From: Hyphomonas oceanitis SCH89
Lineage (GTDB): Bacteria; Pseudomonadota; Alphaproteobacteria; Caulobacterales; Hyphomonadaceae
Direction: 5' to 3'
Assembly (NCBI RefSeq): GCF_000685295.1
Contig: NZ_ARYL01000001.1
Location: forward strand, 62,001 to 126,000
Length of the DNA: 64,000 nucleotides
The notes beneath the pieces were generated by a model. The model worked only from the letters and a program-made list of their open reading frames with translations. It was not told the origin of the DNA and did not search any database. This document shows, piece after piece, positions 1-64,000 of this stretch (position 1 is its first letter; every line of letters begins with the position of its first letter). The position numbers and the translations under genes are program-made.

Positions 1-590
1 CGCCCGAACTCGTCTGGTTTCTGGAGCATCCGCCGCTCTACACATCCGGCACCTCCGCCAAGGTCGAAGACCTCAAAGCACCAGATCGTTTCCCCGTGTT
101 TGATGCAGGTCGTGGCGGCCAGTACACGTATCACGGCCCCGGCCAGCGGGTGGCCTATGTGCTGCTCGACGTATCGGCCCGTGGACGCGACGTTCGCGCG
201 TTCGTGCAGAACCTCGAGACTTGGATCATCGCCGCCCTCGCCGCTTTCAATGTAGAGGCAGGCCCGCGTGACGGCCGCGTCGGCGTCTGGGTCGACCGCA
301 CACAGGCGGGTGGCTCATTGCGTGAAGACAAGATCGCCGCGATCGGCGTGCGGTTGAAACGCTGGGTCAGCTATCACGGCATTTCGCTGAACGTGGAGCC
401 GGACCTCGAGCATTTCTCAGGAATAACGCCCTGCGGCATCGCTGATCCGCGCTATGGGGTCACAAGTCTTGTCGATCTCGGCATTCCGGCGAGCATGGAC
501 GATGTAGACATCGCCCTGCGCGATGCCTTTGAACGCGTCTTCGCGAGCCGCCTTGTGACCGTTCCGTGTCCGCTTCAGGCGGTTTCGTAG
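1..590 (+). CDS. lipB: Octanoyltransferase LipB, 5' end cut off by the window
   Basis: Transfers the octanoyl group from acyl carrier protein to lipoyl domains, the first step of de novo lipoate attachment. The frame is open from base 3, and the first visible residues ([19 protein letters not shown]) match the LipB N-terminal region, so the true start lies upstream of the window. The conserved YHGPGQ segment is present, and the active-site Lys (DKIAAIGV) and Cys (ITPCGI) are both visible, so this part looks functional. Its stop overlaps the tail of the convergent DUF805 gene by about 16 bases. Only the extreme N terminus is missing. Confidence 0.95.
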
Positions 591-1366
591 GGGCGACGCA
601 GGCCTTCATTTTCCGGAATGTGGCTACCGGTGTGGAATTCCCCTACGCCGCCATTCGGCATCCGCGCGACGTAGAGCAGCGTCCAAAGCATGGCACCGAA
701 TGAGGCCAGCATCCAGATAGGGATAGCCATGCCGAGGCCACCACCAATTGCCATCTGACGCGCTGTCTGCGGTTCAGCAGGCGGGGCACGCCGTTGCGGT
801 GCTTTCGTATTCTCTTCCGCCTTGGCAGCAGCGGCTTTCGCAGGGTCGGCAGCAATTTCCTTTTCCAGCGCCACCTTGGCGACCTGCGCCTCATGCTGGG
901 CAATGCCACCTGCCACGCCGCCTGCAAAGGCCAGCATGGCAAGGATCAGCGGGATCAACACAATACCCGCCAGCAGGGTGGAGCGCCCAGCCTCGGCCAG
1001 CCTACGCAGGTGCGCCACGAAGGATGTGTACTCGGTCACCAGCACGAACACGACGAAGGGCACCAGAAGCGTCGGCACAGGCACGGGGCCCAGATTGACC
1101 GGCTTGTTCAGCATCGCCGTCTGCACGCCTGCCACGGCCAGCACAGCCACCACACAGGTCGGCACGATGTAGAGCAGCAGGCGCCCCATGAACATGAAGG
1201 TCCACGCCCGGCTGAAATGCAACTTGCTGGACTTGCCCATCGGATTGAACAGGGTCTGGATCCAGTTCATCGCAGCCGGGTCGTCACGGCGATCAAGGAT
1301 CCAGGGGCGGTGCGGGTCGATCATGGCGGAAGAATCTTGCATCGGTGATGTGTCCTGCGAAAGCAT
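575..1366 (-). CDS. DUF805-like integral membrane protein (first of three in a row)
   Basis: A 263-residue membrane protein of the DUF805 (YhaH-like) type. Visible features are an N-terminal soluble stretch with the phrase [20 protein letters not shown], several hydrophobic helices (about residues 55-80, 95-115, 130-155, 205-230) and a charged Ala/Lys/Glu-rich segment around 160-200 between helices. The ATG at 1366 overlaps the stop of the next gene upstream in a TGATG arrangement, so translation is probably coupled. A TTG one codon earlier is a weaker alternative. The family has no established biochemical role. Two further DUF805 genes lie directly upstream on the same strand. Confidence 0.75.
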
Positions 1367-1902
1367 CAAGAGAATGTGCCGGGCTGGTCTGACCTGGCGG
1401 TTGGCGGGCCATAAACATTGCTGGAGGGATCAGACTTCAGCCGTCCGCCGATAAGACCAAGAATACCGCTGGCGATCAGGAAGGTGACAATCGTGGTCAG
1501 AACGGATTGCCGCGCGAGTTTCTGAGCGTCCTGGGTCATGGCCTCGAACGCCGCCGCAATGCCGCCGGACTGCGCCACTTTCTGGAATTCCGCCTGCATC
1601 GAGAAGGCATCTGGCGAAAGGACAGGCAGAAGGAAGGCACTGCCCACCGTGACGATGAAGAAATAGCCGGCGAGGAAGGCCAGATAGAACCACGCCGTGC
1701 GGCCACCATCATGCAGCCGTTTGCCGAACACGCAGACATAGGAGAATACCAGCGGGTATTGCAGGATGCCGAAAGCTGGCGCGACGAGTGCTGAAGCGAT
1801 CTGAACGAGCATCATGATTCCCGTGAGCAGGATCAGGCCGCGACCGAAGTCGCTGGAGCCAATACGGCCCTTGGGGCTGAGCAGGACATGTTGCACGTCC
1901 AT
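1366..1902 (-). CDS. DUF805 family membrane protein (second of three)
   Basis: A 178-residue DUF805 protein. It opens with the family signature (MDVQHVLLSPKGRIGSSDFGRG), has about four hydrophobic segments and contains the conserved KRLHDGGRTAW loop between helices 2 and 3. The start at 1902 has a GAGGAG element about 12 bases upstream. An in-frame ATG ten codons earlier has no ribosome site and adds a non-conserved leader. The stop overlaps the start of the following DUF805 gene. A rho-independent terminator lies upstream, between this gene and the third paralogue, so this gene probably has its own promoter in 1903-1986. Function unknown. Confidence 0.85.
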   Translation of the reverse strand: MDVQHVLLSPKGRIGSSDFGRGLILLTGIMMLVQIASALVAPAFGILQYPLVFSYVCVFGKRLHDGGRTAWFYLAFLAGYFFIVTVGSAFLLPVLSPDAFSMQAEFQKVAQSGGIAAAFEAMTQDAQKLARQSVLTTIVTFLIASGILGLIGGRLKSDPSSNVYGPPTARSDQPGTFS

Positions 1903-1986
1903 GAGTGGGCAGTCTCCTCGGTATGACGCCATTGGGCGCCCATATTAGCGCCTTTTATCAATAAACGATAAATTCATGCAAGACAA

Positions 1987-2013
1987 AAGAGCCGGAGACG
2001 GCCTCCGGCTCTT
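1987..2013 (-). terminator. Rho-independent terminator after the third DUF805 gene
   Basis: An 11-bp perfect stem (AAGAGCCGGAG at 1987-1997 with its complement at 2003-2013) and a 5-base loop. On the minus strand it is followed by a T-rich tract (TTTTGTCTT). It sits just downstream of the DUF805 gene ending at 2043 and separates it from the two DUF805 genes beyond. Confidence 0.85.
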
Positions 2014-2042
2014 GAAAGTCACATATCACACTGCCCTTTGGC

Positions 2043-2579
2043 TCAGGCGAATGTGTCGACCGCGCCCATGCCAGGCGGTGGGCCATACTTGTTCGGTCCA
2101 GGGGTGGACTTGAACAGGCTCATCACAAAGCCGATCACGCCAGTGACGATAGCGGTCGACAGTATGCTCGGGAGTAGCTGCGCCTGCGCGACCTTCTTGG
2201 AAGCCTCCATACTGGCAGCCAGTACCGCGCCCGGATCGTTGCTGGAGGAAATATCTTCCATGTCGCGCATCATTTCTGCCTGTAAGGCCGCGGCATCCAC
2301 GCCGAACAAGGCAGGCAAAATGAAGCTGAGGACCGTCGACAGGATGATCGCGAGCACGACCATGCCGATCGTGATCCAGCCGGTCTGATCCGCGTCATGG
2401 AAACGCTTCACATGCAGCACAATCCACGGCCACACGACGACAAGTCCAAGCAGGCCGAGAAAGGGCGAAACAAACGCCGACAAAACCGAGACAACGGCGC
2501 TGATGACGAAAAGCGTGATCACGCCGCGCCAGTAAGTGGACTGGTCGATACGCCCGTTCGGGCTGAGATAAAGATTCAT
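2043..2579 (-). CDS. DUF805 family membrane protein (third of three)
   Basis: A 178-residue DUF805 protein starting with MNLYLSPNGRIDQSTYWRG, the typical family opening. It has four predicted helices and the conserved VKRFHDADQTGW loop. Start at 2579 is supported by a GGGAGAG ribosome site. It is the same length as its neighbour ending at 1366, and the two share layout (N-terminal signature, HD loop, C-terminal YGPP motif), so they are probably tandem duplicates. It has its own terminator at 1987-2013. Role unknown; the family is inner-membrane. Confidence 0.88.
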   Translation of the reverse strand: MNLYLSPNGRIDQSTYWRGVITLFVISAVVSVLSAFVSPFLGLLGLVVVWPWIVLHVKRFHDADQTGWITIGMVVLAIILSTVLSFILPALFGVDAAALQAEMMRDMEDISSSNDPGAVLAASMEASKKVAQAQLLPSILSTAIVTGVIGFVMSLFKSTPGPNKYGPPPGMGAVDTFA

Positions 2580-2672
2580 GGGGCTCTCCCTGCATGGCCT
2601 TCACGCAGGGTAACGGAAACACCGGCCCGGGGCCAGTGAAATGCCTATAATTGCCTTATCAACTCAGACCGA

Positions 2673-4676
2673 TCAGGCGAACTCGACCATGATCTCGTCG
2701 GCCGCAACGCTGGCGCCCGCTTCGACATTGATCGCTTTCACGGTGCCGGTTGCTTCTGCGCGGATAATGTTCTGCATCTTCATCGCCTCAACCACGCAGA
2801 CGGCTTCGCCAGCCTGCACTTCCTGGCCGACTTCCACATCCATCGACACGACAAGGCCCGGCATCGGCGAGATGACGAGTTTCGACGTATCCGGCTTTTC
2901 CTTCTCGGGCAGGCGCGAATGCAGATCTGCCACGGTTGGCGTGCAAACCAACGCGCGCAGGGCCACGCCGCGATGGCGGAAGAGATAGCCTTCGGTCCGG
3001 TCAGCAAACTTCACAGCAAAGGACTTACCGTCCAGCACGCCCTCGATCAGGTGCTGGCCGGGCTCCCAGCTCGTCACCAGCGAATGCGGCTTGCCGCCAT
3101 TGATCGTGATTTGCGCGTCACCATCCTCACCCAGTTCAAGTTGCACCGGATGATGCTTGTCGCCCAGGATGACGACCCAGTCCTTGCGTGCTTCCGGTAC
3201 GGGCGACATGCGCCCTGTGACCAGCTGCGCGCGGCGCGACATGAAGCCGTGGACATAAGCGGCAGATGCAATCAGCTGCGTCTCCTGCAGCTTCGTCGGC
3301 TCGACGCCGTGGAAGCCCTCGGGGAATTCGTCCTTGATGTATGCCGTCGTGATATTGCCGGACCGAAAGCGCTTCTCGTCCATCACAGCCGCAATAAACG
3401 GGATATTGTCCTGGATGCCTTCAATGTAGAAACGGTCGAGCGCTTCGGCCTGTGTGTCGAGCGCCGTGTCGCGATCCTTGCCCCAAGTGATAAGCTTGGC
3501 GATCATCGGGTCGTAGAACATGGAAATCTCGTCGCCTTCGCGCACACCGCTGTCCATGCGCACTTCGCCCTTGCCCAGCTTGCCTTCGACAGGCGGATGG
3601 AAGCGCTTGAGGCGGCCAATGGACGGCAGGAAGTTGCGATACGGATCTTCCGCATACACACGGGTTTCGACGGCCCAGCCATTGATACCGATATCAGACT
3701 GCTTGAGCTTCATCGTCTCGCCATAGGCGGACAGCAGCATCTGCTCGACGAGGTCGACGCCGGTGATCATCTCGGTGACCGGGTGCTCCACCTGCAGGCG
3801 GGTGTTCATTTCAAGGAAGTAGAAGCCCTTGTCCTTGCCGGAGGCCACGAATTCCACCGTGCCAGCGCTGTCATAGTTCACAGCCTTGGCAAGCGCGACA
3901 GCCTGTTCGCCCATCTTCTTGCGCGTTTCGGGATCGAGCAGCGGCGAAGGCGCCTCTTCGATGACCTTCTGGTTACGGCGCTGGATCGAGCATTCGCGTT
4001 CATTCAGGTAGATGCAGTTGCCATGTTTGTCGCCGAGCACCTGGATCTCGATGTGGCGCGGCTCGAGGATGAATTTCTCGATGAAGACGCGGTCGTCGCC
4101 GAAAGAGGACTTGGCTTCCGCCTTCACGGCCGGGAAGCCTTCTTCGACTTCCTTGTCATTGGCCGCGACACGGATGCCCTTGCCGCCGCCGCCAGCCGAC
4201 GCCTTGATCATCACAGGATAGCCGATCTCTTTGGAGATCTTCACGGCTTCCTTCGTGTCCTCGATCAGGCCCATATGGCCCGGCACGGTCGACACGCCGG
4301 CTTCAGCAGCCAGCTTCTTCGATGAAATCTTGTCGCCCATGGCTTCGATGGCGTGTGCGTTCGGGCCGATCCAGCCGATTCCCTCTTTTTCGAGACGTTT
4401 GGCGAAAGCCGGGTTCTCGGAAAGGAAACCAAAGCCTGGGTGGATGGCCTCGGCGCCGGTCTTCTTCACCGCGTCGATGATCTTGTCGGCCACGAGGTAG
4501 GATTCAGACGCTGGCGAGCCGCCGATATGGACCGTCTCATCGGCCATCTCCACGGCCATCGAGCCAGCGTCGGCATCGGAATAAACGACCACAGTTTTCA
4601 CGCCCAGGCGGCGGCATGTCTTGATCACGCGAACAGCAATTTCGCCGCGGTTGGCTATCAGAATCTTCTTGAACAT
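2673..4676 (-). CDS. pccA: Biotin-dependent acyl-CoA (propionyl/acetyl-CoA) carboxylase alpha subunit
   Basis: A 667-residue protein that combines biotin carboxylase and the biotin carrier domain. It carboxylates biotin using ATP and bicarbonate for transfer to an acyl-CoA by a separate beta subunit. N-terminal biotin carboxylase domain (FKKILIANRGEIAVRVI), ATP-grasp with the glycine loop (KASAGGGGKGIRV), the ERECSIQRRNQK catalytic strand, a BT-like linker, and the C-terminal EAMKM biotinylation site near residue 632. AGGGGTG ribosome site before ATG at 4676. Length and the BT domain favour propionyl-CoA carboxylase over plain AccC. The beta subunit and mutase are not in this window. A perfect palindrome lies upstream at 4794-4819. 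Confidence 0.92.
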   Translation of the reverse strand: MFKKILIANRGEIAVRVIKTCRRLGVKTVVVYSDADAGSMAVEMADETVHIGGSPASESYLVADKIIDAVKKTGAEAIHPGFGFLSENPAFAKRLEKEGIGWIGPNAHAIEAMGDKISSKKLAAEAGVSTVPGHMGLIEDTKEAVKISKEIGYPVMIKASAGGGGKGIRVAANDKEVEEGFPAVKAEAKSSFGDDRVFIEKFILEPRHIEIQVLGDKHGNCIYLNERECSIQRRNQKVIEEAPSPLLDPETRKKMGEQAVALAKAVNYDSAGTVEFVASGKDKGFYFLEMNTRLQVEHPVTEMITGVDLVEQMLLSAYGETMKLKQSDIGINGWAVETRVYAEDPYRNFLPSIGRLKRFHPPVEGKLGKGEVRMDSGVREGDEISMFYDPMIAKLITWGKDRDTALDTQAEALDRFYIEGIQDNIPFIAAVMDEKRFRSGNITTAYIKDEFPEGFHGVEPTKLQETQLIASAAYVHGFMSRRAQLVTGRMSPVPEARKDWVVILGDKHHPVQLELGEDGDAQITINGGKPHSLVTSWEPGQHLIEGVLDGKSFAVKFADRTEGYLFRHRGVALRALVCTPTVADLHSRLPEKEKPDTSKLVISPMPGLVVSMDVEVGQEVQAGEAVCVVEAMKMQNIIRAEATGTVKAINVEAGASVAADEIMVEFA

Positions 4677-4793
4677 TTCACCCCTGGCCTGTTTGGCAAT
4701 TCATATCGGGTTCGAGTTAAGCTGCGGGCTCGCTCTTGTCCACACTGCCCAAGCGTCAAATTGGCTTGCCAGAACCAGCTACGCATGTTAGCA

Positions 4794-4819
4794 AACGCTC
4801 ACAATAGATAGTGAGCGTT
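4794..4819. promoter_or_regulatory. Perfect inverted repeat, probable operator between pccA and the DUF2157 gene
   Basis: Two perfect 9-bp arms (AACGCTCAC and GTGAGCGTT) separated by 8 bases, in the divergent intergenic region. The size and symmetry fit a dimeric HTH regulator of the TetR or GntR type. The site covers an in-frame GTG at 4811, which argues that translation of the downstream gene begins at the ATG at 4823 instead. The binding protein is not identifiable from the sequence. Confidence 0.55.
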
Positions 4820-4822
4820 CAC

Positions 4823-5791
4823 ATGCAATTCATTCGTCTCGACCTGGAAGCCCTCGTAAATGAAGGGCAAATCTCACCCGAAGAGGCCACACGCCTGAAA
4901 GGCTTTGCCCTGCCAGACCGGAAGGGCAGCCTGTTCATCAACCTGCTCCTGATCTTCGGGGCGCTCTCGGTCGCTGCGGGAACGATCGCACTTGTACCCA
5001 ATCCGGCCACGGGCCTTATGCTTGCGCTGACCGCGCTTGGCGGGGCTGAGGCCTTGCGACGCATAGATGTCGACGCCTCACTGAAAGTCCTCGGCGCCGG
5101 GCTCACCCTGATGGGGGCGCTCGGTCTTGCTGGCTGGATCGGATGGGAGTTCCGCGAATCGGCAGAGTCGCTCTACCCGACGCTGGCCATCGCGGGGGTG
5201 CTGGGTGCGGCGGCCATCTGGTACCGTTCGCCCTTCCTCGTGGCGCCCGCTGTGCTCGCCCTCGGCGCAACGCTGGGCTCAGGCACAGGCTACTGGCATG
5301 CCAGCTATGGCATCTTCGTTGAGGAGCCGACACTGACCATCCTCTTGTTCGGCGCCCTGACAGCCGGGTTCTATGCTTTGCGCGGCGAGCTCGCGGACGC
5401 CTATGAAAGCCTCGCCACCATCGCGGCGCGCACATCGCTTTTCATGGTCAATTTCGCCTTCTGGGTCGGTTCGCTCTGGGGCGACCACATCGGCCAGCAC
5501 TGGTTAGCGCCGGACGAATGGCGCGCCCGTCAGAACTGGGAGGCGCAGGCGATCGACATCCCTGACGAGGTCTTCACGCTCGGTTGGGCGGCATTTCTGA
5601 TCGCCATGATCGTGAAAGCCCGGCGCGGTGGCTTTCTCTCGACGCTATCGATCGTCTTCCTGTCGATTCACTTCTACACCCAGTATTTCGAACTGCTGGG
5701 CGCCAATCCGGGCAGCCTTGTCGTCGGCGGTGTCATTCTGGTGGGACTGGCCGTCGGCGGCACACGCCTTTTCCGAGCCAGCCGGGCCTAG
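4823..5791 (+). CDS. DUF2157-like polytopic membrane protein
   Basis: About 322 residues. The N-terminal 30 residues (LEALVNEGQISPEEATRL) resemble the small soluble start of DUF2157 proteins. They are followed by roughly eight to nine hydrophobic helices separated by very short loops, ending in a short basic tail. No catalytic motif is visible. The ATG at 4823 is preferred because a GTG at 4811 lies inside a palindromic operator-like site. The last bases overlap the convergent potassium channel gene by 4 bases. Function unknown. Confidence 0.65.
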   Translation: MQFIRLDLEALVNEGQISPEEATRLKGFALPDRKGSLFINLLLIFGALSVAAGTIALVPNPATGLMLALTALGGAEALRRIDVDASLKVLGAGLTLMGALGLAGWIGWEFRESAESLYPTLAIAGVLGAAAIWYRSPFLVAPAVLALGATLGSGTGYWHASYGIFVEEPTLTILLFGALTAGFYALRGELADAYESLATIAARTSLFMVNFAFWVGSLWGDHIGQHWLAPDEWRARQNWEAQAIDIPDEVFTLGWAAFLIAMIVKARRGGFLSTLSIVFLSIHFYTQYFELLGANPGSLVVGGVILVGLAVGGTRLFRASRA

Positions 5792-6243
5792 TCCTCGAGC
5801 TTTTCGATATCCGCTTCAAAGGCCCTGACGCGGGCCGTGACGGCCACGAGGAAGGCCGTCGACCAGCCAATCAGCAGAAAACCGTTGGCGGCCTCTGCCG
5901 CGCCGAGCATACGCCAGTCATCGCCGAGCACGACGTCGCCAAACCCAACCGTCGTGAAAGCGGAGGTCGAAAAGTACAACGCCTCCTCCAGTCCACTGAA
6001 CTGGCCAAGGCCCAGATAGGCAAAGGCATAGGTCCATATCTGTACCGAATGCAGACCGAACAGGCTGATGACAACGAACAGGATAGAGACGCCCTGCCCG
6101 AAAACCGAGGTCAGGTTGACCGGATGCACCCGCCGCTCGCGCAGTATGGCAGATAACACGACAAGGCCCACGAAGTGGATTGTGAAAGTCAGCGTGACCA
6201 TGCCGCTCGCAACAAGAAGGTTTAGCCAGAGCATGGAACCCAC
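5788..6243 (-). CDS. Two-helix potassium channel family protein
   Basis: A 151-residue inner-membrane protein of the Ion_trans_2 class. A hydrophobic N-terminal helix and a second helix (about 48-75) are followed by a pore helix and the selectivity filter TVGFGDV at about residues 97-103, then a final helix. There is no cytoplasmic RCK domain, so this would be a bare pore. An ATG three codons downstream (6234) is an alternative start. The stop overlaps the convergent gene. Confidence 0.82.
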   Translation of the reverse strand: MGSMLWLNLLVASGMVTLTFTIHFVGLVVLSAILRERRVHPVNLTSVFGQGVSILFVVISLFGLHSVQIWTYAFAYLGLGQFSGLEEALYFSTSAFTTVGFGDVVLGDDWRMLGAAEAANGFLLIGWSTAFLVAVTARVRAFEADIEKLED

Positions 6244-6253
6244 CGTTAAGCGA

Positions 6254-7201
6254 TCAGGATGCTACGGCAAGTCCTTGCGTAAAACCCGGGGCTTCAAGCT
6301 TCAGGAAATCAATCAGCGCCCGTTCGGCCAGGCTGACAGATTTTTCCTCGCCGACGCATTTGAGAAACCACGAGGCTTCGTCTTCCGTACTTATATCGGC
6401 TTCGCGGCGGGCGGCGGCATGGGCTGCGCGGCGTGCTGCCTCTGCCCGGTCTTCGCTCTGGCTGATTGGTGCAAACCATCCGCCTTCTGAAAAACCCGCA
6501 CGCACATCCTCAAGAAAGGTGCCCGGCTCGGGCCGCATGTCGCCAATCCAGTGATCGCGCGAAAGTATGGATGTCTCAGACTTTGGTTCGGGATGAGCAC
6601 GCGCCATGAGATGGTTGGCAATCGCGCGGGCAAACAGGTCGTTCCATGACGGATCATTGGCTGCAAAGCCGATCTTGTCATTGGTGCGCACCAGCAGCTC
6701 GGCCTCGGCGCCAGTGACCCAGCCTGCCCCCTCGCCAGCCGGCACGATCAGCGCCCGGCGAACCCGCTCGACATCCTCGGCTGTCGCCTTGCCAAGTTGA
6801 GAAATGCGGTCACAGGCCACTTTCAGCGTAAAATAGCCGAGCCGGTCCGGCACGCCTTCGGCATAGCGCATGATCTGCAACAGAAGGTCTATTTCCGAGG
6901 CAATCGGGCAAATGCCCTGACGGTCAATCTGCTCGATCAGCCAGTCGGCTTCGTCTTCGGTGACCCAGTTGCGGGGATCGCTATGGAGAAGAACATAGTC
7001 ACGCACGGCACTGACGAACAGCCGATCCCAAGTCGTGTCGCTTCCGGCGAGGCGGGCATTGATGTCGAACAGGGCGGCCCCATCGGTCAGCGATTTTACG
7101 CCGCCTCGGTAAAGTTCGGTTGAAATGCGGTGCGCGTCTTCTTCAGACAGTTTCATAACGCCAGTGATCTGAGCGAGCAGTCCCTCGAACCCCTGATCCA
7201 T
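6254..7201 (-). CDS. Unknown protein with internal repeats
   Basis: A 315-residue soluble, acidic protein with no membrane segment or signal peptide and no family I can name confidently. It shows internal duplication. Block A (DTTWDRLFVSAVRDYVL at about 55-71 and DPSWNDLFARAIANHLM at 183-199) is paired with block B (WVTEDEADWLI at 79-89, WVTGAEAELLV at 161-171, ISTEDEASWFL near 275-285). The ATG at 7201 has GGAG 11 bases upstream; a TTG five codons earlier overlaps that site. The acidic D/E-x-EA pattern of block B hints at a helix-loop repeat, but no function can be assigned. Confidence 0.7.
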   Translation of the reverse strand: MDQGFEGLLAQITGVMKLSEEDAHRISTELYRGGVKSLTDGAALFDINARLAGSDTTWDRLFVSAVRDYVLLHSDPRNWVTEDEADWLIEQIDRQGICPIASEIDLLLQIMRYAEGVPDRLGYFTLKVACDRISQLGKATAEDVERVRRALIVPAGEGAGWVTGAEAELLVRTNDKIGFAANDPSWNDLFARAIANHLMARAHPEPKSETSILSRDHWIGDMRPEPGTFLEDVRAGFSEGGWFAPISQSEDRAEAARRAAHAAARREADISTEDEASWFLKCVGEEKSVSLAERALIDFLKLEAPGFTQGLAVAS

Positions 7202-7359
7202 GCACCAAGCCTCCAACTTGATGATCCTGTATAATTTGCAACAGTTTCCGGTTTGTTGACGGCTTTGTCACGAATTCGATTTGTGGCGCAACTTGACTTT
7301 CCGCGGCGGCAGGCTTCTTCAGGTCACCCAACAATATGAAAACCAAGGGTGGACCTCAC

Positions 7360-8175
7360 ATGGCAGAACTTCGTGATCTTTCCGGACGCACAGCAGTCGT
7401 TACGGGCTCTGCAACAGGGCTAGGCCGGTCCATTGCACTGAAGCTTGCCGAGCGCGGCGCAGAAGTAATCATTAATTGCAGCCGATCCGTCGCAGATGGC
7501 GAGGCCACTGTTGCAGACTGTCAGGCATTGGGCTCGCAGGCGCGGCTCGTGCAGGCAGACGTTTCCACCGAAGAAGGCTGCCAGAAGCTCGCAGACGCCG
7601 CCAATGCGCACGGCCGTCTCGACATACTGGTGAACAATGCAGGCATCACGCGCCACGCCCGGGATCATTCGGACCTCAACGCATTGAGCAAGGAAGACTT
7701 CCTCGACACATATGCAGTCAATGTCGTCGGCCCGTTCTTGATGATGCAGGCCTGCCGCGACTTGTTGGCGGCGACCTATTCGCAGGCCGGACGCGCAGCA
7801 GCTGTTCTGAACGTCTCTTCCATTGCAGGCGTTACGGGAATCGGGTCGTCCGTTGCCTATGCCGCCACCAAGGGCGCACTGAACACGATGACGCTTTCCC
7901 TCGCGCGCGCACTGGCGCCTGCCATCCGCGTCAACGCGGTGTGCCCGGGCTTCATTGGCACCCGTTGGTTCAAGGACGAAATGAGCGCTGATCAGTACAC
8001 GAAAATGGAAGCAGGTGTCGCTGCGTCAACGCCCCTTCATGTCGCGAGCGGGCCGGACGACATTGCCGATTCAGCCGTGTTTTTCCTGACCGATGCTTCA
8101 CGCCACATCACCGGCGAAACCCTGCTCGTGGACGCCGGAATGCACCTTGGATACGCCCCATTGTCTGCCCGGTGA
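7360..8175 (+). CDS. Short-chain dehydrogenase/reductase (SDR)
   Basis: A 271-residue NAD(P)-dependent oxidoreductase of the classical SDR type, similar to 3-oxoacyl-ACP reductases. The cofactor motif TGSATGLGRS lies near the N terminus. NNAG is present, the catalytic Ser is in NVSSIAG and the Tyr/Lys pair is in YAATKGA. The C terminus has the usual GETLLVDAG phrase. Start at 7360 follows AAGGGTGG; an ATG at 7336 has no ribosome site. Substrate unknown: the gene stands alone with no pathway neighbours. Confidence 0.9.
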   Translation: MAELRDLSGRTAVVTGSATGLGRSIALKLAERGAEVIINCSRSVADGEATVADCQALGSQARLVQADVSTEEGCQKLADAANAHGRLDILVNNAGITRHARDHSDLNALSKEDFLDTYAVNVVGPFLMMQACRDLLAATYSQAGRAAAVLNVSSIAGVTGIGSSVAYAATKGALNTMTLSLARALAPAIRVNAVCPGFIGTRWFKDEMSADQYTKMEAGVAASTPLHVASGPDDIADSAVFFLTDASRHITGETLLVDAGMHLGYAPLSAR

Positions 8176-8350
8176 GCATCTCACCAAACGCCCGATACTT
8201 AGGCATATCCAATTGGCCGATGCACAAAAGTTCAGCGTTCGGACGTCAGTCTATCCTTGATAGAGAATTTGGTTCGAAACGTGCGGAATCGCGCGCAATC
8301 CTCGGTCTCGCGCTCCAAATAAGGAGCGGTTTGAAAACGGGGTACTAACA

Positions 8351-9025
8351 ATGAAAACCAAGGTATCACGGGCGGGGGTCGCCCTTGTTGCTCTTCTAGC
8401 TACGACGGGCACCGCCATGGCTGAAGGTGAATGGTCAGGAAACGTAGCCATGACGTCAGACTATGTCTGGCGCGGCGTCTCACAGTCCAACGAAGATCCT
8501 GCCATCCAGGGCGGCTTCGACTATGCCAACGGCAACTTCTACGTCGGCACATGGGCGTCGAATGTCGATTTCGGTGACGCTTCCGACACCAATATCGAAG
8601 CTGACTTCTACGGCGGCTTTGCCGGTGCGCTCGAGAGCGGCATCAGCTGGGATGTTGGCGTGATCTACTACGCCTACCCGGATGCAGATGAATCCGATCT
8701 CGACTTCCTCGAAATCAAGGGCGCCCTTGGCTATGAATTCGCCAGCGGTCTCGCCATCGGCGGCGAAGCCTATTGGGATCCGGACAACCAGAACGTCTAC
8801 CTGAACGCAACTGCTGGCTATGGCCTGACCGACGCTCTGTCGATCGACGCCAGCGTTGGTAATTACAGCTTCGACGGTGGCGGCGACTACACCAACTGGT
8901 CACTCGGCGGCACGTATAGCACACCGGTCGGTATCGACGTCGACCTGCGCTACTGGGGCACCGATGTTGATGATGTCGACATCTCTGACGACCGCTTCGT
9001 GCTGACACTTTCGAAGAGCCTCTAA
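8351..9025 (+). CDS. TorF-family putative outer membrane porin
   Basis: A 224-residue exported beta-barrel-like protein with a clear signal peptide (cleavage after GTAMA, about residue 24). The mature protein starts with the family's EGEWSGNVAMTSDYVWRG, followed by alternating aromatic/polar strands and a C terminus ending in LTLSKSL. It matches the TorF/gcw_chp group of conserved porin-like proteins. A small hairpin (6-bp arms at 8311-8316 and 8323-8328) lies in the leader, and a strong terminator at 9093-9129 makes this a single-gene unit. Confidence 0.85.
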   Translation: MKTKVSRAGVALVALLATTGTAMAEGEWSGNVAMTSDYVWRGVSQSNEDPAIQGGFDYANGNFYVGTWASNVDFGDASDTNIEADFYGGFAGALESGISWDVGVIYYAYPDADESDLDFLEIKGALGYEFASGLAIGGEAYWDPDNQNVYLNATAGYGLTDALSIDASVGNYSFDGGGDYTNWSLGGTYSTPVGIDVDLRYWGTDVDDVDISDDRFVLTLSKSL

Positions 9026-9092
9026 GGCAAGGGAATATCTTCCTCCCGTACTGTGTGTGGAGTTGATTGCCCTCCCCACGCGCAGCAAGGTG

Positions 9093-9129
9093 AAGGCCGC
9101 CAGTCCAAAATGGACTTGGCGGCCTTTGT
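9093..9129 (+). terminator. Strong rho-independent terminator after the porin gene
   Basis: A 10-bp stem (AAGGCCGCCA with TGGCGGCCTT) continues into a 5-bp stem (GTCCA with TGGAC), with one bulged T and an AAA loop, followed by TTTGTAATTCT. It terminates the porin transcript; the Kef-type gene begins 75 bases further on with its own start signals. Confidence 0.9.
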
Positions 9130-9204
9130 AATTCTGCCTCGGACGCACTAGGTTCTACGAAGGCCCGCGGGGGCTTCCCCATCAACAGGAGACGTGAACG
9201 ACGC

Positions 9205-11004
9205 ATGGCCGCAGAACTGACCCCAGTCGAGGCATTGGTTCCCGCAATCACACTTCTCGGCTTTGGCGCGGCTGCCGCCCTGGCATCGAAAGCGCTCCGG
9301 CTCAGCCCTATCGTGGGATACCTGATTGTCGGCATCCTGATCGGACCCAGCGTTCTAGGCCTGATCCAGGAAAGCAGCGCCACGCACCTCTTGGCAGAGC
9401 TGGGCGTCGTGTTCCTCTTGTTCGACATTGGCATGCACGTCTCCCTGCGCGAGCTGAATGAAAGCCGGCGCGACCTCCTGCGCCTCGCGCCAATGCACCT
9501 CTTCTTTACCGGACTGATCGCTGCCGCCGCGCTAGCCATGATCGGCGTGGACTGGGCCATCGCGCTCGCCGTCGGTCTCAGTCTCGGTCTCTCATCCACG
9601 GCCGTCGTCGCCCGCATCCTTACCGAGCGCGAGCAGAACTCCTGTCCTATTGGCCGCTCCGCCACGCACGTCCTCATCTTTCAGGACATTGTCGCCATCT
9701 TCCTGATGATATTTGCCAGTTCGCTGGGCAATTCCGAGGTGGGTGCACAGGGACTCGCCGGACTTGTCTCCGACTATCTGCTTGGCGGCGCCAGCGTGCC
9801 GCTCTATGCCGCCCTCGGCCTCTCGGTCGTGCAAACGGTTATTGCCTTCTGCGCCGCACTTCTGGCCGGCAAATACCTGATCAACCCCGTCTTTCGCACG
9901 CTCGTTGCCACCCGCAATGCCGAAGCGTTCACCGCCTTTACCCTGCTTCTCGTGCTGGCAGCCGCCTGCGCCACGGCCATCATCGGCTTGTCGCTGACGC
10001 TTGGGGCCTTCCTGGCAGGCCTTGCGGTCTCCGGCACACCCTTCCGCCACCAGGTGCAGACCGAGATGGGACCGTTCCGCGGGCTGCTTCTGTCCTTCTT
10101 CTTCATCAGCGTCGGCCTCTCCATCGATGTACCTGCCCTTCTGTCCCATCTGCCGCTCGTGATCCTCAGCGCCGCTGGCATACTCGTCATGAAAACCGCC
10201 CTCGGCTATGTCGCCGCCCGCCTGAACAAATGGAGCGTGCCGGGCGCCACACAAATGGCCTTCCTGCTCGCGCAAGGCTCGGAATTCACCCTCGTTGTCC
10301 TGTCGCTGGGCGCCATTGTGGCCGGCCTGTCTTCCGGCGTGATGAGTAGTATCGTCGCCGCCGTCGCACTGTCCCTGGCGCTCGCGCCTACCTGGGCCGC
10401 CCTCGGCGTACGCCTCTCGCGAAAATTGGCTGAGCGCAGCAAGACCGCCATCGAAACCTCGGCCACGTCCATCTCCGACCGGCCCGTCATCGTCATCGGC
10501 ATGTCTTCCGCCGGACGACTCGCCATCGACGCGCTGGTCGACCACGACATTCCCTATATCGCGCTTGAGGGAGACCCGGACCGCTTCCTTGCGGCCGTGG
10601 CCGATGGCTACAAGGTCTCCTTTGGCGATGCGAGCAATATGAAGCTCGTCGAGGCCGTCGGCGGCAGCAATGCCCGCGCGGTCGTGCTCGGCTTTGCACG
10701 GTACGAAGTTTCGCGCGAGGTGACGCCCACGATCACCCGGCGCTTCCCGGACCTGAAGCGCTTCGTGGCCGTCGACTCCCGGCTCGACCTTGAGCGCTAT
10801 CTCGACATCGGCGTGCGCGCCCACCTTGCTGGCGGCCAGCCCAAGGGCATCGAAATGGTGGCCGACATTCTGCTCACGCTCGACGTGCCAGAACCGGAAG
10901 TGCGGGAATGGATGGAGGAAGAGGCCGAGCGCTTCGCGATTGGTGACAGCTCCCGTGTGGAAGAAAAAATCGATGTCGAAGAGATCATCGACGAAGCGGC
11001 ATGA
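9205..11004 (+). CDS. CPA2 family (Kef-type) monovalent cation/proton antiporter with RCK domain
   Basis: A 599-residue inner-membrane transporter. About 12-13 helices span residues 5-400 with typical CPA2 phrases (SPIVGYLIVGILIGPS, LFDIGMHVSL, LGLSSTAVVARIL, FLLAQGSEFTLVV). A TrkA-N/RCK-type nucleotide-binding domain follows at about 425-545 (PVIVIGMSSAGRLAIDAL), then an acidic tail. It probably exchanges K+ or Na+ for H+ under control of the cytoplasmic domain. The start has an AGGAGA site. No separate KefF/KefG-like ancillary gene is adjacent. Confidence 0.9.
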   Translation: MAAELTPVEALVPAITLLGFGAAAALASKALRLSPIVGYLIVGILIGPSVLGLIQESSATHLLAELGVVFLLFDIGMHVSLRELNESRRDLLRLAPMHLFFTGLIAAAALAMIGVDWAIALAVGLSLGLSSTAVVARILTEREQNSCPIGRSATHVLIFQDIVAIFLMIFASSLGNSEVGAQGLAGLVSDYLLGGASVPLYAALGLSVVQTVIAFCAALLAGKYLINPVFRTLVATRNAEAFTAFTLLLVLAAACATAIIGLSLTLGAFLAGLAVSGTPFRHQVQTEMGPFRGLLLSFFFISVGLSIDVPALLSHLPLVILSAAGILVMKTALGYVAARLNKWSVPGATQMAFLLAQGSEFTLVVLSLGAIVAGLSSGVMSSIVAAVALSLALAPTWAALGVRLSRKLAERSKTAIETSATSISDRPVIVIGMSSAGRLAIDALVDHDIPYIALEGDPDRFLAAVADGYKVSFGDASNMKLVEAVGGSNARAVVLGFARYEVSREVTPTITRRFPDLKRFVAVDSRLDLERYLDIGVRAHLAGGQPKGIEMVADILLTLDVPEPEVREWMEEEAERFAIGDSSRVEEKIDVEEIIDEAA

Positions 11005-11066
11005 AGCAGACTAGGATTCCACAAGACGGGGGTATATAGGCATATCCTGCCCCAAGGAGAACCATT

Positions 11067-12182
11067 ATGCGTATTGGCGTCCCAACGGAAATCAAGAAAC
11101 AGGAATCCCGTGTCGGCCTGACACCTGAAAGTGTCAGCGAAATTGTTCGCGCAGGTCATCATGTGAACGTGCAGTCCGGGGCCGGGCTCGGCTCAGGCTT
11201 CGCAAACGAAGCGTACACCATGGTCGGCGCCACCATCCTGCCTGACGCCGCAGCCGTATTCGCTGACAGCGAACTGATCGTGAAGGTCAAGGAGCCCCAG
11301 CCTGAGGAAACCGCCCGTCTCACACCGGACCACACGATTTTCACCTATCTCCACCTGGCGCCAGACCCTGTGCAGGCCAAGGGGCTCATGGATTCCGGCT
11401 GCCTGGCCATCGCCTATGAGACCGTGACTGATGATGAAGGCGGCCTGCCACTGCTCCGCCCGATGAGCCAGGTCGCGGGTCGCATGTCGCTCCAGGTCGC
11501 CGCATGGGCGCTCATGCGCACCAAGCGCGGACGGGGCATCCTGCTCGGCGGCGTACCAGGCGTCATGCCCTCGAAAGTCGTCATAATTGGCGGCGGTGTC
11601 TCGGGCACGCATGCAGCCGAAATCGCTGTCGGCATGCGCGCCGACGTCACCATTTTCGACCGGAACAACAATCGCCTCGCCGAACTCGACGAACAGTTCC
11701 GCGGCAGCCTCAAGACCATGTATTCGACAGCCCACTCGCTTGGCGAAGCGATCAGGGATGCCGATCTCATCATTGGCGCTGTCCTGATCCCGGGCGCATC
11801 AGCCCCCAAGCTCATCAGCCGCGAGCAACTGAAAACGATGAAGCCGGGCGCTGTGCTGGTCGACATCGCCATCGACCAGGGCGGCTGTTTCGAGACAAGC
11901 CACGCAACGACCCACGAAGACCCGATCTATGACGTCGACGGCATCCTGCACTATTGTGTCGCCAACATGCCCGGCGCCGTGCCGCGTACGTCCACCTATG
12001 CGCTCAACAATGCGACGCTGCCCTTCGTCCTGCAGATCGCCAACAAAGGGGCGCGCGCGGCGATCAACGAAAACCCACACCTTGCCCATGGCCTAACCGT
12101 CGATGCCGGCAAGATCGCGCATCAGGCCGTCGCCCACGACCTCGGCGAGCCCTATGTCCGTCCGGACTGGCTGACGGCCTAG
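11067..12182 (+). CDS. ald: Alanine dehydrogenase
   Basis: A 371-residue NAD-dependent enzyme interconverting L-alanine and pyruvate plus ammonia. The N-terminal signature MRIGVPTEIKKQESRVGLTP, the substrate-binding Lys in VKVKEP, the catalytic His in FTYLHLAPDP and the NAD-binding VVIIGGGVSGTHAAEIA motif are all present, and the length is typical. A strong AAGGAG site precedes the ATG. It ends 21 bases from the convergent fbp gene with no obvious terminator between them. Confidence 0.96.
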   Translation: MRIGVPTEIKKQESRVGLTPESVSEIVRAGHHVNVQSGAGLGSGFANEAYTMVGATILPDAAAVFADSELIVKVKEPQPEETARLTPDHTIFTYLHLAPDPVQAKGLMDSGCLAIAYETVTDDEGGLPLLRPMSQVAGRMSLQVAAWALMRTKRGRGILLGGVPGVMPSKVVIIGGGVSGTHAAEIAVGMRADVTIFDRNNNRLAELDEQFRGSLKTMYSTAHSLGEAIRDADLIIGAVLIPGASAPKLISREQLKTMKPGAVLVDIAIDQGGCFETSHATTHEDPIYDVDGILHYCVANMPGAVPRTSTYALNNATLPFVLQIANKGARAAINENPHLAHGLTVDAGKIAHQAVAHDLGEPYVRPDWLTA

Positions 12183-12203
12183 TCCGGACCAGAGCGCATT
12201 GAG

Positions 12204-13127
12204 TTAAGCGTGGTTTCTCTTGGCGGCTTCGACCCGCTCAATCTTGCTTTTCTCCCCGATGAAGACAGGCGTCTTCTGGTGCAGGGATTCAACAGGAACC
12301 TTGAGAATCGACTGGTCGCCATCCGTCGAAGACCCGCCCATGGCGGCGATGAGGAATGACATGGGAATTGCCTCATAGACGAGGCGAAGCTTGCCCTCTT
12401 CATAGCCCTTGATGTTGGCGCGTGGATAAACAAACAGACCGCCTTGCAGGACCATGCGCTTCATGTCTGAAACCATGGACGCGTACCAACGCATATTGTG
12501 GGGTTTGGCCGTTCCGTTGTGCGTGCTGAGTAGGTCCGCATAATGCGCCTGTAGCCATCCGTCCCAAACCATCTGGTTCTGGCCGTTAATCGCCAAGACA
12601 TCAGCTGTCGGCAATCCACCTTCAATCGGCAGAACCTTCCACTCGGACGTGTCCTGGTTAAAGATGCCCTTGTAGACCTTGTCGCCATCCGCAAAGTAGG
12701 CTTCGAGGTTCATACCAAAGACGAAGAATCCGCCGCTGACAATGTTCTTGCCGTTGAAGTCCCTGGCAACTTCAGCATTCTCGAAAATGCCGAAAATGGC
12801 ACCTGAAGGAATGCCCACCAATGCGGACTTGGAGCCGTCCAGCGGATCGAGAGCCACGCTGTAGCGGCCGTCCGAAATCTTGTTCAGGCCCGGCCGCTCT
12901 TCAGACACGACGTATCTGACATTGCCATCGCTCTTGAGCGCATCAAAGAAGGCTTCGTCAGCAATCACGTCCAGCTCGATCTGGTCGTCGCCGGACTCGT
13001 TGCTGGATGTCGCAAACTTCAGTCCTGCGCCTTTCTTGAGCTCGGCGTAAATGACCTCCGCAGCGGAAAACAAGGCGGCGTAAATTCCATCCAGATTCTG
13101 GAGCTGGCTCTTGAAGTTCAAAGACAT
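12204..13127 (-). CDS. fbp: Class I fructose-1,6-bisphosphatase
   Basis: A 307-residue enzyme removing the 1-phosphate from fructose 1,6-bisphosphate in gluconeogenesis. The metal-binding core ALDPLDGSKSAL is present, with the upstream acidic site VSEERP and the C-terminal region IPMSFLIAAMGG. The start at 13127 (MSLNFKSQLQN) has an AGGGGA element; upstream in-frame codons would run across a terminator and into mlaC, so they are not coding. It follows mlaC on the same strand but is separated from it by the hairpin at 13193-13223. Confidence 0.92.
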   Translation of the reverse strand: MSLNFKSQLQNLDGIYAALFSAAEVIYAELKKGAGLKFATSSNESGDDQIELDVIADEAFFDALKSDGNVRYVVSEERPGLNKISDGRYSVALDPLDGSKSALVGIPSGAIFGIFENAEVARDFNGKNIVSGGFFVFGMNLEAYFADGDKVYKGIFNQDTSEWKVLPIEGGLPTADVLAINGQNQMVWDGWLQAHYADLLSTHNGTAKPHNMRWYASMVSDMKRMVLQGGLFVYPRANIKGYEEGKLRLVYEAIPMSFLIAAMGGSSTDGDQSILKVPVESLHQKTPVFIGEKSKIERVEAAKRNHA

Positions 13128-13192
13128 TGTCGAATGGGTCCCCTGATAATGTTGCTGGGAAACTGCCCCAATCAACGCTGCATCACAATAAG

Positions 13193-13223
13193 ATAAGGGC
13201 GCCAGCTGCGCTGACGCCCTTAT
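13193..13223 (-). terminator. Hairpin terminator after the mlaC-like gene
   Basis: A 9-bp stem (ATAAGGGCG at 13193-13201 with CGCCCTTAT at 13215-13223) encloses a smaller 4-bp stem (CAGC/GCTG). On the minus strand it is followed by a T-rich stretch. It lies 29 bases past the mlaC stop and before the fbp start, so it probably ends the mlaC transcript. Confidence 0.8.
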
Positions 13224-13251
13224 GTATTTTATGGCATTGAAGCCGTTTGGC

Positions 13252-13791
13252 TCAGGAATCCAGAGCGGCAATCGCGTCATCAATGGTGGCGCGCGGCTTG
13301 TCGAGAATGGCCGCGATCTGGGCGCGTTGCTCGATGGCGAGCCAGAGGCCAAGCACTTCAACGTCAACGACACGCCATTCGCCATTGCGCTCAATTACGC
13401 GCCAGCGGACGGTCTGGGGGTCTTCACCTTCTTGGGTGACGCGGGTCTCAACGACGGAATCCTTGTCATTGCGATCAACAGAGCCGATCACCTCGACCGT
13501 CGCATTCTTGAGCTTGTTCTTCTGGTCCTGGAACGTGCCGACGAGGAATTTCTCGAATGCGCTCTTGAAGCGTGTCTTGTCGGTATCGCTGACCCGGCGC
13601 GAATATTTGCCAAGCGTGAAGTTCGCGATGGCATCAATGTCCACTGCCTGCTTGATTGTGCTCTCGCTGGCTTCCGCGTTGGAAATCTGCGTGGCGGTTC
13701 CCGCAATCAGGGCTTCAGCCTCAGGGCTGGCCTGCGCCGAGAGCGCCATCAGGGCGAAACTGGTAGAGACGATAAGTGAGCGTAGCATCAT
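13252..13791 (-). CDS. mlaC: MlaC/Ttg2D-family periplasmic phospholipid carrier
   Basis: A 179-residue exported protein. It has a cleavable signal peptide (about residues 1-22, ending ALSAQA) and a MlaC-like fold signature: ALGKYSRR-type helix (NFTLGKYSRRVSD), an acidic helix with KFLVGTF, and the beta-rich WRVIERNGEWRVVDVEVLG core. MlaC ferries phospholipid between the outer- and inner-membrane Mla complexes. The rest of the Mla operon is absent here. AAGGAC precedes the MM start. The nearest upstream gene on this strand is a tRNA, so it probably has its own promoter in 13792-13992. Confidence 0.88.
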   Translation of the reverse strand: MMLRSLIVSTSFALMALSAQASPEAEALIAGTATQISNAEASESTIKQAVDIDAIANFTLGKYSRRVSDTDKTRFKSAFEKFLVGTFQDQKNKLKNATVEVIGSVDRNDKDSVVETRVTQEGEDPQTVRWRVIERNGEWRVVDVEVLGLWLAIEQRAQIAAILDKPRATIDDAIAALDS

Positions 13792-13992
13792 GTTTGTCCT
13801 TCGAGTCAGATTATCCCGATCCGCTCTGTAGATATGTCTTCCGGGCCCGATTGGTTCCGTTGAGGGCTATATAGGTGTCATTCCCAGTTTGCATGGGGGG
13901 ATCGAAGCCGAATCCGGGCCGATCAGGGGCAGAAAGCCTCAGATTCCGCAAAATGTGATATTTTGGATACAGTGCCTATGGGCCATAATGCA

Positions 13993-14079
13993 TGGTGCGG
14001 GCGGCCGGGCTTGAACCGGCAAGGCCTTGCGGCCGAGGGATTTTAAGTCCCTTGCGTATACCAATTTCGCCACGCCCGC
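13993..14079 (-). tRNA. tRNA-Leu, anticodon UAA
   Basis: Read on the minus strand, an 87-nt tRNA with a perfect 7-bp acceptor stem (GCGGGCG/CGCCCGC), a D arm, an anticodon stem AGGGA/TCCCT around loop CTTAAAA (anticodon TAA), a long variable arm as expected for Leu, the T arm with GGTTCAAGC, and an encoded ACCA 3' end. It decodes UUA (and by wobble UUG). It lies between the mlaC-like gene and the thiolase gene. No integrase or att-like repeat is visible beside it. Confidence 0.96.
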
Positions 14080-14140
14080 GTGCCGTTTGTGAGTATTCGT
14101 CGCCGCCGGGCTTGGCAAGCGCCAGCCCGGCCCGAGACTG

Positions 14141-15352
14141 TCAGGAAACCCGTTCAAACACGGCAGCGAGGCCCTGCCCGCCACCGATACACATGGTTTC
14201 CAGACCGTAACGCGCTTCCTGCCGATCCATCTCCCGCAGGAGGGTTGTCAGGATCCGGACGCCCGTTGCTCCCACCGGGTGGCCCAGCGAAATGCCCGAT
14301 CCATTGGGATTGAGCCTTTCCATGTCGCCATCGGTGAAGCCCAGCGCCTTGGTGCAGGCCAGAACTTGAGAGGCAAAGGCCTCGTTCAGCTCGATCACGT
14401 CCAGATCCTTGATCTCGATACCCGCCTGCTTCAGCGCCTTCTGTGTGGAAGGCACTGGACCGATGCCCATGACTTCCGGACCAACCCCGGCCACAGACCA
14501 GGAAACCAGCCGCCCAAGCGGCTTCAGCCCATATTTCTCCGCCGCCTCGCGCGTACAGACGATGCAGGCCGCCGCACCGTCATTCTGGCCCGATGCATTG
14601 CCCGCCGTAACGGTCGCATCCGGATCCGCCTTGCCCCGGATGGCCCGAAGTGACGACAGCTTCTCAAGCGTGGAGTCTGGGCGGATATGCTCGTCTTCTG
14701 CCACAACCGTGTCACCCTTGCGGCCTTTCACGGTGAAGGGCACGATCTCGTCAGCGAACTTGCCTGCCTTCTGGGCCGCCGCCGCCTTCTGATGCGAAGC
14801 CAGCGCAAATTCGTCCTGCGCTTCGCGTGTGATCTCGTAGTCGCGACGCAGGTTTTCTGCCGTCTCGATCATGCCGCCCGGAACCGGGTGGTACTTGCCG
14901 CCCGCAGTGTAGCGCCCGCGCGACAGACCATCCTGCAGCATCAGGCCATCGCCCTTGATGTCCCAGCGCATGTCGATCGAGAAGAAAGGCGCATTGGACA
15001 TGCTCTCTGCCCCGCCCGCGATGACAAGATCGTTCGCCCCGGTTGCAACCTGCATCACGGCATTGATAACGGCCTGCAATCCGGAACCGCAGCGCCGGTC
15101 GATCTGGTAGCCGCCCGTTGTCGTGGTGAGGCCAGCGTCCAGCGCCACCATCCGCCCGAAGGCTGGTGCTTCCATGGTTGGATAGCATTGCGCGAACAAG
15201 CAGTCCTCGACCGCCTCGGCCGGCACATTGGTCCGCGCCATGAGTTCGCGGATCACGTGGCTCGCCAGCTCATGGGCATGAACGGTTTTGTAGGCCCCGC
15301 CAAAGCCACCCACAGCCGTGCGAACGGGCTCACAGATTACGACGTCTCTCAT
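14141..15352 (-). CDS. Thiolase (acetyl-CoA C-acetyltransferase)
   Basis: A 403-residue thiolase of beta-oxidation or acetoacetyl-CoA metabolism. It has the nucleophilic Cys in DRRCGSGLQAV (near residue 90), the SLGHPVGATG motif with the active-site His, and the second Cys in MCIGGGQG close to the C terminus. Length and motifs are complete. It is 18 bases downstream of a crotonase gene on the same strand, which suggests a short fatty acyl-CoA operon. Exact substrate length cannot be read from the sequence. Confidence 0.93.
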   Translation of the reverse strand: MRDVVICEPVRTAVGGFGGAYKTVHAHELASHVIRELMARTNVPAEAVEDCLFAQCYPTMEAPAFGRMVALDAGLTTTTGGYQIDRRCGSGLQAVINAVMQVATGANDLVIAGGAESMSNAPFFSIDMRWDIKGDGLMLQDGLSRGRYTAGGKYHPVPGGMIETAENLRRDYEITREAQDEFALASHQKAAAAQKAGKFADEIVPFTVKGRKGDTVVAEDEHIRPDSTLEKLSSLRAIRGKADPDATVTAGNASGQNDGAAACIVCTREAAEKYGLKPLGRLVSWSVAGVGPEVMGIGPVPSTQKALKQAGIEIKDLDVIELNEAFASQVLACTKALGFTDGDMERLNPNGSGISLGHPVGATGVRILTTLLREMDRQEARYGLETMCIGGGQGLAAVFERVS

Positions 15353-15370
15353 TGGTGTTTCCTCAGTCTT

Positions 15371-16144
15371 CTAGTTCAGGCCGCGGCCGCGCTCGGTGAC
15401 TTTCTTGCGGGCCGCCTCGACGCTTTCCGCGGTGACGCTGGCGGCATGCGCAGCCGAGCGGCGGACCTCTTCCTTCAGGGCCTCGCCGAATGGCATGGCG
15501 AACCCGTCATCAATCATCTTCTTGTATCCGCGCAGCAGGACCGGATCACAACTTGTCATCTCATGCGCCATCTTGCGCGCGGCAGGAAGCAGCTCGTCGG
15601 CCTTGTAGACGCGATTGACGAGGCCCCAGCGTTCAGCTGTGTCGGCATCGAGGAAGTTACCGGTGAAAGACAGTTCCTTGGCCCGGCTCGTGCCGATCAG
15701 GCGGGACAGTTTCTGCGACAGCCCCCAGCCCGGCATGATGCCGACGCGAGCATGCGTATCGGCGAACTTCGCATTCTCGGACGCCAGAAGCACATCGCAC
15801 ATAAGGGCAAGCTCGAAACCGCCGGTAATCGCAAAGCCGTTGATCGCACCGATTACCGGCCACGGATATTCGCCGATCGCCTTGGCGATATCAATCGAAC
15901 CACCGTCCGCGCCGAGGGCAAAACCGGTCTCGCCCGCCTCTTTCAGATCGACGCCCGCCGTGAAGGCGCGGCCTGCGCCCGTCAGGACAACAGCGCGGAT
16001 ATCAGGATCGCCCTTCAGCTCCATGAAGACACGGGAAATCTCCGTGCGCAGCGCACGGCTGAGCGCGTTCAGCGCATCCGGCCGGTTCAGCGTGACAATG
16101 GCGACCGCGCCATCGCGCTCAACCTGGATAATGTTCTCGGCCAT
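15371..16144 (-). CDS. Enoyl-CoA hydratase/isomerase (crotonase) family protein
   Basis: A 257-residue crotonase. The family signature GFAITGGFELALMCDVLLAS holds the oxyanion-hole glycine and one catalytic Glu (GGFELA). The second catalytic Glu of true hydratases appears to be replaced (HARVGIMPG instead of PEILLG-like), so isomerase or another crotonase reaction is possible. Start at 16144 has a good AAGGAGA site; upstream in-frame residues are not conserved. It is co-directional with the thiolase 18 bases downstream. Confidence 0.88.
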   Translation of the reverse strand: MAENIIQVERDGAVAIVTLNRPDALNALSRALRTEISRVFMELKGDPDIRAVVLTGAGRAFTAGVDLKEAGETGFALGADGGSIDIAKAIGEYPWPVIGAINGFAITGGFELALMCDVLLASENAKFADTHARVGIMPGWGLSQKLSRLIGTSRAKELSFTGNFLDADTAERWGLVNRVYKADELLPAARKMAHEMTSCDPVLLRGYKKMIDDGFAMPFGEALKEEVRRSAAHAASVTAESVEAARKKVTERGRGLN

Positions 16145-16193
16145 GATGCCGTCTCCTTCTGATATCTGTTGGCGGTGGATCGCTCCGGTCCGG

Positions 16194-16682
16194 TCAGGCT
16201 TTCCGCTTTTGGAAAAGATGAGCCATTGCAATGACCAGCGCGACGAGGGCGATCGCCGCAGCGAGGAAAAACAGCCCGAACTTGAGGGGCGTCAACCATG
16301 ACTTTGCGTCAAGCGCATCCGCCGCGCCGGAGAGGGCCAGCGCCTGGACCGTGTTCTCGGTCAGGTCGACAATGATGGTCGCCAGCGCCGGCAAGGCAGC
16401 AATTGGTCCGAACCGCCCAAAGAAGCGCAGCGCCATGGCCGCAAAGAACCCGCCATAGGCCAGCGGGTAGGCCGTATCGAGCAACACGGTGAGCCAGAAA
16501 TGCGCGCTCCGCTGGGCTTCGGTCATTCCGGCAATCAGGGCGCGACATCCCTCGCCCGTCGTAATCGTGTCGAGATAGCGACCGCCAACCGCGTCACTGA
16601 AAAGCGCAAAAGCGGGAAAGATCAGGAGCTGCGCAATGAACAGGCCCCATATTACCGGCGTGCGCTTCAAGGCGGCAATCAT
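16194..16682 (-). CDS. Small four-helix membrane protein of unknown function
   Basis: About 162 residues beginning MIAALKRTPVIWG. Hydrophobic segments at roughly 10-30, 65-90, 95-115 and 130-155. The ATG at 16682 overlaps the stop of the cinA-like gene (ATGA), so the two are translationally coupled; longer in-frame upstream sequence is just the shadow of cinA. No recognisable motif. The operon runs serine hydrolase, CinA-N protein, this protein, all with overlapping ends. Confidence 0.65.
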   Translation of the reverse strand: MIAALKRTPVIWGLFIAQLLIFPAFALFSDAVGGRYLDTITTGEGCRALIAGMTEAQRSAHFWLTVLLDTAYPLAYGGFFAAMALRFFGRFGPIAALPALATIIVDLTENTVQALALSGAADALDAKSWLTPLKFGLFFLAAAIALVALVIAMAHLFQKRKA

Positions 16683-17452
16683 CCCGCCTCCTCCATCACG
16701 CGCTCCGGCGTGACGCCGGTCGCGGAGATGATAGCTTCCAGTCGCTGGGTGATCGTGTCGATCAGGTCCGGATGGATCGTGCTGGCCACGAGATGGACGC
16801 CATTGTCGCCAACTGACCGAAACCATGGATAGGAACCAAACGCGACATTCGGCATCTCTACCGCCATCGCGCCAAGTGGCTCGGCAATATCGCCCTCTCG
16901 CAGGCCGACGCCGCGAATGGTCACCTTATGAACGACGGCGCCCGTGCGAAGGCGCGGACCGATATCTTCCAGCATGGCGCGCGCCACCTGCGGCACACCG
17001 GCCAATGTGAACACGTTCTCCATCTGGAAGCCGGGCGCGCCCGACACCGGATTAGCGACAAGGCTTGCACCATGCGGAACACGCGCCATGCGACGCCGCG
17101 CGGGCGTGAACTCGGTCTTCATCTCGGCATAGCGCTCGGCCAGCATGGCAATCACTTCCGGATGCTCGCCGATGCCGACACCAAAGGCCGCCGCAATCGC
17201 ATCCGCCGTGATGTCATCATGTGTCGGACCGATGCCGCCCGTCGTGAACACATAAGTGTACTCCGCGCGCAGGTCGTTCACTGCTTTTACGATGCTCGCC
17301 TGCACATCGGAGACGGTGCGCGATTCCACAACCGGGATACCGAGCGGTCCCAGGTACTTGGCGATCTGCTGCAGGTTGATGTCGCGGGTGCGCCCCGAGA
17401 GGAGTTCGTCGCCGATCAACAGGACGGCTGCGGTGGGTGGGGTTTCAGTCAC
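16679..17452 (-). CDS. CinA N-terminal-type (MoaB/MogA-like) protein
   Basis: A 257-residue protein of the COG1058 molybdopterin-binding-fold group: N-terminal AAVLLIGDELLSGRTRDIN, the FTTGGIGPTHDD signature, and GAPGF. It lacks the C-terminal nicotinamide-nucleotide amidase domain of full CinA. In other bacteria such domains hydrolyse ADP-ribose-type or FAD-like substrates, or their role is unknown. It overlaps the upstream serine hydrolase gene (ATGA) and the downstream membrane protein gene. Confidence 0.88.
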   Translation of the reverse strand: MTETPPTAAVLLIGDELLSGRTRDINLQQIAKYLGPLGIPVVESRTVSDVQASIVKAVNDLRAEYTYVFTTGGIGPTHDDITADAIAAAFGVGIGEHPEVIAMLAERYAEMKTEFTPARRRMARVPHGASLVANPVSGAPGFQMENVFTLAGVPQVARAMLEDIGPRLRTGAVVHKVTIRGVGLREGDIAEPLGAMAVEMPNVAFGSYPWFRSVGDNGVHLVASTIHPDLIDTITQRLEAIISATGVTPERVMEEAG

Positions 17453-18831
17453 TGATCAAGGGCCTCATACACGAGGTCGCCGGATTCCTTTCGAAAGGCA
17501 TTGTCCATGCTGCCCGCCGGGAAGACCTGGACCATGCCGATGAAGAACAGGTCATTGACCGGATCGATCCAGAACCAGGTGCCCGCCGCACCGCCCCAGT
17601 AATAGGTTCCGGTGGGCATCAAAGTGCCCGTAGGAGCCGGATCCACCAGAACCCCAAAGTCCAGTCCAAAGCCGTGACCAGCGCGTTCTGGGTTGACGCT
17701 GTTGCCGTCGGAGAAGAGGTGGAAGGTTTCCGGCAGTACATTGGTGCGCATCAACGTGACTGTCTCAGGTTTCAAAATGCGGGTGCCGTTGAGTTCGCCG
17801 CCATCCACCAGCATCTGGCAGAAACGGGCATAATCGGCGAGCGTGGAGACGAGTCCGTGTCCCCCCGCCTCCATGCCAAATGCGCCTTCGCGATAGGCAA
17901 AACCCGGATCATCCAGTGGCACCAGATCGCCGTTTTCAGGATTGTGTGTGAAGACGTCCGAAAACCTGTCGCGCTTGGACTCTGGTACGAAAAACGCCGT
18001 ATCCGTCATACCAAGCGGGGTGAAGATCGTGTCCTGCAGATATTCGCCGAACGGCTTGCCGGAAATCTTCTGGACGATGTAGCCCTGGATATCGACGGCA
18101 GTGCTGTAGGACCAGTCGCTGCCCGGCTGGAACATCAGCGGAATGCCGGCAACTTTGGAGATGTACGTGTCGAGATCCGGCGAGGCGAGCACGCCCTGTT
18201 TGCGGAAAGCCGTGTTGACCGGGTCGTCACCACCAAGCCCATAGCCGAAGCCGGCGGTATGACTCATCAGCTCCCGCATGGTCGGCACGTGATCCATGTC
18301 TTCGACAATCATATTGCCGTCTGCATCCACCCCATTCAGCACTTTGAGGTCGGCAAACTCTGGCACGAATTTCGTGATCGGGTCATCGAGACTGAAAGCG
18401 CCCTGCTCGTAGAGCGTCATCAGGGCGACGCCGGTGATCGGCTTGGACATGGAATAGATACGGAAGATCGTATCTTCCTTGATAGGCGTCTGATCGGCTG
18501 CGCGCATTATTCCGTGCTCATAATAGTGGGCCACATGCCCATCCTTCACGAGCAGGGTCGAAATGCCTTTGACCGCGCCGTCATCCACAGCTGCCGCCAT
18601 GGCCGTGTCCAGTGCAGCAAGGCCCGCCGACGTAAAGCCCTTTCCGGAGGCAGAAGCTTCCAGCGCGTCAAATGTCTTGTCGGCAGGCGCCGGGGCCGGT
18701 TCCGCGGCAGCTTGTGGGGCCAGCGCGACCTGTTCTGGCGGAGCCCCGGCTGGCCCTGCGGCGCACGCCGCTGCACCCACAATGAGCAAACTGGCGGCAA
18801 GCCCTTTCAGATAGTGAGCAGGTTGTCTCAT
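17449..18831 (-). CDS. Lipoprotein serine hydrolase of the class C beta-lactamase/esterase family
   Basis: A 460-residue secreted enzyme. The lipoprotein signal sequence has the lipobox VGAAAC at about residue 23. An Ala/Pro-rich linker comes next, then the penicillin-binding fold with catalytic SxxK (SMSK in RIYSMSKPITGVAL) and the YST motif in WSYSTAVD. Such proteins are usually esterases or peptidases rather than true beta-lactamases. Start at 18831 has AAGGGGAG upstream; an ORF extension to 18915 lacks a ribosome site and would bury the signal peptide. First gene of a three-gene overlapping unit. Confidence 0.9.
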   Translation of the reverse strand: MRQPAHYLKGLAASLLIVGAAACAAGPAGAPPEQVALAPQAAAEPAPAPADKTFDALEASASGKGFTSAGLAALDTAMAAAVDDGAVKGISTLLVKDGHVAHYYEHGIMRAADQTPIKEDTIFRIYSMSKPITGVALMTLYEQGAFSLDDPITKFVPEFADLKVLNGVDADGNMIVEDMDHVPTMRELMSHTAGFGYGLGGDDPVNTAFRKQGVLASPDLDTYISKVAGIPLMFQPGSDWSYSTAVDIQGYIVQKISGKPFGEYLQDTIFTPLGMTDTAFFVPESKRDRFSDVFTHNPENGDLVPLDDPGFAYREGAFGMEAGGHGLVSTLADYARFCQMLVDGGELNGTRILKPETVTLMRTNVLPETFHLFSDGNSVNPERAGHGFGLDFGVLVDPAPTGTLMPTGTYYWGGAAGTWFWIDPVNDLFFIGMVQVFPAGSMDNAFRKESGDLVYEALDQ

Positions 18832-18997
18832 AGCGTTCGGCTCCCCTTGTTGATTTTGCGGGAGGATAGCTTCCATCCCCGGCAAAGCAACAAGGAACCC
18901 AAGGACAAGCGCCATGGCTGAGGACGGGGCCGGAACATCGTCCCACGCGGCGCATTCCCTTTACTGAACCCTGAAATCGCAAAGCAAGGAGCTCCCC

Positions 18998-19438
18998 ATG
19001 AAACGTCATGCAACAGCCATCTGGAAAGGCACTCTCAAGGAGGGCACCGGGACACTCGATACGCAAAGCGGCGCCCTCCAGAACCACGGCTATTCTTTCA
19101 AGGCCCGTTTCGAGGATGAGAGCGGCAAGTCCGGCACCAATCCGGAAGAATTGCTCGCGGCTGCCCATGCGGGCTGTTTTGCCATGCAGCTCTCCGCCAT
19201 GCTGGCCGATAACGGTACGCCGGCCGACAAGCTAGATGCCAAGGCTGTCGTAACCGTTGAACCAAAGGACGGCGGCGGCTTCAAGGTCACCAGCAGCGCC
19301 CTCACGCTCGTCGGCAAGGTTCCCGGCGCAAGTGAGGCGGATTTCCAGTCAATCGCGACAAAGGCCAAGGAAAGCTGCCCACTATCCGTAGCGTTGGGCG
19401 CCATCGACATCAGTCTGGATGCCAGTCTGGAAGCCTGA
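18998..19438 (+). CDS. OsmC/Ohr-family peroxiredoxin-like protein
   Basis: A 146-residue OsmC-family thiol peroxidase that reduces organic hydroperoxides. The two conserved cysteines are visible: AHAGCFAMQLS near residue 56 and KESCPLSVAL near residue 127. GLNPEELLAAAHA-like phrasing (NPEELLAAAHAG) and length are typical of the OsmC subgroup. A strong AAGGAG site precedes the ATG. Monocistronic, with map starting 74 bases downstream. Confidence 0.92.
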   Translation: MKRHATAIWKGTLKEGTGTLDTQSGALQNHGYSFKARFEDESGKSGTNPEELLAAAHAGCFAMQLSAMLADNGTPADKLDAKAVVTVEPKDGGGFKVTSSALTLVGKVPGASEADFQSIATKAKESCPLSVALGAIDISLDASLEA

Positions 19439-19512
19439 TTTCACAGGGAGCGGGGTAGAAATTTCCCGCAATCGCTGCCACATTGGCCGCCATAGACTGG
19501 AAAGCCACTTTG

Positions 19513-20334
19513 ATGAACGATTCAACCGCCCTTCTCCCCATGCGCACTGGCGAAATCCGTATCCATGATGCGGAGGGCTTTGAGGGCATGCGCAGGGCTG
19601 GACAGCTCACTGCCGAATGCCTCGACATGCTTGTAGGCGAAGTGAAGCCTGGCGTAACGACACAGTATCTGGACGATCTGGTTCGCGATTTCGTGCTCGA
19701 CCATGGCGCCCAGTCCGCCACGATCGGCTATCGCGGCTATCGCCACGCATCCTGCATCTCGCTGAACCACGTCATCTGCCATGGCATTCCGGGCCCCAAG
19801 CCCCTCAAGGAAGGCGATATCGCCAATATCGATGTCACCTGTATCCTAGATGGCTGGCACGGTGACCATTCGCGCATGTATGGCGTGGGCGAAGTGAAGC
19901 GGAAGGCCGAGCGCCTGATGGATGTCACCTATGAAGCCATGATGGCCGGCATCAATGCTGTGAAGCCCGGCGCCCGTTTCGGCGATATTGGCGGCGCAAT
20001 TTCCGAGATTGCCCGTTTGAACCGCCTTTCCGTCGTTGAAGACTTTTGTGGCCACGGCGTTGGTCGACTGTTCCATGACGAGCCAAATGTCGTGCACTCA
20101 TCTGACTATGGCACCGGCCCGGAACTGCGCCCCGGCATGTTTTTCACTATTGAGCCAATGCTGAACATTGGCCGCAAGGACGCGGCCATTCTGCCTGACG
20201 GCTGGACGGCCGTAACGCGTGACCGTCAACTTTCAGCCCAGTTCGAACACTCGGTTGGCGTTACCGAAACCGGCGTCGAAATCTTCACCAAGTCGCCAAA
20301 GGGCTTCGATACGCCCCACACTGTCAAGCCATAG
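19513..20334 (+). CDS. map: Type I methionine aminopeptidase
   Basis: A 273-residue metalloprotease removing the N-terminal Met from nascent proteins. Family features are IRIHDAEGFEGMRRAGQ, the His in NHVICHGIP, metal ligands in IANIDVTCILDGWHGDHSRM, GHGVGRLFHDEP, TIEPMLN and the final Glu region QFEHSVGVTETG. The ATG at 19513 is preferred; a TTG at 19483 is in frame but without clear support. The conserved pairing with radC downstream (3-base gap) suggests co-transcription. Confidence 0.95.
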   Translation: MNDSTALLPMRTGEIRIHDAEGFEGMRRAGQLTAECLDMLVGEVKPGVTTQYLDDLVRDFVLDHGAQSATIGYRGYRHASCISLNHVICHGIPGPKPLKEGDIANIDVTCILDGWHGDHSRMYGVGEVKRKAERLMDVTYEAMMAGINAVKPGARFGDIGGAISEIARLNRLSVVEDFCGHGVGRLFHDEPNVVHSSDYGTGPELRPGMFFTIEPMLNIGRKDAAILPDGWTAVTRDRQLSAQFEHSVGVTETGVEIFTKSPKGFDTPHTVKP

Positions 20335-20337
20335 GCC

Positions 20338-21042
20338 ATGCCGGGGGGCACAGACGGCCAGCCAGACGCAAAGCCGCATTGGCAAGGCCATCGCGAGCGG
20401 TTGCGCAGCAAGCTGCTGAAGCGCGGTGCCAGCGCCCTCGAAGACTATGAAGTGCTTGAGGTCATGCTGATGGCTTTCATTCCTCGCAAAGACGTCAAAC
20501 CCATCGCCAAAGGCCTGATGGCCCGTTTCGGCAGCCTCTCAGGCATTCTCGCCGCGCCCGGCGCTGATCTGGTGAAAGTGGACGGCATAGGCGAGTCCGT
20601 CGCCGCCTACATCAAGGCCATCGCCGAACTGCAATCGCGCGCCTCCCGCGAAGAAATACGTAAACGCCCCGCGATTTCGTCGTGGAGCGCCCTGATCGAC
20701 TATGTTCGCACTGAACTCCAGCACGAGAAGCGTGAACAGTTCCGCGTGCTCTTCCTTGACCGCAAGAACCAGCTGATCGCCGACGAGGTGATGGGGCACG
20801 GAACGGTCGACCATGCCCCCGTCTACCCCCGCGAAATCGCCCGCCGCGCCCTCGAACTGCAAGCCTCAAGCCTCATCCTGGTCCATAACCACCCCTCAGG
20901 CGATACGACGCCGTCGCGGGCTGACATCGACATGACACGCGAAATCATCGACGTCCTCGACCCGTTCGACATCACCGTTCACGACCATCTCATCGCTGGC
21001 ACAAGCGGCGTCACCAGCTTCCGCTCATCGGGCCTGATCTGA
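20338..21042 (+). CDS. radC: RadC-like JAB/MPN domain protein
   Basis: A 234-residue RadC family protein. An N-terminal helix-hairpin-helix-like region (residues about 20-95, KVDGIGESVAAYIKA) is followed by the JAMM/MPN+ metal motif HNHPSGDTTPSRADID and an upstream Glu in the core. The family's role is unsettled despite its DNA-repair name. Its gene follows map by 3 bases, so the two are probably cotranscribed. No sign of a mobile-element context, where many RadC copies occur. Confidence 0.92.
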   Translation: MPGGTDGQPDAKPHWQGHRERLRSKLLKRGASALEDYEVLEVMLMAFIPRKDVKPIAKGLMARFGSLSGILAAPGADLVKVDGIGESVAAYIKAIAELQSRASREEIRKRPAISSWSALIDYVRTELQHEKREQFRVLFLDRKNQLIADEVMGHGTVDHAPVYPREIARRALELQASSLILVHNHPSGDTTPSRADIDMTREIIDVLDPFDITVHDHLIAGTSGVTSFRSSGLI

Positions 21043-21151
21043 GACTGACGCCGCGATAATGCTTGCAGATGATCGGCAGGCGGTTACCGTGAGCGAAAAT
21101 AGACAAGCGCCGTCAGATGCGCGGGAATCATTACAGGGAGGCTGACAGCGC

Positions 21152-22639
21152 ATGAGCGACACAACCGCGTCGAACGGACAGATTACGGGCTTTGGGACCA
21201 AGGGTTACCGTTCATATGTCCTGATCGCACTGATGCTGATCTATACGCTGAATTTCATCGACCGGACGCTCATTTCGGTCGTCGCACAGCCGATCATCAA
21301 CACGTTCAGCCTGAATGATACCCAGTGGGGCCTGCTCTCCGGGCCGCCATTCGCCCTTTTCTACGCTTTGATGGGTATTCCTATCGCGATGTGGGCCGAC
21401 CGCAGCAACCGCGTCATGGTGATTGCTGTTTGCGTGATCGTCTGGTCAATCATGACGGCGCTCTGCGGCATGGCGACGGGCTTTCTGTGGCTGCTCCTGT
21501 TCCGCGTCGGCGTGGCCGTTGGCGAAGCCGGCTGCACACCGCCCGCCAACTCAATCATCACCGATTATTATCCGCCAAAAAGCCGCGCCAATGCCATCGG
21601 TATCTACTCGATGGGTGTGACCCTCGGCGGCGTTCTGGCGCAGCTGTTCGGCGGCACGATTGCCTCGATCAAAGGCGCGGACTTCGGCGCCTGGATCAAT
21701 TCAATCGGTCTCGGCTTCATGTTTTCCGGCATGGACTGGACCACAGTTGAAGGCTGGCGAATCGCCTTTGTCGTGATCGGCGCGCCCGGCGCCATCATTG
21801 CCCTCATCCTCTGGCTTACCATCAAGGAACCGCCGCGCGGTTATTCCGATCCACCGGATGCAGACCCCCTCCGTAAGGCCCCCTTCTTCGAGGCGTTCCA
21901 GGAATTCGGCGTGAAGCCAACATTCTGGTGGCTCGCGCTTGGCGCAGCGCTGGTTGCGTTCGTTGGCTATGGCCTGATCAGCTTCCAGGCACCGTTCCTG
22001 CAGCGCGTGCATGGCATTGGTGTTCGCGAAGCCGCCGTCATGTATGGCGCACCGCTGGCAGCCTTCGCTGCGTTCGGCACCTTCATCGGCGGTCTCCTGT
22101 CGGAGAAGCTCAGCGGCCGCTATCCTGCCGTTGTGGCCTGGTTGCCAGCCGTGGGTTTGCTCATCGCCGTACCGGCCTATATCGCCGCCTTCTTCAGCCC
22201 CACACTCAGCATGGCGTTCGCGCTCTGGGCCATCGCTGCGATTGGACATTATGCCTATCTCGGCGCGCAATATTCAGTTGGCACAGGCATTGTGAGCCCG
22301 CGTTCGCGCGCCACGACCATTGCCGTCCTGCTCCTCATCATCAGCCTGATCGGTAACGGCATCGGCCCGCTCTTCGTTGGCGCAATGAGCGACTTCTTCA
22401 TGGCGCGCGAGATTGGCCTGTCCGGCTACGGCGACCTGGCAGCAACGTTCGATCCCAAGATGTGCGGCGCCAAGGTCCTCGAACTTGGTGAGGCTGGCCC
22501 TGCGCTCTGCGCCGCTTATGGCGACGGCCTTCGCCAGTCCATGGCGGCAACCGTGCTCGTCTTTATTCTTGCCGCAGGCTGCTATTACATGTCCAGCCGG
22601 ACTTATCTGCGCGACCGCTACAATCCGGACGCCCTTTGA
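21152..22639 (+). CDS. MFS transporter (first of a tandem pair)
   Basis: A 495-residue major facilitator with 12 predicted helices. TM1 carries the LMLIYTLNFIDRTLISVVAQPI signature of spinster/anion-cation-symporter-like MFS proteins, GEAGCTPPANS lies in TM4-5, and there is a Cys-containing periplasmic loop near the C terminus (MCGAKVLELGEAGPALC). GGGAGG ribosome site. The next gene is a clear paralogue. Substrate unknown; relatives in alphaproteobacteria often sit near aromatic or lipid-degradation genes, which are not seen here. Confidence 0.88.
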   Translation: MSDTTASNGQITGFGTKGYRSYVLIALMLIYTLNFIDRTLISVVAQPIINTFSLNDTQWGLLSGPPFALFYALMGIPIAMWADRSNRVMVIAVCVIVWSIMTALCGMATGFLWLLLFRVGVAVGEAGCTPPANSIITDYYPPKSRANAIGIYSMGVTLGGVLAQLFGGTIASIKGADFGAWINSIGLGFMFSGMDWTTVEGWRIAFVVIGAPGAIIALILWLTIKEPPRGYSDPPDADPLRKAPFFEAFQEFGVKPTFWWLALGAALVAFVGYGLISFQAPFLQRVHGIGVREAAVMYGAPLAAFAAFGTFIGGLLSEKLSGRYPAVVAWLPAVGLLIAVPAYIAAFFSPTLSMAFALWAIAAIGHYAYLGAQYSVGTGIVSPRSRATTIAVLLLIISLIGNGIGPLFVGAMSDFFMAREIGLSGYGDLAATFDPKMCGAKVLELGEAGPALCAAYGDGLRQSMAATVLVFILAAGCYYMSSRTYLRDRYNPDAL

Positions 22640-22696
22640 GCATTATGGCTACCCGCCAAAAACCAACTGTCCTGCACTGACTGACTGGAGACGCCA

Positions 22697-24175
22697 ATGA
22701 CCGACGCCGCCACAGCCCGCCCGGGCCATGAAACCGGGTATCGCACGCCGACCTATCGAGCGTTCGTGCTGTCATCACTCCTCATCGTTTACATCTTCAA
22801 CTTCATCGACCGGTCGATCTTTGCGATCCTGACCGAGCCGATCAAGATGAGCCTGAAGCTCGAAGACTGGCATATGGGCCTTCTGGGCGGCTTGGCATTT
22901 GCCATGTTCTACACCACGCTTGGCATCCCGATCGCCCGCCTGGCCGAGCGCAAGAGCCGGATGTTGATCATCCTCGTCTCTCTGACGATGTGGAGCCTGA
23001 TGACCGTGCTCTGCGGCTTTGCGACCAGCTTCATGACGCTGTTCATTTTCCGCCTTCTCGTGGGTGTTGGTGAAGCAGGTTGTACGCCGCCCGCCCAGTC
23101 TGTCATTGCAGACTATTTCAAGCCAACCAGCCGCGCGACCGCCGCGTCGATCTATGCCCTTGGCGTCCCATTGGGCGGTATGCTGGCAGGCCTCTCCGCC
23201 GGGCCGATCAATGATTATATCACCGGCCACAATGTCCATGCGCTGCTCGGTGACTGGGGCTGGACCTGGGCACAGAACCTGATTGCCTGGGAAAATGTCG
23301 AAGGGTGGCGGATCGCCTTCGTGGCCGTCGGCCTGCCGGGCGTGATCTTCGCGGTCATCATTGGGCTGACAGTCAAGGAGCCGCCTCGCGGCTATAGCGA
23401 TCCACCTAACGCGAACAGCAAAAGTACACCGGATGGCTTCATCGTTGCGCTGAAGGGGCTGATGCGCAAACCCACCTATGTCCATGTCGTCACCGGAGCC
23501 GCCATTGCGTCATTCGCGGGCTACGGCATCGCCGCATTCTCAACCTCATTCCTATTGCGCACGCATAATCTGACACTCACTGAGGCAGCGCTGATCTTCT
23601 CGCTCGTGCTTGGCCTGATGGCAGCCATCGGCGTCTTCTTGTCCGGCTTCCTCGCCGACAAGCTGTCGAAGCGTTATCCGACGGCGCTGTCCTGGATGCC
23701 GGCCCTCGGCATGGGCCTGTCCGTGCCGCTCTACTGGATGGGCTATCTCAGCCCATCTGTTGCCATGATGATCCCGCCCCTGATGCTGGCAGCACTGCTT
23801 CATTACTTCTACCTCGGCCCGATGTATGCCGTCTCGGCTGGCGTCGTGGACAGCCGCACCCGCGCAACCGCCGTCGCGATAACCCTGTTCTCGGTCAACC
23901 TGATTGGCATTGGACTCGGCCCGACGCTAGCGGGTGTACTCTCGACCTTCCTGAAATCCATGATGCTGTCTGGCGCCGATCTTGGCCTCTCGATCGAGGC
24001 GTGCAAGGTCGTGTCTGACCTCAGCGCAGACCAAGCTGCGGCCTGTACCAGCGCGAATGCACGCGGCCTGCAATGGACCATCGTGATCTTCGCGACCCTC
24101 TATGGCTGGGCCGCGATCCACTATCTTCTGGCTGGAAAGACGCTGCAGCGTGACATGCTCTCGAAAACTGCTTAA
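22697..24175 (+). CDS. MFS transporter (second of a tandem pair)
   Basis: A 492-residue MFS protein, paralogous to the gene directly upstream. The same TM1 (YIFNFIDRSIFAILTEPI), VGEAGCTPPAQS motif, EPPRGYSDPP cytoplasmic loop and Cys-bearing loop before TM12 are shared. TGGAG site upstream of the ATG. The two genes, separated by 57 bases, probably arose by duplication and may be cotranscribed. thrB follows after 11 bases. Confidence 0.88.
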   Translation: MTDAATARPGHETGYRTPTYRAFVLSSLLIVYIFNFIDRSIFAILTEPIKMSLKLEDWHMGLLGGLAFAMFYTTLGIPIARLAERKSRMLIILVSLTMWSLMTVLCGFATSFMTLFIFRLLVGVGEAGCTPPAQSVIADYFKPTSRATAASIYALGVPLGGMLAGLSAGPINDYITGHNVHALLGDWGWTWAQNLIAWENVEGWRIAFVAVGLPGVIFAVIIGLTVKEPPRGYSDPPNANSKSTPDGFIVALKGLMRKPTYVHVVTGAAIASFAGYGIAAFSTSFLLRTHNLTLTEAALIFSLVLGLMAAIGVFLSGFLADKLSKRYPTALSWMPALGMGLSVPLYWMGYLSPSVAMMIPPLMLAALLHYFYLGPMYAVSAGVVDSRTRATAVAITLFSVNLIGIGLGPTLAGVLSTFLKSMMLSGADLGLSIEACKVVSDLSADQAAACTSANARGLQWTIVIFATLYGWAAIHYLLAGKTLQRDMLSKTA

Positions 24176-24186
24176 GCCAGCCCCCC

Positions 24187-25173
24187 ATGGCTGTTTATAC
24201 TCACGTTTCCGACGAGGCGCTCGCCGCCTTCCTGGCTGAATACGACCTCGGCAGAGCCCTGTCCTTCAAGGGAATTGCCGAAGGCGTAGAGAATTCGAAC
24301 TATTTTCTCGAAACCTCGAAAGGGCGTTTCATCCTCACCTTGTTTGAGAAGCGGGTGAAGGCTGAAGACCTACCCTACTTCATCGGCGTGAAGCAGCACC
24401 TCGCGGCTAAGGGCTATCCCTGCCCCGAACCTATCATGGGCAAGGATGGCAAAGCCCTGCGGACGCTGGAAGGCCGCGACGCGGTCATCATTTCCTTTCT
24501 CGAGGGTCTCTCGCCGCGTCGGCCGAACGTCGTTCAGTGCCGGGGGCTGGGTGAAGGCCTCGCGCGCATGCACCTTGCGCTCGCTGACTTCGGCATAACG
24601 CGTCCGAATGCGCTCGGCCCCGCCTCCTGGCCGCGTCTCTGGGAAGGCCGCGCGGCGAGCGCCGACACCCTGCTGCATGGTCTTGCCGGACGCATCGAGA
24701 CAGATATCGCGGCCATCGCAAAGGCTGATCCCGACAACCTGCCTTTGCCTCGCGGCACGATCCACGCTGACCTCTTCCCGGACAATGCCTTCTTCCTCGG
24801 CGACGATTTCTCCGGCGCCATCGACTTCTATTTTGCCTGCACCGATGCGCTGGCCTACGACCTCGCCGTCTGTCTCAATGCCTGGGCGTTCGAGGATGGC
24901 GCTGCGGGAGAGGCCGCAGGCCTGCAGTTCAATTTCTCGAAGGGCGCCGCCCTGATCGCGGGCTATGAAAGCGTGCGTCCGCTTGAGGATGCCGAACGCG
25001 AAGCCCTCCCTATCCTTGCGCGCGGCGCAGCTCTGCGCTTCTTCCTGACGCGCCTTGTCGACTGGACCGACACGCCCGAAGGCGCCCTCGTAAGGCCCAA
25101 GAATCCCCTCGAATATGCCGGGCGACTGTCCTTTCATCGCAAGGTGACCAGCGCCGCCGGCTATGGTGGATGA
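24187..25173 (+). CDS. thrB: Homoserine kinase (ThrB, aminoglycoside-phosphotransferase fold)
   Basis: A 328-residue kinase phosphorylating homoserine in threonine synthesis, of the APH-fold type common in alpha- and gammaproteobacteria rather than the GHMP type. Features are MAVYTHVSDEALAAFLAEYDLG at the N terminus, the GVENSNYFLET nucleotide loop, the catalytic HADLFPDNAFF loop and the metal-binding IDFYFACTD. No clear ribosome site before the ATG, 11 bases behind the MFS gene. thrB and rnhA are near neighbours in many alphaproteobacteria, and that linkage holds here with one inserted gene. Confidence 0.95.
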   Translation: MAVYTHVSDEALAAFLAEYDLGRALSFKGIAEGVENSNYFLETSKGRFILTLFEKRVKAEDLPYFIGVKQHLAAKGYPCPEPIMGKDGKALRTLEGRDAVIISFLEGLSPRRPNVVQCRGLGEGLARMHLALADFGITRPNALGPASWPRLWEGRAASADTLLHGLAGRIETDIAAIAKADPDNLPLPRGTIHADLFPDNAFFLGDDFSGAIDFYFACTDALAYDLAVCLNAWAFEDGAAGEAAGLQFNFSKGAALIAGYESVRPLEDAEREALPILARGAALRFFLTRLVDWTDTPEGALVRPKNPLEYAGRLSFHRKVTSAAGYGG

Positions 25174-25192
25174 GCTTCGCGAAGGGAGCGCC

Positions 25193-25759
25193 ATGACGAA
25201 CGAAACAGGCATTCCCGCAAGCTCCACTTCTCCAGCCTATGCGGATGGCAGTTTGCACACGCACATCAAGCGCGTGAAACTCGGCCTCTTGCTCAGCGCC
25301 CTTGCCGCCTGTCTTGGCGTCTCGATCATCGGCGGGCTATTGCTGGCGTTTGTCCAAATCCTCCTCGGCCTGTTCAACATCGGCGGCACAGTGCCCTTTG
25401 AAAGCACGTTTACGAGCGGCGTCACGACGGGCCTACAGCTCGCGGCGCTCAATTTCGTCCTGTTCCTCGTGACAGTCCCGGCCGCATGGTTGGCGCTGGG
25501 CCTCTCGATAGGCAGGATGCCGCATCGCCGGATCGCCGCCCGCACGCCCTATATCCGCTGGGCCGCTATCTGGGGCGCAATCCTGGTGGGCGGCACAACC
25601 TTTATCTTCGGGCTTATGGAAAGCATCCCGACAGCTATCGGCGCGCTTGTCTCTGGTGCCAGTGTTGGCGCGCTCGCCGGCGTGGGTTGCGGCTTCCTGT
25701 TCTATGCCATCGTGCGACCAGACGAGCAGCTGCGCGACGTCGACATCAGCGTGTTCTAA
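25193..25759 (+). CDS. Small membrane protein of unknown function
   Basis: 188 residues: a polar N terminus of about 30 residues, then four hydrophobic segments (roughly 32-55, 82-105, 120-140, 145-170) and a short acidic tail. Start at 25193 (MTNETGIPASS) has GGGAG upstream; an earlier ATG at 25163 lies inside thrB and lacks a ribosome site. It sits between thrB and rnhA on the same strand. No recognised domain. Confidence 0.65.
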   Translation: MTNETGIPASSTSPAYADGSLHTHIKRVKLGLLLSALAACLGVSIIGGLLLAFVQILLGLFNIGGTVPFESTFTSGVTTGLQLAALNFVLFLVTVPAAWLALGLSIGRMPHRRIAARTPYIRWAAIWGAILVGGTTFIFGLMESIPTAIGALVSGASVGALAGVGCGFLFYAIVRPDEQLRDVDISVF

Positions 25760-25802
25760 AGCAGGCTTGACGGCTCTCGCGAAGCCCATCACCTGAAACG
25801 TA

Positions 25803-26243
25803 ATGACTGACTTGATCGAAATCTGGACGGATGGCGCCTGCAGCGGCAATCCCGGCCCCGGCGGCTGGGGCGCCCTGCTCATTGCCGGCGAGAATCGCAA
25901 GGAATTGTTCGGCGGCGAAAAGCAGACGACCAATAACCGCATGGAAATGATGGCCGCCATCGAGGCGCTGAATGCGCTGAAGCAACCGTCGAAAGTCACG
26001 CTGCATGTCGACTCCACCTATGTGAAGGACGGCCTGACCAAGTGGATCAAGGGCTGGAAGCGTAATGGCTGGAAAACGGCCTCGAAACAGCCCGTGAAGA
26101 ACCAGGACTTGTGGCAGGCACTCGACGAAGCCTGCCAGCGTCACGACATCACCTGGAAATGGGTCAAAGGCCATGACGGCGACCCAGGCAACGAACGCGC
26201 AGATGAACTCGCTCGCATGGGCACAGCTCAAGCGCGCGGCTAG
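25803..26243 (+). CDS. rnhA: Ribonuclease HI
   Basis: A 146-residue endonuclease that cleaves RNA in RNA:DNA hybrids. All four catalytic acids are visible: Asp in [17 protein letters not shown], Glu in [13 protein letters not shown], Asp in [10 protein letters not shown] and Asp in NERADELA. The basic handle ([11 protein letters not shown]) is present. Full length. Its stop overlaps that of the convergent selU gene by 4 bases. Confidence 0.96.
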
Positions 26244-27292
26244 GCTTTCGCTATGATCGCCTCAGCAGCCGCGGCAATATCTGCTGGCGACAGCGCGTCC
26301 AGCTCCACGATCTGAACCGGCATATCCTCGCGCCGTTTCCGGCTTCGCGCATAGAGTGGATCATAGTGTTCCAGCATCAGGGCTTCCGCCAGTTGGCGAT
26401 GATCGCCCGCATCCGCCAGCGCCTGCCATTCGGCGATTGTCTCCTTCGAGTGTAGCGGCTTCAGCAGGTCCAGCGAGCGGGCAACGCTGTCGCTGTCACT
26501 CACCGCGTCGCCATAGGCCGACACGAGGAAAGTGCTGCGTGCAGCAGCCGGCACATGGATCTCGACACGCGGCGCCGCCAGCATGCTGTGCCACAGACGT
26601 CGGGGCACACGGCGCAGGCCCACACGCGCCGATTCCGCCTCTACGTAAATCGGCCGTGACAGGTCGAACTGGCGCAGCTGGTCCCAGATAATGGTCTCGA
26701 ACAGGCGCTGGGCTGGCTGGGGCAAATCATCGAAGCCGCCAAAGGCAGAGCCGCGATGATTGGCTATGCCCTCCAGGTCGATCACCTGCCCGCCTTGCTG
26801 GGCAATTTCGCTCAGGATCGCCGTCTTCCCGCTGCCGGTTGGGCCATCGACAAGAATAACGGGCAGCGGCATTTCATCCAGTTCAAGCCCGCCAACGACC
26901 TCTCGCCGCCAGGTCTTGTAGCCGCCCTTCACAAGGCCAACGGGCCAGCCAACCGACGACAGGATCGTCGCCATCGCGTTGGACCGCATGCCGCCCCGCC
27001 AGCAATAGATGAGCGGGCGCCAGCCCTTCGGCATATCGGCCAGTGCGGTATCCAGATGATGCGCGATATTCCGCGCGACGATGGCGCCGCCGATACGGTT
27101 GGCGCGGAATGGGCTTTCCTGCTTGTAGATCGTGCCGACAATGGCGCGCTCGTCATTCGACAGGACAGGCAGGCTGATTGCCCCCGGCAGGTGGTCATCA
27201 GCAAACTCGGCGGGCGAGCGCACGTCGATGATGGCATCGAAGCGGGACAAGGATTCGGGGCCAAGGTCAGTGACGGTTTCAAGGTAAGGCAT
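26240..27292 (-). CDS. selU: tRNA 2-selenouridine synthase
   Basis: A 350-residue SelU/MnmH (YbbB) protein that replaces the sulfur of 2-thiouridine at the wobble position of some tRNAs with selenium via a geranylated intermediate. It has an N-terminal rhodanese domain with catalytic Cys in [10 protein letters not shown] and a C-terminal P-loop domain ([13 protein letters not shown]). ATG at 27292 is used; a GTG three codons earlier (27301) is possible. It is divergent from selD, which supplies the selenophosphate it needs. Confidence 0.93.
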
Positions 27293-27373
27293 CGTGTTCA
27301 CGCTTAGCAGGTTTTCATTGCCTCGCCAGAGGCCCGCGCGCTAAGCCCATTGGGCAGAGTAGGACTTGAGACC

Positions 27374-28429
27374 ATGCCCGACACCCAGACACCAGAACCG
27401 CTCCTTACATCGCTCGCCCATGGCGGCGGCTGCGGCTGCAAGCTGGCGCCGAACGTACTGGCTGACATTCTGAGCGAAATGCCGCTGGCGCTGGGCAGTT
27501 CCGACCTGATCGTGGATGCCGCGACCAGCGACGACGCGGCTGTCTATCGCGTGAATGAAACGACGGCACTGGTCGCGACAACCGACTTCTTCACGCCCAT
27601 CGTTGACGACCCGCACACATTCGGCCGGATCGCCGCGACCAACGCGCTGTCGGACGTATTCGCCATGGGCGCAAAGCCCATCTTCTCTCTGGCCATTGTG
27701 GGCATGCCCATAGGCAAAATCTCGAACGAGACGATCCGCGCGATCCTCGCAGGCGGACAATCCGTTGCCGAAACAGCAGGCGCGCCGATTGCGGGCGGGC
27801 ACTCAATTGATGCTGCAGAGCCCATCTATGGCCTCGTGGCGCTCGGCCTCGTTCATCCTGACAAGCTATTGCTGAACTCCGGCGCACGGCCTGGCGACGT
27901 GTTGATCCTCGGCAAGCCGCTGGGCGTCGGCATCTATAGCGCCGCCCTGAAGCGCGGGATCATCGACGACGCTGACTATGCCGAGATGATCGCTTCGACA
28001 ACGCGGCTCAACACGCCGGGAACGGATCTCGCCGGGATGGTGGGCGTTCACGCTGCAACAGATGTTACAGGTTTCGGACTACTTGGGCATCTTTCGGAAA
28101 TGTGTCGCGGCGCCGGACTCACGGGCGTTGTCGAGGCCGACCGGGTGCCTGTGTTTGATGGCGCACGGCGGCTGGCCGAAGCGGGCGTAAAGACGGGCGC
28201 TTCAGGCCGCAATTGGGACTCCGTGCGGACTTCTGTGACCATTCAGCGACCGTTGAGCGCCCCTGAACTGGATATTCTGTGCGACCCGCAGACCAGCGGC
28301 GGCCTGCTCGTCTCATGCTCACCCGACGCGGCGCAAAACGTGCTCGCCACATTCGAAAGGCACGGCCACATCGGGGCTACCATTATCGGCCGCATGGAAG
28401 CCGGTACAGCGGGTGTGCACGTCGTCTGA
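27374..28429 (+). CDS. selD: Selenide, water dikinase (selenophosphate synthetase)
   Basis: A 351-residue enzyme making selenophosphate from selenide and ATP. The N-terminal active site GGGCGCK carries Cys (not Sec) at the position of E. coli Cys17, with the catalytic Lys (E. coli Lys20) present. Later motifs are DDAAVYRV, TTDFFTPIVDDP, ATNALSDVFAMG and TDVTGFGLLGHL. ATG at 27374 (MPDTQTPE) is favoured over an in-frame codon at 27350. Divergent from selU; no selA, selB or selC in the window, so the visible use of selenium is tRNA modification only. Confidence 0.95.
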   Translation: MPDTQTPEPLLTSLAHGGGCGCKLAPNVLADILSEMPLALGSSDLIVDAATSDDAAVYRVNETTALVATTDFFTPIVDDPHTFGRIAATNALSDVFAMGAKPIFSLAIVGMPIGKISNETIRAILAGGQSVAETAGAPIAGGHSIDAAEPIYGLVALGLVHPDKLLLNSGARPGDVLILGKPLGVGIYSAALKRGIIDDADYAEMIASTTRLNTPGTDLAGMVGVHAATDVTGFGLLGHLSEMCRGAGLTGVVEADRVPVFDGARRLAEAGVKTGASGRNWDSVRTSVTIQRPLSAPELDILCDPQTSGGLLVSCSPDAAQNVLATFERHGHIGATIIGRMEAGTAGVHVV

Positions 28430-28431
28430 AC

Positions 28432-29682
28432 CTAGCCAGTCGGCGCAGCAGGATCTTCAGGCGTTTCTACTGGCGGTCCGAATTTGCATTCGTCGGCTTC
28501 GTCGCCTTTTGCTGTGCCGCCAACGCGATCCAGCGCATCCTGGACATCGAGCCAGAGATGGTTTTCCGCCGCACAGGCCTGCGCAAAATGGAAGACATTG
28601 CGCATGCTCTCCGTTTCAAAGTCGAGCGACCCGGCAAACGGCATGGCGGCCGGTATGCTCGCATATTTCAGCTTCATCCCGTGCTTCTGCGCGAAGGAGG
28701 CCGTCAGAACCAGTTCCGTGCGCGCCATATACATCAGCACAACAGAGAACCCGCGCATCGTGATCGGCACTGTGCTGACCGGCGTTGCATGCGGCAGCGT
28801 GGCGAGCTGGCCATTGATGATCACGTAGATGTTCACGTCCTTCAGGTCGTCGAGCTTCTCGTCGGTGATGAAGGCGGCATGTGGCGCGATGAAGAAGGGG
28901 ACGGTCGTGCCGCCATCAACATGCATTTCCTGATAGGCACCATTGTCCGCATCTACATCGAACATGACTGGTGGGAACACGCCGGGCACGCTGGACGAGG
29001 CCACAAGCACATTGATGAACAGTTCCCGCCCCTTCTCACCGCCTTGCTGCGCAATGGCACCGAGATCCCAGATGACGGGTTCCTCGCTGTCCAGATTGGT
29101 TGTCGCGGCCAGCAGGATCCGGCCCTTGGCACTTTCGCGAGCCACGGCTTCGACAAGTTCGGGCGTCACATAGTGCTCGACCATTTCACGCAGGGACGTG
29201 TCATCATACACACCCACGCGAAACATTGTGCCGATGCCCGGCCGGCTCAGCAGGTTGGAACTCATGCCGCCGACATAGGCTTCGGTCAGCTCATCGTCCC
29301 ACTCAGGGCCAAGAAAGGCGAAAGGTGCGATCAGGGCGCCCGTGCTCACGCCGGTCACGATCTCGAATTCGGGTCGTTTGCCGGAATAGGTCATGCCGAC
29401 GACGGCGCCTGCCCCGAATGCGCCGCCCGCGCCGCCGCCTGAGAGCGCGAGGATATCGATCGCGTCATTGCCTGGCCGAGCCTGCAGGCGTTTGATCGTC
29501 TTCGACATGCGGTCGATGAAAGCCGCCCCATCCCCGCCCGCCATGCGCACATCGGGGCTGAAACCGGCGACATAAGCATTTTGTGTAAGGTCCTGAACCG
29601 GCGCGTCGCCCCGCTCCAGTGTTACACACCCTGCCAGCATCAGCGGCGCAAGAAGGACGGCGGAAAATTTGCGAAGCATCAT
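28432..29682 (-). CDS. Patatin-like phospholipase lipoprotein
   Basis: A 416-residue secreted acyl hydrolase. The lipoprotein signal peptide has lipobox LAGC (Cys about residue 19). The patatin fold shows the glycine-rich oxyanion loop (SGGGAGGAFGAG), the catalytic Ser in GVSTGAL and the Asp of the DG(G) dyad in HVDGGTTVPFF. It probably acts on phospholipids in the envelope. The start is the first of two Met codons (29682/29679); 45 further codons upstream are in frame but would displace the signal peptide. Convergent with selD, 2 bases apart. Confidence 0.9.
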   Translation of the reverse strand: MMLRKFSAVLLAPLMLAGCVTLERGDAPVQDLTQNAYVAGFSPDVRMAGGDGAAFIDRMSKTIKRLQARPGNDAIDILALSGGGAGGAFGAGAVVGMTYSGKRPEFEIVTGVSTGALIAPFAFLGPEWDDELTEAYVGGMSSNLLSRPGIGTMFRVGVYDDTSLREMVEHYVTPELVEAVARESAKGRILLAATTNLDSEEPVIWDLGAIAQQGGEKGRELFINVLVASSSVPGVFPPVMFDVDADNGAYQEMHVDGGTTVPFFIAPHAAFITDEKLDDLKDVNIYVIINGQLATLPHATPVSTVPITMRGFSVVLMYMARTELVLTASFAQKHGMKLKYASIPAAMPFAGSLDFETESMRNVFHFAQACAAENHLWLDVQDALDRVGGTAKGDEADECKFGPPVETPEDPAAPTG

Positions 29683-29787
29683 GGCCGAGCTCTCATCATC
29701 AGTATCCCCAAGTCTACAGAGACACATACGCACGAAACTTGAAGACTTTTTGCCGAGCTGCAAAAAAACATGTCTCCGGATGCAAGA

Positions 29788-29812
29788 AAGCCCGGCTGGG
29801 AAAGCCGGGCTT
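29788..29812 (-). terminator. Rho-independent terminator after ctrA
   Basis: A 10-bp perfect stem (AAGCCCGGCT at 29788-29797 with AGCCGGGCTT at 29803-29812) and loop of 5, located 28 bases past the ctrA stop. On the minus strand it is followed by TTTCTTG. Confidence 0.8.
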
Positions 29813-29839
29813 CTCAAAATTCAGGCATTAAAGGGCGCC

Positions 29840-30553
29840 TCAGGCGGCCTCTTCAACCTCGTTCGAGCGCGAGCTCGGGCGCGGATCGCGCAGCACATAG
29901 CCACGGCCCCAGACGGTTTCGATATAATGCTGACCGCCGGTGGCCTGCTGCAGCTTCTTGCGGAGCTTACAGATGAACACGTCGATGATCTTGAGTTCAG
30001 GCTCGTCCATGCCGCCATAGAGGTGGTTGAGGAACATTTCCTTGGTGAGCGTCGTGCCCTTGCGCAGGGAGAGCAGCTCGAACATCTGGTATTCCTTGCC
30101 GGTCAGGTGGACGCGCTCGTCGTCGACTTCGACCGTCTTGGCATCCAGATTGACCAGGATTTCGCCGGTGCGGATGACGCTTTCAGCGTGCCCCTTGGAA
30201 CGACGCACGATTGCCGTGATACGGGCAATCAGCTCATCCTTGTTGAATGGCTTGGTGAGATAGTCATCGGCGCCGTAGCCGAGCGTTTTCACCTTGGCTT
30301 CGATGTCAGGGTTACCCGACAGGATCATGACTGGCGTGTTCACACGGCCCATACGGAGCTGTTTGAGCACTTCGTAGCCGGAGATATCCGGCAGCGAGAG
30401 GTCGAGTACGATCATGTCGTATTCGTAGACTTTGCCGAGATCGACACCTTCTTCACCGAGGTCGGTGGTATAGATGTTGAAGCCAGCGGCCTTCAACATC
30501 AGCTCGATAGAACGCGCTACAGCGCTATCGTCTTCAATTAATAGGACGCGCAT
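29840..30553 (-). CDS. ctrA: Cell-cycle master response regulator CtrA
   Basis: A 237-residue OmpR-class regulator. Receiver domain (1-120) with the phosphoacceptor Asp51 in [15 protein letters not shown], acidic pocket in LIEDDS and Lys in [14 protein letters not shown]. Winged-helix domain with [25 protein letters not shown] and the recognition region [12 protein letters not shown]. Near-identical wording to Caulobacter CtrA in the DNA-binding part. It controls division, polar morphogenesis, flagellar genes and replication in this group. A GGGAGA site precedes the ATG. It directly follows the minD-like/flhF genes with a 134-base regulatory gap, and sciP, encoding its inhibitor, is 4.6 kb upstream. 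Confidence 0.97.
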
Positions 30554-30687
30554 CGCTCGTCTCCCGAATCAGCCTACGACAAACCTAGTCGCTTTGTTTA
30601 ACCTTGTGAATCCTACAGGCGCTTCCTTTAACGAAGGTTAACGGTATGTGCGGATTCCCTTGTGTAATTCCACTTTATTCACACTGA
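30554..30687 (-). promoter_or_regulatory. ctrA upstream region with GANTC sites and TTAAC half-sites
   Basis: This 134-base gap holds three GANTC sequences (30566-30570, 30608-30612, 30653-30657), where about one or fewer would be expected by chance. It also holds TTAA elements at 30598-30601, 30628-30631 and 30638-30641. The last two are 10 bp apart (TTAA-N6-TTAA), close to but one base shorter than the published CtrA box (TTAA-N7-TTAA). In Caulobacter, CcrM methylation and CtrA itself control ctrA promoters, and the same logic is inferred here. Confidence 0.55.
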
Positions 30688-31527
30688 TTAATAGCCAAGC
30701 TCCGCCGCAGGGGCGTTACCTATCAGCATCTGGGAGATGGCGATCGCATCCTGGATCGGCTGTGCTTGCTGGTCAGTAGAGATCAGCGTCTTCTGGCAAC
30801 GGATCGCATCACGCACCTTTGGATCGCGCATAACGATGCCGGCGAGGTGTGGACGGAATCCCAAGAAAGTCTGGCAGGCTCGCGCAATCGCTTCATATGT
30901 GCGCTGGCCAGCAGCCCGTGTGTCGGCCTGGTTAATACAGATCACGGGCTCAACATTTGGCGCGTAGCCACGCAGAACCTTGATGAACGCATAGGCATCC
31001 GTCATCGACGTTGGCTCGTCAGTGATAACCATCAGCGCCTTATCGGCCGCACGGGCAAGCCGCATGCAGTTGGCTTCGATACCGGCGCCAAGGTCGAGCA
31101 CGACCTGGTCGTATTGCAGGGCAAGCGCCGAAAGACCGGCAGCGAGACGGGCAACTTCTTCCGGTGGCAGCTCAGCGAGCGCGCCGGAGCCTGAACGGCC
31201 CGGCAGCACATCGAAGCCACCGCCAGCCGCGCCGCCATCAACAGGTGTCACCGCATCATCGAGTTCAACCCAACCCGCAATAACGGCGGCCAGATCTGTC
31301 TCAGGTGCGATGCCAAGCTGAACGTCGACATTGGCGAGGCCAAGGTCGCCATCGACAAGCAGGGTTCGCTTACCGGCCTGGGCGAAGGCCGAGGCGAGCG
31401 TGATTGCCATGAAGGTCTTGCCGACACCGCCCTTGCCACTGGCAACAGCGATGATCGAGGCGGGGGCCACGCGTGGGGTCGGTCGCGCTTGCGGCCGATC
31501 CTGGGATTTTCGAAGCATGAAACTCAT
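30688..31527 (-). CDS. flhG: MinD/ParA-like ATPase, probable FlhG (FleN)
   Basis: A 279-residue ParA/MinD-family ATPase with the deviant Walker A motif KGGVGKT at residues 32-38, LLVDGDLGLANVDVQLG and the switch DLGAGIEANC. The N-terminal 25 residues are basic and Pro-rich. It follows flhF with a 4-base gap, and the flhF-flhG pairing is the usual genetic signature of flagellar number and placement control. AAGGAG is 12 bases upstream of the ATG at 31527. The C terminus lacks an obvious amphipathic helix. ctrA follows on the same strand. Confidence 0.85.
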   Translation of the reverse strand: MSFMLRKSQDRPQARPTPRVAPASIIAVASGKGGVGKTFMAITLASAFAQAGKRTLLVDGDLGLANVDVQLGIAPETDLAAVIAGWVELDDAVTPVDGGAAGGGFDVLPGRSGSGALAELPPEEVARLAAGLSALALQYDQVVLDLGAGIEANCMRLARAADKALMVITDEPTSMTDAYAFIKVLRGYAPNVEPVICINQADTRAAGQRTYEAIARACQTFLGFRPHLAGIVMRDPKVRDAIRCQKTLISTDQQAQPIQDAIAISQMLIGNAPAAELGY

Positions 31528-31531
31528 AGGG

Positions 31532-32548
31532 CTACGCGGCTCCTTTCATGGCGATGACATCGCCGGGGGCGTCTTCCATCAAGAGAGCGGCCAGGCGCGA
31601 GGGCGCGGCCGGTACCAGGCCGCCGCCGATGAACGGCGTCACGGCCAAATGCGAAAAGGCGATGCCGGCAGACGACAACGCGGAGATGGAGCCGCCGCGG
31701 CGGCGGACAACATCAAGCTTGGTGAGAATGGCCCGCTTCACACCGGCGCGGGCATAGCACTTGGCTGCCTCCGCCTGGTCTTCGGGGTGGCCTTCAGCTG
31801 AGAGGACAAGGACGGGCTCAGCGCGGATGACGGAAATCAGGTCCTGAAGGCTCGCCATGTCGTCTTCGTCGAATGGATTGATCGCCGGCATGTCGATGAT
31901 GCAGCGGCGGTTCTGGGCGCGCAGGGTCCGGAGCGTCGCGAACAGAGCGTCCGGCGTTTGCACGCTGCGGATCTGGTCCTGCTCAAGCTCGAGATAAGCG
32001 GCGAGTTGCTGGCCACCGGCGGTGCCATCAAGGTCGGCTGCGACGGGCATGACTTCGCAACGCGCGACTGCAGCGCGGCGGGTCAGCTTTGCAGCGGTCG
32101 CCGTGCGACCATGGCCGGGAGGGCCAACAAGGACGATATCCCGGTCAAGCCGGGGCAGGATCGGGTCGCAAGCGACGAGGCGCGAGACGCCTTCAGCGAT
32201 TGCGTCTTCCGGATCGGTAAACTGGACGCCGTTGCGGCCCGCACTTTCGGCGGCCACACGGTCAGCAAAGCGCTGTGGCGCACCATGCCAGAGCAGTGCG
32301 TCGCGAACGCGGCTGAACAGCGGGTTTTCAATGCCACGCCCATGGCCACCGCCGCTACCGCGCGCTTCGCGCAGGAACAGGGGCTCGTTGGGCACCATGC
32401 CACCGCCCATCTTGTCGGTAGCCGCGCGCACTTCTACGCCGCCGTCAATCTCACGCTCCGACAGAATAACCGCGTCGGCGCCCATTTCGGCGAATATCAT
32501 CGCCTTGGCGGCCTCGAAGGACTCGGCTGCGAACATCTTCATGCGCAT
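31532..32548 (-). CDS. flhF: Divergent FlhF-like SRP GTPase with altered active site
   Basis: A 338-residue protein with FlhF layout: an N-terminal part (MRMKMFAAESFEAAKAMIFAE and ADAVILSER) and an NG-type GTPase domain. The P-loop reads GPPGHGRTATAAKL (residues 142-155) with Arg148 where every active SRP GTPase has Lys. The G3 region reads IIDMPAINPFDEDD in place of DTAGR; the guanine-specificity motif TKLD is retained. GTP hydrolysis is therefore probably lost or altered, though nucleotide binding may remain. It lies between fliN and the flhG-like gene. Confidence 0.8.
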   Translation of the reverse strand: MRMKMFAAESFEAAKAMIFAEMGADAVILSEREIDGGVEVRAATDKMGGGMVPNEPLFLREARGSGGGHGRGIENPLFSRVRDALLWHGAPQRFADRVAAESAGRNGVQFTDPEDAIAEGVSRLVACDPILPRLDRDIVLVGPPGHGRTATAAKLTRRAAVARCEVMPVAADLDGTAGGQQLAAYLELEQDQIRSVQTPDALFATLRTLRAQNRRCIIDMPAINPFDEDDMASLQDLISVIRAEPVLVLSAEGHPEDQAEAAKCYARAGVKRAILTKLDVVRRRGGSISALSSAGIAFSHLAVTPFIGGGLVPAAPSRLAALLMEDAPGDVIAMKGAA

Positions 32549-32754
32549 AGGTGCGGCATCCTCGTAACTTGTGGACCTTCCCGCGCAGCCCTCACCACGT
32601 GACAGGTCGGTTCCTGAACACGTTTAGTTAACGCCCGAAAAGGTTAACAAAAGCCTGTGATGAGTTAGGATTTACCATACATGACAGCAGATTCACGAAA
32701 GGCCCCGTTTACTCACAGGGCAGCATTCACGGCATGTATGGATTTATCAGTGGC
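32549..32754 (-). promoter_or_regulatory. Probable flhF promoter region
   Basis: A 206-base gap between fliN and flhF. It contains two TTAAC elements (32628-32632 and 32644-32648), one GANTC site (32690-32694) and a 9-bp inverted repeat with wide spacing (32675-32683 and 32733-32741). This looks like a cell-cycle-regulated promoter, but a -35/-10 pair is not obvious and no U-tailed terminator for fliN is visible. Confidence 0.35.
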
Positions 32755-33018
32755 CTAAGCGGCCGCCCGTTCGTCGACGATTTCGGACAGCGTGACGCCG
32801 AGCTGCCCATCTGCGACCACGAGGCGGCCACGGGCCATCAGGCGGTCGGACACGTAAATGTCGATCATTTCATTGGTGCGCCGCTCAAGGGCGACAATCT
32901 CGCCAGGCGACAGCGCCATCAATTCCTCAATCGGCATGCGCACTTCACCCAGCACGACATCGACGCGCACAGGCACGTCCATCAGTGACTTTTCAAGGGC
33001 GGGATTGGCAGGTTGCAT
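32755..33018 (-). CDS. fliN: Flagellar switch protein FliN
   Basis: An 87-residue FliN/SpoA-domain protein of the flagellar C-ring: LMDVPVRVDVVLGEVRMPIEELMALSPGEIVALER and the C-terminal ARGRLVVADGQLGVTLSEIV. It is short because it lacks the N-terminal extension of enterobacterial FliN, as in Caulobacter. AAGGAA ribosome site. Order fliF-fliG-fliH-fliN matches Caulobacter; the regulator gene flbD that follows fliN there is not found here, and flhF takes the place. Confidence 0.93.
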   Translation of the reverse strand: MQPANPALEKSLMDVPVRVDVVLGEVRMPIEELMALSPGEIVALERRTNEMIDIYVSDRLMARGRLVVADGQLGVTLSEIVDERAAA

Positions 33019-33082
33019 GGGCCGGACGATTCCTTGGGACTGCTCTAGCCGTTAAAGTGTAGCGAGTGTGCGTGTCAAATCG

Positions 33083-33451
33083 TTAACGCGTCGCAAACAG
33101 GTCGCCCTGTCCGTCGATGATGCGCTGGGCGGTGGCATTGATAAGATTCAGCGACTTGGCGACGTCCAGCCCCTCATACGCACCTGTCTCGATATGGCGG
33201 GCAAGCGTAACGAGGTCCGCGAGGGCTTCGTTGAGCTTCAGCGTGACGGCCTGCATGCGCTCTTCCGTCTGCGAGGCTTCAAGACGGGTTGCCTCGGCGA
33301 GGCCTTCAGCCCGGGCTTGCGACAGGAGGCGGGCCAGCTCCGGCGCTGACAGGTCCATCTGCTCGCGCTGCGGCTGCCGAGGCTCTGCAGGAAGCGTAAA
33401 ATCACTACGAAATTCAAAGGCTTGGACAGACTTCACGGCACGATGGGTCAT
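33083..33451 (-). CDS. FliH/FlbE-like flagellar export apparatus protein
   Basis: A 122-residue, mostly helical acidic protein between fliG and fliN. This position is occupied in Caulobacter by flbE/fliH, encoding the stator-like partner of the FliI ATPase. Supporting features are the N-terminal segment with Gln/Pro-rich linker and a long coiled-coil-prone helix (about 35-95, LARLLSQARAEGLAEATRLEAS). It is considerably shorter than typical FliH (over 200 residues). The ATG overlaps the fliG stop (ATGA). Assignment leans on gene order. Confidence 0.7.
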   Translation of the reverse strand: MTHRAVKSVQAFEFRSDFTLPAEPRQPQREQMDLSAPELARLLSQARAEGLAEATRLEASQTEERMQAVTLKLNEALADLVTLARHIETGAYEGLDVAKSLNLINATAQRIIDGQGDLFATR

Positions 33452-34386
33452 TCGATCAATTCCTCGTCTTCCCGGCCGCCAGTGGCGCGGATGTCGCCTC
33501 GAGCCATGAGGTCGCGCGCCAGCGAGACCAGGGCCTGACGGGCGGCTTCGACTTCGCTGCGGCGCACGGCGCCGTGGGCAGAAATCTCGTCGCGCAGGAG
33601 GTCGCCAGCGCGGCGGGTCATGTTACGGAAGAAGGCCGCGGCGGTCTCTTCGCGGGCGCCTTTCAGGGCGATGATCAGGGTGGAACGGTCAGCGGATGCG
33701 AGCAGTGTCTGCAGGCCGGCTGCGTCGAGACGCGCCAGGTCGTCGAAGGTGAACATGAGCGCGCGGACCTTCTCGCCGGCGCCGGGTTCTGCTGTATCCA
33801 ATGCAGCGAGGAAGGATTTTTCGAGGCGGCTGTCGAGGCGGTCGAAGATGCGGGCAACGCTTTCATGGCCGCCTTGCCGGGCGTTGCCGTGCAGGCTGTC
33901 GATCTGTTGTGCGATATAGGATTCAAGGCTGGCTGCCGCGCCGGGGTGAACCGGGCCGAGGTGCAGCAGGCGGTGCATCGCATCGATGGCAACACGCGGG
34001 CTGAGGGCCCGCAGGAGACGGGCGGAGGCGTCGCCTTGCAGCCTGGACAGGACGAAGGCGAGCGTCTGGGGGTGCTCGTCTACGAACAGGTTAGCGAGGG
34101 CCCCAGTGTCTAGGGCCGAGAGACGTGACCAGACGGAACCTGTTGTTTTTGTTGCAGGACCGAGACTGCGGTGCGCATCGAGAAAGCTGCGGGCCGCTTC
34201 GGTTTCGCCGTCCATATTGTCGTCGAGGGCGTCCATGGCGGCGGTGAGTTTGCGGGCTTCATCGGGCTCAAGCTCGGCCCAGATGCCGGCGGCCTCAGGA
34301 CCGAGGGCGCGCATCAGGCGGGCGGAGCGGGCGAGACCGTCGCGCGCTGTAATGTTTGTTGCAGGTATGACGGCGAGAGCGCTCAT
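33448..34386 (-). CDS. fliG: Flagellar motor switch protein FliG
   Basis: A 312-residue FliG. The middle domain carries the EHPQ motif in LFVDEHPQTLAFVLSRL, followed by the hydrophobic helices and the C-terminal torque domain (MFTFDDLARLDAAGLQTLL, LKGAREETAAAFFRNMTRRAGDLLRDE). The N-terminal FliF-binding domain is weakly conserved and about 20 residues shorter than usual, which is notable because its partner FliF is abnormal here. Its ATG overlaps the stop of the fliF tail frame (ATGA), and its own stop overlaps the FliH-like start. Confidence 0.92.
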   Translation of the reverse strand: MSALAVIPATNITARDGLARSARLMRALGPEAAGIWAELEPDEARKLTAAMDALDDNMDGETEAARSFLDAHRSLGPATKTTGSVWSRLSALDTGALANLFVDEHPQTLAFVLSRLQGDASARLLRALSPRVAIDAMHRLLHLGPVHPGAAASLESYIAQQIDSLHGNARQGGHESVARIFDRLDSRLEKSFLAALDTAEPGAGEKVRALMFTFDDLARLDAAGLQTLLASADRSTLIIALKGAREETAAAFFRNMTRRAGDLLRDEISAHGAVRRSEVEAARQALVSLARDLMARGDIRATGGREDEELIE

Positions 34387-35056
34387 GCGGCGTCCGTCCC
34401 GTTCTTCATCCAGCCGCGCAGGATATCAGCCGCGCGAGCCGGATCCTTGCGGGCGAGGTCAGCGACATCACTAGTGACTGGCACGGTCCGAAGGGGGCGC
34501 ATAGGGGTCGTTGCGAGGGAGCGCGCGGGCGCTTCCGGGGGCGCTTCAGGGTATTCCCGGACCATTCCCGGGACTTCCGAGTCCATTCGTGGGCAAAGCC
34601 GAGCCAGCCGGCGAGACCTGCAAGCAGCGCGAGGAGCGCAAGCTCGCCATAGGCCTCCGCGTCGGGCCGTCCGGGCGCGCCGCGCGCGAAGGGGGCTGTC
34701 TGGATAACGAGCAAGTCACCCGAGGCGACGTCGAGACGTGCAGCGGTGGTGACGAGGCTTTCGATCATGGAGGCCTGGGCTGCTTCGGCCGCGTCCAGGA
34801 GGACGAGCACGGTGCGGCCGCCGGTGGCGGTCGTGGTGACACTGATGCGCGCATTGCCGGGTCCGGCGACGGGATCAACCAGGTTCATGAGGGAGACTTC
34901 GAGCGGGGTCGCTGAAGCGGGGAGCGGATGGTCGGCGGTGAGCAATGTACTGCCGCGCCAGGCGAGCAGGCCGAGTGCGATGACAAACGCCGCCATCGCG
35001 AGCGCCCGTGAAGAGGGGCCCGCGCCGGGTTTACCTTTGCCGGATCTGCTTGCCAT
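34383..35056 (-). CDS. fliF: Drastically shortened FliF-like MS-ring protein, apparently frameshifted
   Basis: Occupies the fliF position but is only about 225 residues long against 530-570 for FliF. Residues 18-33 form the first membrane helix. Residues about 52-125 match the end part of FliF ring-building motif 3 (LVDPVAGPGNARISV, then TVLVLLD and SGDLLVIQTAPFA). Residues 138-154 form the second helix. RBM1, RBM2 and the beta-collar are missing. The FliG-binding tail (VADLARKDPARAADILRGWM) is encoded in the -1 frame, open from 34586 to a stop at 34383 that overlaps the fliG start. The upstream frame instead continues as an unnatural Arg-rich stretch to 34406. The switch must fall near 34575-34595. 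Start ATG at 35056 follows GGAGAGG. A real mutation, a sequencing error and a separate start at 34586 all remain possible. Confidence 0.7.
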
Positions 35057-35064
35057 CAACCTCT

Positions 35065-35099
35065 CCTGAATCCTCCGGAAAAACGGAGTTCAATTCAGG
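35065..35099 (-). promoter_or_regulatory. Hairpin overlapping the fliF ribosome site
   Basis: CCTGAAT (35065-35071) pairs with ATTCAGG (35093-35099), and CTCCG (35073-35077) with CGGAG (35084-35088), around a GAAAAA loop. On the minus strand the last arm runs into AGGAGAGG, the fliF ribosome site, so folding could hide it. Possible translational control; not proven. Confidence 0.45.
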
Positions 35100-35107
35100 T
35101 GATAGCG

Positions 35108-35140
35108 GCCTGCCCGTAAATTTGTGTTTAACGGGCAGGC
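35108..35140 (-). terminator. GC-rich hairpin between sciP and fliF
   Basis: A 10-bp perfect stem (GCCTGCCCGT at 35108-35117 with ACGGGCAGGC at 35131-35140) directly after the sciP stop. No T-run follows on either strand, so it is either an attenuating/processing hairpin or a weak terminator that uncouples sciP from fliF. Confidence 0.55.
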
Positions 35141-35164
35141 TGTTGGTAACGAATACCGGACCGA

Positions 35165-35461
35165 CTAGCGGCGGTACTTCTGGAGCCGCGTTGTGCGCAG
35201 GCCCTTGATGCCATGGCGGGAGTAAAGCTTCTCCCAGCCTTCATATTCCTCGTCCGTCAGGTTGTAGCGTTCGCACGCAGCCTTGCGTGAAAGCAGCCCA
35301 CCTGAAACGGCCGCAACGACTTCTGCCTTGCGGCGCGTCACCCAACGGGAAATCCCCGGCGATGGCAGGTCTGCCAGGGTGAGCATCTGGCCGTCCGGGC
35401 CTTTGACGCTCGTCATGTTTGCGTTCTGCATTTCCATATCCACACACCATTCTTCGGTCAT
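35165..35461 (-). CDS. sciP: CtrA inhibitory protein SciP (DUF1153)
   Basis: A 98-residue DUF1153 protein matching SciP, which binds CtrA and blocks activation of its targets in Caulobacter. Conserved features are VKGPDGQMLTLADLPSPG, SRWVTRRKAEVVAAVSGGLL, the helix-turn-helix part (SRKAACERYNLTDEEYEGW) and the C terminus GIKGLRTTRLQKYR. As in Caulobacter it lies just upstream of fliF. The exact start is uncertain: 35461 is used, and internal Met codons at 35437 and 35431 are alternatives. It shares this window with its target, ctrA. Confidence 0.93.
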   Translation of the reverse strand: MTEEWCVDMEMQNANMTSVKGPDGQMLTLADLPSPGISRWVTRRKAEVVAAVSGGLLSRKAACERYNLTDEEYEGWEKLYSRHGIKGLRTTRLQKYRR

Positions 35462-35639
35462 GTCGTAACCCGACTTCTTCAGGCCCTCAGACAGTGGTGT
35501 ACACGAGCGGATTTAAGCCGACGCATAAGGAGACGTGTGAGTTTCGCCCCCCGCGTTAGGAGGATGTTTGGAAAGCTGTCCCGCACCGGGACAAATGCCG
35601 TTTTTCCCCGGTTTTATTGCGATTCACATTAAAAAAATT

Positions 35640-36722
35640 TCAGGCGAGAAGTGCGAGCGCGTCATTATCCCGGGCCTGCGCGGCATGCCGGCGAAGCATG
35701 GTGAGGAACATCTCGTCGCCCCGTTCCGTCTGCTTGACGAGCATGGCCGCGCCGAAGGCAACCGACATGCCGTAGAACGAGAACCAGCGGTAATCGTCAT
35801 AGAGATCGCTGAAGCTGTAGCTGGTCACACCCGCCTCTGTGAGCCGGTCATGATAATAGCGCAGCAGGGCCTTCTCATGCTTGGGGCGCTCTTCACGTGT
35901 GAGGCCTGCGCCGATGAAATAGGCGACGTCATTGGCTGGCGCACCCTTGGCCGCTGTCTGCCAGTCCACCAGCGCAATCGGCTTCGGTGCGCCGGGCTTG
36001 CCGAACAGCATGTTGTCGAGCCGGAAGTCATTATGGGTCAGCGCGAAGGGTCCCTCATGGGCTTCGCTCCAGCGCGGCAAGGCAGCGGCATAAGCATCAC
36101 CGACCTCGATGACGTCAGATTTGAGCTGGTCCTTGTAGCGTTCCTTGAAACCGGTCCAGAGGCCGGCAACCTGCTCGGGCGTCAGCGCGGGCGGCGGCGC
36201 AGCTGCGGTGCCTTGCAACCAGTCATGCTGGTCAAGGCTTTCGTCCTGCCAGTAGGCGGCGTGAAGAACAGCGGCTGATGCCAGCGCCAGTTCGGCTTCA
36301 GCCACCGAGCAGCCCTTCAGCTGGTCGCCCTGTTCCGACGGCGCCATGTCTTCCATGATGAGGGCGAAGCGATTGGTGGCCTCGTCATAGTCAGTATAGA
36401 AGGCGCCCGGCGTGATGCGGCCCGCCACTTTCGGGAAGGTGCGGTAGAACATGACCTCACGCTTGTAGTGACCGAGCATCTGGGCCGTCGCGAGGCTCGC
36501 TTCGCTGCCGGACGGGAACTTGCCGACAAGCGTGTCGGGGGCGTTTTCGCCCTTGTGGGCATAGTCGAACACGAAGCGGACATTCTCGCCGATCTGGCCC
36601 GTGCCGATCGCCTTGGCCGTCAGGCCCTTTACTTCGGCATCAATCCCGATTGTTTCAAACAGGTCGTTAAACCAGCCGGGCGTCAGCTCCAGCGGGTTTC
36701 CGTCTAATCCCGGACGGTTCAT
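35640..36722 (-). CDS. APH-fold phosphotransferase (ecdysteroid-kinase/DUF1679-like)
   Basis: A 360-residue protein-kinase-like small-molecule phosphotransferase. ATP-binding region around GENVRFVFDY and LVGKFPSG, a conserved LIMEDMA hinge, the catalytic loop LTHNDFRLDNMLFG and the metal-binding VDWQTAAKG. Relatives are annotated as aminoglycoside phosphotransferases but are usually of unknown substrate, often near acyl-CoA genes. GGGGAG site upstream. Last gene of the ybjN-proC-COQ9-like operon, with a 5-base gap. Confidence 0.87.
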   Translation of the reverse strand: MNRPGLDGNPLELTPGWFNDLFETIGIDAEVKGLTAKAIGTGQIGENVRFVFDYAHKGENAPDTLVGKFPSGSEASLATAQMLGHYKREVMFYRTFPKVAGRITPGAFYTDYDEATNRFALIMEDMAPSEQGDQLKGCSVAEAELALASAAVLHAAYWQDESLDQHDWLQGTAAAPPPALTPEQVAGLWTGFKERYKDQLKSDVIEVGDAYAAALPRWSEAHEGPFALTHNDFRLDNMLFGKPGAPKPIALVDWQTAAKGAPANDVAYFIGAGLTREERPKHEKALLRYYHDRLTEAGVTSYSFSDLYDDYRWFSFYGMSVAFGAAMLVKQTERGDEMFLTMLRRHAAQARDNDALALLA

Positions 36723-36727
36723 GTATT

Positions 36728-37378
36728 CTACTCCCCAGTGGCACCTTTTTCAGGTGCATCGTTTTCTTGTGTTGGTTTGGCTGTGTCGGACGTGGAGCGC
36801 CCGGTGAAGCGGGATATCCAGCCCATGCGCGCCTCGGCAGCGCGCAGTGATTTATCCAGTGCGGCCATGGTGAGTGCGAAATCACCGCTCGTTTCCTTGC
36901 GCCACGCGCGCTCGGTACGGGCGATGACGAACGCCGTGGCCAGGACTTTCAGGTTGAGCGGACCGCCGCTGTCATCATCGAGCCCGGCAGAGGCCAGCGC
37001 CCAGCGGGCAGAGGCGGCGCGGGCAGCGGGAAGACGCACCAGATGTTCTGGCGCGGTTTCTCGATAGCTGAAAAGGGATTTCAGCCCGTCGCGATAGTCT
37101 TCCATCGCTTCAAAGCGCAGCATGATGACTTCGAACAGGCGCTCGCGGGGAAGGTCGTCACTGGCGACGCCTTCGGCGGACATGGCGCGGTCGAAATGGG
37201 CATCGACAGCGTCCGCCAGCGTTTCGCGCGTGGCAATGCCATGGAAGTCATTCAGGGTAAGGTCGGCGCGCAGGGCAATCTCGCCGAGCGTCAGCGAAGC
37301 CCAGGGTTTCTCTGCCGCCAGTTCAAGCGCGGCGCGGAGGCCTTGGTCGATGATGCTTGCATTTCGCGCCACGGGCAT
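36728..37378 (-). CDS. TetR/COQ9-like helical protein
   Basis: A 216-residue protein with a TetR-like N-terminal HTH region (LTLGEIALRADLTLNDFHGIATRETLADAV) and a C-terminal all-helical domain containing TMAALDKSLRAAEARMGW, a phrase typical of alphaproteobacterial COQ9/TetR-like proteins. COQ9 itself uses the TetR fold for lipid binding in ubiquinone synthesis. With ubiK encoded 1.5 kb upstream, a lipid or quinone role is as plausible as DNA binding. The tail is rich in Thr/Glu/Pro. GAGGGA directly abuts the ATG, which is unusually tight. Confidence 0.72.
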   Translation of the reverse strand: MPVARNASIIDQGLRAALELAAEKPWASLTLGEIALRADLTLNDFHGIATRETLADAVDAHFDRAMSAEGVASDDLPRERLFEVIMLRFEAMEDYRDGLKSLFSYRETAPEHLVRLPAARAASARWALASAGLDDDSGGPLNLKVLATAFVIARTERAWRKETSGDFALTMAALDKSLRAAEARMGWISRFTGRSTSDTAKPTQENDAPEKGATGE

Positions 37379-37386
37379 TCCCTCGT

Positions 37387-38208
37387 CTAATCCTTTTGGC
37401 GAGAGAGGTCCCTTTCACGGTTGGCCGCCGCACGCAGAGCCTTTCTCATCAGGGCTGGCATCCCACCCTCATCCATGAGGATGTCAAGGGCAGCCTGCGT
37501 CACTCCCTTGGGTGAAGTGACCGCTTTACGCAGCGTATCCGGGGCTTCGCCGGTGGATGCCATCAGGGCAGCGGCCCCCTCGACAGTCTTGCGGGCAAGA
37601 CGGGCGGCCAGGTCTTTCGGAAGGCCTTCCGCCTCGCCCGCCATGGCCATCACTTCTGCCAGCAGGAAGACATAGGCCGGGCCGCAGCCCGAAACACCGG
37701 CCGCCGCCGAGATGAGTTTCTCATCAATGGGGCCTTCAACATCGCCGAGCGGCTTGAGCAGACTGGTGACCACATCAATGTCGGCCGCATCAGCTCCGGG
37801 CGGCGCGGTGATGACCGTCACGCCCTGCCCGATGGCGCCCGGTGTATTCGGCATGGCGCGGATCACGCGGGGCGTGTCAAACGCAGCCGCGAGTTGCTTC
37901 ATCAAGATGCCCGCCATGACCGAGACAATCAGCGTCTTCGGGCCGACGAAAGCGGACGTGTCCTCGACAACGGACGTGAACACTTGCGGCTTCACGCAGA
38001 GGATTAGGATATCGGCGGGCTGAGGCGCGGGGTTCAGCTGGACCTTGCCAGCCTCGGCCCAGCCCGACACTTCCTCGGACGGCGTCGGATCAATCAGGAT
38101 GATGCGCGACCTGGTCTTCGCGGCGAGCCAGCCGCGCACGAGCGCGGCGCCCATACGCCCCGCGCCGATCATTACGATAGTCGGAGCGGACACTGCCTTG
38201 CCTGCCAT
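37387..38208 (-). CDS. proC: Pyrroline-5-carboxylate reductase
   Basis: A 273-residue NAD(P)H-dependent enzyme forming L-proline. The dinucleotide motif is IVMIGAGRMGAALVRGW. VKPQ lies in LILCVKPQVF, RAMPNTPGAIGQG is present, and the C-terminal signature VSGCGPAYVFLLAEVMAMAG and VTSPKGVTQAALDIL are clear. Full length. Packed between ybjN (11 bases) and the COQ9-like gene (8 bases) on the same strand. Confidence 0.95.
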   Translation of the reverse strand: MAGKAVSAPTIVMIGAGRMGAALVRGWLAAKTRSRIILIDPTPSEEVSGWAEAGKVQLNPAPQPADILILCVKPQVFTSVVEDTSAFVGPKTLIVSVMAGILMKQLAAAFDTPRVIRAMPNTPGAIGQGVTVITAPPGADAADIDVVTSLLKPLGDVEGPIDEKLISAAAGVSGCGPAYVFLLAEVMAMAGEAEGLPKDLAARLARKTVEGAAALMASTGEAPDTLRKAVTSPKGVTQAALDILMDEGGMPALMRKALRAAANRERDLSRQKD

Positions 38209-38219
38209 GTGCGTCTGTC

Positions 38220-38723
38220 TCAGGCTTCGCCGTGGGTTTCGAACATGACCGCCTCAATCGCCTCGCGGGGCGACTTGCCGGCCCAGATGAGGAAGTTGAA
38301 GGCGGGAACGAACCGGTCAACAGCGCTGACACCTGCCGCGATGGCGGCGCGGGCCTCGCCGGGGGAGACTTCATCCCGGTCGAGCATCGAGAATGTGTAG
38401 CGGAAGATGATGACGCCTTCATCGGCCCAGTAATCGAAATGGCCGAGCCAGAGGCGCTCGTTCGCCATCATGATGAGTTCGGCAATCGCCGCGCGGCGCG
38501 CAGGCACCGGCTTGACGTCAAGCGTCATCGAGAAATGGATTGCGGAGGGATCCGGGCGATAGGCAAACAGGGCGCCCATGTCGCCCCATTTGGTTTCGGC
38601 CACGGCCTGGATCGTGCCATCGTCGTCGCGATCATACTGCCAGCCAGCCGTCTCCAGCGCTTCTTCGACCCGTTCAAGCGGGTCTGGCAGATCAATCTCA
38701 CTCCGGGAGAGATCAAGACTCAT
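38220..38723 (-). CDS. YbjN domain protein
   Basis: A 167-residue YbjN-family protein (MSLDLSRSEIDLPDPLERVEEALETAG...), with the typical RAAIAELIMMANERLWLGHFDY segment and the final WAGKSPREAIEAVMFET. The family has a type III secretion chaperone-like fold and an unsettled role; E. coli YbjN influences motility and stress. Start at 38723 has AAGGGGA. Probably the first gene of a four-gene operon with proC. Confidence 0.9.
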   Translation of the reverse strand: MSLDLSRSEIDLPDPLERVEEALETAGWQYDRDDDGTIQAVAETKWGDMGALFAYRPDPSAIHFSMTLDVKPVPARRAAIAELIMMANERLWLGHFDYWADEGVIIFRYTFSMLDRDEVSPGEARAAIAAGVSAVDRFVPAFNFLIWAGKSPREAIEAVMFETHGEA

Positions 38724-38854
38724 GATGGGTTCCCCTTTCGGTCTCGTATGCACGGTGCAGGATTCGCGTGCCGAGGCCAAGGGCAGCTAAGCAAGTGCGT
38801 AAAGGCGCGTCTACCTAAGTCTACAGGTTAACGGCACTATTCTACAGGTTGGGC

Positions 38855-39106
38855 CTATTTCGCTTTCGCGTCGGCTTCGAGCGTCGCAACGCGGGCTTCG
38901 AGCGCTTCGACACGTTCAAGCGCAGCGGTTGCGAGGGCCTTCAGGGCCTCGACTTCGTCACGCCCGGCGAGGTCCATGTCGGCGATCAGCGCGCGGACAC
39001 GCGACTGGGCGGCGGTCTTGGCTTCCTCGCCAGCGGCGCGGGCAGCGCCCATGGCGCCGGTCATCAGGCCCGCAATGTCATCGAGCAGTGGATTTGTGTT
39101 CGCCAT
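38855..39106 (-). CDS. ubiK: UbiK/BMFP-type accessory factor
   Basis: An 83-residue protein of the membrane fusogenic (BMFP)/UbiK family: NPLLDDIAGLMTGAMGAARAAGEEA followed by a C-terminal coiled coil (VEALKALATAALERVEALEARVATLEAD). UbiK binds UbiJ and promotes ubiquinone synthesis under aerobic conditions. AAGGAG site before ATG at 39106. Divergent from lgt with an 87-base gap, a linkage common in this class. It is much shorter than the overlapping in-frame extension, which is antisense to lgt. Confidence 0.9.
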   Translation of the reverse strand: MANTNPLLDDIAGLMTGAMGAARAAGEEAKTAAQSRVRALIADMDLAGRDEVEALKALATAALERVEALEARVATLEADAKAK

Positions 39107-39193
39107 GAGGCTACTCCTTCGCGCGGGGCGGCTGGGCATGATTGTCTGCTGCCTAACAGATAGGACGCATTCCAGACAGGGAAAAGACGCCGC

Positions 39194-40153
39194 ATGACAG
39201 ACCTTGTGAGTTTGATGGCCGTGCCGATGGCAGCGCAGGCCCTTCATTTCCCGGAAATCAGCCCGGCGCTCGTGTCGATCGACTTCGGCTTTGTCGGGCT
39301 CGGGACGTTCCACCTGCGCTGGTATGCGCTGGCCTATATCGCGGGCATCATGCTGGCCTGGCAGTATGCGACGGCACTGATCAGCCGTCCGGCCATGTTC
39401 GGTGGCAAGGCGCCAGCCACCAAAGACGATCTCGACGACATCATGTTCTGGATCATCCTGGGCATCATCCTCGGCGGACGGCTTGGCTATGTCCTGTTCT
39501 ACATGGTGCCCTACCAGCAGGACGTGATCGCGGCGAACCCGATGAGCGTGCTGAAGATATGGGATGGCGGCATGTCGTTCCATGGCGGCCTGATCGGCGT
39601 GACGCTGGCCATCATCGTGATCGCCCGGCGCCGCAAGCTGAACCTGCTGCCGCTGGGCGATATTGCGGGCGTCGTGGCGCCGATCGGCATCATGTTCGGC
39701 CGGCTCGCCAATTTCATCAATGCCGAGCTTTATGGCCGCAAGACCGACGCCGCCGTGGGCATGGTCTTTCCCGAAGGCGTCGTGCCGGGCTCGACCCCGC
39801 CGGCCTATGACTGGGTGGCGAAGCAATGGGTCTATAATGGCCATGAGTTTGCGCGCCATCCGAGCCAGCTTTACGAGGCGGCGCTGGAAGGCCTGCTGCC
39901 GCTAATCGTGGCCTCGATCCTGATCTGGAAGTTCAACGCGCTGAAGAAGCCTGGACTCGTCGCGGGCCTGTTCCTGCTGATGTATGGCACCGGGCGCTCC
40001 ATCGTCGAGAATTTCCGCCTGCCGGATTCCTTCGCCAGCGACCTGCCTTTCGGCCTGACCATGGGCATGATCCTGTCGACCCCGATGTGGATCGGCGGCG
40101 CATGGCTGGTCTGGAACGCGCTCAAGCCAAAGCCCCTGCACTCACCTGACTAG
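39194..40153 (+). CDS. lgt: Prolipoprotein diacylglyceryl transferase
   Basis: A 319-residue inner-membrane enzyme adding diacylglycerol to the lipobox Cys of prolipoproteins. The essential MSFHGGLIG segment, the Lgt signature GRLANFINAELYGR, YEAALEGL and the final helix with RSIVENFRLPD are all seen, with about seven helices. It would serve the many lipoproteins in this window. Followed after 6 bases by midA in the same operon. Confidence 0.96.
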   Translation: MTDLVSLMAVPMAAQALHFPEISPALVSIDFGFVGLGTFHLRWYALAYIAGIMLAWQYATALISRPAMFGGKAPATKDDLDDIMFWIILGIILGGRLGYVLFYMVPYQQDVIAANPMSVLKIWDGGMSFHGGLIGVTLAIIVIARRRKLNLLPLGDIAGVVAPIGIMFGRLANFINAELYGRKTDAAVGMVFPEGVVPGSTPPAYDWVAKQWVYNGHEFARHPSQLYEAALEGLLPLIVASILIWKFNALKKPGLVAGLFLLMYGTGRSIVENFRLPDSFASDLPFGLTMGMILSTPMWIGGAWLVWNALKPKPLHSPD

Positions 40154-40159
40154 ACTGAT

Positions 40160-41215
40160 ATGACCCTGAAAGAACGCCTCATTCGCCTGATCGAAACCGG
40201 CGGGCCGATACCCGTTTCGACCTATATGCAGCTTGCGTTGCATGACAGGCAGGACGGCTATTATGCCACCCGTCCAGGCTTGGGCCAGGACTTCATCACC
40301 GCGCCGGAAACGAGCCAGGTGTTCGGCGAACTGCTGGGCCTTTGGGTGGTGCATGAGTGGCAGGCGATTGGATCGCCCTCGGCGTTCTGTCTGGTCGAGA
40401 TTGGACCGGGGCGCGGCGTGCTGATGCAGGACGCGCTGCGCATGGCCTTCGTGGCGGGGGGCAAGCCGTTTGCGGACGCGATGCAACTCTATCTCGTCGA
40501 GCCGAGCCCGGCGCTGCGCGATGTGCAGGTCGAGCGCCTGGCCGTCTACGAGCCGCAATTTGCCGAGCAGGCATCCGAAGTGCCAGCGCTGCCGACGATC
40601 ATCCTCGCCAACGAATATCTCGACTGCCTGCCCGCACGCCAGTTCCGCCGCGATGGCGAGGACTGGCGCGAATGTGTTGTCGGGCTGGATGCGGAAGGCG
40701 CACTGGCTTTCGGCCTTGCTGCCGATGGCCGAAGCGCACCTGAGGGCACGGCGCAGACGGCCAATTGCGTGGAAGTCCAGATCGGGCTCGACATCCTGGT
40801 GGCTGAACTGGCAACGCGCGCGGCCAATGGCCTGCCTGTGCATGCGCTACTGATCGACTATGGTCCGGTGGACCGGGCGCCGGGGGATTCCCTGCGCGCC
40901 TTCAAGGATGGCGAGCAAGTCTCGCCCTTGTTGGCCCCGGGTGAGACGGACCTGACCGTCGACGTGGATTTTGGTCGCCTGAAACGGATTGCGGCCAGCG
41001 CCGGGCTCGACGTGCACGGGCCGACGCCGCAAGGCATGTTCCTGCTGGGCCTTGGCGCGCAGGCGCGGCTGAACCAGCTGGTGAAAGCCAATGAGGACGA
41101 TGCCGAAGCGATCTTCAACGCCGCCCAGCGCCTGATCGACCCGAAGGACATGGGCGAGCGCTTCAAGGTGATCTGCCTTTCCAGCACGGACCTGCCGAAA
41201 CCTGCCGGTTTCTAG
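40160..41215 (+). CDS. MidA/NDUFAF7-family SAM-dependent methyltransferase
   Basis: A 351-residue DUF185 protein, homologous to mitochondrial NDUFAF7, which methylates an arginine of a complex I subunit. The N-terminal MTLKERLIRLIETGGPIPVSTYMQLAL, DGYY and DFITAPETSQVFGE elements, the SAM motif LVEIGPGRGVLMQD, and LANEYLDCLPARQF are diagnostic. Lies behind lgt; the stop overlaps the convergent S9 peptidase gene by 4 bases. Confidence 0.93.
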   Translation: MTLKERLIRLIETGGPIPVSTYMQLALHDRQDGYYATRPGLGQDFITAPETSQVFGELLGLWVVHEWQAIGSPSAFCLVEIGPGRGVLMQDALRMAFVAGGKPFADAMQLYLVEPSPALRDVQVERLAVYEPQFAEQASEVPALPTIILANEYLDCLPARQFRRDGEDWRECVVGLDAEGALAFGLAADGRSAPEGTAQTANCVEVQIGLDILVAELATRAANGLPVHALLIDYGPVDRAPGDSLRAFKDGEQVSPLLAPGETDLTVDVDFGRLKRIAASAGLDVHGPTPQGMFLLGLGAQARLNQLVKANEDDAEAIFNAAQRLIDPKDMGERFKVICLSSTDLPKPAGF

Positions 41216-43173
41216 CGGGCCCCGATATTGGCCTCGACGAAGTCTGCCATGGCACGCAGCGTCTCGATGCGGGTGGCGCCTTCGGAGAGCCAGTGGTCTT
41301 CGCCGTCGAGGCGGATGAACTTCACGGACTTGCCAGCTTTCTCGAGCGCGCGCTGCATGCCCTCGCTCTGGCTGATCGGCACGACGGTGTCCTTGTTGCC
41401 ATGGATGAGCAGGACAGGCGCCTTGAATGCCGCGGCGCTGTTGGCAGGCGAGATGGCGTCGAGATTGACGGTGGGCGATTTGGGATCGCCGATAAGTTCT
41501 TTCCAGTAATCGACAGCCCAGTGCCGCGACCCGTAATTGGATGCTTCGTCCGATATCATTCTGGGAAGATCAGAGACCGGCGCCACAGCGACCACGCATT
41601 TGTAGAGGTCCGGTGTGAAGGCGCCGCCTGCCAGGGCGGAATAGCCACCATAGCTGGCGCCAACGATGCAGACGCGCGCCGGATCGACGAGGCCCTCGGC
41701 GATCATCGCTGCCACGCCATCGCTGACATCGTCCTGCATCTTCGCGCCCCATTCGCCATGACCGGCATGCAGGAACTCGCGCCCGTAACCATCGGAGCCG
41801 CGGAAGTTCGGCTGAAGCACGAGATAACCGCGATTGGCGAAATACTGCGCCATCCAGTCAAACGTGACAGCATCATAAGCGGCAGGCCCGCCGTGCGGCA
41901 TGACGACCATCGGCAGGTTGGCGAGATCGGCAGAGCTGACGCCCGCCGGGAGCGTGAGGATCGCGGGAATGTTGAGCCCGTCACGCGCGGGATAGGAGAT
42001 CGCCAGAACCTGTCCGACGGCCTCCACCGGGATCTCATCGCGGTCATCCATCAGGCCGATCAGTTCGCCCGACTTACGGTCGAGCACGACGTATTTGTTA
42101 ACGCCATAGGAATTGAAAACGGAAACGAGGATCCTGTTCCAGTCGCGGCTGTGGCTGACGATTTCCACGGAGCCGCCTTCGAAACGGTCCACCAGGGCCT
42201 GCACGTCCTTGTTGAGCGCTTCATCATAGAAGAAGTAGCTGGGCGACGGGCCGGCATAGCGGATGCCTTCGACGATGCGGTTCTTGTCGCGGAAGACGCT
42301 CTCCATGTCGGAGCCTTCGCGCGCCAGGACCGGGCCGGTGATCTCGCCATCCATGCCGAGTTCGAACATCGCGTCGAAGCCTTCATTCTCATCGGCGTCA
42401 CTGACGAATATCAGCGCGGACCTGTCTGGCTTGACGCCAATCAGGTTGAAGGGCGGGCGCGATGCCTGCTCCTCGTAGATGGGGCCGCGTCCGTCGGAGA
42501 GGTCGCTGTAGATGCGGTACATGTTGGTGGAGTTGTTATATTCCTCGCGAGCGAGGACCGTACCCTTGGGGTCGACGAACCAGTCTATCGTGTAGGGCGT
42601 GCCCGATTTGAAACCTTTGCCAAAACCGGAGTCCAGATCGACCTTGAGCAGGTCGAACTCGGGGATGCCTGACCGATTGGACTGGCGGAGCATGTAGGCC
42701 GGCATCAGGGCCTGGCCAGCCTCGCTGTCCACGCCGACGATCTTGCCGAGGCCGGCTTGCGCCGGATAGATGTCCCGCGTTGCCCGCAGCAATTGTTGCG
42801 ACTTGTTTGTATCGAGGTTCAGGGAAAAGGATTCCGAGTATTCGAAGCTGCCTTTGTAACCGTAGAGGTCCTTGGTGTCGGAGACGCTGAGGATCAGGTG
42901 CTTGCCGTCGGCAAACCAGATATTGCGGGTGGCGATATTGTCGACCGACAGGCGCGGCGTGATGGCCTTTGTGGCAATATCCAGCGTGGCGATAACGTCA
43001 GAGCCATTCTGGCGATAGACGAAGGCCACCGTCTCGCCGTCCGGTGACATGGCCATGTGGCGCACACGGGGCAACTCGCCGTAGGCTTCAAGCGCGGGAT
43101 GTGGCGCATCGGACTGCGCCAGTGCCGACTGGCCCAGAAGCAGGATGACCAATCCCAGTATGAATGCCCGCAT
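41212..43173 (-). CDS. Secreted S9 family (prolyl oligopeptidase-like) peptidase
   Basis: A 653-residue exported serine peptidase. Signal peptide (MRAFILGLVILLLGQSALAQ), an N-terminal beta-propeller of about 370 residues and a C-terminal alpha/beta hydrolase. The nucleophile is in GASYGGYSALAGG, the Asp lies in LLIHGNKDTVVP and the His in DGEDHWLSEGATR. It resembles acylaminoacyl-peptidase/dipeptidyl-peptidase types acting in the periplasm. ATG at 43173 follows GGGGAATC; a TTG four codons earlier is in frame but overlaps the ribosome site. Confidence 0.92.
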   Translation of the reverse strand: MRAFILGLVILLLGQSALAQSDAPHPALEAYGELPRVRHMAMSPDGETVAFVYRQNGSDVIATLDIATKAITPRLSVDNIATRNIWFADGKHLILSVSDTKDLYGYKGSFEYSESFSLNLDTNKSQQLLRATRDIYPAQAGLGKIVGVDSEAGQALMPAYMLRQSNRSGIPEFDLLKVDLDSGFGKGFKSGTPYTIDWFVDPKGTVLAREEYNNSTNMYRIYSDLSDGRGPIYEEQASRPPFNLIGVKPDRSALIFVSDADENEGFDAMFELGMDGEITGPVLAREGSDMESVFRDKNRIVEGIRYAGPSPSYFFYDEALNKDVQALVDRFEGGSVEIVSHSRDWNRILVSVFNSYGVNKYVVLDRKSGELIGLMDDRDEIPVEAVGQVLAISYPARDGLNIPAILTLPAGVSSADLANLPMVVMPHGGPAAYDAVTFDWMAQYFANRGYLVLQPNFRGSDGYGREFLHAGHGEWGAKMQDDVSDGVAAMIAEGLVDPARVCIVGASYGGYSALAGGAFTPDLYKCVVAVAPVSDLPRMISDEASNYGSRHWAVDYWKELIGDPKSPTVNLDAISPANSAAAFKAPVLLIHGNKDTVVPISQSEGMQRALEKAGKSVKFIRLDGEDHWLSEGATRIETLRAMADFVEANIGAR

Positions 43174-43263
43174 GATTCCCCGCAACGCTTTGTTCGCATT
43201 GCAACCTGCGCGAGGGTTACGCGGGTTTCAACCATGAAATTGTAAAATCAGTCGCGGCGCGGG

Positions 43264-43608
43264 TCAGGCCGGGATTTTGATCTCGTTGGCGTCGTCAAGC
43301 AGCACGACCGTCGGTGCATGCTGGCGGGCTTTTTCGGCCTCGACGCTGGCAAATGCCGCGATGATGATCTTGTCGCCGACAGCGAAATGACGGGCCGCAG
43401 CGCCGTTGACGCCAATCGTGCGCGAGCCACGCGGCGCTTCGAGCGCATATGTCTGGAGGCGGGCGCCATTGGTGACGTTCCACAGGTCCACGCGCTCGTG
43501 CGGCAGGATGCCGGACGCGTCGAGCAGGTCCTGGTCGATGGAGATGGAACCTTCATAGTGCAGGTCACACTGGGTGACCGTGGCAGAGTGAAGTTTGGCT
43601 TTCAACAT
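43264..43608 (-). CDS. panD: Aspartate 1-decarboxylase
   Basis: A 114-residue proenzyme making beta-alanine for pantothenate. It self-cleaves between Gly and Ser in HYEGSISID to form the pyruvoyl group. [16 protein letters not shown] at the start, [10 protein letters not shown], and [21 protein letters not shown] are conserved. Start at 43608; 80 codons of in-frame upstream sequence are not conserved. No other pantothenate gene is adjacent. The 252-base region to the divergent glycosyltransferase shows no further gene. Confidence 0.95.
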
Positions 43609-43860
43609 GTTGAGCAACAAGGATGTGCCCTCCCGGCGATTAGACAGCGTGGCAAATATGCTCACAGTGAGTATATGGGGTTCTGCTGCCCCGTCGGCAA
43701 GCGGCTTATGGCACTGCAGCATCTGAAGCGTAAAGCCCCATTTTGCAACGCTTGCAAAAAACAGGCCCGCCACGCTCCCTGCAATGGTTCTGCCACATAA
43801 GGGCGTCAGGCTAGCCCATAGGCCCGCCCCAAGGCCCGCCATTGTCAAATACCAGGCTGC

Positions 43861-44886
43861 ATGTCACTACGCGCATGTCTCCAGATGTCCGGTGTGTCCA
43901 GCATGATATCCAAACATACTGCAACGCCGAGTGGAGACACTCCTGCCCTGTCGATCGTCATCCCGTTCTATAATGAAGCGGGAAATGTCGACGCCTTGCT
44001 CGAACGCCTGACCGCCCAAATGGCGCTGATCGGCGGCTCGTTCGAGATTGTCGGCGTGGACGATGGCAGCCGCGACGCCACCCTGGCGGCCCTTATCGCT
44101 GCATGTGAACGCGTGCCGGAAATGCGCATCGTGAAACTGTCCCGTAATTTCGGCAAGGAAGCCGCCATGCTGGCAGGTATCCAAGAAGCCCGGGGCGACA
44201 GGATATTGCTGATGGATGCCGACTTGCAGCATCCGCCGGAAACCATTCCGGCCATGCTGGAAGTTGCGGATCGCGGCGTTGATGTTGTGTACGGCGCGCG
44301 CAGCAATGGCCGCAATGATGGCTGGTTGCGCAATACCTTGTCGCGCCAGTTCTACCGTATTTTCGCGTCGACAGCCGAAATGAAGATACCGGCCGATGCG
44401 GGAGACTTCCGCTTGTTTTCCCGCCGCGCCGCCGATGCCCTCAGATCGCTGCCGGAAACCAACCGGTTCATGAAGGGCCTTTATTCCTGGATCGGCTTTT
44501 CGCAGGAAAGCGTGCCTTACGATGTCGGTGTGCGCAGCTCGGGCAGCAGCAAGTGGCCGATCCTGAAGCTCTTCAGCTATGCGTGGGACGGGATCATTTC
44601 CTTCTCTGCACTGCCCCTGCGAATATGGTCCGTCATCGGCACGGTCATCGCGACGGGCGCGCTGATTTACGCGATGTGGATTGTTATCTCGACGCTGGCA
44701 TTCGGGCGTGACATTCCGGGCTATGCCACGCTTGCGTCGGCCATCTTCTTCCTTGGGGGGCTTCAATTGCTCAGCATTGGGGTGCTGGGAGAATATATTG
44801 CGCGGATCTTTGCTGAAACCAAACAACGCCCGATCTATATCATCGAGGATATCTTTGGCGGGACTGACGATGACGGCGCCAAGTGA
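43861..44886 (+). CDS. Family 2 glycosyltransferase, GtrB/polyprenyl-phosphate type
   Basis: A 341-residue membrane-anchored glycosyltransferase. GT-A domain with [19 protein letters not shown], the DDGSRD motif, [14 protein letters not shown], and RSSGSSKW before two C-terminal helices (about 245-270 and 280-305). This matches GtrB-like enzymes that load glucose or a similar sugar onto undecaprenyl phosphate. The start could also be the Met at 43903; neither has a good ribosome site. It overlaps the following GtrA-fusion gene by 17 bases, indicating a functional pair. Confidence 0.9.
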
Positions 44887-46642
44887 GCCGCTGGCGCCCA
44901 TGCAGCGCCTTGCACGGGTCGTCCGGTTCGGCATCGTGGGGGTCGCCGCGACACTTACCCATGCAGCCATCCTCTGGCTTCTGGCGGAACGCCTGGGCAT
45001 GCGCGCGTCGCTGGCGACGCTCTTGGGCTTTCTGACCGCCTTTTCGGTCTCATACCTCGGACACTATCACTTCACCTTCGGCTCGCGTGTGCCTCACCAT
45101 CAGGCCCTGCCGGGCTTTGCCTTCGCGGCCATCACCGGCGCTGTGCTGAATGTGCTGATCTTCGTGATCATGACGGATGTGTTCCGGGCCAATCTCTGGC
45201 TCGCGTTCGCAACCACGATTGTGACCATCCCACCTGTCGTCTTCATGCTGTCCAAGGGCCTTGCGTTCGAGCGTGCGCCGGATGGCCCGAAACGCCGCGA
45301 TTATCGCCTGCTTGCGGCGCCCGTCATCTTCTTTGCCCTGACGGCAGCCTATACGCTGATCTTCCACTACCAGCTGCCTTATCATGATCACTGGGACATC
45401 GTTCCGCTATGGGACGCGGCGCAGGCCGGAACGCTGAAGCCTGCGGACCTTTTCGTCCAGCATGGCAGCCATTGGCACGCGAGCGGCTATATCGTGATGC
45501 TGGCCACGGCCGAGCTGACCGGCATGGCGCACTGGCCGGATGTCTGCATCAGCTTGCTTCTGGCGGCGTTCGGATTTGTCGCCCTGTTCGAAATCCTGCG
45601 GCGCACGCTTGATGAGCTGGGTGAAGGTCGCTCCCTGTTGCGGGTGACGGCGGCGGCGGCCTTTATCTATTTCTCGCTGGACCAGGCCGCAAACTGGCTG
45701 TGGGGCTGGCAGGTGGCGATCTTTGCCAGCATGACCGGGGTCGTCTGGTGTATTGCCCTTCTGATGCGGCCCGGCCTGAACTGGGCGCGTATGGGACTGG
45801 CCGCCATAGCCGCCACAGTGGCCATTTACGGCTTTGCTACCGCATGGTGCCTGCTGCCCGTTGGCCTCTTCCTGATCGCCCTTGCGCCGGTTACCACGCG
45901 GCAGCGGAGAGCCTTGGCTGGTTTTACGTGGACGCTCCTGTTCGCTGCGTTCTTCCTGCATTACAGCGCAACGCGCGGCAACTATGGCGATACGATGCTG
46001 CCGCATGGCAACGCGCTGGAGACCATGCTTGGCGTTGGGCATTATCTGGCCAATTACGCCGCGAGCGCCGTGGCTCGTATCTATAAACCGGCCAGCCTGC
46101 TGGTGGCGGCTGCGGCAGTTGGTGCGCTGGGCACCATCGCCGGACTTAGCTGGATGCACTTCCGCAAATCTCTGGCGGCCTATCGCGGCCTGGTGGCCCT
46201 GCTGGCCTTCAGTCTTGGCGCAGGCCTGTTGACGGCGCTGGGGCGGTGGCAGGCGTTCGGCCCGGAGCAGGCGTTCGCCAACCGGTACATCACCCTGTCA
46301 AACTATGCCTGGCTCAGCGTGATCGTTGCCGGACTGATCCTGCTGCCAAAGCTCGGCGCAAAAATGCGTATTCTGTTCGTTCTGGCGCTTTGCGGCTATG
46401 TGCTTGCCAAGTCCGTGAACGACACAAGCGCGATCAACACGGCTCGCCTTGCCATGCGGGTCAACGCAGCGGGCTGTGAGCTGACGCTGGCGGCGCCGGA
46501 TGTGCCGGCAGACGCGCTCGCCACAATCAGCGCTCCGCAGCAGCACATTGCGCCTCGCCTGACCTTGCTGGCGGCAAGGGATGCCAGCCTGTTCAGGCCC
46601 GATGCGATCAAACGCTGCCGCGAGAAACAGCCGCACAAATAG
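44870..46642 (+). CDS. GtrA domain fused to a polytopic GT-C-like membrane protein
   Basis: A 590-residue protein. Residues about 12-130 form a GtrA domain (four helices; FGIVGVAATLTHAAILWLL, VSYLGHYHFTFG), the presumed flippase for lipid-linked sugar. The remaining 450 residues contain about nine helices with a first periplasmic loop bearing YHDHWDIVPLWDAA, reminiscent of acidic first loops in GT-C glycosyltransferases, and end in a soluble, Cys-containing tail. Together with the upstream GtrB-like gene this would be a complete gtrABC-type glycosylation module condensed into two genes. The ATG at 44870 lies inside the end of the upstream gene. Confidence 0.78.
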   Translation: MTAPSEPLAPMQRLARVVRFGIVGVAATLTHAAILWLLAERLGMRASLATLLGFLTAFSVSYLGHYHFTFGSRVPHHQALPGFAFAAITGAVLNVLIFVIMTDVFRANLWLAFATTIVTIPPVVFMLSKGLAFERAPDGPKRRDYRLLAAPVIFFALTAAYTLIFHYQLPYHDHWDIVPLWDAAQAGTLKPADLFVQHGSHWHASGYIVMLATAELTGMAHWPDVCISLLLAAFGFVALFEILRRTLDELGEGRSLLRVTAAAAFIYFSLDQAANWLWGWQVAIFASMTGVVWCIALLMRPGLNWARMGLAAIAATVAIYGFATAWCLLPVGLFLIALAPVTTRQRRALAGFTWTLLFAAFFLHYSATRGNYGDTMLPHGNALETMLGVGHYLANYAASAVARIYKPASLLVAAAAVGALGTIAGLSWMHFRKSLAAYRGLVALLAFSLGAGLLTALGRWQAFGPEQAFANRYITLSNYAWLSVIVAGLILLPKLGAKMRILFVLALCGYVLAKSVNDTSAINTARLAMRVNAAGCELTLAAPDVPADALATISAPQQHIAPRLTLLAARDASLFRPDAIKRCREKQPHK

Positions 46643-46777
46643 GCGAATCCAGCCGGGTTCCAGCAGATCGGCGCGGAATCTCTGTTGAATGATAGTGGGC
46701 GGCAAAACGGCTCGCTTTGGCACCCGGCCTCTGTTACCGTTTGTTAACCATAAAATCAAAACGGTCGGGGACGCGCC

Positions 46778-48214
46778 ATGAAGAATTTACAGATCAGCCT
46801 TCTGGCGCTTTCGCTTGCTCTTGCCGGTTGTGCATCCAAGCAGGTCACGCCGGGGGGATCGACACCGGCAACAGAGGCTCCTCCTCCCCCTGCTCCGCCA
46901 CCACCGCCCCCTCCTCCACCTCCGCCTCCGCCGGTCTATAGTGAAGAGGATGATGACTACGGCCCGGATCGCGGCTTGCCCTATCCTTCAGCTGAAGTGG
47001 AGACGCCACCTCCGCCCATGGTGGGATCGTCCGGCCCGGGACGTGGATCGGGACGGCCCGTAGGCCGCGCCGTGAACAATGCGAAGCCCGGCAAGGACTA
47101 CCTGCCCTTCATCGATGTCGCGATCGACGAAGCCGCGCTTTATTCCGAATACGGCCTGATGCTTCAGGACCGCTATACGCGCATCCAGATCGTCACGCTG
47201 AAGCCGGACGCCTATGACATTGAGGGCGTCTCGTCGGGCCAGCGCAAAGAGCCGCTTGAAATGCGCAACTATAACAAGGAGAGCCGCAACTGGTTTTCCC
47301 GCATGATGGGTTCGCGAAATGTCACACGTACACTGATCGCTGAATTCGATGTCGCCAAGCCGGACATCAAGGCGACGAAGGCCCTGTTCTCCGCCACGTT
47401 CTCGTCCGACAGCAAGGAAGGCGAAGCCTGGACAACGAATGAAAGCATTTCCGTCTATGCCACGCCCTACTTCAAGGTAGGCCCCAACACGACAATCGAA
47501 GGCCGCTTCCGGCTGCAATTGTCAGACGAGCGCCAGGGCAGTGCCGGGGCGAGCGTCATGGGCGCGCTGACGACGGCGGCCAACCTGATCGCGCCGGCCT
47601 CGACACTGGTGACCTATTTCAATCAACCTTTGATGCTGGAAGCCTCGAACTTCCTGAATACGCAATCGACGACGCTGTTCGGCCAATCAATCACCGAACA
47701 ATCGACGAGCGCCTTCTCGGTGAAATCGTGGAGCGATACGCCGATCCTCGTCGTCTCGGCCGAATTGCCCGAAGCCGGCAACATCAAGCAAACCAAGGGC
47801 AAGGGCTCGATCGGCCAGTGGGCGGTCTATCTCGACCAGCCCATCCCCTCAATCTTCACGGCAGCCTCATCTGACTATGATGGCCAGGAGCCGGACTATA
47901 CGGGCATCCCCTCGGGCGACATTCTCGCCTTCGATGTCGGCGAAGACCTGACCGTTTACGACTATATCTTTTCCCGGCTCGACCTTGCCGACCGTATCGC
48001 CAGCCTGAACGATACAGGCGACGCCGATACGGCCCGTCTGATCTGCAGCCGCATTGAACGGGGCATGTCGGAGATCGGCTTTACCAGCTTTGATGCTGCA
48101 GCAGCAGTCTGGGCGGCTTCAGCCAGCGACCAGTTCAACTCAGGCGCGCAGGCGGCATTGCAGCAGGATGGCCTCTGTCAAGCCATGGACCTCTGGCACG
48201 AGATGGGCGGGTGA
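46778..48214 (+). CDS. Polyproline-containing lipoprotein of unknown function
   Basis: A 478-residue lipoprotein with signal peptide and lipobox LAGC (Cys18). An acidic, low-complexity region (about 30-80) follows, including a run of over ten prolines, then a larger folded domain without a family I recognise. The domain contains mixed beta-strand segments (RTLIAEFDVAKPDIKATKALFSA) and a C-terminal helical part with two Cys. A TTAACC half-site lies just upstream at about 46745. The proline tract may span the periplasm or tether the domain to the membrane. No ortholog function known to me. Confidence 0.7.
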   Translation: MKNLQISLLALSLALAGCASKQVTPGGSTPATEAPPPPAPPPPPPPPPPPPPVYSEEDDDYGPDRGLPYPSAEVETPPPPMVGSSGPGRGSGRPVGRAVNNAKPGKDYLPFIDVAIDEAALYSEYGLMLQDRYTRIQIVTLKPDAYDIEGVSSGQRKEPLEMRNYNKESRNWFSRMMGSRNVTRTLIAEFDVAKPDIKATKALFSATFSSDSKEGEAWTTNESISVYATPYFKVGPNTTIEGRFRLQLSDERQGSAGASVMGALTTAANLIAPASTLVTYFNQPLMLEASNFLNTQSTTLFGQSITEQSTSAFSVKSWSDTPILVVSAELPEAGNIKQTKGKGSIGQWAVYLDQPIPSIFTAASSDYDGQEPDYTGIPSGDILAFDVGEDLTVYDYIFSRLDLADRIASLNDTGDADTARLICSRIERGMSEIGFTSFDAAAAVWAASASDQFNSGAQAALQQDGLCQAMDLWHEMGG

Positions 48215-48326
48215 CCACGCGAGCGCGTTAGAAAGCAAGCATGAGTCGAAATTATCTTGTTCCTGATATGGACATAAAGGTTAGTGAGCGTTAACACTTC
48301 CCTCAAAGGTTGCGTGAGTTGGGGTA

Positions 48327-48860
48327 ATGTTGATCGAAGACGTAAGGAGCGCGCTGGCGGCAGCGCGGGCTGTTTGGCATGGCCAATCGCAGAGGGCCCG
48401 CGGCGTTTATGGTGTTTACCTGGTAGAGGGATTTTCCCTTCCCGGCCTGATGACGGCCGATGATGGACTGATCTATATCGGCCACAATGTGACGGGCGCT
48501 TCCCATATCGATCATTTCGTAGGGACGCTCAATGCGAACCGCTCCACGTCGCCCTTACGCAGCCTCGGCGCGCTGCTGCAGCGCGAGCTGGCACTCGAAG
48601 TGGCACTGACTAACCTATGGGACGATGGCTTCTCGTTCGCCTTCACGGCAGACAGCGAGGCGCGCCTGTCAGACTGGATGGCCAAGGCCCTTCATGTGGC
48701 GCAGCTGCCCCTGGCTTGCGACACGGCGCAGGCGCGTTCCCTGCTGGTACGCCAGCTGGAACCGCCCCTGAACCTGGCCGGATGGCGCAACCCGCAGCGC
48801 AACCATATCCTGTCCGCGCGCCGCGCCTGCGCCTACAGCGCCCACGCCGATTTCACCTGA
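48327..48860 (+). CDS. GIY-YIG-like small protein
   Basis: A 177-residue soluble protein. RGVYGVYLVEG and, after a loop, DGLIYIGHNV resemble the two strands that name GIY-YIG nucleases. The C-terminal region LVRQLEPPLNLAGWRNPQRN resembles the end of GIY-YIG-like proteins. The Arg that normally follows YIG and a clear catalytic Glu are not obvious, so catalysis is uncertain. No restriction-modification or mobile neighbours. No ribosome site stands out before ATG at 48327. Confidence 0.5.
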   Translation: MLIEDVRSALAAARAVWHGQSQRARGVYGVYLVEGFSLPGLMTADDGLIYIGHNVTGASHIDHFVGTLNANRSTSPLRSLGALLQRELALEVALTNLWDDGFSFAFTADSEARLSDWMAKALHVAQLPLACDTAQARSLLVRQLEPPLNLAGWRNPQRNHILSARRACAYSAHADFT

Positions 48861-49016
48861 GTTTTCCGCCTGAAACGGCGGTGGCGCTAAGCCATCGATG
48901 ACCGATGCGGAAACTCCGGGCACTCTTGTGCGTTTCGGGCTGGGCTGAGACAGTAATGTCGGCCAGACTGCGCAAGCCCGGACACAGGCCTCCGGCATAT
49001 CAGGGAGACGGATTTC

Positions 49017-49868
49017 ATGCGGTGGCAAGGCGGACGCAAGGGCGGCAATGTTGAAGACAGACGGGGCATGAGTGGCGGCGCCGTTGCCGGTGGCGGCATC
49101 GGTGTGCTTGTTATCGCCCTGATCGGCTATTTCGTGTTCGGGATCGACCCTTCGCAAACCGCGCAGGTTCTTGACCAGGCCGCGGTCTCTTCCTCGCCGC
49201 AGGGCGATGCGCCGGTCGGCACACCGGAAGACGAAGCCGGCCAGTTTGTCGATGTCATCGGCACCAATATCGACGACGTCTGGCGCACCCAGATGGAGGG
49301 CTACCAGCCCCCCAATACCGTTCTCTATACACAAGGCACGAATACCGGCTGTGGCTTTGGCCAGGCGGCCATGGGCCCTTTCTACTGTCCCAACGACCAG
49401 ACCGTGTATCTCGATCTCTCCTTCTGGCAGGAAATGGAAACGAAGCTGGGTGCATCCGGTGCTGATTTCGCCCGTGCCTATGTCATCGCCCACGAGTTTG
49501 GCCACCATGTCCAAACACTGACAGGTGCATCTGGCAAAGTGCGTGAAGCCCAGAACACCGCGCGCAGCCAGGCCGAGGCCAACAAGTATTCCGTTGCACT
49601 TGAACTCCAGGCCGATTGCTATGCCGGCGTCTGGGCAGCCCATGCGGCTGAGGCTTCGGGCGGCCAAGTCGCGCTTGAACAGGGGGATGTAGAAGAAGGC
49701 ATGAAGACCGCCAATGCGATCGGCGATGACATGCTGCAGAAGCGCTCAACCGGACGCGTTTCGCCCGAAGGCTTTACCCACGGCTCGTCCGAGCAGAGGA
49801 TGGAGTGGCTGCGCCGGGGCATTACCACGGGCGATCCCCGGCAGTGCGATACGTTCTCCGGCCTTTAA
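49017..49868 (+). CDS. Membrane-anchored neutral zinc metallopeptidase (YpfJ family)
   Basis: A 283-residue protein with one N-terminal helix (about 20-42) and a periplasmic or exterior zinc peptidase domain bearing the HEFGH motif in YVIAHEFGHHVQTLTG and downstream LELQADCYAGVWAAH, the third zinc-ligand region. MRWQGGRKGGNVEDRRG is the family N terminus. Complete length. Stands alone with a promoter-length gap upstream; the hybrid kinase follows after 120 bases. Confidence 0.93.
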   Translation: MRWQGGRKGGNVEDRRGMSGGAVAGGGIGVLVIALIGYFVFGIDPSQTAQVLDQAAVSSSPQGDAPVGTPEDEAGQFVDVIGTNIDDVWRTQMEGYQPPNTVLYTQGTNTGCGFGQAAMGPFYCPNDQTVYLDLSFWQEMETKLGASGADFARAYVIAHEFGHHVQTLTGASGKVREAQNTARSQAEANKYSVALELQADCYAGVWAAHAAEASGGQVALEQGDVEEGMKTANAIGDDMLQKRSTGRVSPEGFTHGSSEQRMEWLRRGITTGDPRQCDTFSGL

Positions 49869-49952
49869 AAACGCCGAGCACGCATTAAACGGGACGAAGG
49901 CGGAACGGCCACGCCCCAAAAGGTAGCGTTAACACTCGATTCGCGAACTTCC

Positions 49953-49974
49953 TCTATTTTCACCCGAAAATAGA
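49953..49974 (+). promoter_or_regulatory. Perfect inverted repeat just upstream of the hybrid kinase
   Basis: Nine-base arms TCTATTTTC (49953-49961) and GAAAATAGA (49966-49974) with a 4-base ACCC spacer, directly before the GGGGGAAAG ribosome site of the kinase. It could be an mRNA hairpin that limits translation or an operator. A TTAAC element and a GATTC (GANTC) site lie 15-25 bases further upstream. Confidence 0.55.
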
Positions 49975-49988
49975 TCGGGGGAAAGCGT

Positions 49989-51836
49989 ATGTCATCCAAT
50001 AATGGGACATCACCGCTTGTCGAGAATATCGCAGAACTGTTGCAGGCATTCCTGGATGCACTGCCCGACCCGGTATTCATCAAGGATGAAAACCTGAACC
50101 TCATCTATGGCAATGCCGCGCTGGACCGCTTCATCCTGAAGGCCACGGGGATGACCGACTATCTGGGGCATCCTGATCGGGACCTTTACCCCCGCGAGCA
50201 ATGGGAGGGGTTTGAGCGGGAGGACCAAAAGGTTCTCGCAAAAGGTATTTCCCTCAGTGAAGAGAAAATCGGCCCCGAGATGACGGCGCTTACGAAAAAG
50301 CTGCCCGTGCGTCTGCCATCCGGCAAGATCGGCATTGCGGGCATCAATTTCGATATTACAGCCTACAAGATGGCAGAAGCGCGAGCGCGCGAGACCGAGG
50401 CCGCAAGCCGCGCCAAATCGCAATTCCTGGCAGCGATGAGCCACGAAATTCGTACGCCCCTGAATGGCATCCTCGGCATGGCGCAGTCCCTGATATCAGA
50501 CCCCGAGCTTACACCGTCGCAGCACGACAAGGTCGAGATCCTTCTGGATTCAGGGCGCACACTTTTGTCCTTGGTTGACGACGTTCTCGACCTGTCGAAG
50601 ATCGAGGCGGGCAAGCTGGCGATTGACGCCGTGGACGGCGATCTGCGCCATGCGGTGCAGCGCATCACGCGCCTGTTTGAACCGAGAGCACGCGAGAAGG
50701 GAATTGACCTGATCGTATCGGTCGATGACTCGGCCAGCAGCGCCCTGCGCTTTGATCCCGTCCGTGTGCGGCAATGCCTCTCCAATCTCATATCGAACGC
50801 GATCAAGTTCACGGATGCCGGCCAGGTGAACGTCTGCGTGACCACCGAGCAGGAGGCCAACCACTGGCGCGTGACGGTTCAGGTCCGCGATTCCGGAATT
50901 GGAATAAGCGAAGAAGCGCTCTCCGGTCTTTTCGCTGATTTCTCGCAGGCGGATTCCTCTACAACGCGTCGGTTTGGCGGCACGGGCCTTGGCCTCTCAA
51001 TCACCCGGCGCCTTGCGCGCATGATGGGTGGCGACGTTGTTGCGCAAAGCGAACCTGGCAAGGGCTCCACGTTTACACTGACATTCATGGCCGAGCCCGC
51101 CGCGCTCCATAGCCCGAAGGCGGCCTCCGCCGAGACGCCCGTGATTGCCGCAACATCGCTCACCGGCCTGCGCATTCTTCTGGCCGACGACAACCGCGTG
51201 AACCGGGAAGTGGTGAAACTTTTCCTGACGCCGTATGACGTGCAGATCACCGAGACAGAGAATGGACAGCAAGCGCTCGATGCGCTTGCGCGCGGCACAT
51301 TCGATGTCGTGCTTCTGGATGTCCATATGCCCGTGATGGATGGCATGGAGGCACTGGCGATCCTGCGCTCTGGAGATACACCGTACCATGACATTCCGGT
51401 CATCGCGCTGACAGCGGATGCCATGTCAGGCGACCGTGAGCGCTTCCTGTCGAAAGGCGCTAGCGGCTATGTCACCAAGCCAATCGATCAGGGCGACCTG
51501 GTAAGCGCCATTGTACGCGTGCGCGGCCGACCAGAGCCCGGAGGCAGGTCTGCCGATCCTCTGCAGGACATGCTCGCAGGGCTGGATTACCCTAAGCCAC
51601 ACATTGCGTCTCCTGACGATGTGATCGACGTTTTGCGTCAGGAATGGCTGACATCCACGCACACCCAGTTGAGAAGCCTGATCTACGAACTGGGCGCGGA
51701 AAATGATATTGCGGCGCCTGATGTGCCCGCATCGCTCACGATTGTCAGGGCCAGGGGCCCTTCTTTGGATTCCAGCTATTCGGCTCGATTGCCAGCGATC
51801 TCTGCTTCATCCTGCGCACCCGTTCCGGCCCAATGA
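49989..51836 (+). CDS. Hybrid sensor histidine kinase (PAS-HisKA-HATPase-REC), C-terminal part frameshifted
   Basis: A 615-residue cytosolic hybrid kinase: PAS-like domain (about 20-125, LDALPDPVFIKDENLNLIYGN), coiled coil, HisKA with His152 in FLAAMSHEIRTPLNG, HATPase_c (N box LSNLISNAIKFTDAG, G boxes DSGIGISEE and GGTGLGLSI), and a receiver (about 390-510; LLADDNRVNREV, VVLLDVHMPVMDGM). After about residue 580 the frame gives an implausible tail ending in SCAPVPAQ. A neighbouring frame encodes an HPt-like module that runs to a stop at 51956-51958. No membrane segment. The kinase core looks complete. Confidence 0.88.
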   Translation: MSSNNGTSPLVENIAELLQAFLDALPDPVFIKDENLNLIYGNAALDRFILKATGMTDYLGHPDRDLYPREQWEGFEREDQKVLAKGISLSEEKIGPEMTALTKKLPVRLPSGKIGIAGINFDITAYKMAEARARETEAASRAKSQFLAAMSHEIRTPLNGILGMAQSLISDPELTPSQHDKVEILLDSGRTLLSLVDDVLDLSKIEAGKLAIDAVDGDLRHAVQRITRLFEPRAREKGIDLIVSVDDSASSALRFDPVRVRQCLSNLISNAIKFTDAGQVNVCVTTEQEANHWRVTVQVRDSGIGISEEALSGLFADFSQADSSTTRRFGGTGLGLSITRRLARMMGGDVVAQSEPGKGSTFTLTFMAEPAALHSPKAASAETPVIAATSLTGLRILLADDNRVNREVVKLFLTPYDVQITETENGQQALDALARGTFDVVLLDVHMPVMDGMEALAILRSGDTPYHDIPVIALTADAMSGDRERFLSKGASGYVTKPIDQGDLVSAIVRVRGRPEPGGRSADPLQDMLAGLDYPKPHIASPDDVIDVLRQEWLTSTHTQLRSLIYELGAENDIAAPDVPASLTIVRARGPSLDSSYSARLPAISASSCAPVPAQ

Positions 51837-51958
51837 ATGAAGAGATGCGTGCACTGACGGGGCGCTATGTGCGCGCCATGCTCTATCTATTGGAACAGGG
51901 AATTAGCGGAACAGGCGGCCCATCAGGCAGCGCGCTTCGATTGAAGCTGGCTGCCTGA
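51725..51958 (+). pseudogene. Displaced HPt-like C-terminal module of the hybrid kinase
   Basis: In the frame whose codons begin one base before those of the kinase, the sequence reads ARIAHDCQGQGPFFGFQLF, then SDLCFILRTRSG and EMRALTGRYVRAMLYLLEQG, ending at TGA 51956-51958, one base before the convergent gene. The AHDxxGQG phrase with following helix resembles HPt domains of alphaproteobacterial kinases; the His codon is at 51737-51739. This frame is blocked by TGA at 51719-51721, so the frame change must lie between 51722 and 51736, where a CCC run occurs. Confidence 0.6.
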
Positions 51959-53605
51959 TCAGTCGCCAGGTGGTCTGATTTCTCGAATTTCACCCGTATC
52001 CGGAAACGAGACCAATACCACAGTGTCCGTGTAGTTTTCGCTAATCGCGGCCACGGCCGATCCAGCACCAATGCCAACATCGAATAACTTAGGCGCTGCA
52101 AAGCTCGGGACAGTAGCTACTCCCGATTCTTCTGGAACGGTATTCTCAAAAACCAAAGACTGTTCGGAAGTGCCCGAAATTACGACAAGGTCAGGGCGCG
52201 TTTGATCGTTAGGTCTTACGCCGACAAACGGGCCGCTCAAGAGGGCAACAGGCACTCCGCCACTCCATGAAAACGTTTCTTGAGATATTTCTTTGGTGTC
52301 GTTGCTCTGGGAAACGACAACCAAACGGTGTTCACCATCATGGATACCGCTGGTGAGGAGAATGGCAATGTAACGTGGTACCAGACTTGGATTTCCCCGA
52401 GAGAACACGTCGACAATCTTCATCGGCTCAGTCGATTGTGTATCAATAGGTATCACCTCAAGCACTTCGTAGGCACCATTGTCCGTAGTGTCGCCAATCA
52501 ACACGATTTCATTTGTGTCAAAATCAACGGCAATCACTCCGGGTAAATCAACGAGGTCCCCATTGACGAACTCAGGACTGACCCGCTCCGGCAAAACAGT
52601 TGGGAATACATGGCAAAGTGAGCGACCGACATCCAGGCTGTAGATAACGGAATCGTCAAATTCGACCGCTATTCCGTCACCGTCTGGATCGACTGCAACG
52701 ATTCTGACAACAGATAGTCCGCGATTTCGCTGACCAACCAATATAAAATCCTGGCTGGAGTCCGTCGCCCCCACTACGTGACATGGGTCTGTTATGGAAA
52801 TATTGTCAGCCTCTGAAAAAACAATGGGATCGTCGTTTCGACTGGCTATGAACCAGCGAAGCTTGTCCTCTGTTTCGCTGAGCACTGAAAACTCGCTGCC
52901 ACCGCTAGCCCCGATATTTGAGCTCAGCGTTCCATAGCCGACAAATTGTATATCCCCGAATGTACCGTCAACACGCAGATTGCGGTCATTAGAGTAATCG
53001 AAAGAGCTCGATGTCAGTGGTTCTCCGATGAATGAGATTGTTTGAGTGCTCGAATTTGCGGCCGCGTTAGGTGTCCGAGTGGCAATCACTTCACGTAGAC
53101 CTCGATTGACTGTTCCCGGCCTTGGAGCGTTGCCGACAATCAGGGTAAGAGGCGGATCGAATATACCTACCGGTCGTCCGGGTCCAGAGAACCCCCTGAC
53201 CGATACCCGCACACGCTCGGTATCACTGCCACCCTTTCCGTCAGTCACGCTGACATCGAACGCTAATTCTTCAATTCGTCCGGCCGGAATACTGGGTGCC
53301 TGCAACTCAAAAGCACCAATCAGTCCATCCGTTATCTCGGCGGAGGAACCCGAAATCTGCGTGATTGAATAATTCAAAAGGTCGCCATCGGCATCCGAAG
53401 AGCCTCGAGCACTAATGACGAAAAGTTCGTCCGAGAAGAACTGATCCGCTGATACGGAAACCTGCAGAACGGGCGGAATGTTGGGTGGCGGTGGAGGCGG
53501 TGGCGGCGCAGCAGGAACGGCTGATTCTCCGCCGCCCCCTCCGCCGCATCCACTGGCTGCCAATATCACCGCACCAAACAGTGCAAAAAATGCCACGCGC
53601 ATCAT
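51959..53605 (-). CDS. Large lipoprotein with cadherin/PKD-like N-terminal domain
   Basis: A 548-residue lipoprotein: signal peptide and lipobox LAASGC, a Gly run and a Pro run (about 22-40), then an Ig-like domain resembling PKD/cadherin repeats (ISARGSSDADGDLLNYSI ... FDVSVTDGKGGSDTERVRVSV). The remaining 400 residues look beta-propeller- or FG-GAP-like, with repeated Asp-rich turns (VAVDPDGDGIAVEFDDS). Base composition is visibly more AT-rich than neighbours, which suggests acquisition. Function unknown; surface-exposed or periplasmic. Confidence 0.75.
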   Translation of the reverse strand: MMRVAFFALFGAVILAASGCGGGGGGESAVPAAPPPPPPPPNIPPVLQVSVSADQFFSDELFVISARGSSDADGDLLNYSITQISGSSAEITDGLIGAFELQAPSIPAGRIEELAFDVSVTDGKGGSDTERVRVSVRGFSGPGRPVGIFDPPLTLIVGNAPRPGTVNRGLREVIATRTPNAAANSSTQTISFIGEPLTSSSFDYSNDRNLRVDGTFGDIQFVGYGTLSSNIGASGGSEFSVLSETEDKLRWFIASRNDDPIVFSEADNISITDPCHVVGATDSSQDFILVGQRNRGLSVVRIVAVDPDGDGIAVEFDDSVIYSLDVGRSLCHVFPTVLPERVSPEFVNGDLVDLPGVIAVDFDTNEIVLIGDTTDNGAYEVLEVIPIDTQSTEPMKIVDVFSRGNPSLVPRYIAILLTSGIHDGEHRLVVVSQSNDTKEISQETFSWSGGVPVALLSGPFVGVRPNDQTRPDLVVISGTSEQSLVFENTVPEESGVATVPSFAAPKLFDVGIGAGSAVAAISENYTDTVVLVSFPDTGEIREIRPPGD

Positions 53606-53697
53606 CAGGTTTCTCCCCGTGCCCAGCTAGGGGCATGCACGCAAAGTCACTCAACCTCAAGATGAGACGGCAAAATTAAACCTGATCATGCGTCCTG

Positions 53698-55653
53698 CTA
53701 CGTATCCAGGAATGACCTCAGCTTCCGCGACCGCGACGGGTGCTTGAGTTTCCTCAGCGCCTTGGCTTCGATCTGGCGGATACGTTCGCGGGTCACCGAG
53801 AATTGCTGGCCGACTTCTTCCAGCGTGTGATCGGTGTTCATACCGATGCCGAAGCGCATGCGCAGCACGCGTTCCTCACGCGGGGTGAGCGAGGCGAGCA
53901 CGCGGGTGGTCGTTTCGCGCAGGTTCGACTGGATCGCGGCGTCGACGGGCAGAAGCGCCATCTTGTCCTCGATGAAGTCGCCAAGGTTTGAATCCTCGTC
54001 GTCGCCAATCGGTGTTTCCAGCGAAATCGGCTCTTTCGCGATCTTCAGAACCTTGCGGATCTTCTCCAGCGGCAGGCCCAGCTTTTCAGCCAGCTCTTCC
54101 GGTGTCGGCTCGCGACCAATCTCGTGCAGCATCTGGCGCTGCGTCCGGATGATCTTGTTGATCGTCTCGATCATGTGCACCGGAATACGGATCGTACGGG
54201 CCTGGTCCGCGATGGAGCGCGTAATAGCCTGACGAATCCACCAGGTGGCATAGGTCGAGAACTTGTAACCGCGACGGTATTCGAACTTATCGACGGCTTT
54301 CATCAGGCCAATGTTGCCTTCCTGGATGAGATCCAGAAATTGCAGGCCACGGTTCGTATATTTCTTGGCAATCGAGATCACGAGACGCAGGTTGGCTTCG
54401 ACCATTTCCTTCTTGGCGATGCGCGCTTCGCGCTCACCCTTCTGGACGGTCTGGACCAGCACGCGATAGTCATCGATCGGAATACCGATTTCCTGCGCGA
54501 TTTCGGAAATCTCGCCGCGGACGGCCTCGATCTCGTCATCCTTGCCTTCGATGAAGCGTTTCCACTTCGCCGACAGCGCCTTGACGCGTTCGCCCCATTC
54601 CGGCTCAAGTTCGTGGCCGAAATAGTTCTCGAGGAATTCCTTGCGTGGCACGCCATGCGCGTCAGCCATGCGCATCAGCTTGCCTTCCAGGCCCATCAGC
54701 TTCTTGTTGATGGCGTAGAGCTGCTCGACCAGTGCCTCGATACGGGCATTGTTGATGTGGATCGTTTTCAGGCTGTCGACGATATTGTTCGACAGCTCGT
54801 CATATTCGGCCTGGGCCTTGGGTGTGAGGTCCTTGCCTTCGAGACGACGGCCAACCAGCTTGTCCTGCAGCTTGCGGTAACGGCCGAAACCGTCAGCAAT
54901 CTCGTCGAGCTTGGCGAGCACGCCTTCGCGCAGTTCCGCTTCCATGGCCGACATGGACATTGCCGCAGCATCGTCCTCGTCGTCCTCATCGTCGTCGGTT
55001 GCGCCTTCTTCGCCTTCGGCTTTCGCCTCGTCGGCTTCGTCTTCTTCTTCCTTGGGCTTGGGCTCAGGCGGCGGGTTTTCCGCGCCATAAGTCGCTTCAA
55101 GGTCGATCAGGTCGCGCAGAAGGATGCGCTCGTTGATAAGCTCGTCGCGCCACACCATCATGGCTTCGAAGGTCAGCGGGCTTTCGCACAGGCCGCGGAT
55201 CATCGCGTCCCGGCCGGCCTCGATGCGCTTCGCAATGGCGATTTCGCCTTCGCGCGAGAGCAGTTCAACGGCGCCCATTTCACGCAGGTACATGCGCACG
55301 GGGTCGTCCGTGCGGTCAGAGCCGCGCGCATTGCCCTTCTTGGTGACAACTTTCTTGTCTTCGATCTTGGTGAGCGCCTTGCCTTCGGCTTCGGCCTCTT
55401 CCTCGCTCTCGACCACCGCAATGCCCATTTCCGAGATCTGGGACATCACATCCTCGATCTGATCCGAGGTCATGTCCTCGGCTGGCAACAGGGCGTTGAC
55501 TTCGTCATGCGTAATGAAGCCGCGCTTCTGGGCGCGCTTCAGAACTTTCTTGACGTCGGTTGCGTTGAAATCGACGAGGGCGGTTTCGCCGTCCTTTTCG
55601 TCTTCGCCTTCACCATCACCCGCGGTGTTCTTCTTTTTGGTGGCTGTTGCCAT
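53698..55653 (-). CDS. rpoD: Primary RNA polymerase sigma factor RpoD (sigma-70)
   Basis: A 651-residue housekeeping sigma factor. It has region 1.1 (about 30-100), a long acidic insertion in the non-conserved region (about 190-240, [23 protein letters not shown]-type), region 2 ([27 protein letters not shown] and [19 protein letters not shown]), region 3, and region 4 ([16 protein letters not shown] and [22 protein letters not shown]). AGGAGAG ribosome site. It follows dnaG on the same strand, the conserved macromolecular-synthesis arrangement. Confidence 0.97.
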
Positions 55654-55718
55654 TCAATTCTCTCCTGTGGGTGCTCCGGCATCTGCCCTGCCGGATTGCC
55701 CAAAATTGCCCTGCGCCT

Positions 55719-57617
55719 TCAGCTTTCGCCGACTTTTCCTGCTGCCTCGTTCATGCGGGCCTTGAGGGCCCTACGTTCTGCGACAAGCTGATGCCTTCGG
55801 CGCCACGCAGATGGCGACGCCGTTGACTCCCCGCTCGCAGCTTCTGTGCCAGAGCCGGGATCCTGCCCGTCGGAACCTCTCACCGCCATGTATTGCTCGA
55901 GGGCTATAAGCCATTCCCGTGCCTCGGGCCCATCGGCCGCTATCTGAGGCGTGTCAGGATAATCTTTGAGCAATCTGGAAGCGCGCATGTTCCCAGTTTC
56001 GAGTAAATGGGCGCTCATGACGCTGCGGTCAATAGCTTTCCCTGCGTTCACAAAGTCCAACACGCAGTCGCGTATCTGGCTGACATCCGGATCAGGGAAG
56101 ATCGAGGCCGCCAGCGTTTCCGTGCCGAGCGCCAGAAGGAAGGGACTGTCAATCGCCCGTACAACGGCCCCAAGGCCGCGCAGCTTGGCTGGCGCGCCAC
56201 TCTTCAATGCCGCCTGACCCGACTCGCCTGAGGCGGGATTCTGTCCCGTTCCGGGGCGCTTCCTGTTGTTGTAACTGTTATTACCGGCGTTGGTGCTGCG
56301 GTTATTATTGCTGCGGCTGGCCTGACGCACCTGCCAGAAATGATCGCGCATGCGGGCCTTCAGATCGCGTTCATAGGCGGCCCGTACGCCGGGATGCTGA
56401 ATCAGGGCCGACGCTGCGGCGAGGCGTGCCTCCAGCCCGGCCTGGCGCTCGGGCGTATCGAGCGGCTCGGCATCGCGCTCACGGCGCCAGAGCAGTTCTG
56501 AAAGGGCAAGACGATTGTCCAAGGCCTCTGTCATGGCCGCAGGGCCGCGCTCGCGAATCAGGTCGTCGGGGTCCATTCCATCGGGCAGCAGGACGAAATA
56601 GAGCGACCGACCCGGTTCGACATGAGGCAACGCACGGTCGAGCGCACGGAAGGCAGCTCCGACCCCCGCCTTGTCGCCGTCAAAACAGAGCACCGGTTCG
56701 GGTCCTGCGCGCCAGAGAAGCGAGATCTGGTCCTCGGTCAGCGCGGTGCCAAGCGGTGCGACTGCGTGCCCGAAGCCGGCCTCGGCCAGCGCGATCGCAT
56801 CCATATAGCCTTCGCAGACGATCAGGCCGCCGCCCTCGCCCGAGCCGAGCGCCTCACGCGCCGCCTTGTAGCGATAGAGCACGCGCGACTTGTGGAAGAG
56901 CGGTGTGTCGCCGGAGTTCAGGTATTTCGGCTTGGCGTCAGGCGTCAACCCCCTGCCCCCAAACGCGATGATGCCGCCCCGGGAGTCCGGGATCGGGAAC
57001 ATCAGGCGCCCCCGGAAGGCATCATAGGGTTCGCCGCCCTTGTCGCTTTCCTTGGCGAGGCCCGCCTCGAGGATCTCCGGCATCGTGAAGCCTTCGGACT
57101 TCAGGTGTTCGATGGTCTTGCGCCAGTCATCAGGTGAATAGCCGAGCCTGTGGCGCCGCCAAGCTGCCGGCAGGAGGCCGCGCCCTTCCAGATAGGCACG
57201 CGCCGCCGCGCCTTCAGTCGATTGCAGCCGGTCTTCAAAATAGTCGGCAGCGGCCTCGCACACGGCCTGTAGCCGTTTGCGGTGATCGTACTCCTCAGCC
57301 GCCTCAGGGCTCGCCTTAGGCAGGCTCATCCCCGCTTCTTCGGCAAGTTTCTCGACAGCTTCCATGAAGGAGAGGCGCTCGGTCTCCATGATGAAACTGA
57401 TGACGTCGCCGCCCATGCCGGAGGAGAAGCATTTGAATATGCGCTTCTGGTCGTTGACGTAGAAGCTCGGGCTTTTCTCATTGGTGAAGGGAGACAGGCC
57501 GACCCATTCCTTGCCCTTCTTCACCAGCTTCACCTTGCGGCCGATCACGTCCGAAGGCCGGATGCGGGCCTTCAGTTCTTCGACGAAGCCATCGGGGATG
57601 CGCACGGTCTGGGACAT
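55719..57617 (-). CDS. dnaG: DNA primase DnaG without zinc ligands
   Basis: A 632-residue primase that lays RNA primers for replication. The N-terminal CHC2 position reads GLSPFTNEKSPSFYV ... FKCFSSGMGGDV, so the zinc-binding Cys/His set is lost apart from one Cys, as commonly seen in alphaproteobacterial DnaG. The TOPRIM domain is intact (LIVCEGYMDAIALAEAGF, LCFDGDKAG). The C-terminal helicase-binding part follows a low-complexity Asn/Ser linker near 440-460. Start at 57617 (MSQTVRIPDGF); in-frame upstream codons cross a terminator. Confidence 0.95.
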   Translation of the reverse strand: MSQTVRIPDGFVEELKARIRPSDVIGRKVKLVKKGKEWVGLSPFTNEKSPSFYVNDQKRIFKCFSSGMGGDVISFIMETERLSFMEAVEKLAEEAGMSLPKASPEAAEEYDHRKRLQAVCEAAADYFEDRLQSTEGAAARAYLEGRGLLPAAWRRHRLGYSPDDWRKTIEHLKSEGFTMPEILEAGLAKESDKGGEPYDAFRGRLMFPIPDSRGGIIAFGGRGLTPDAKPKYLNSGDTPLFHKSRVLYRYKAAREALGSGEGGGLIVCEGYMDAIALAEAGFGHAVAPLGTALTEDQISLLWRAGPEPVLCFDGDKAGVGAAFRALDRALPHVEPGRSLYFVLLPDGMDPDDLIRERGPAAMTEALDNRLALSELLWRRERDAEPLDTPERQAGLEARLAAASALIQHPGVRAAYERDLKARMRDHFWQVRQASRSNNNRSTNAGNNSYNNRKRPGTGQNPASGESGQAALKSGAPAKLRGLGAVVRAIDSPFLLALGTETLAASIFPDPDVSQIRDCVLDFVNAGKAIDRSVMSAHLLETGNMRASRLLKDYPDTPQIAADGPEAREWLIALEQYMAVRGSDGQDPGSGTEAASGESTASPSAWRRRHQLVAERRALKARMNEAAGKVGES

Positions 57618-57685
57618 TGGATTGAGTGTAGCGCGTTGCGGCATTTCGGGAAACGCGGAAATAGCCGGAGAGGCTGCCAATATGA

Positions 57686-57715
57686 AAATGGCCCCGCCTT
57701 GCGGCAGGGCCATTT
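57686..57715 (-). terminator. Terminator between the PRC-barrel gene and dnaG
   Basis: A 9-bp stem (AAATGGCCC at 57686-57694 with GGGCCATTT at 57707-57715) and an inner CCGC/GCGG pairing. On the minus strand it is followed by TTTTCATATT. It separates the PRC-barrel lipoprotein transcript from dnaG-rpoD and supports the dnaG start downstream of it. Confidence 0.85.
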
Positions 57716-57745
57716 CATTTCGTACCGGACGATCCGGCGCGAGGT

Positions 57746-58501
57746 CTAGTCCATGTCGTGGAGGACGGGAGCAGTTTTCAGTTGCTCAGGTGTCTTGTTG
57801 ATCATGACTTCACCTTCGCTGTCGCCTTGAACAACCGTGATGGCGTTAAAGTCGATGACGAGGCGTTCGTCAGAGGCAACACCCGACACGCCATCCGTAA
57901 CGACGGCATGTTTCACATGGCCTTCAGCATCCATGATCAGGTCGGTGATACGTGTGTAGTTGTCGGCCACGGCCAGTTCGGCATTGGTGCCGATCAGCTC
58001 GGAAGCGAGGCTATAATCATTCAGGCCATCCTGCTCGAATTCAGCAACGCCTTCCAGCGACTCGTCGACGAGAGCGGCAGAAACTTCTGGCTCGCCTTCG
58101 GCATCAAGCTTCACGCTGACCGAGCTGAACGGGAGCGTGCCGAGGTCCCCAGCAACACCCAGAACACCACCGTCCCGGAAGACGATCTGGCCCGGCGCAC
58201 CATCCTTGCCGATGAGGACGTCAGCTACCGTAGCGATTTTTTCGCCATCTGCGCCGATGATGTCATCACCAATCAGCTCAGAGGCTTCATATTCGCCAGC
58301 GGCCATCACGTACGAGGCACGGGCAACTTCGACCTCATCCATGGTCGTTTTGTCGACCGTGGCGTCAGCCATGTCAGTGGATTCAGTATGAGCTGTCGTG
58401 TCGTTCACACCAGCAGTGTCAACGGTCGTGTCAGCGCCGGAGCAGGCAGCCAGAAGGGCGATAGCGGCGACGGCACCGATAGGGGCAATATAATGTTTCA
58501 T
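57746..58501 (-). CDS. PRC-barrel domain lipoprotein
   Basis: A 251-residue exported protein: signal peptide with lipobox LLAAC, a Thr/Asp-rich linker, then two PRC-barrel-like repeats (SELIGDDIIGADGEKIATVADVLIG at about 75-100, and a second starting near ASELIGTNAELAVADNYTRITDLIM). Very acidic overall. PRC barrels often bind RNA or act in envelope stress; the role here is unknown. AAGGA site upstream of ATG at 58501. Confidence 0.8.
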   Translation of the reverse strand: MKHYIAPIGAVAAIALLAACSGADTTVDTAGVNDTTAHTESTDMADATVDKTTMDEVEVARASYVMAAGEYEASELIGDDIIGADGEKIATVADVLIGKDGAPGQIVFRDGGVLGVAGDLGTLPFSSVSVKLDAEGEPEVSAALVDESLEGVAEFEQDGLNDYSLASELIGTNAELAVADNYTRITDLIMDAEGHVKHAVVTDGVSGVASDERLVIDFNAITVVQGDSEGEVMINKTPEQLKTAPVLHDMD

Positions 58502-58645
58502 AGTAAGGTCCTTTCCTTGCAATAACATCCGCTCAACGCGATATGCCGCCGCCCGGTTCCCCTTAAAGTCTGCATTTTCGGAAAGGAATTGTGGAGGAAC
58601 CGCGCAGGGCGCAGTCGCTTCAACAGATTTCAATATCGAGTTGCC

Positions 58646-59113
58646 TCAGGAGCGAGAGAGCGCTTCGCGGACCGCTTTGCCGGCACTGCCCGTATCAATC
58701 ATGCCGGGAAATTTCTTCTTCAGGGCCGACATGCAGCGCCCGACATCCTTGAGCTTGGACGCGCCGAGGTCTTCGACAATATCTTTCACCGCCGCTTCAA
58801 GCTTGGTGCCGCTCAGCGGCACCGGCAGGAATTTCTGGATGACTTCGATTTCTTCGCGCTCGCGAATGGCATCTTCAATGCGACCGGCTTCCTCATGCTC
58901 GCGGGCGGACACCTCGCGTTGGGCGACCATGGTTTCGAGCACCGAGCGCACATCCGCGTCCGGGCAACCTTCGCCGACACCGCGTCCACGCGCACAGACA
59001 TCCCTGTCGCGCACGGCGCACTCGATCAGTCGCAGCGTCGCCATACGGACGTCGCTTGCGCCTTTTTCGGTCTCGGATTTCAATGCCTGGACGATGCGCG
59101 CCTTGAGCGACAT
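58646..59113 (-). CDS. yqeY: GatB/YqeY domain protein
   Basis: A 155-residue YqeY-family protein related to the tRNA-binding tail domain of GatB: SLKARIVQALKSETEKGASDVRMATLRLI, EEIEVIQKFLPVPLS, and KDVGRCMSALKKKFPG with the GKAVREAL end. ATG at 59113 follows GAGAGGA; longer in-frame starts at 59140/59176 are less likely. Divergent from carA and upstream of the dnaG-rpoD block, an arrangement conserved across many alphaproteobacteria. Exact role unknown; tRNA binding is presumed. Confidence 0.92.
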   Translation of the reverse strand: MSLKARIVQALKSETEKGASDVRMATLRLIECAVRDRDVCARGRGVGEGCPDADVRSVLETMVAQREVSAREHEEAGRIEDAIREREEIEVIQKFLPVPLSGTKLEAAVKDIVEDLGASKLKDVGRCMSALKKKFPGMIDTGSAGKAVREALSRS

Positions 59114-59271
59114 CGTATCAGTTGTATCCTCTCGGCCCATGCCGTTATTGCCTTTCACATGCCGCATGCGCCACATTGCTTGACGATGCGCAGACTCAGC
59201 CCCATTAACCGGACAAAATCTTCGGTCGGTTGGGTTAACGACCGGGAAACGGCCCGGAAGCGAAATGAGAT

Positions 59272-60453
59272 ATGACTAAAGACACCAAAGTTCAAGCTGA
59301 CTCACCAGCGACGGGAGCCGTCGCCCTGGCAGATGGCACCATTTTCCTAGGATTCGGCGCAGGCGCTGCAGGAACAAATGTCGGTGAGATTTGCTTCAAT
59401 ACCAGCATCACCGGCTATGAAGAGATCCTGACGGACCCTTCCTATGCCTCGCAGGTCGTTCTCTTCACCTTCCCGCATATCGGAAATGTCGGCGCCAATG
59501 CCGACGATCAGGAAGAATCGTCCCTCGAAGGCATGAAAGCCGCTCGCGGCGCCATTTTCCGCGAGCCTATCACCGCGCCGTCCAATTTCCGCTCCACCAG
59601 CCACTTTGACGCCTGGATGAAATCGCGCGGCATTATCGGCCTCTCGGGTGTGGACACACGCGCAATGACCCGGCTGATCCGCGAAAAGGGCATGCAGAAG
59701 GTCGCCATCTGTCACCAGCCTGAGGGCGGTATCGATACCGATGCCCTTATCGAACAGGCCCGCGCCTGGAAAGGCCTGGACGACGCTGACCTCGCAGCAG
59801 ACGTTGTCAGCGACGCGAACTACGAAAACAACCAGCAGATATGGGCCGCCGGAAGTGGCTATGGCGCGCTCGAGGACGCGAAATTCCACGTCGTCGTGGT
59901 GGATTTCGGTGTGAAGAAAAACATCCTCCGCAACCTCGCCAGCGTCGGCGCCCGCAGCACCGTCGTGAACGGCGATGCGACGGCTGCCGAGATCGCGGCG
60001 CTGAAGCCTGATGGCGTTGTCTTCTCCAACGGCCCCGGCGACCCGGCAGCGACCATCCTGCGCTCCGGCGACATGATCCGCGACGTGATTGCCAGCGGCA
60101 CGCCCATCCTCGGCATCTGCCTCGGCCACCAGCTGCTGGCGCTCGCGCTCGGCGCCAAGACGATGAAAATGGCCCAAGGCCACCATGGTGCCAACCACCC
60201 GGTTCGCGACCACACGACCGGCAAGGTAGAGATCGTGTCGATGAACCACGGCTTCACAGTTGATCCGTCGACGCTGCCGGAAGGCGTCGAGGAGAGCCAC
60301 ACGTCACTTTTTGACGGCACCAATTCCGGCCTCAGCGTCGCGGGCAAGCCGATCATTTCGGTTCAGCATCACCCCGAAGCATCGCCCGGACCACAGGACA
60401 GTTTCTACCTGTTCGACCGCTTTGCCGGCTTGATGGCCGACCATCGTGGCTAA
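59272..60453 (+). CDS. carA: Carbamoyl phosphate synthase small subunit
   Basis: A 393-residue glutaminase subunit supplying ammonia to CarB for arginine and pyrimidine synthesis. N-terminal domain ([26 protein letters not shown]) and the class I amidotransferase domain with nucleophile Cys in [16 protein letters not shown] and His/Glu in [14 protein letters not shown]. Full length. Divergent from yqeY. carB is not within the window; the next gene is an unrelated dioxygenase. Confidence 0.96.
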
Positions 60454-60495
60454 GACTTCCGGCGCAGGCCGGATCGTCCTGCACACCTGATCCGC

Positions 60496-61158
60496 ATGGA
60501 CATCGCTGTCGCGCCTCCAAGTGACAACAGGCTCGGCGTCATTGCCGGGGACTTGTCGCTTAAGGGCTGGAGCTGGCAGCCGGACATGCTGCCGGACGCG
60601 CTCGTGTCAGCGCTTCGCGCCGAAATCCTCGAGCGCGACATAGAGCAGGACCTCGACCCGGCTGGCATTGGGCGCGAGGACATGTTCCAGCTCGCCCGCG
60701 ATGTGCGCCGCACCCGCATCTCTTGGATGGATGGATCAAGCCCTGCCCAGAAGGCTTTCCTGGCCTGGGCGGAGCCCATTCGTGAAAGCCTGAACCGCGC
60801 CCTGATGCTGGGCCTTTTCGATTTCGAGGCCTGCTTTGCCGTCTATCCGGTCGAGGGCTTCTATGATCGCCACGTCGACAGTTTCGCAGGGGCGCGCAAC
60901 CGCGTCATCTCGCTGGTCGTCTATCTTAACGAAGCCTGGAGCGATGATCTTGGCGGTGCCCTTGTCATCTGGCCGGAGGGCGCAGACGAAGCGGATGTCC
61001 CAGTTGCCCGGCTGCTGCCCGAAGGGGCCGGCGCTGTGTTCATGCTATCGGAAACGGTTCCCCATGCTGTGGAAGTCACCCAGGCGCGTCGTTATGGAAT
61101 CGCTGGCTGGTGGCGGGTCAACCAGTCGGGCATCGATCGCGTTGACCCGCTGACCTAG
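60496..61158 (+). CDS. 2-oxoglutarate/Fe(II)-dependent oxygenase (prolyl-4-hydroxylase-like)
   Basis: A 220-residue non-heme iron enzyme. The iron ligands His and Asp are in YDRHVDSF, and the second His is in ETVPHAVEVTQA, with the 2OG-binding Arg in ARRYGIAGWWRVN. VISLVVYLNEAWSDDLGGALVIWP is typical of prolyl 4-hydroxylase/EGL-9-like bacterial members, which modify ribosomal or translation proteins in some species. No clear ribosome site. Convergent with the TetR gene, overlapping by 4 bases. Confidence 0.87.
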   Translation: MDIAVAPPSDNRLGVIAGDLSLKGWSWQPDMLPDALVSALRAEILERDIEQDLDPAGIGREDMFQLARDVRRTRISWMDGSSPAQKAFLAWAEPIRESLNRALMLGLFDFEACFAVYPVEGFYDRHVDSFAGARNRVISLVVYLNEAWSDDLGGALVIWPEGADEADVPVARLLPEGAGAVFMLSETVPHAVEVTQARRYGIAGWWRVNQSGIDRVDPLT

Positions 61159-61745
61159 CGCAGTCCGCGCAGCAATTCCTCGAAAGCCTCGAACAGATTG
61201 TCCGCTGTTACGCCCGGATCCTTGCGCGACAGCGAAAATCCCGCCCCATTCAGCGCGTTGAGCAGCATCACCGACATCGGAACGACCCGCTCATCGCTGA
61301 TATGGCCCTGCTTGGCCAGATAGCGCAGGCCATTGGCGACGTTGTTGCGCCCTAGCCGATCGTCATTCTCCTGCCACCGATCGAGGCCCATCACGGCGCG
61401 CCCGTCTGTCAGCACGATACGCTGGTAGGCCTGAGTGGACGCCCATTTGAAATAAACCCGCGTGCCAGCAAGGAAGGCTGCATAGGGATCGGTCGACGAG
61501 ATGGCTGCAGCCGCAGCGGCGCGCGTTTCGGCGTCCATTTCAAGCTGCACCTCGGTCCAGACTTCCCTGAACAGGGCTTCCTTGTTTGCAAAATGGTAGA
61601 ACAGGGCACCCTTGGTCGTGCCGGCATCGTGAACGATCGCCGCGATTGACGTGTCCGTATACCCCTTTGTTTCAAACAGATGCCGGGCCGCTGCAAGGAT
61701 AGTGCGGCGGGTCTCCTCAGCTTGCTCTGGCGTACGCTTGACCAT
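61155..61745 (-). CDS. TetR/AcrR family transcriptional regulator
   Basis: A 196-residue repressor-type protein. N-terminal HTH (TRRTILAAARHLFETKGYTDTSIAAIVHDAGTTKGALFYHFANKEAL) and a C-terminal helical ligand-binding domain containing YQRIVLTDGRAVMGLDRW. A palindrome lies 28 bases before the start codon, the probable autoregulatory site. Target genes are likely itself and perhaps the divergent region towards the MBL-fold gene. Ligand unknown. Confidence 0.93.
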   Translation of the reverse strand: MVKRTPEQAEETRRTILAAARHLFETKGYTDTSIAAIVHDAGTTKGALFYHFANKEALFREVWTEVQLEMDAETRAAAAAAISSTDPYAAFLAGTRVYFKWASTQAYQRIVLTDGRAVMGLDRWQENDDRLGRNNVANGLRYLAKQGHISDERVVPMSVMLLNALNGAGFSLSRKDPGVTADNLFEAFEELLRGLR

Positions 61746-61772
61746 TGGTCATTTGGCCTATTGTTGCCTTAT

Positions 61773-61787
61773 CATACCAGTGGTATG
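61773..61787. promoter_or_regulatory. Palindromic operator upstream of the TetR gene
   Basis: CATACC (61773-61778) and GGTATG (61782-61787) around AGT, a compact palindrome in the divergent intergenic region. Spacing and position fit binding by the adjacent TetR-family regulator. The remaining 61788-62034 holds no convincing gene. Confidence 0.6.
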
Positions 61788-62034
61788 TAAAACTTACAAT
61801 TGGATGGGTTTCCTCCGTGAAATTTGACCAATCGCAATTACGCAGGCTGGGTGGGGATCCGTATTGCCTGCGAATGGTGGACAGAATGGCCGCTCTGGAC
61901 CCTTTTGGGCGACCGGGCGGTCATTTTTGTTCAGGCCTCAGAATTACCGTTCCTGATCGGGCAGCGCGCACCTTTACCCCACGAAAATCCGGGAAATGCT
62001 TCACGAAACGGCTTCGCGTCGCTATCTTTGGCTC

Positions 62035-62769
62035 ATGACTGATCAAGCGCCCCAGCCCAAGCTCGAAATCCGGATCATTCCGGTTACGCCCCTCCAGCAG
62101 AACACGTCCATGATCTGGTCGACCGCGACCATGGAAGGCGTCTTCATTGATCCGGGCGGCGAAGTTGACCGGCTCATGGCGGCGGCGGAGCAGTTCGGCG
62201 TCAAGATCGTCGCTGTGTGGCTCACGCATGGGCATCTGGACCATGCCGGCGCGGCCACGGCCGTTTCAGAGCGCACGGGATGCCCCATCATCGGCCCTCA
62301 CGAGGACGACCAGTGGCTCCTTGACGAAGTCGAAGCGCAGGGCGCCAAATATGGCATCACGGACGGCAAGAACGTCACTCCCACGCGCTACCTGCACGAT
62401 GGTGACGAACTGGAGCTTGGCGGCACCAAATTTGGTGTCGCCCACTGTCCTGGGCACACGCCCGGCCATGTCGTGATCTACAACAAGGAAGGCGCCCTCG
62501 CCTTTGTCGGCGATGTTCTCTTCCAGGGCTCTGTTGGCCGGACGGACTTTCCACGCGGCAATCACCAGCAGCTGATCGACTCCATCACCGGCAAGCTGTG
62601 GCCGCTCGGCAATGACATGCGTTTCGTGCCCGGCCACGGCCCGATTTCGACGTTCGGGCATGAGCGCCAGTCCAATCCCTTCGTAGCCGATAGCGTCACA
62701 GGGTATCAGGGCGCCGCGCGCGAAGAAGCTGACATTATGAGCCAGAAACTGTCCAAACGCTGGACCTGA
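62035..62769 (+). CDS. MBL-fold metallohydrolase, glyoxalase II-like
   Basis: A 244-residue metallo-beta-lactamase-fold hydrolase. Dinuclear metal ligands are in LTHGHLDHAGAA, with CPGHTPGH, FVGDVLFQGSVGRTDFP and FVPGHGPIST later. The GRTDFP phrase is typical of the YcbL/glyoxalase II-like group acting on hydroxyacyl-glutathione-type thioesters. Start uncertain: 62035 (MTDQAPQPKLE) or 61996, which has a GGGAA upstream. It stands alone. Confidence 0.88.
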   Translation: MTDQAPQPKLEIRIIPVTPLQQNTSMIWSTATMEGVFIDPGGEVDRLMAAAEQFGVKIVAVWLTHGHLDHAGAATAVSERTGCPIIGPHEDDQWLLDEVEAQGAKYGITDGKNVTPTRYLHDGDELELGGTKFGVAHCPGHTPGHVVIYNKEGALAFVGDVLFQGSVGRTDFPRGNHQQLIDSITGKLWPLGNDMRFVPGHGPISTFGHERQSNPFVADSVTGYQGAAREEADIMSQKLSKRWT

Positions 62770-62872
62770 TGGCGATTGCGCCCGTTTTCCTAACCAGCTT
62801 GTAACAGGAAAGCATGGAACCGCTCCTTGTCACAGGACGTTTGTACCCCGTGATCAAGATAAGGAGCACACA

Positions 62873-63211
62873 ATGACAACCTATATGAAGCTCTTCGCAG
62901 CAGGCGCGAGCGCCATTGTCCTCGCCGCTTGTACATCCAGCGGTACGACTGAGAAGAACGCCGCTTATGGCGCAGCAGCAGGCGCCGTTGCAGGTGCCGT
63001 GATTGGTAACAATGTTGGTGATGGCGATGCCCAGCGTGGCGCCGTTATTGGTGGTGTGCTCGGTGGTGCAGCCGGTGCAGCCAAAGGCTGTTCGGAGTCT
63101 GAAGACTGCGACATGCCCGGCGTGAAAGACCAGGAAGACGAACGTGATGCTGATGGCGACGGCTATGCCAACGCATATGACCGGTACCCTTACGACTCGC
63201 GTCGTTGGTAG
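62873..63211 (+). CDS. Glycine-zipper lipoprotein with a Ca-binding-like Asp motif
   Basis: A 112-residue envelope protein. Lipoprotein signal (lipobox LAAC), then a glycine-zipper stretch AYGAAAGAVAGAVIGNNVGDG and GAVIGGVLGGAAGAAKG, a CxxxxDC pair, and an acidic tail with DADGDGYANAYDRYP, which resembles thrombospondin type 3/EF-hand-like calcium loops. AAGGAG is well placed before the ATG at 62873. Its own terminator follows at 63248. Likely outer-membrane or periplasmic; function unknown. Confidence 0.82.
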   Translation: MTTYMKLFAAGASAIVLAACTSSGTTEKNAAYGAAAGAVAGAVIGNNVGDGDAQRGAVIGGVLGGAAGAAKGCSESEDCDMPGVKDQEDERDADGDGYANAYDRYPYDSRRW

Positions 63212-63247
63212 TACCATACTGATCGGCGATTAGACTTCGCCGCGATG

Positions 63248-63283
63248 AGCCCCGTATTCCATCAGGAGTGCGGGGCTTTTTTT
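63248..63283 (+). terminator. Rho-independent terminator after the glycine-zipper gene
   Basis: A 7-bp stem AGCCCCG (63248-63254) with CGGGGCT (63271-63277), followed directly by seven T residues. Classic intrinsic terminator on the plus strand. Confidence 0.93.
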
Positions 63284-63426
63284 ATGCGCGAAATGGCCCA
63301 TCACGTCTGCCACAATCCGCCCAGATTCCGCCCTTGAATGACCTTGTCCGATACCGGAACGCCTCCCCAAGTGACGCCGTTTCTTCCAGGTCCGCACATC
63401 AGCCGGACGTAGACCTGGAACACTCC

Positions 63427-63912
63427 ATGACGCCCGCCTATCCTGTCCGTGATGACACACCCGCTTTCCTGGCCATGGTGAGCCGACGTGCTCCTGAGGC
63501 TGTCGTGCGTGACTGCGTAGACGCATGGGTCTACGCTTGGTCGAGCGACGCCTGCACGACAGATATGGAAGTCCTGCGCCCGCTCATGGGTGAGGGCAAT
63601 CTGAACATGATGAGTGATTTTGGTTCGGATATCGCCTTGAGCGACTCATTTGATACTTACCAAGCCGTTTGGATGCCGGTCCTGCGCGAGACGTTTCGTT
63701 CCTGGCAACTGGGTATCGCATCGGATGTCGACATCCGAGCGTCGCAGAGCCTCGCATCAGCGGCCTATTTTACGCTTTTTGAAGGCGAGACACACGAGGG
63801 CACGTCAATGATCCAGCGCCAGGCTGTTTCTGCCGTCTGGGAGATCCAGAATGGTGAGTGGCGCCTTGTCCAGGAGCACACGTCAATCGACTCCGAAGGC
63901 CGCATGGCTTGA
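63427..63912 (+). CDS. NTF2/SnoaL-like small protein
   Basis: A 161-residue soluble protein with an alpha-plus-beta layout like DUF4440/SnoaL (NTF2-like) proteins: an N-terminal helix pair, SLASAAYFTLFEG, and a final strand pair VSAVWEIQNGEWRLVQEHTS, the typical NTF2-like end. ATG at 63427 is chosen because upstream in-frame codons run through the terminator. Weak ribosome site. Substrate or partner unknown. The last 88 bases of the window hold no visible gene. Confidence 0.72.
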   Translation: MTPAYPVRDDTPAFLAMVSRRAPEAVVRDCVDAWVYAWSSDACTTDMEVLRPLMGEGNLNMMSDFGSDIALSDSFDTYQAVWMPVLRETFRSWQLGIASDVDIRASQSLASAAYFTLFEGETHEGTSMIQRQAVSAVWEIQNGEWRLVQEHTSIDSEGRMA

Positions 63913-64000
63913 TCGGCCGCCGTCACTCTGCTGCGACAACACGACCCTCTCTTACCCCCTGCTATCCCAAAGCCAGATGAGATAGCAGCCACGGACCTGT

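Follow-up and report, generated by a model that had tools for sequence, protein, structure and literature searches.

A stripped-down FliF and a candidate filament-free rotor-stator set in Hyphomonas, Henriciella and their relatives

Genomes of a clade comprising Hyphomonas, Henriciella and related genera encode a shortened FliF (hereafter mini-FliF) as well as FliG, FliN and a MotA/MotB pair of their own, and we see an even chance that these proteins form a CtrA-regulated motor devoid of rod, hook and filament, in which mini-FliF makes an S-ring-like ring and which is kept after loss of the flagellum to sense load or touch or to drive a load in the periplasm. The parts that have been kept are those for torque and for hold on the membrane and the cell wall, whereas the lost ones serve filament building and export, suggesting that a working rotor-stator core has been retained without a flagellum, which, judged from sequences and structure models, is reasonably probable.

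The locus was found in the window, that is, the whole stretch of DNA that was analysed (64,000 nucleotides; positions 62001-126000 of contig C1 in a draft genome of 4.28 Mb and 188 contigs). Its minus strand carries, in this order, sciP, mini-FliF, FliG1, a FliH-like piece, FliN1, FlhF, FlhG and a CtrA-like regulator, with the following features:

35165-35461, minus strand: DUF1153 gene (Pfam match), which we take to be SciP
35117-35131, minus strand: CtrA-type box TTAAACACAAATTTA, lying 75 bases upstream from the start of mini-FliF, with one mismatch to TTAA-N7-TTAA
34383-35056, minus strand: mini-FliF, a stripped fliF; ATG at 35056, in-frame stop at 34406, tail-frame stop at 34383
34937-35011, minus strand: predicted TM1 of mini-FliF, residues 16-40 (AF2 model of the protein from genome G039 and hydropathy of the window protein)
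34694-34906, minus strand: predicted whole RBM3 of mini-FliF without the beta-collar, residues 51-121 (profile, AF2 models and Foldseek)
34595-34660, minus strand: predicted TM2 of mini-FliF, residues 133-154 (AF2 model and hydropathy)
34383-34470, minus strand: putative FliF-type FliG-binding tail, not in the frame of the ATG (profile positions 183-213 against the FliF of 6scn, 8z5s and 8z4d)
33448-34386, minus strand: FliG1, 312 aa; FliG_N (partial), FliG_M and FliG_C matches
33083-33451, minus strand: FliH-like remnant of 122 aa, whose residues 6-98 have a weak match to a 205-aa FliH model (model positions 3-96)
32755-33018, minus strand: FliN1, 87 aa; FliMN_C at 5e-22 and TIGR02480 at 83.7 bits (cut-off 84.05)
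31532-32548, minus strand: FlhF-type GTPase; Pfam match and TIGR03499 at 70.7 bits (cut-off 174)
30688-31527, minus strand: FlhG/MinD-type ATPase; Pfam and NCBIfam matches, same order in sister genera
29840-30553, minus strand: CtrA-like response regulator (Response_reg and Trans_reg_C), presumably CtrA

In Caulobacter, the fliF-fliG-flbE/fliH-fliN operon likewise adjoins sciP, and in other bacteria FlhF sets the flagellar pole. FliG1, FliN1 and the stator proteins MotA1 and MotB1 described below pass their Pfam cut-offs. By contrast, mini-FliF, FliG1 (153 bits on TIGR00207, cut-off 226.7), the FliH-like piece (E 0.002 and 17.9 bits against a cut-off of 179), FliN1, FlhF, MotA1 and MotB1 all score below those of NCBIfam, FliN1 and MotA1 narrowly so. 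A relative of the FliH-like piece occupies the same place in 70 of the 71 extracted loci, the exception (G078) lying at a contig end.

A first-pass annotation, made from the sequence of the window, had recognised a short FliF-like gene between sciP and fliG and had aligned its parts in order with FliF, RBM1, RBM2 and the beta-collar being absent; all of this is borne out, the gene opening with an ATG at 35056 on the minus strand. A profile built from 51 mini-FliF relatives and searched against the PDB matched Salmonella FliF (6scn) with a whole-sequence E of 6e-7, in 2 pieces in sequence, FliF 239-270 (9.4 bits, E 9, weak alone) and FliF 407-559 (29.5 bits, E 6e-6). Together these pieces cover RBM3 on either side of the collar, which is itself missing, as well as TM2 and the tail; the layout of RBM3 in FliF is RBM3a/collar/RBM3b (PMC10198558, excerpt). 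When hhalign was run with 6 long FliF, only the second part aligned (96.8% probability). The same annotation had considered the periplasmic part to be a fragment of one ring motif, which is ruled out by the profile and the models: a complete RBM fold is predicted, equal to RBM3a plus RBM3b minus the collar. AlphaFold places TM1 at residues 16-40, the RBM at 51-121, TM2 at 133-154 and 2 tail helices behind them in the protein from G039, which is the best protein match of the window mini-FliF and 87% identical to it across residues 1-187. The same plan was obtained for the 217-aa mini-FliF of G029, a genome without a flagellum, with the RBM block, a helix-strand-strand-helix-strand arrangement, predicted at pLDDT 91-96 in the former model and 87-96 in the latter. 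The FliG-binding tail forms 2 short helices in the models of relatives. Simple hydropathy finds 2 membrane segments in 62 of 71 mini-FliF proteins and a single one in the other 9. Foldseek returned FliF S-ring chains as its top matches at E 5e-3; no match reached E <= 0.001, and KH-domain and EscJ chains followed closely. Such modest scores are perhaps expected for a protein made of 2 helices, a single small domain and a flexible tail.

Judged by the anatomy of FliF, the protein thus has TM1, TM2, the C-terminal FliG-binding helices and the RBM3 fold and lacks RBM1 and RBM2 (PF01514), the beta-collar and any score above a curated family cut-off. The YscJ_FliF_C profile (PF08345), proposed earlier as a check, does match, although below its threshold (15.5 bits, cut-off 23.8, E 0.025). 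PF08345 is matched at E <= 0.1 by only 7 of 51 mini-FliF members, PF01514 (YscJ_FliF) by none of the 51 scanned, and the G039 protein has no match in NCBIfam, including TIGR00206. Because the curated cut-offs of PF08345 and TIGR00206 are not reached, ordinary annotation is likely to miss mini-FliF. We also rejected an identity as injectisome SctJ/PrgK, given the lack of PF01514 matches and the sciP, fliG and fliN neighbourhood. According to the profile and the models, mini-FliF is TM1, a whole RBM3 without the beta-collar, TM2 and a FliG-binding tail.

The 674 bases at 34383-35056, previously read as a single gene frame, hold 2 frames, since the ATG and the tail lie in different ones. The frame opened by the ATG at 35056 ends at 34406 and encodes 216 aa; the tail, in its own frame, ends at 34383 with a TGA overlapping the fliG ATG, and the shift, by one position, falls right after TM2, at about 34590-34600. 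The 2 nearest relatives are open across this site, and in 70 of the 71 extracted relatives a single open frame extends through the tail tryptophan (the remaining one, G078, is cut by a contig end; G060 was not fetched). The frame change in the window is thus ascribed to assembly or to a local change; the copy in the window may itself be defective or wrongly assembled, intact copies being found in relatives. A programmed frame change as a part of the system was rejected on the same count of relatives reading straight through.

Among 105 genomes of the family, the window protein matches 71 at E <= 0.001, its own genome included, and 2 further mini-FliF (G029 and G031) were located by position and profile, so that mini-FliF is present in 73 of the 78 genomes of the Hyphomonas/Henriciella clade (genus codes g1, g2, g3, g6 and g9). 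None of the 27 genomes from 5 other genera was matched by the window protein, a search that could overlook a mini-FliF with the divergence seen in G029 and G031. In these sister genomes, FliG is present once in 25 and missing from 2. Five sister-genus loci have the order sciP-X-fliG...fliN...flhF-flhG, the same as that of the mini-FliF locus, where X is a long FliF of 556-640 codons (stop-to-stop frames), with FlhA between fliN and flhF; FlhA is gone from the mini-FliF locus. Since mini-FliF sits where the sister genera have their long fliF, it is, by gene order, the positional ortholog of the latter and looks like an old Caulobacter-type fliF that has been stripped down. In the comparison of lengths across relatives that had been suggested, 69 mini-FliF have 211-230 aa, with starts chosen by a script favouring lengths near 216. 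In a draw of 398 genomes of the order, which did not show the whole family, nearly every other match among those listed for the profile was the C-terminal part of a FliF frame of at least 490 codons. A quick FliG tree, which is a gene tree rather than a species tree and carries long-branch warnings (G031 is one of the sequences concerned), unites 70 FliG1 in a single group with a support of 93, apart from the FliG of the sister genera. Of 71 loci, 55 allowed FliN1 to be read, including one cut copy, and the other 16 were too short. PF02154 (FliM) matches 0 of 78 clade genomes and 25 of 27 sister genomes; a C-ring without FliM would be odd, and we do not take the missing match as proof of one, because the clade's own flagellum has a FliM-like protein that this model fails to detect as well.

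The genome of the window has a second flagellar system. A 506-aa FliF on contig C21 scores 160.6 bits on TIGR00206 (cut-off 129.75) and is the sole PF01514 match of the genome. Searches placed FliG2, FliN, a FliM-like protein, MotA, MotB and FlhA in the same region, and FliL-, FliP-, hook-, flagellin- and FliI-like genes were read from its translations. The organism is expected to swim with this system. In Hyphomonas neptunium, a fla2-like flgB-fliI arrangement (PMC6180460, excerpt) and a cryo-ET motor entry (PMC7693769, excerpt) have been documented. With a 506-aa FliF in a flagellar cluster that includes FlhA, MotA and MotB, the short FliF does not stem from erosion of the organism's flagellum, nor is it the decay of its only FliF, contrary to the earlier suggestion of a non-motile lineage losing its basal body; the persistence of mini-FliF at 211-230 aa with a median dN/dS of 0.158 also speaks against erosion. 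The first-pass annotation had reasoned that a full-length fliF elsewhere would make the short gene a decayed copy: the second FliF exists, but the conservation of mini-FliF argues against decay. Its other suggestion, an unusual minimal MS-ring, comes closer, except that mini-FliF is not the MS-ring of this flagellum and belongs to a separate rotor-stator set that also occurs in 9 genomes in which neither FlhA nor a long FliF was found.

FlhA was not found in 13 of the 105 family genomes, and 9 of the 13 (G061, G073, G021, G026, G029, G031, G002, G003 and G088; completeness 80-100%) keep mini-FliF, FliG1, the FliH piece and FliN1 in order, with one FliG each, one MotA each, at most one MotB and no long FliF found. 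At this completeness, some of the flagellar absences may be due to assembly. FlhA and a long FliF accompanying the module thus fail to appear in 9 of 73 mini-FliF genomes; in most others they lie elsewhere in the genome. G068, which has FlhA and no long FliF match, was counted as flagellated. The set of 9 excludes G001, G013 and G032, which have no mini-FliF, and G023, which has neither FlhA nor a long FliF at 87% completeness in 590 contigs; the FliG, MotA and MotB matches of G023 score as the flagellar type, and this fragmented genome is probably flagellated. Parsimony on the FliG tree gives 6 changes of flagellar state, at least 4 of which are forced by well-supported branches, and G061 and G073 have flagellated close relatives on this tree.

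A search with MotA of the C21 cluster showed that the genomes without a flagellum keep a different MotA. The second stator pair accompanies mini-FliF, with MotA in 72 and MotB in 71 of 73 genomes; the MotA1 and MotB1 types were read in 15 and 16 genomes, respectively, and elsewhere a second Pfam match was counted (MotB1 of G029 was counted rather than read). Among mini-FliF genomes with FlhA, 63 of 64 have 2 MotA (PF20560; one in G050) and all 64 have at least 2 MotB (PF13677). In the 9 without FlhA, there is always one MotA, in every case MotA1 by best match, and one MotB in 7, PF13677 finding none in G031 and G088. By comparison, the 27 sister genomes have a single MotA in 24 and none in 3, and a single MotB in 23, 2 in G100 and none in 3. 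In quick trees, the 15 MotA1 and the 16 MotB1 sequences each form one clade. MotA1 has E98, P173 and P222 in 15 of 15 sequences and R or K at position 90 in 14 of 15, the proton-site Asp of MotB1 is present in 16 of 16, and both MotB1 that were scanned contain the plug and OmpA domains. The window FliG1 reads K-R-D-E-R at E. coli positions 264, 281, 288, 289 and 297, and the flagellar FliG2 of the same genome reads Q-R-E-E-S. K264 and R281, together with an acidic residue at 289 and a basic one (R or K) at 297, are kept in all 61 flagellated genomes and in 8 of the 9 without a flagellum (G089, with a split frame, G078, at a contig end, and G060, not fetched, are left out). At position 288, one of the FliG-MotA contact positions (PMC12505986, excerpt), an acid is present in 47 of the 61 and in 4 of the 9. 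Of the components of a rotor-stator unit, FliG with torque residues, FliN, MotA, and MotB with the proton-site Asp and an OmpA-type domain are thereby represented.

A retained rotor-stator core is further favoured by purifying selection on the operon genes, by the CtrA-type box conserved upstream of mini-FliF, by FlhF in all 9 flagellum-less keepers and by G001 and G013, which have no match to any of mini-FliF, FliG, MotA and MotB. Against it count the distance of the MotA1 and MotB1 genes from the rotor genes, the lack of clear box enrichment at their starts, the variable FliG position 288, the exceptions G031 and G032, the higher dN/dS of mini-FliF between some flagellum-less genomes, the NCBIfam scores below cut-off and the frame change in the window. 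These data suggest the following scheme. The ancestor of Hyphomonas, Henriciella and their relatives would have had a Caulobacter-type motor, and swimming would have been handed to another flagellar system. The old motor would have shed its rod and export-gate parts (RBM1, RBM2, the beta-collar, the FlhA of the locus and the C-terminal part of FliH) and retained those that make torque. Mini-FliF may anchor the FliG1-FliN1 rotor in the inner membrane, probably assembling as a ring; RBM3 rings would be coupled via the tail to FliG1, and MotA1/MotB1, anchored to peptidoglycan, would turn the RBM3/FliG1 rings or load against them. The rotor-stator core would be CtrA-timed and probably polar, its output most likely being a signal. 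In Caulobacter mutants with the inner-membrane rotor and without the outer parts, the holdfast is switched on through engaged, proton-conducting MotAB and the cyclase DgcB (PMC7885107, excerpt), for which reason a load or touch sensor is our first guess. The filament-free rotor-stator would then be a dedicated version of the Caulobacter sensor, a role that, argued by analogy, is possible and should be taken as tentative.

A different explanation, to which we give a low probability, is a static polar scaffold, in which mini-FliF, FliG1, FliN1, FlhF and FlhG serve as a non-rotating landmark or cell-cycle checkpoint and the torque residues are historical. FlhF is encoded in all 9 flagellum-less keepers and FlhG adjoins the module in 4 of them, both consistent with a landmark, as are SciP and the CtrA-type box alongside. 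Upstream of mini-FliF, TTAA-N7-TTAA with at most one mismatch is present in 72 of 72 regions (71 relatives and the window; related genomes are not independent), 8 of them exact, where block shuffles predict about 2 of 72; the start regions of MotA1 and MotB1 had no clear enrichment of the box. In Caulobacter, moreover, the state of flagellar assembly feeds cell-cycle signalling (PMC7885107, excerpt). A scaffold, however, leaves unexplained why MotA1/MotB1 with their channel and contact residues occur in the same genomes, why G001 and G013 are alike devoid of MotA, MotB, FliG and mini-FliF matches, and why, of the 9 genomes without a flagellum, 8 have a FliG1 that retains most of the torque charges.

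That the locus is a remnant of the old flagellum in slow decay, without a function today, appears very unlikely. RBM1, RBM2, the collar and part of FliH are clearly lost, the window copy has its frame change, and G031 is reduced still further, its mini-FliF being a 126-aa protein without RBM3 and its torque residues having degenerated to M-R-R-E-T, while MotB is not matched at all; G031, and G032 with MotA1/MotB1 and no FliG or mini-FliF match, may represent later stages of loss. Mini-FliF also has the highest median dN/dS of the 4 operon genes (0.158, 74 pairs), the others being 0.093 for FliG1 (119 pairs), 0.111 for the FliH piece (48 pairs) and 0.146 for FliN1 (217 pairs), all computed without G089 from pairs whose proteins are equally long and at least 60% identical, with dS of 0.1-1.6. 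Between flagellum-less genomes, mini-FliF has a dN/dS of 0.20 (G002/G003), 0.27 (G061/G073) and 0.37 (G021/G026), each at dS above 1. For the pair G002/G003, the values are 0.135 for FliG1, 0.13 for the FliH piece, 0.05 for FliN1, and, from stop-to-stop frames, 0.04 for MotA1 and 0.14 for MotB1; overall, the other operon genes lie at 0.05-0.22 between such genomes where computable. By these ratios, the operon genes are under purifying selection, and a dN/dS of 0.05-0.37 wherever computable between flagellum-less pairs, together with the narrow length range of mini-FliF, the conserved promoter box and the presence of the set after about 6 changes of flagellar state, weighs against a relic.

The remaining alternative, also very improbable, gives MotA1/MotB1 a role unconnected with this rotor, either as an energiser of the Tol/Exb kind or as an additional stator for the ordinary flagellum, as the position of their genes away from the rotor genes and the stator without a rotor in G032 might suggest, but MotA1 scores 301 bits on TIGR03818 (flagellar MotA, cut-off 303.8) against only 16 on TolQ, keeps its FliG-contact residues and remains where FlhA was not found and FliG1 is the sole FliG. 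Inspected by eye, the neighbours of MotA1 at 2 loci and in the window genome, and those of MotB1 at 2 loci, include no candidate for the load.

The putative filament-free rotor-stator set resembles the Caulobacter-type polar motor in having FliG, FliN, a CtrA-type box and MotA/MotB with channel and contact residues, and differs from it in the FliF cut down to TM1-RBM3-TM2-tail, the short FliH-like gene, the lack of a PF02154 FliM match, the loss of FlhA from the locus and the 9 genomes in which FlhA and a long FliF were not found. MotA1 is of the flagellar type, unlike the corresponding proteins of Zorya, ExbBD, TolQR, AglRQS and GldLM, none of which, to our knowledge, has a FliG/FliN/FliF rotor. 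The AglRQS and GldLM gliding motors resemble the set in being MotA/MotB-related and ion-driven without a flagellum. The same likeness extends to Zorya, ExbBD and TolQR (PMC12505986, excerpt). In mechanical surface signalling by C. crescentus, a rotor and a proton-conducting stator likewise operate without outer parts, there as a mutant state of the flagellum, whereas here, as read from genes, the outer parts appear to be absent by evolution (PMC7885107, excerpt). Non-flagellated Lysobacter enzymogenes also retains flagellar genes without flagellar motility; motA and motB are among its lost genes, whereas stator and rotor are retained here (PMC9927559, excerpt). The literature examined, namely titles and the openings of abstracts, largely without subscription papers, contained no mini-FliF or filament-free motor in Hyphomonadaceae, and the Hyphomonas passages of PMC6180460, PMC11870540, PMC13023049 and PMC7693769 that were available make no mention of mini-FliF. 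The hat-shaped inner-membrane structure of H. neptunium was considered as a product of mini-FliF and rejected: deleting fliF in another species leaves the hat in place, and the hat is found across species with flagellar export systems (PMC9380563, excerpt), which points to no special link with mini-FliF.

Should the proposed motor be real, the clade would offer a natural experiment in flagellum disassembly, in which export gate, rod, hook and filament are gone and rotor and stator are kept. The use of a rotor-stator beyond swimming, with touch and load sensing argued so far from mutants, would become testable, as would the minimal FliF for holding a working FliG ring. The presence of FliG, FliN, MotA or MotB in a genome is no proof of a flagellum, and mini-FliF provides a naturally collar-less RBM3 for ring biochemistry.

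The fuller flagellar cluster of the window genome, located on its contig C21, encodes a FliM-like protein (L005:5150-6049) that matches FliMN_C only. Because no match to PF02154 was found in any of the 78 Hyphomonas/Henriciella-type genomes of the clade, the FliM of the C21-type flagellum is, judging from the profile matches, probably strongly divergent. Despite the lack of a Pfam-type FliM match in the clade, FliG1, the FliG adjoining the mini-FliF gene (window 33448-34386, minus strand), retains an EHPQ stretch, the FliM-binding motif.

The mini-FliF gene of the window genome contains a frame change at window 34590-34600, absent from the relatives read, which represents either an assembly error or a mutation. 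A FliF relic smaller still than mini-FliF (126 aa) is encoded in G031 (L045:4005-4385); it comprises the FliG-binding tail and two membrane helices, without the ring motif, and adjoins a FliG with degenerate torque residues. G032 (95% complete) yielded no match to FliG, mini-FliF or FlhF, and has matches to MotA1 and MotB1, the stator pair accompanying the mini-FliF set.

Among the sister genera, additional FlhA matches were present in G079, G081, G098, and G099, the first 3 of which also have a second YscJ_FliF match. These reflect either an extra cluster of flagellar or secretion genes or, in part, split contigs.
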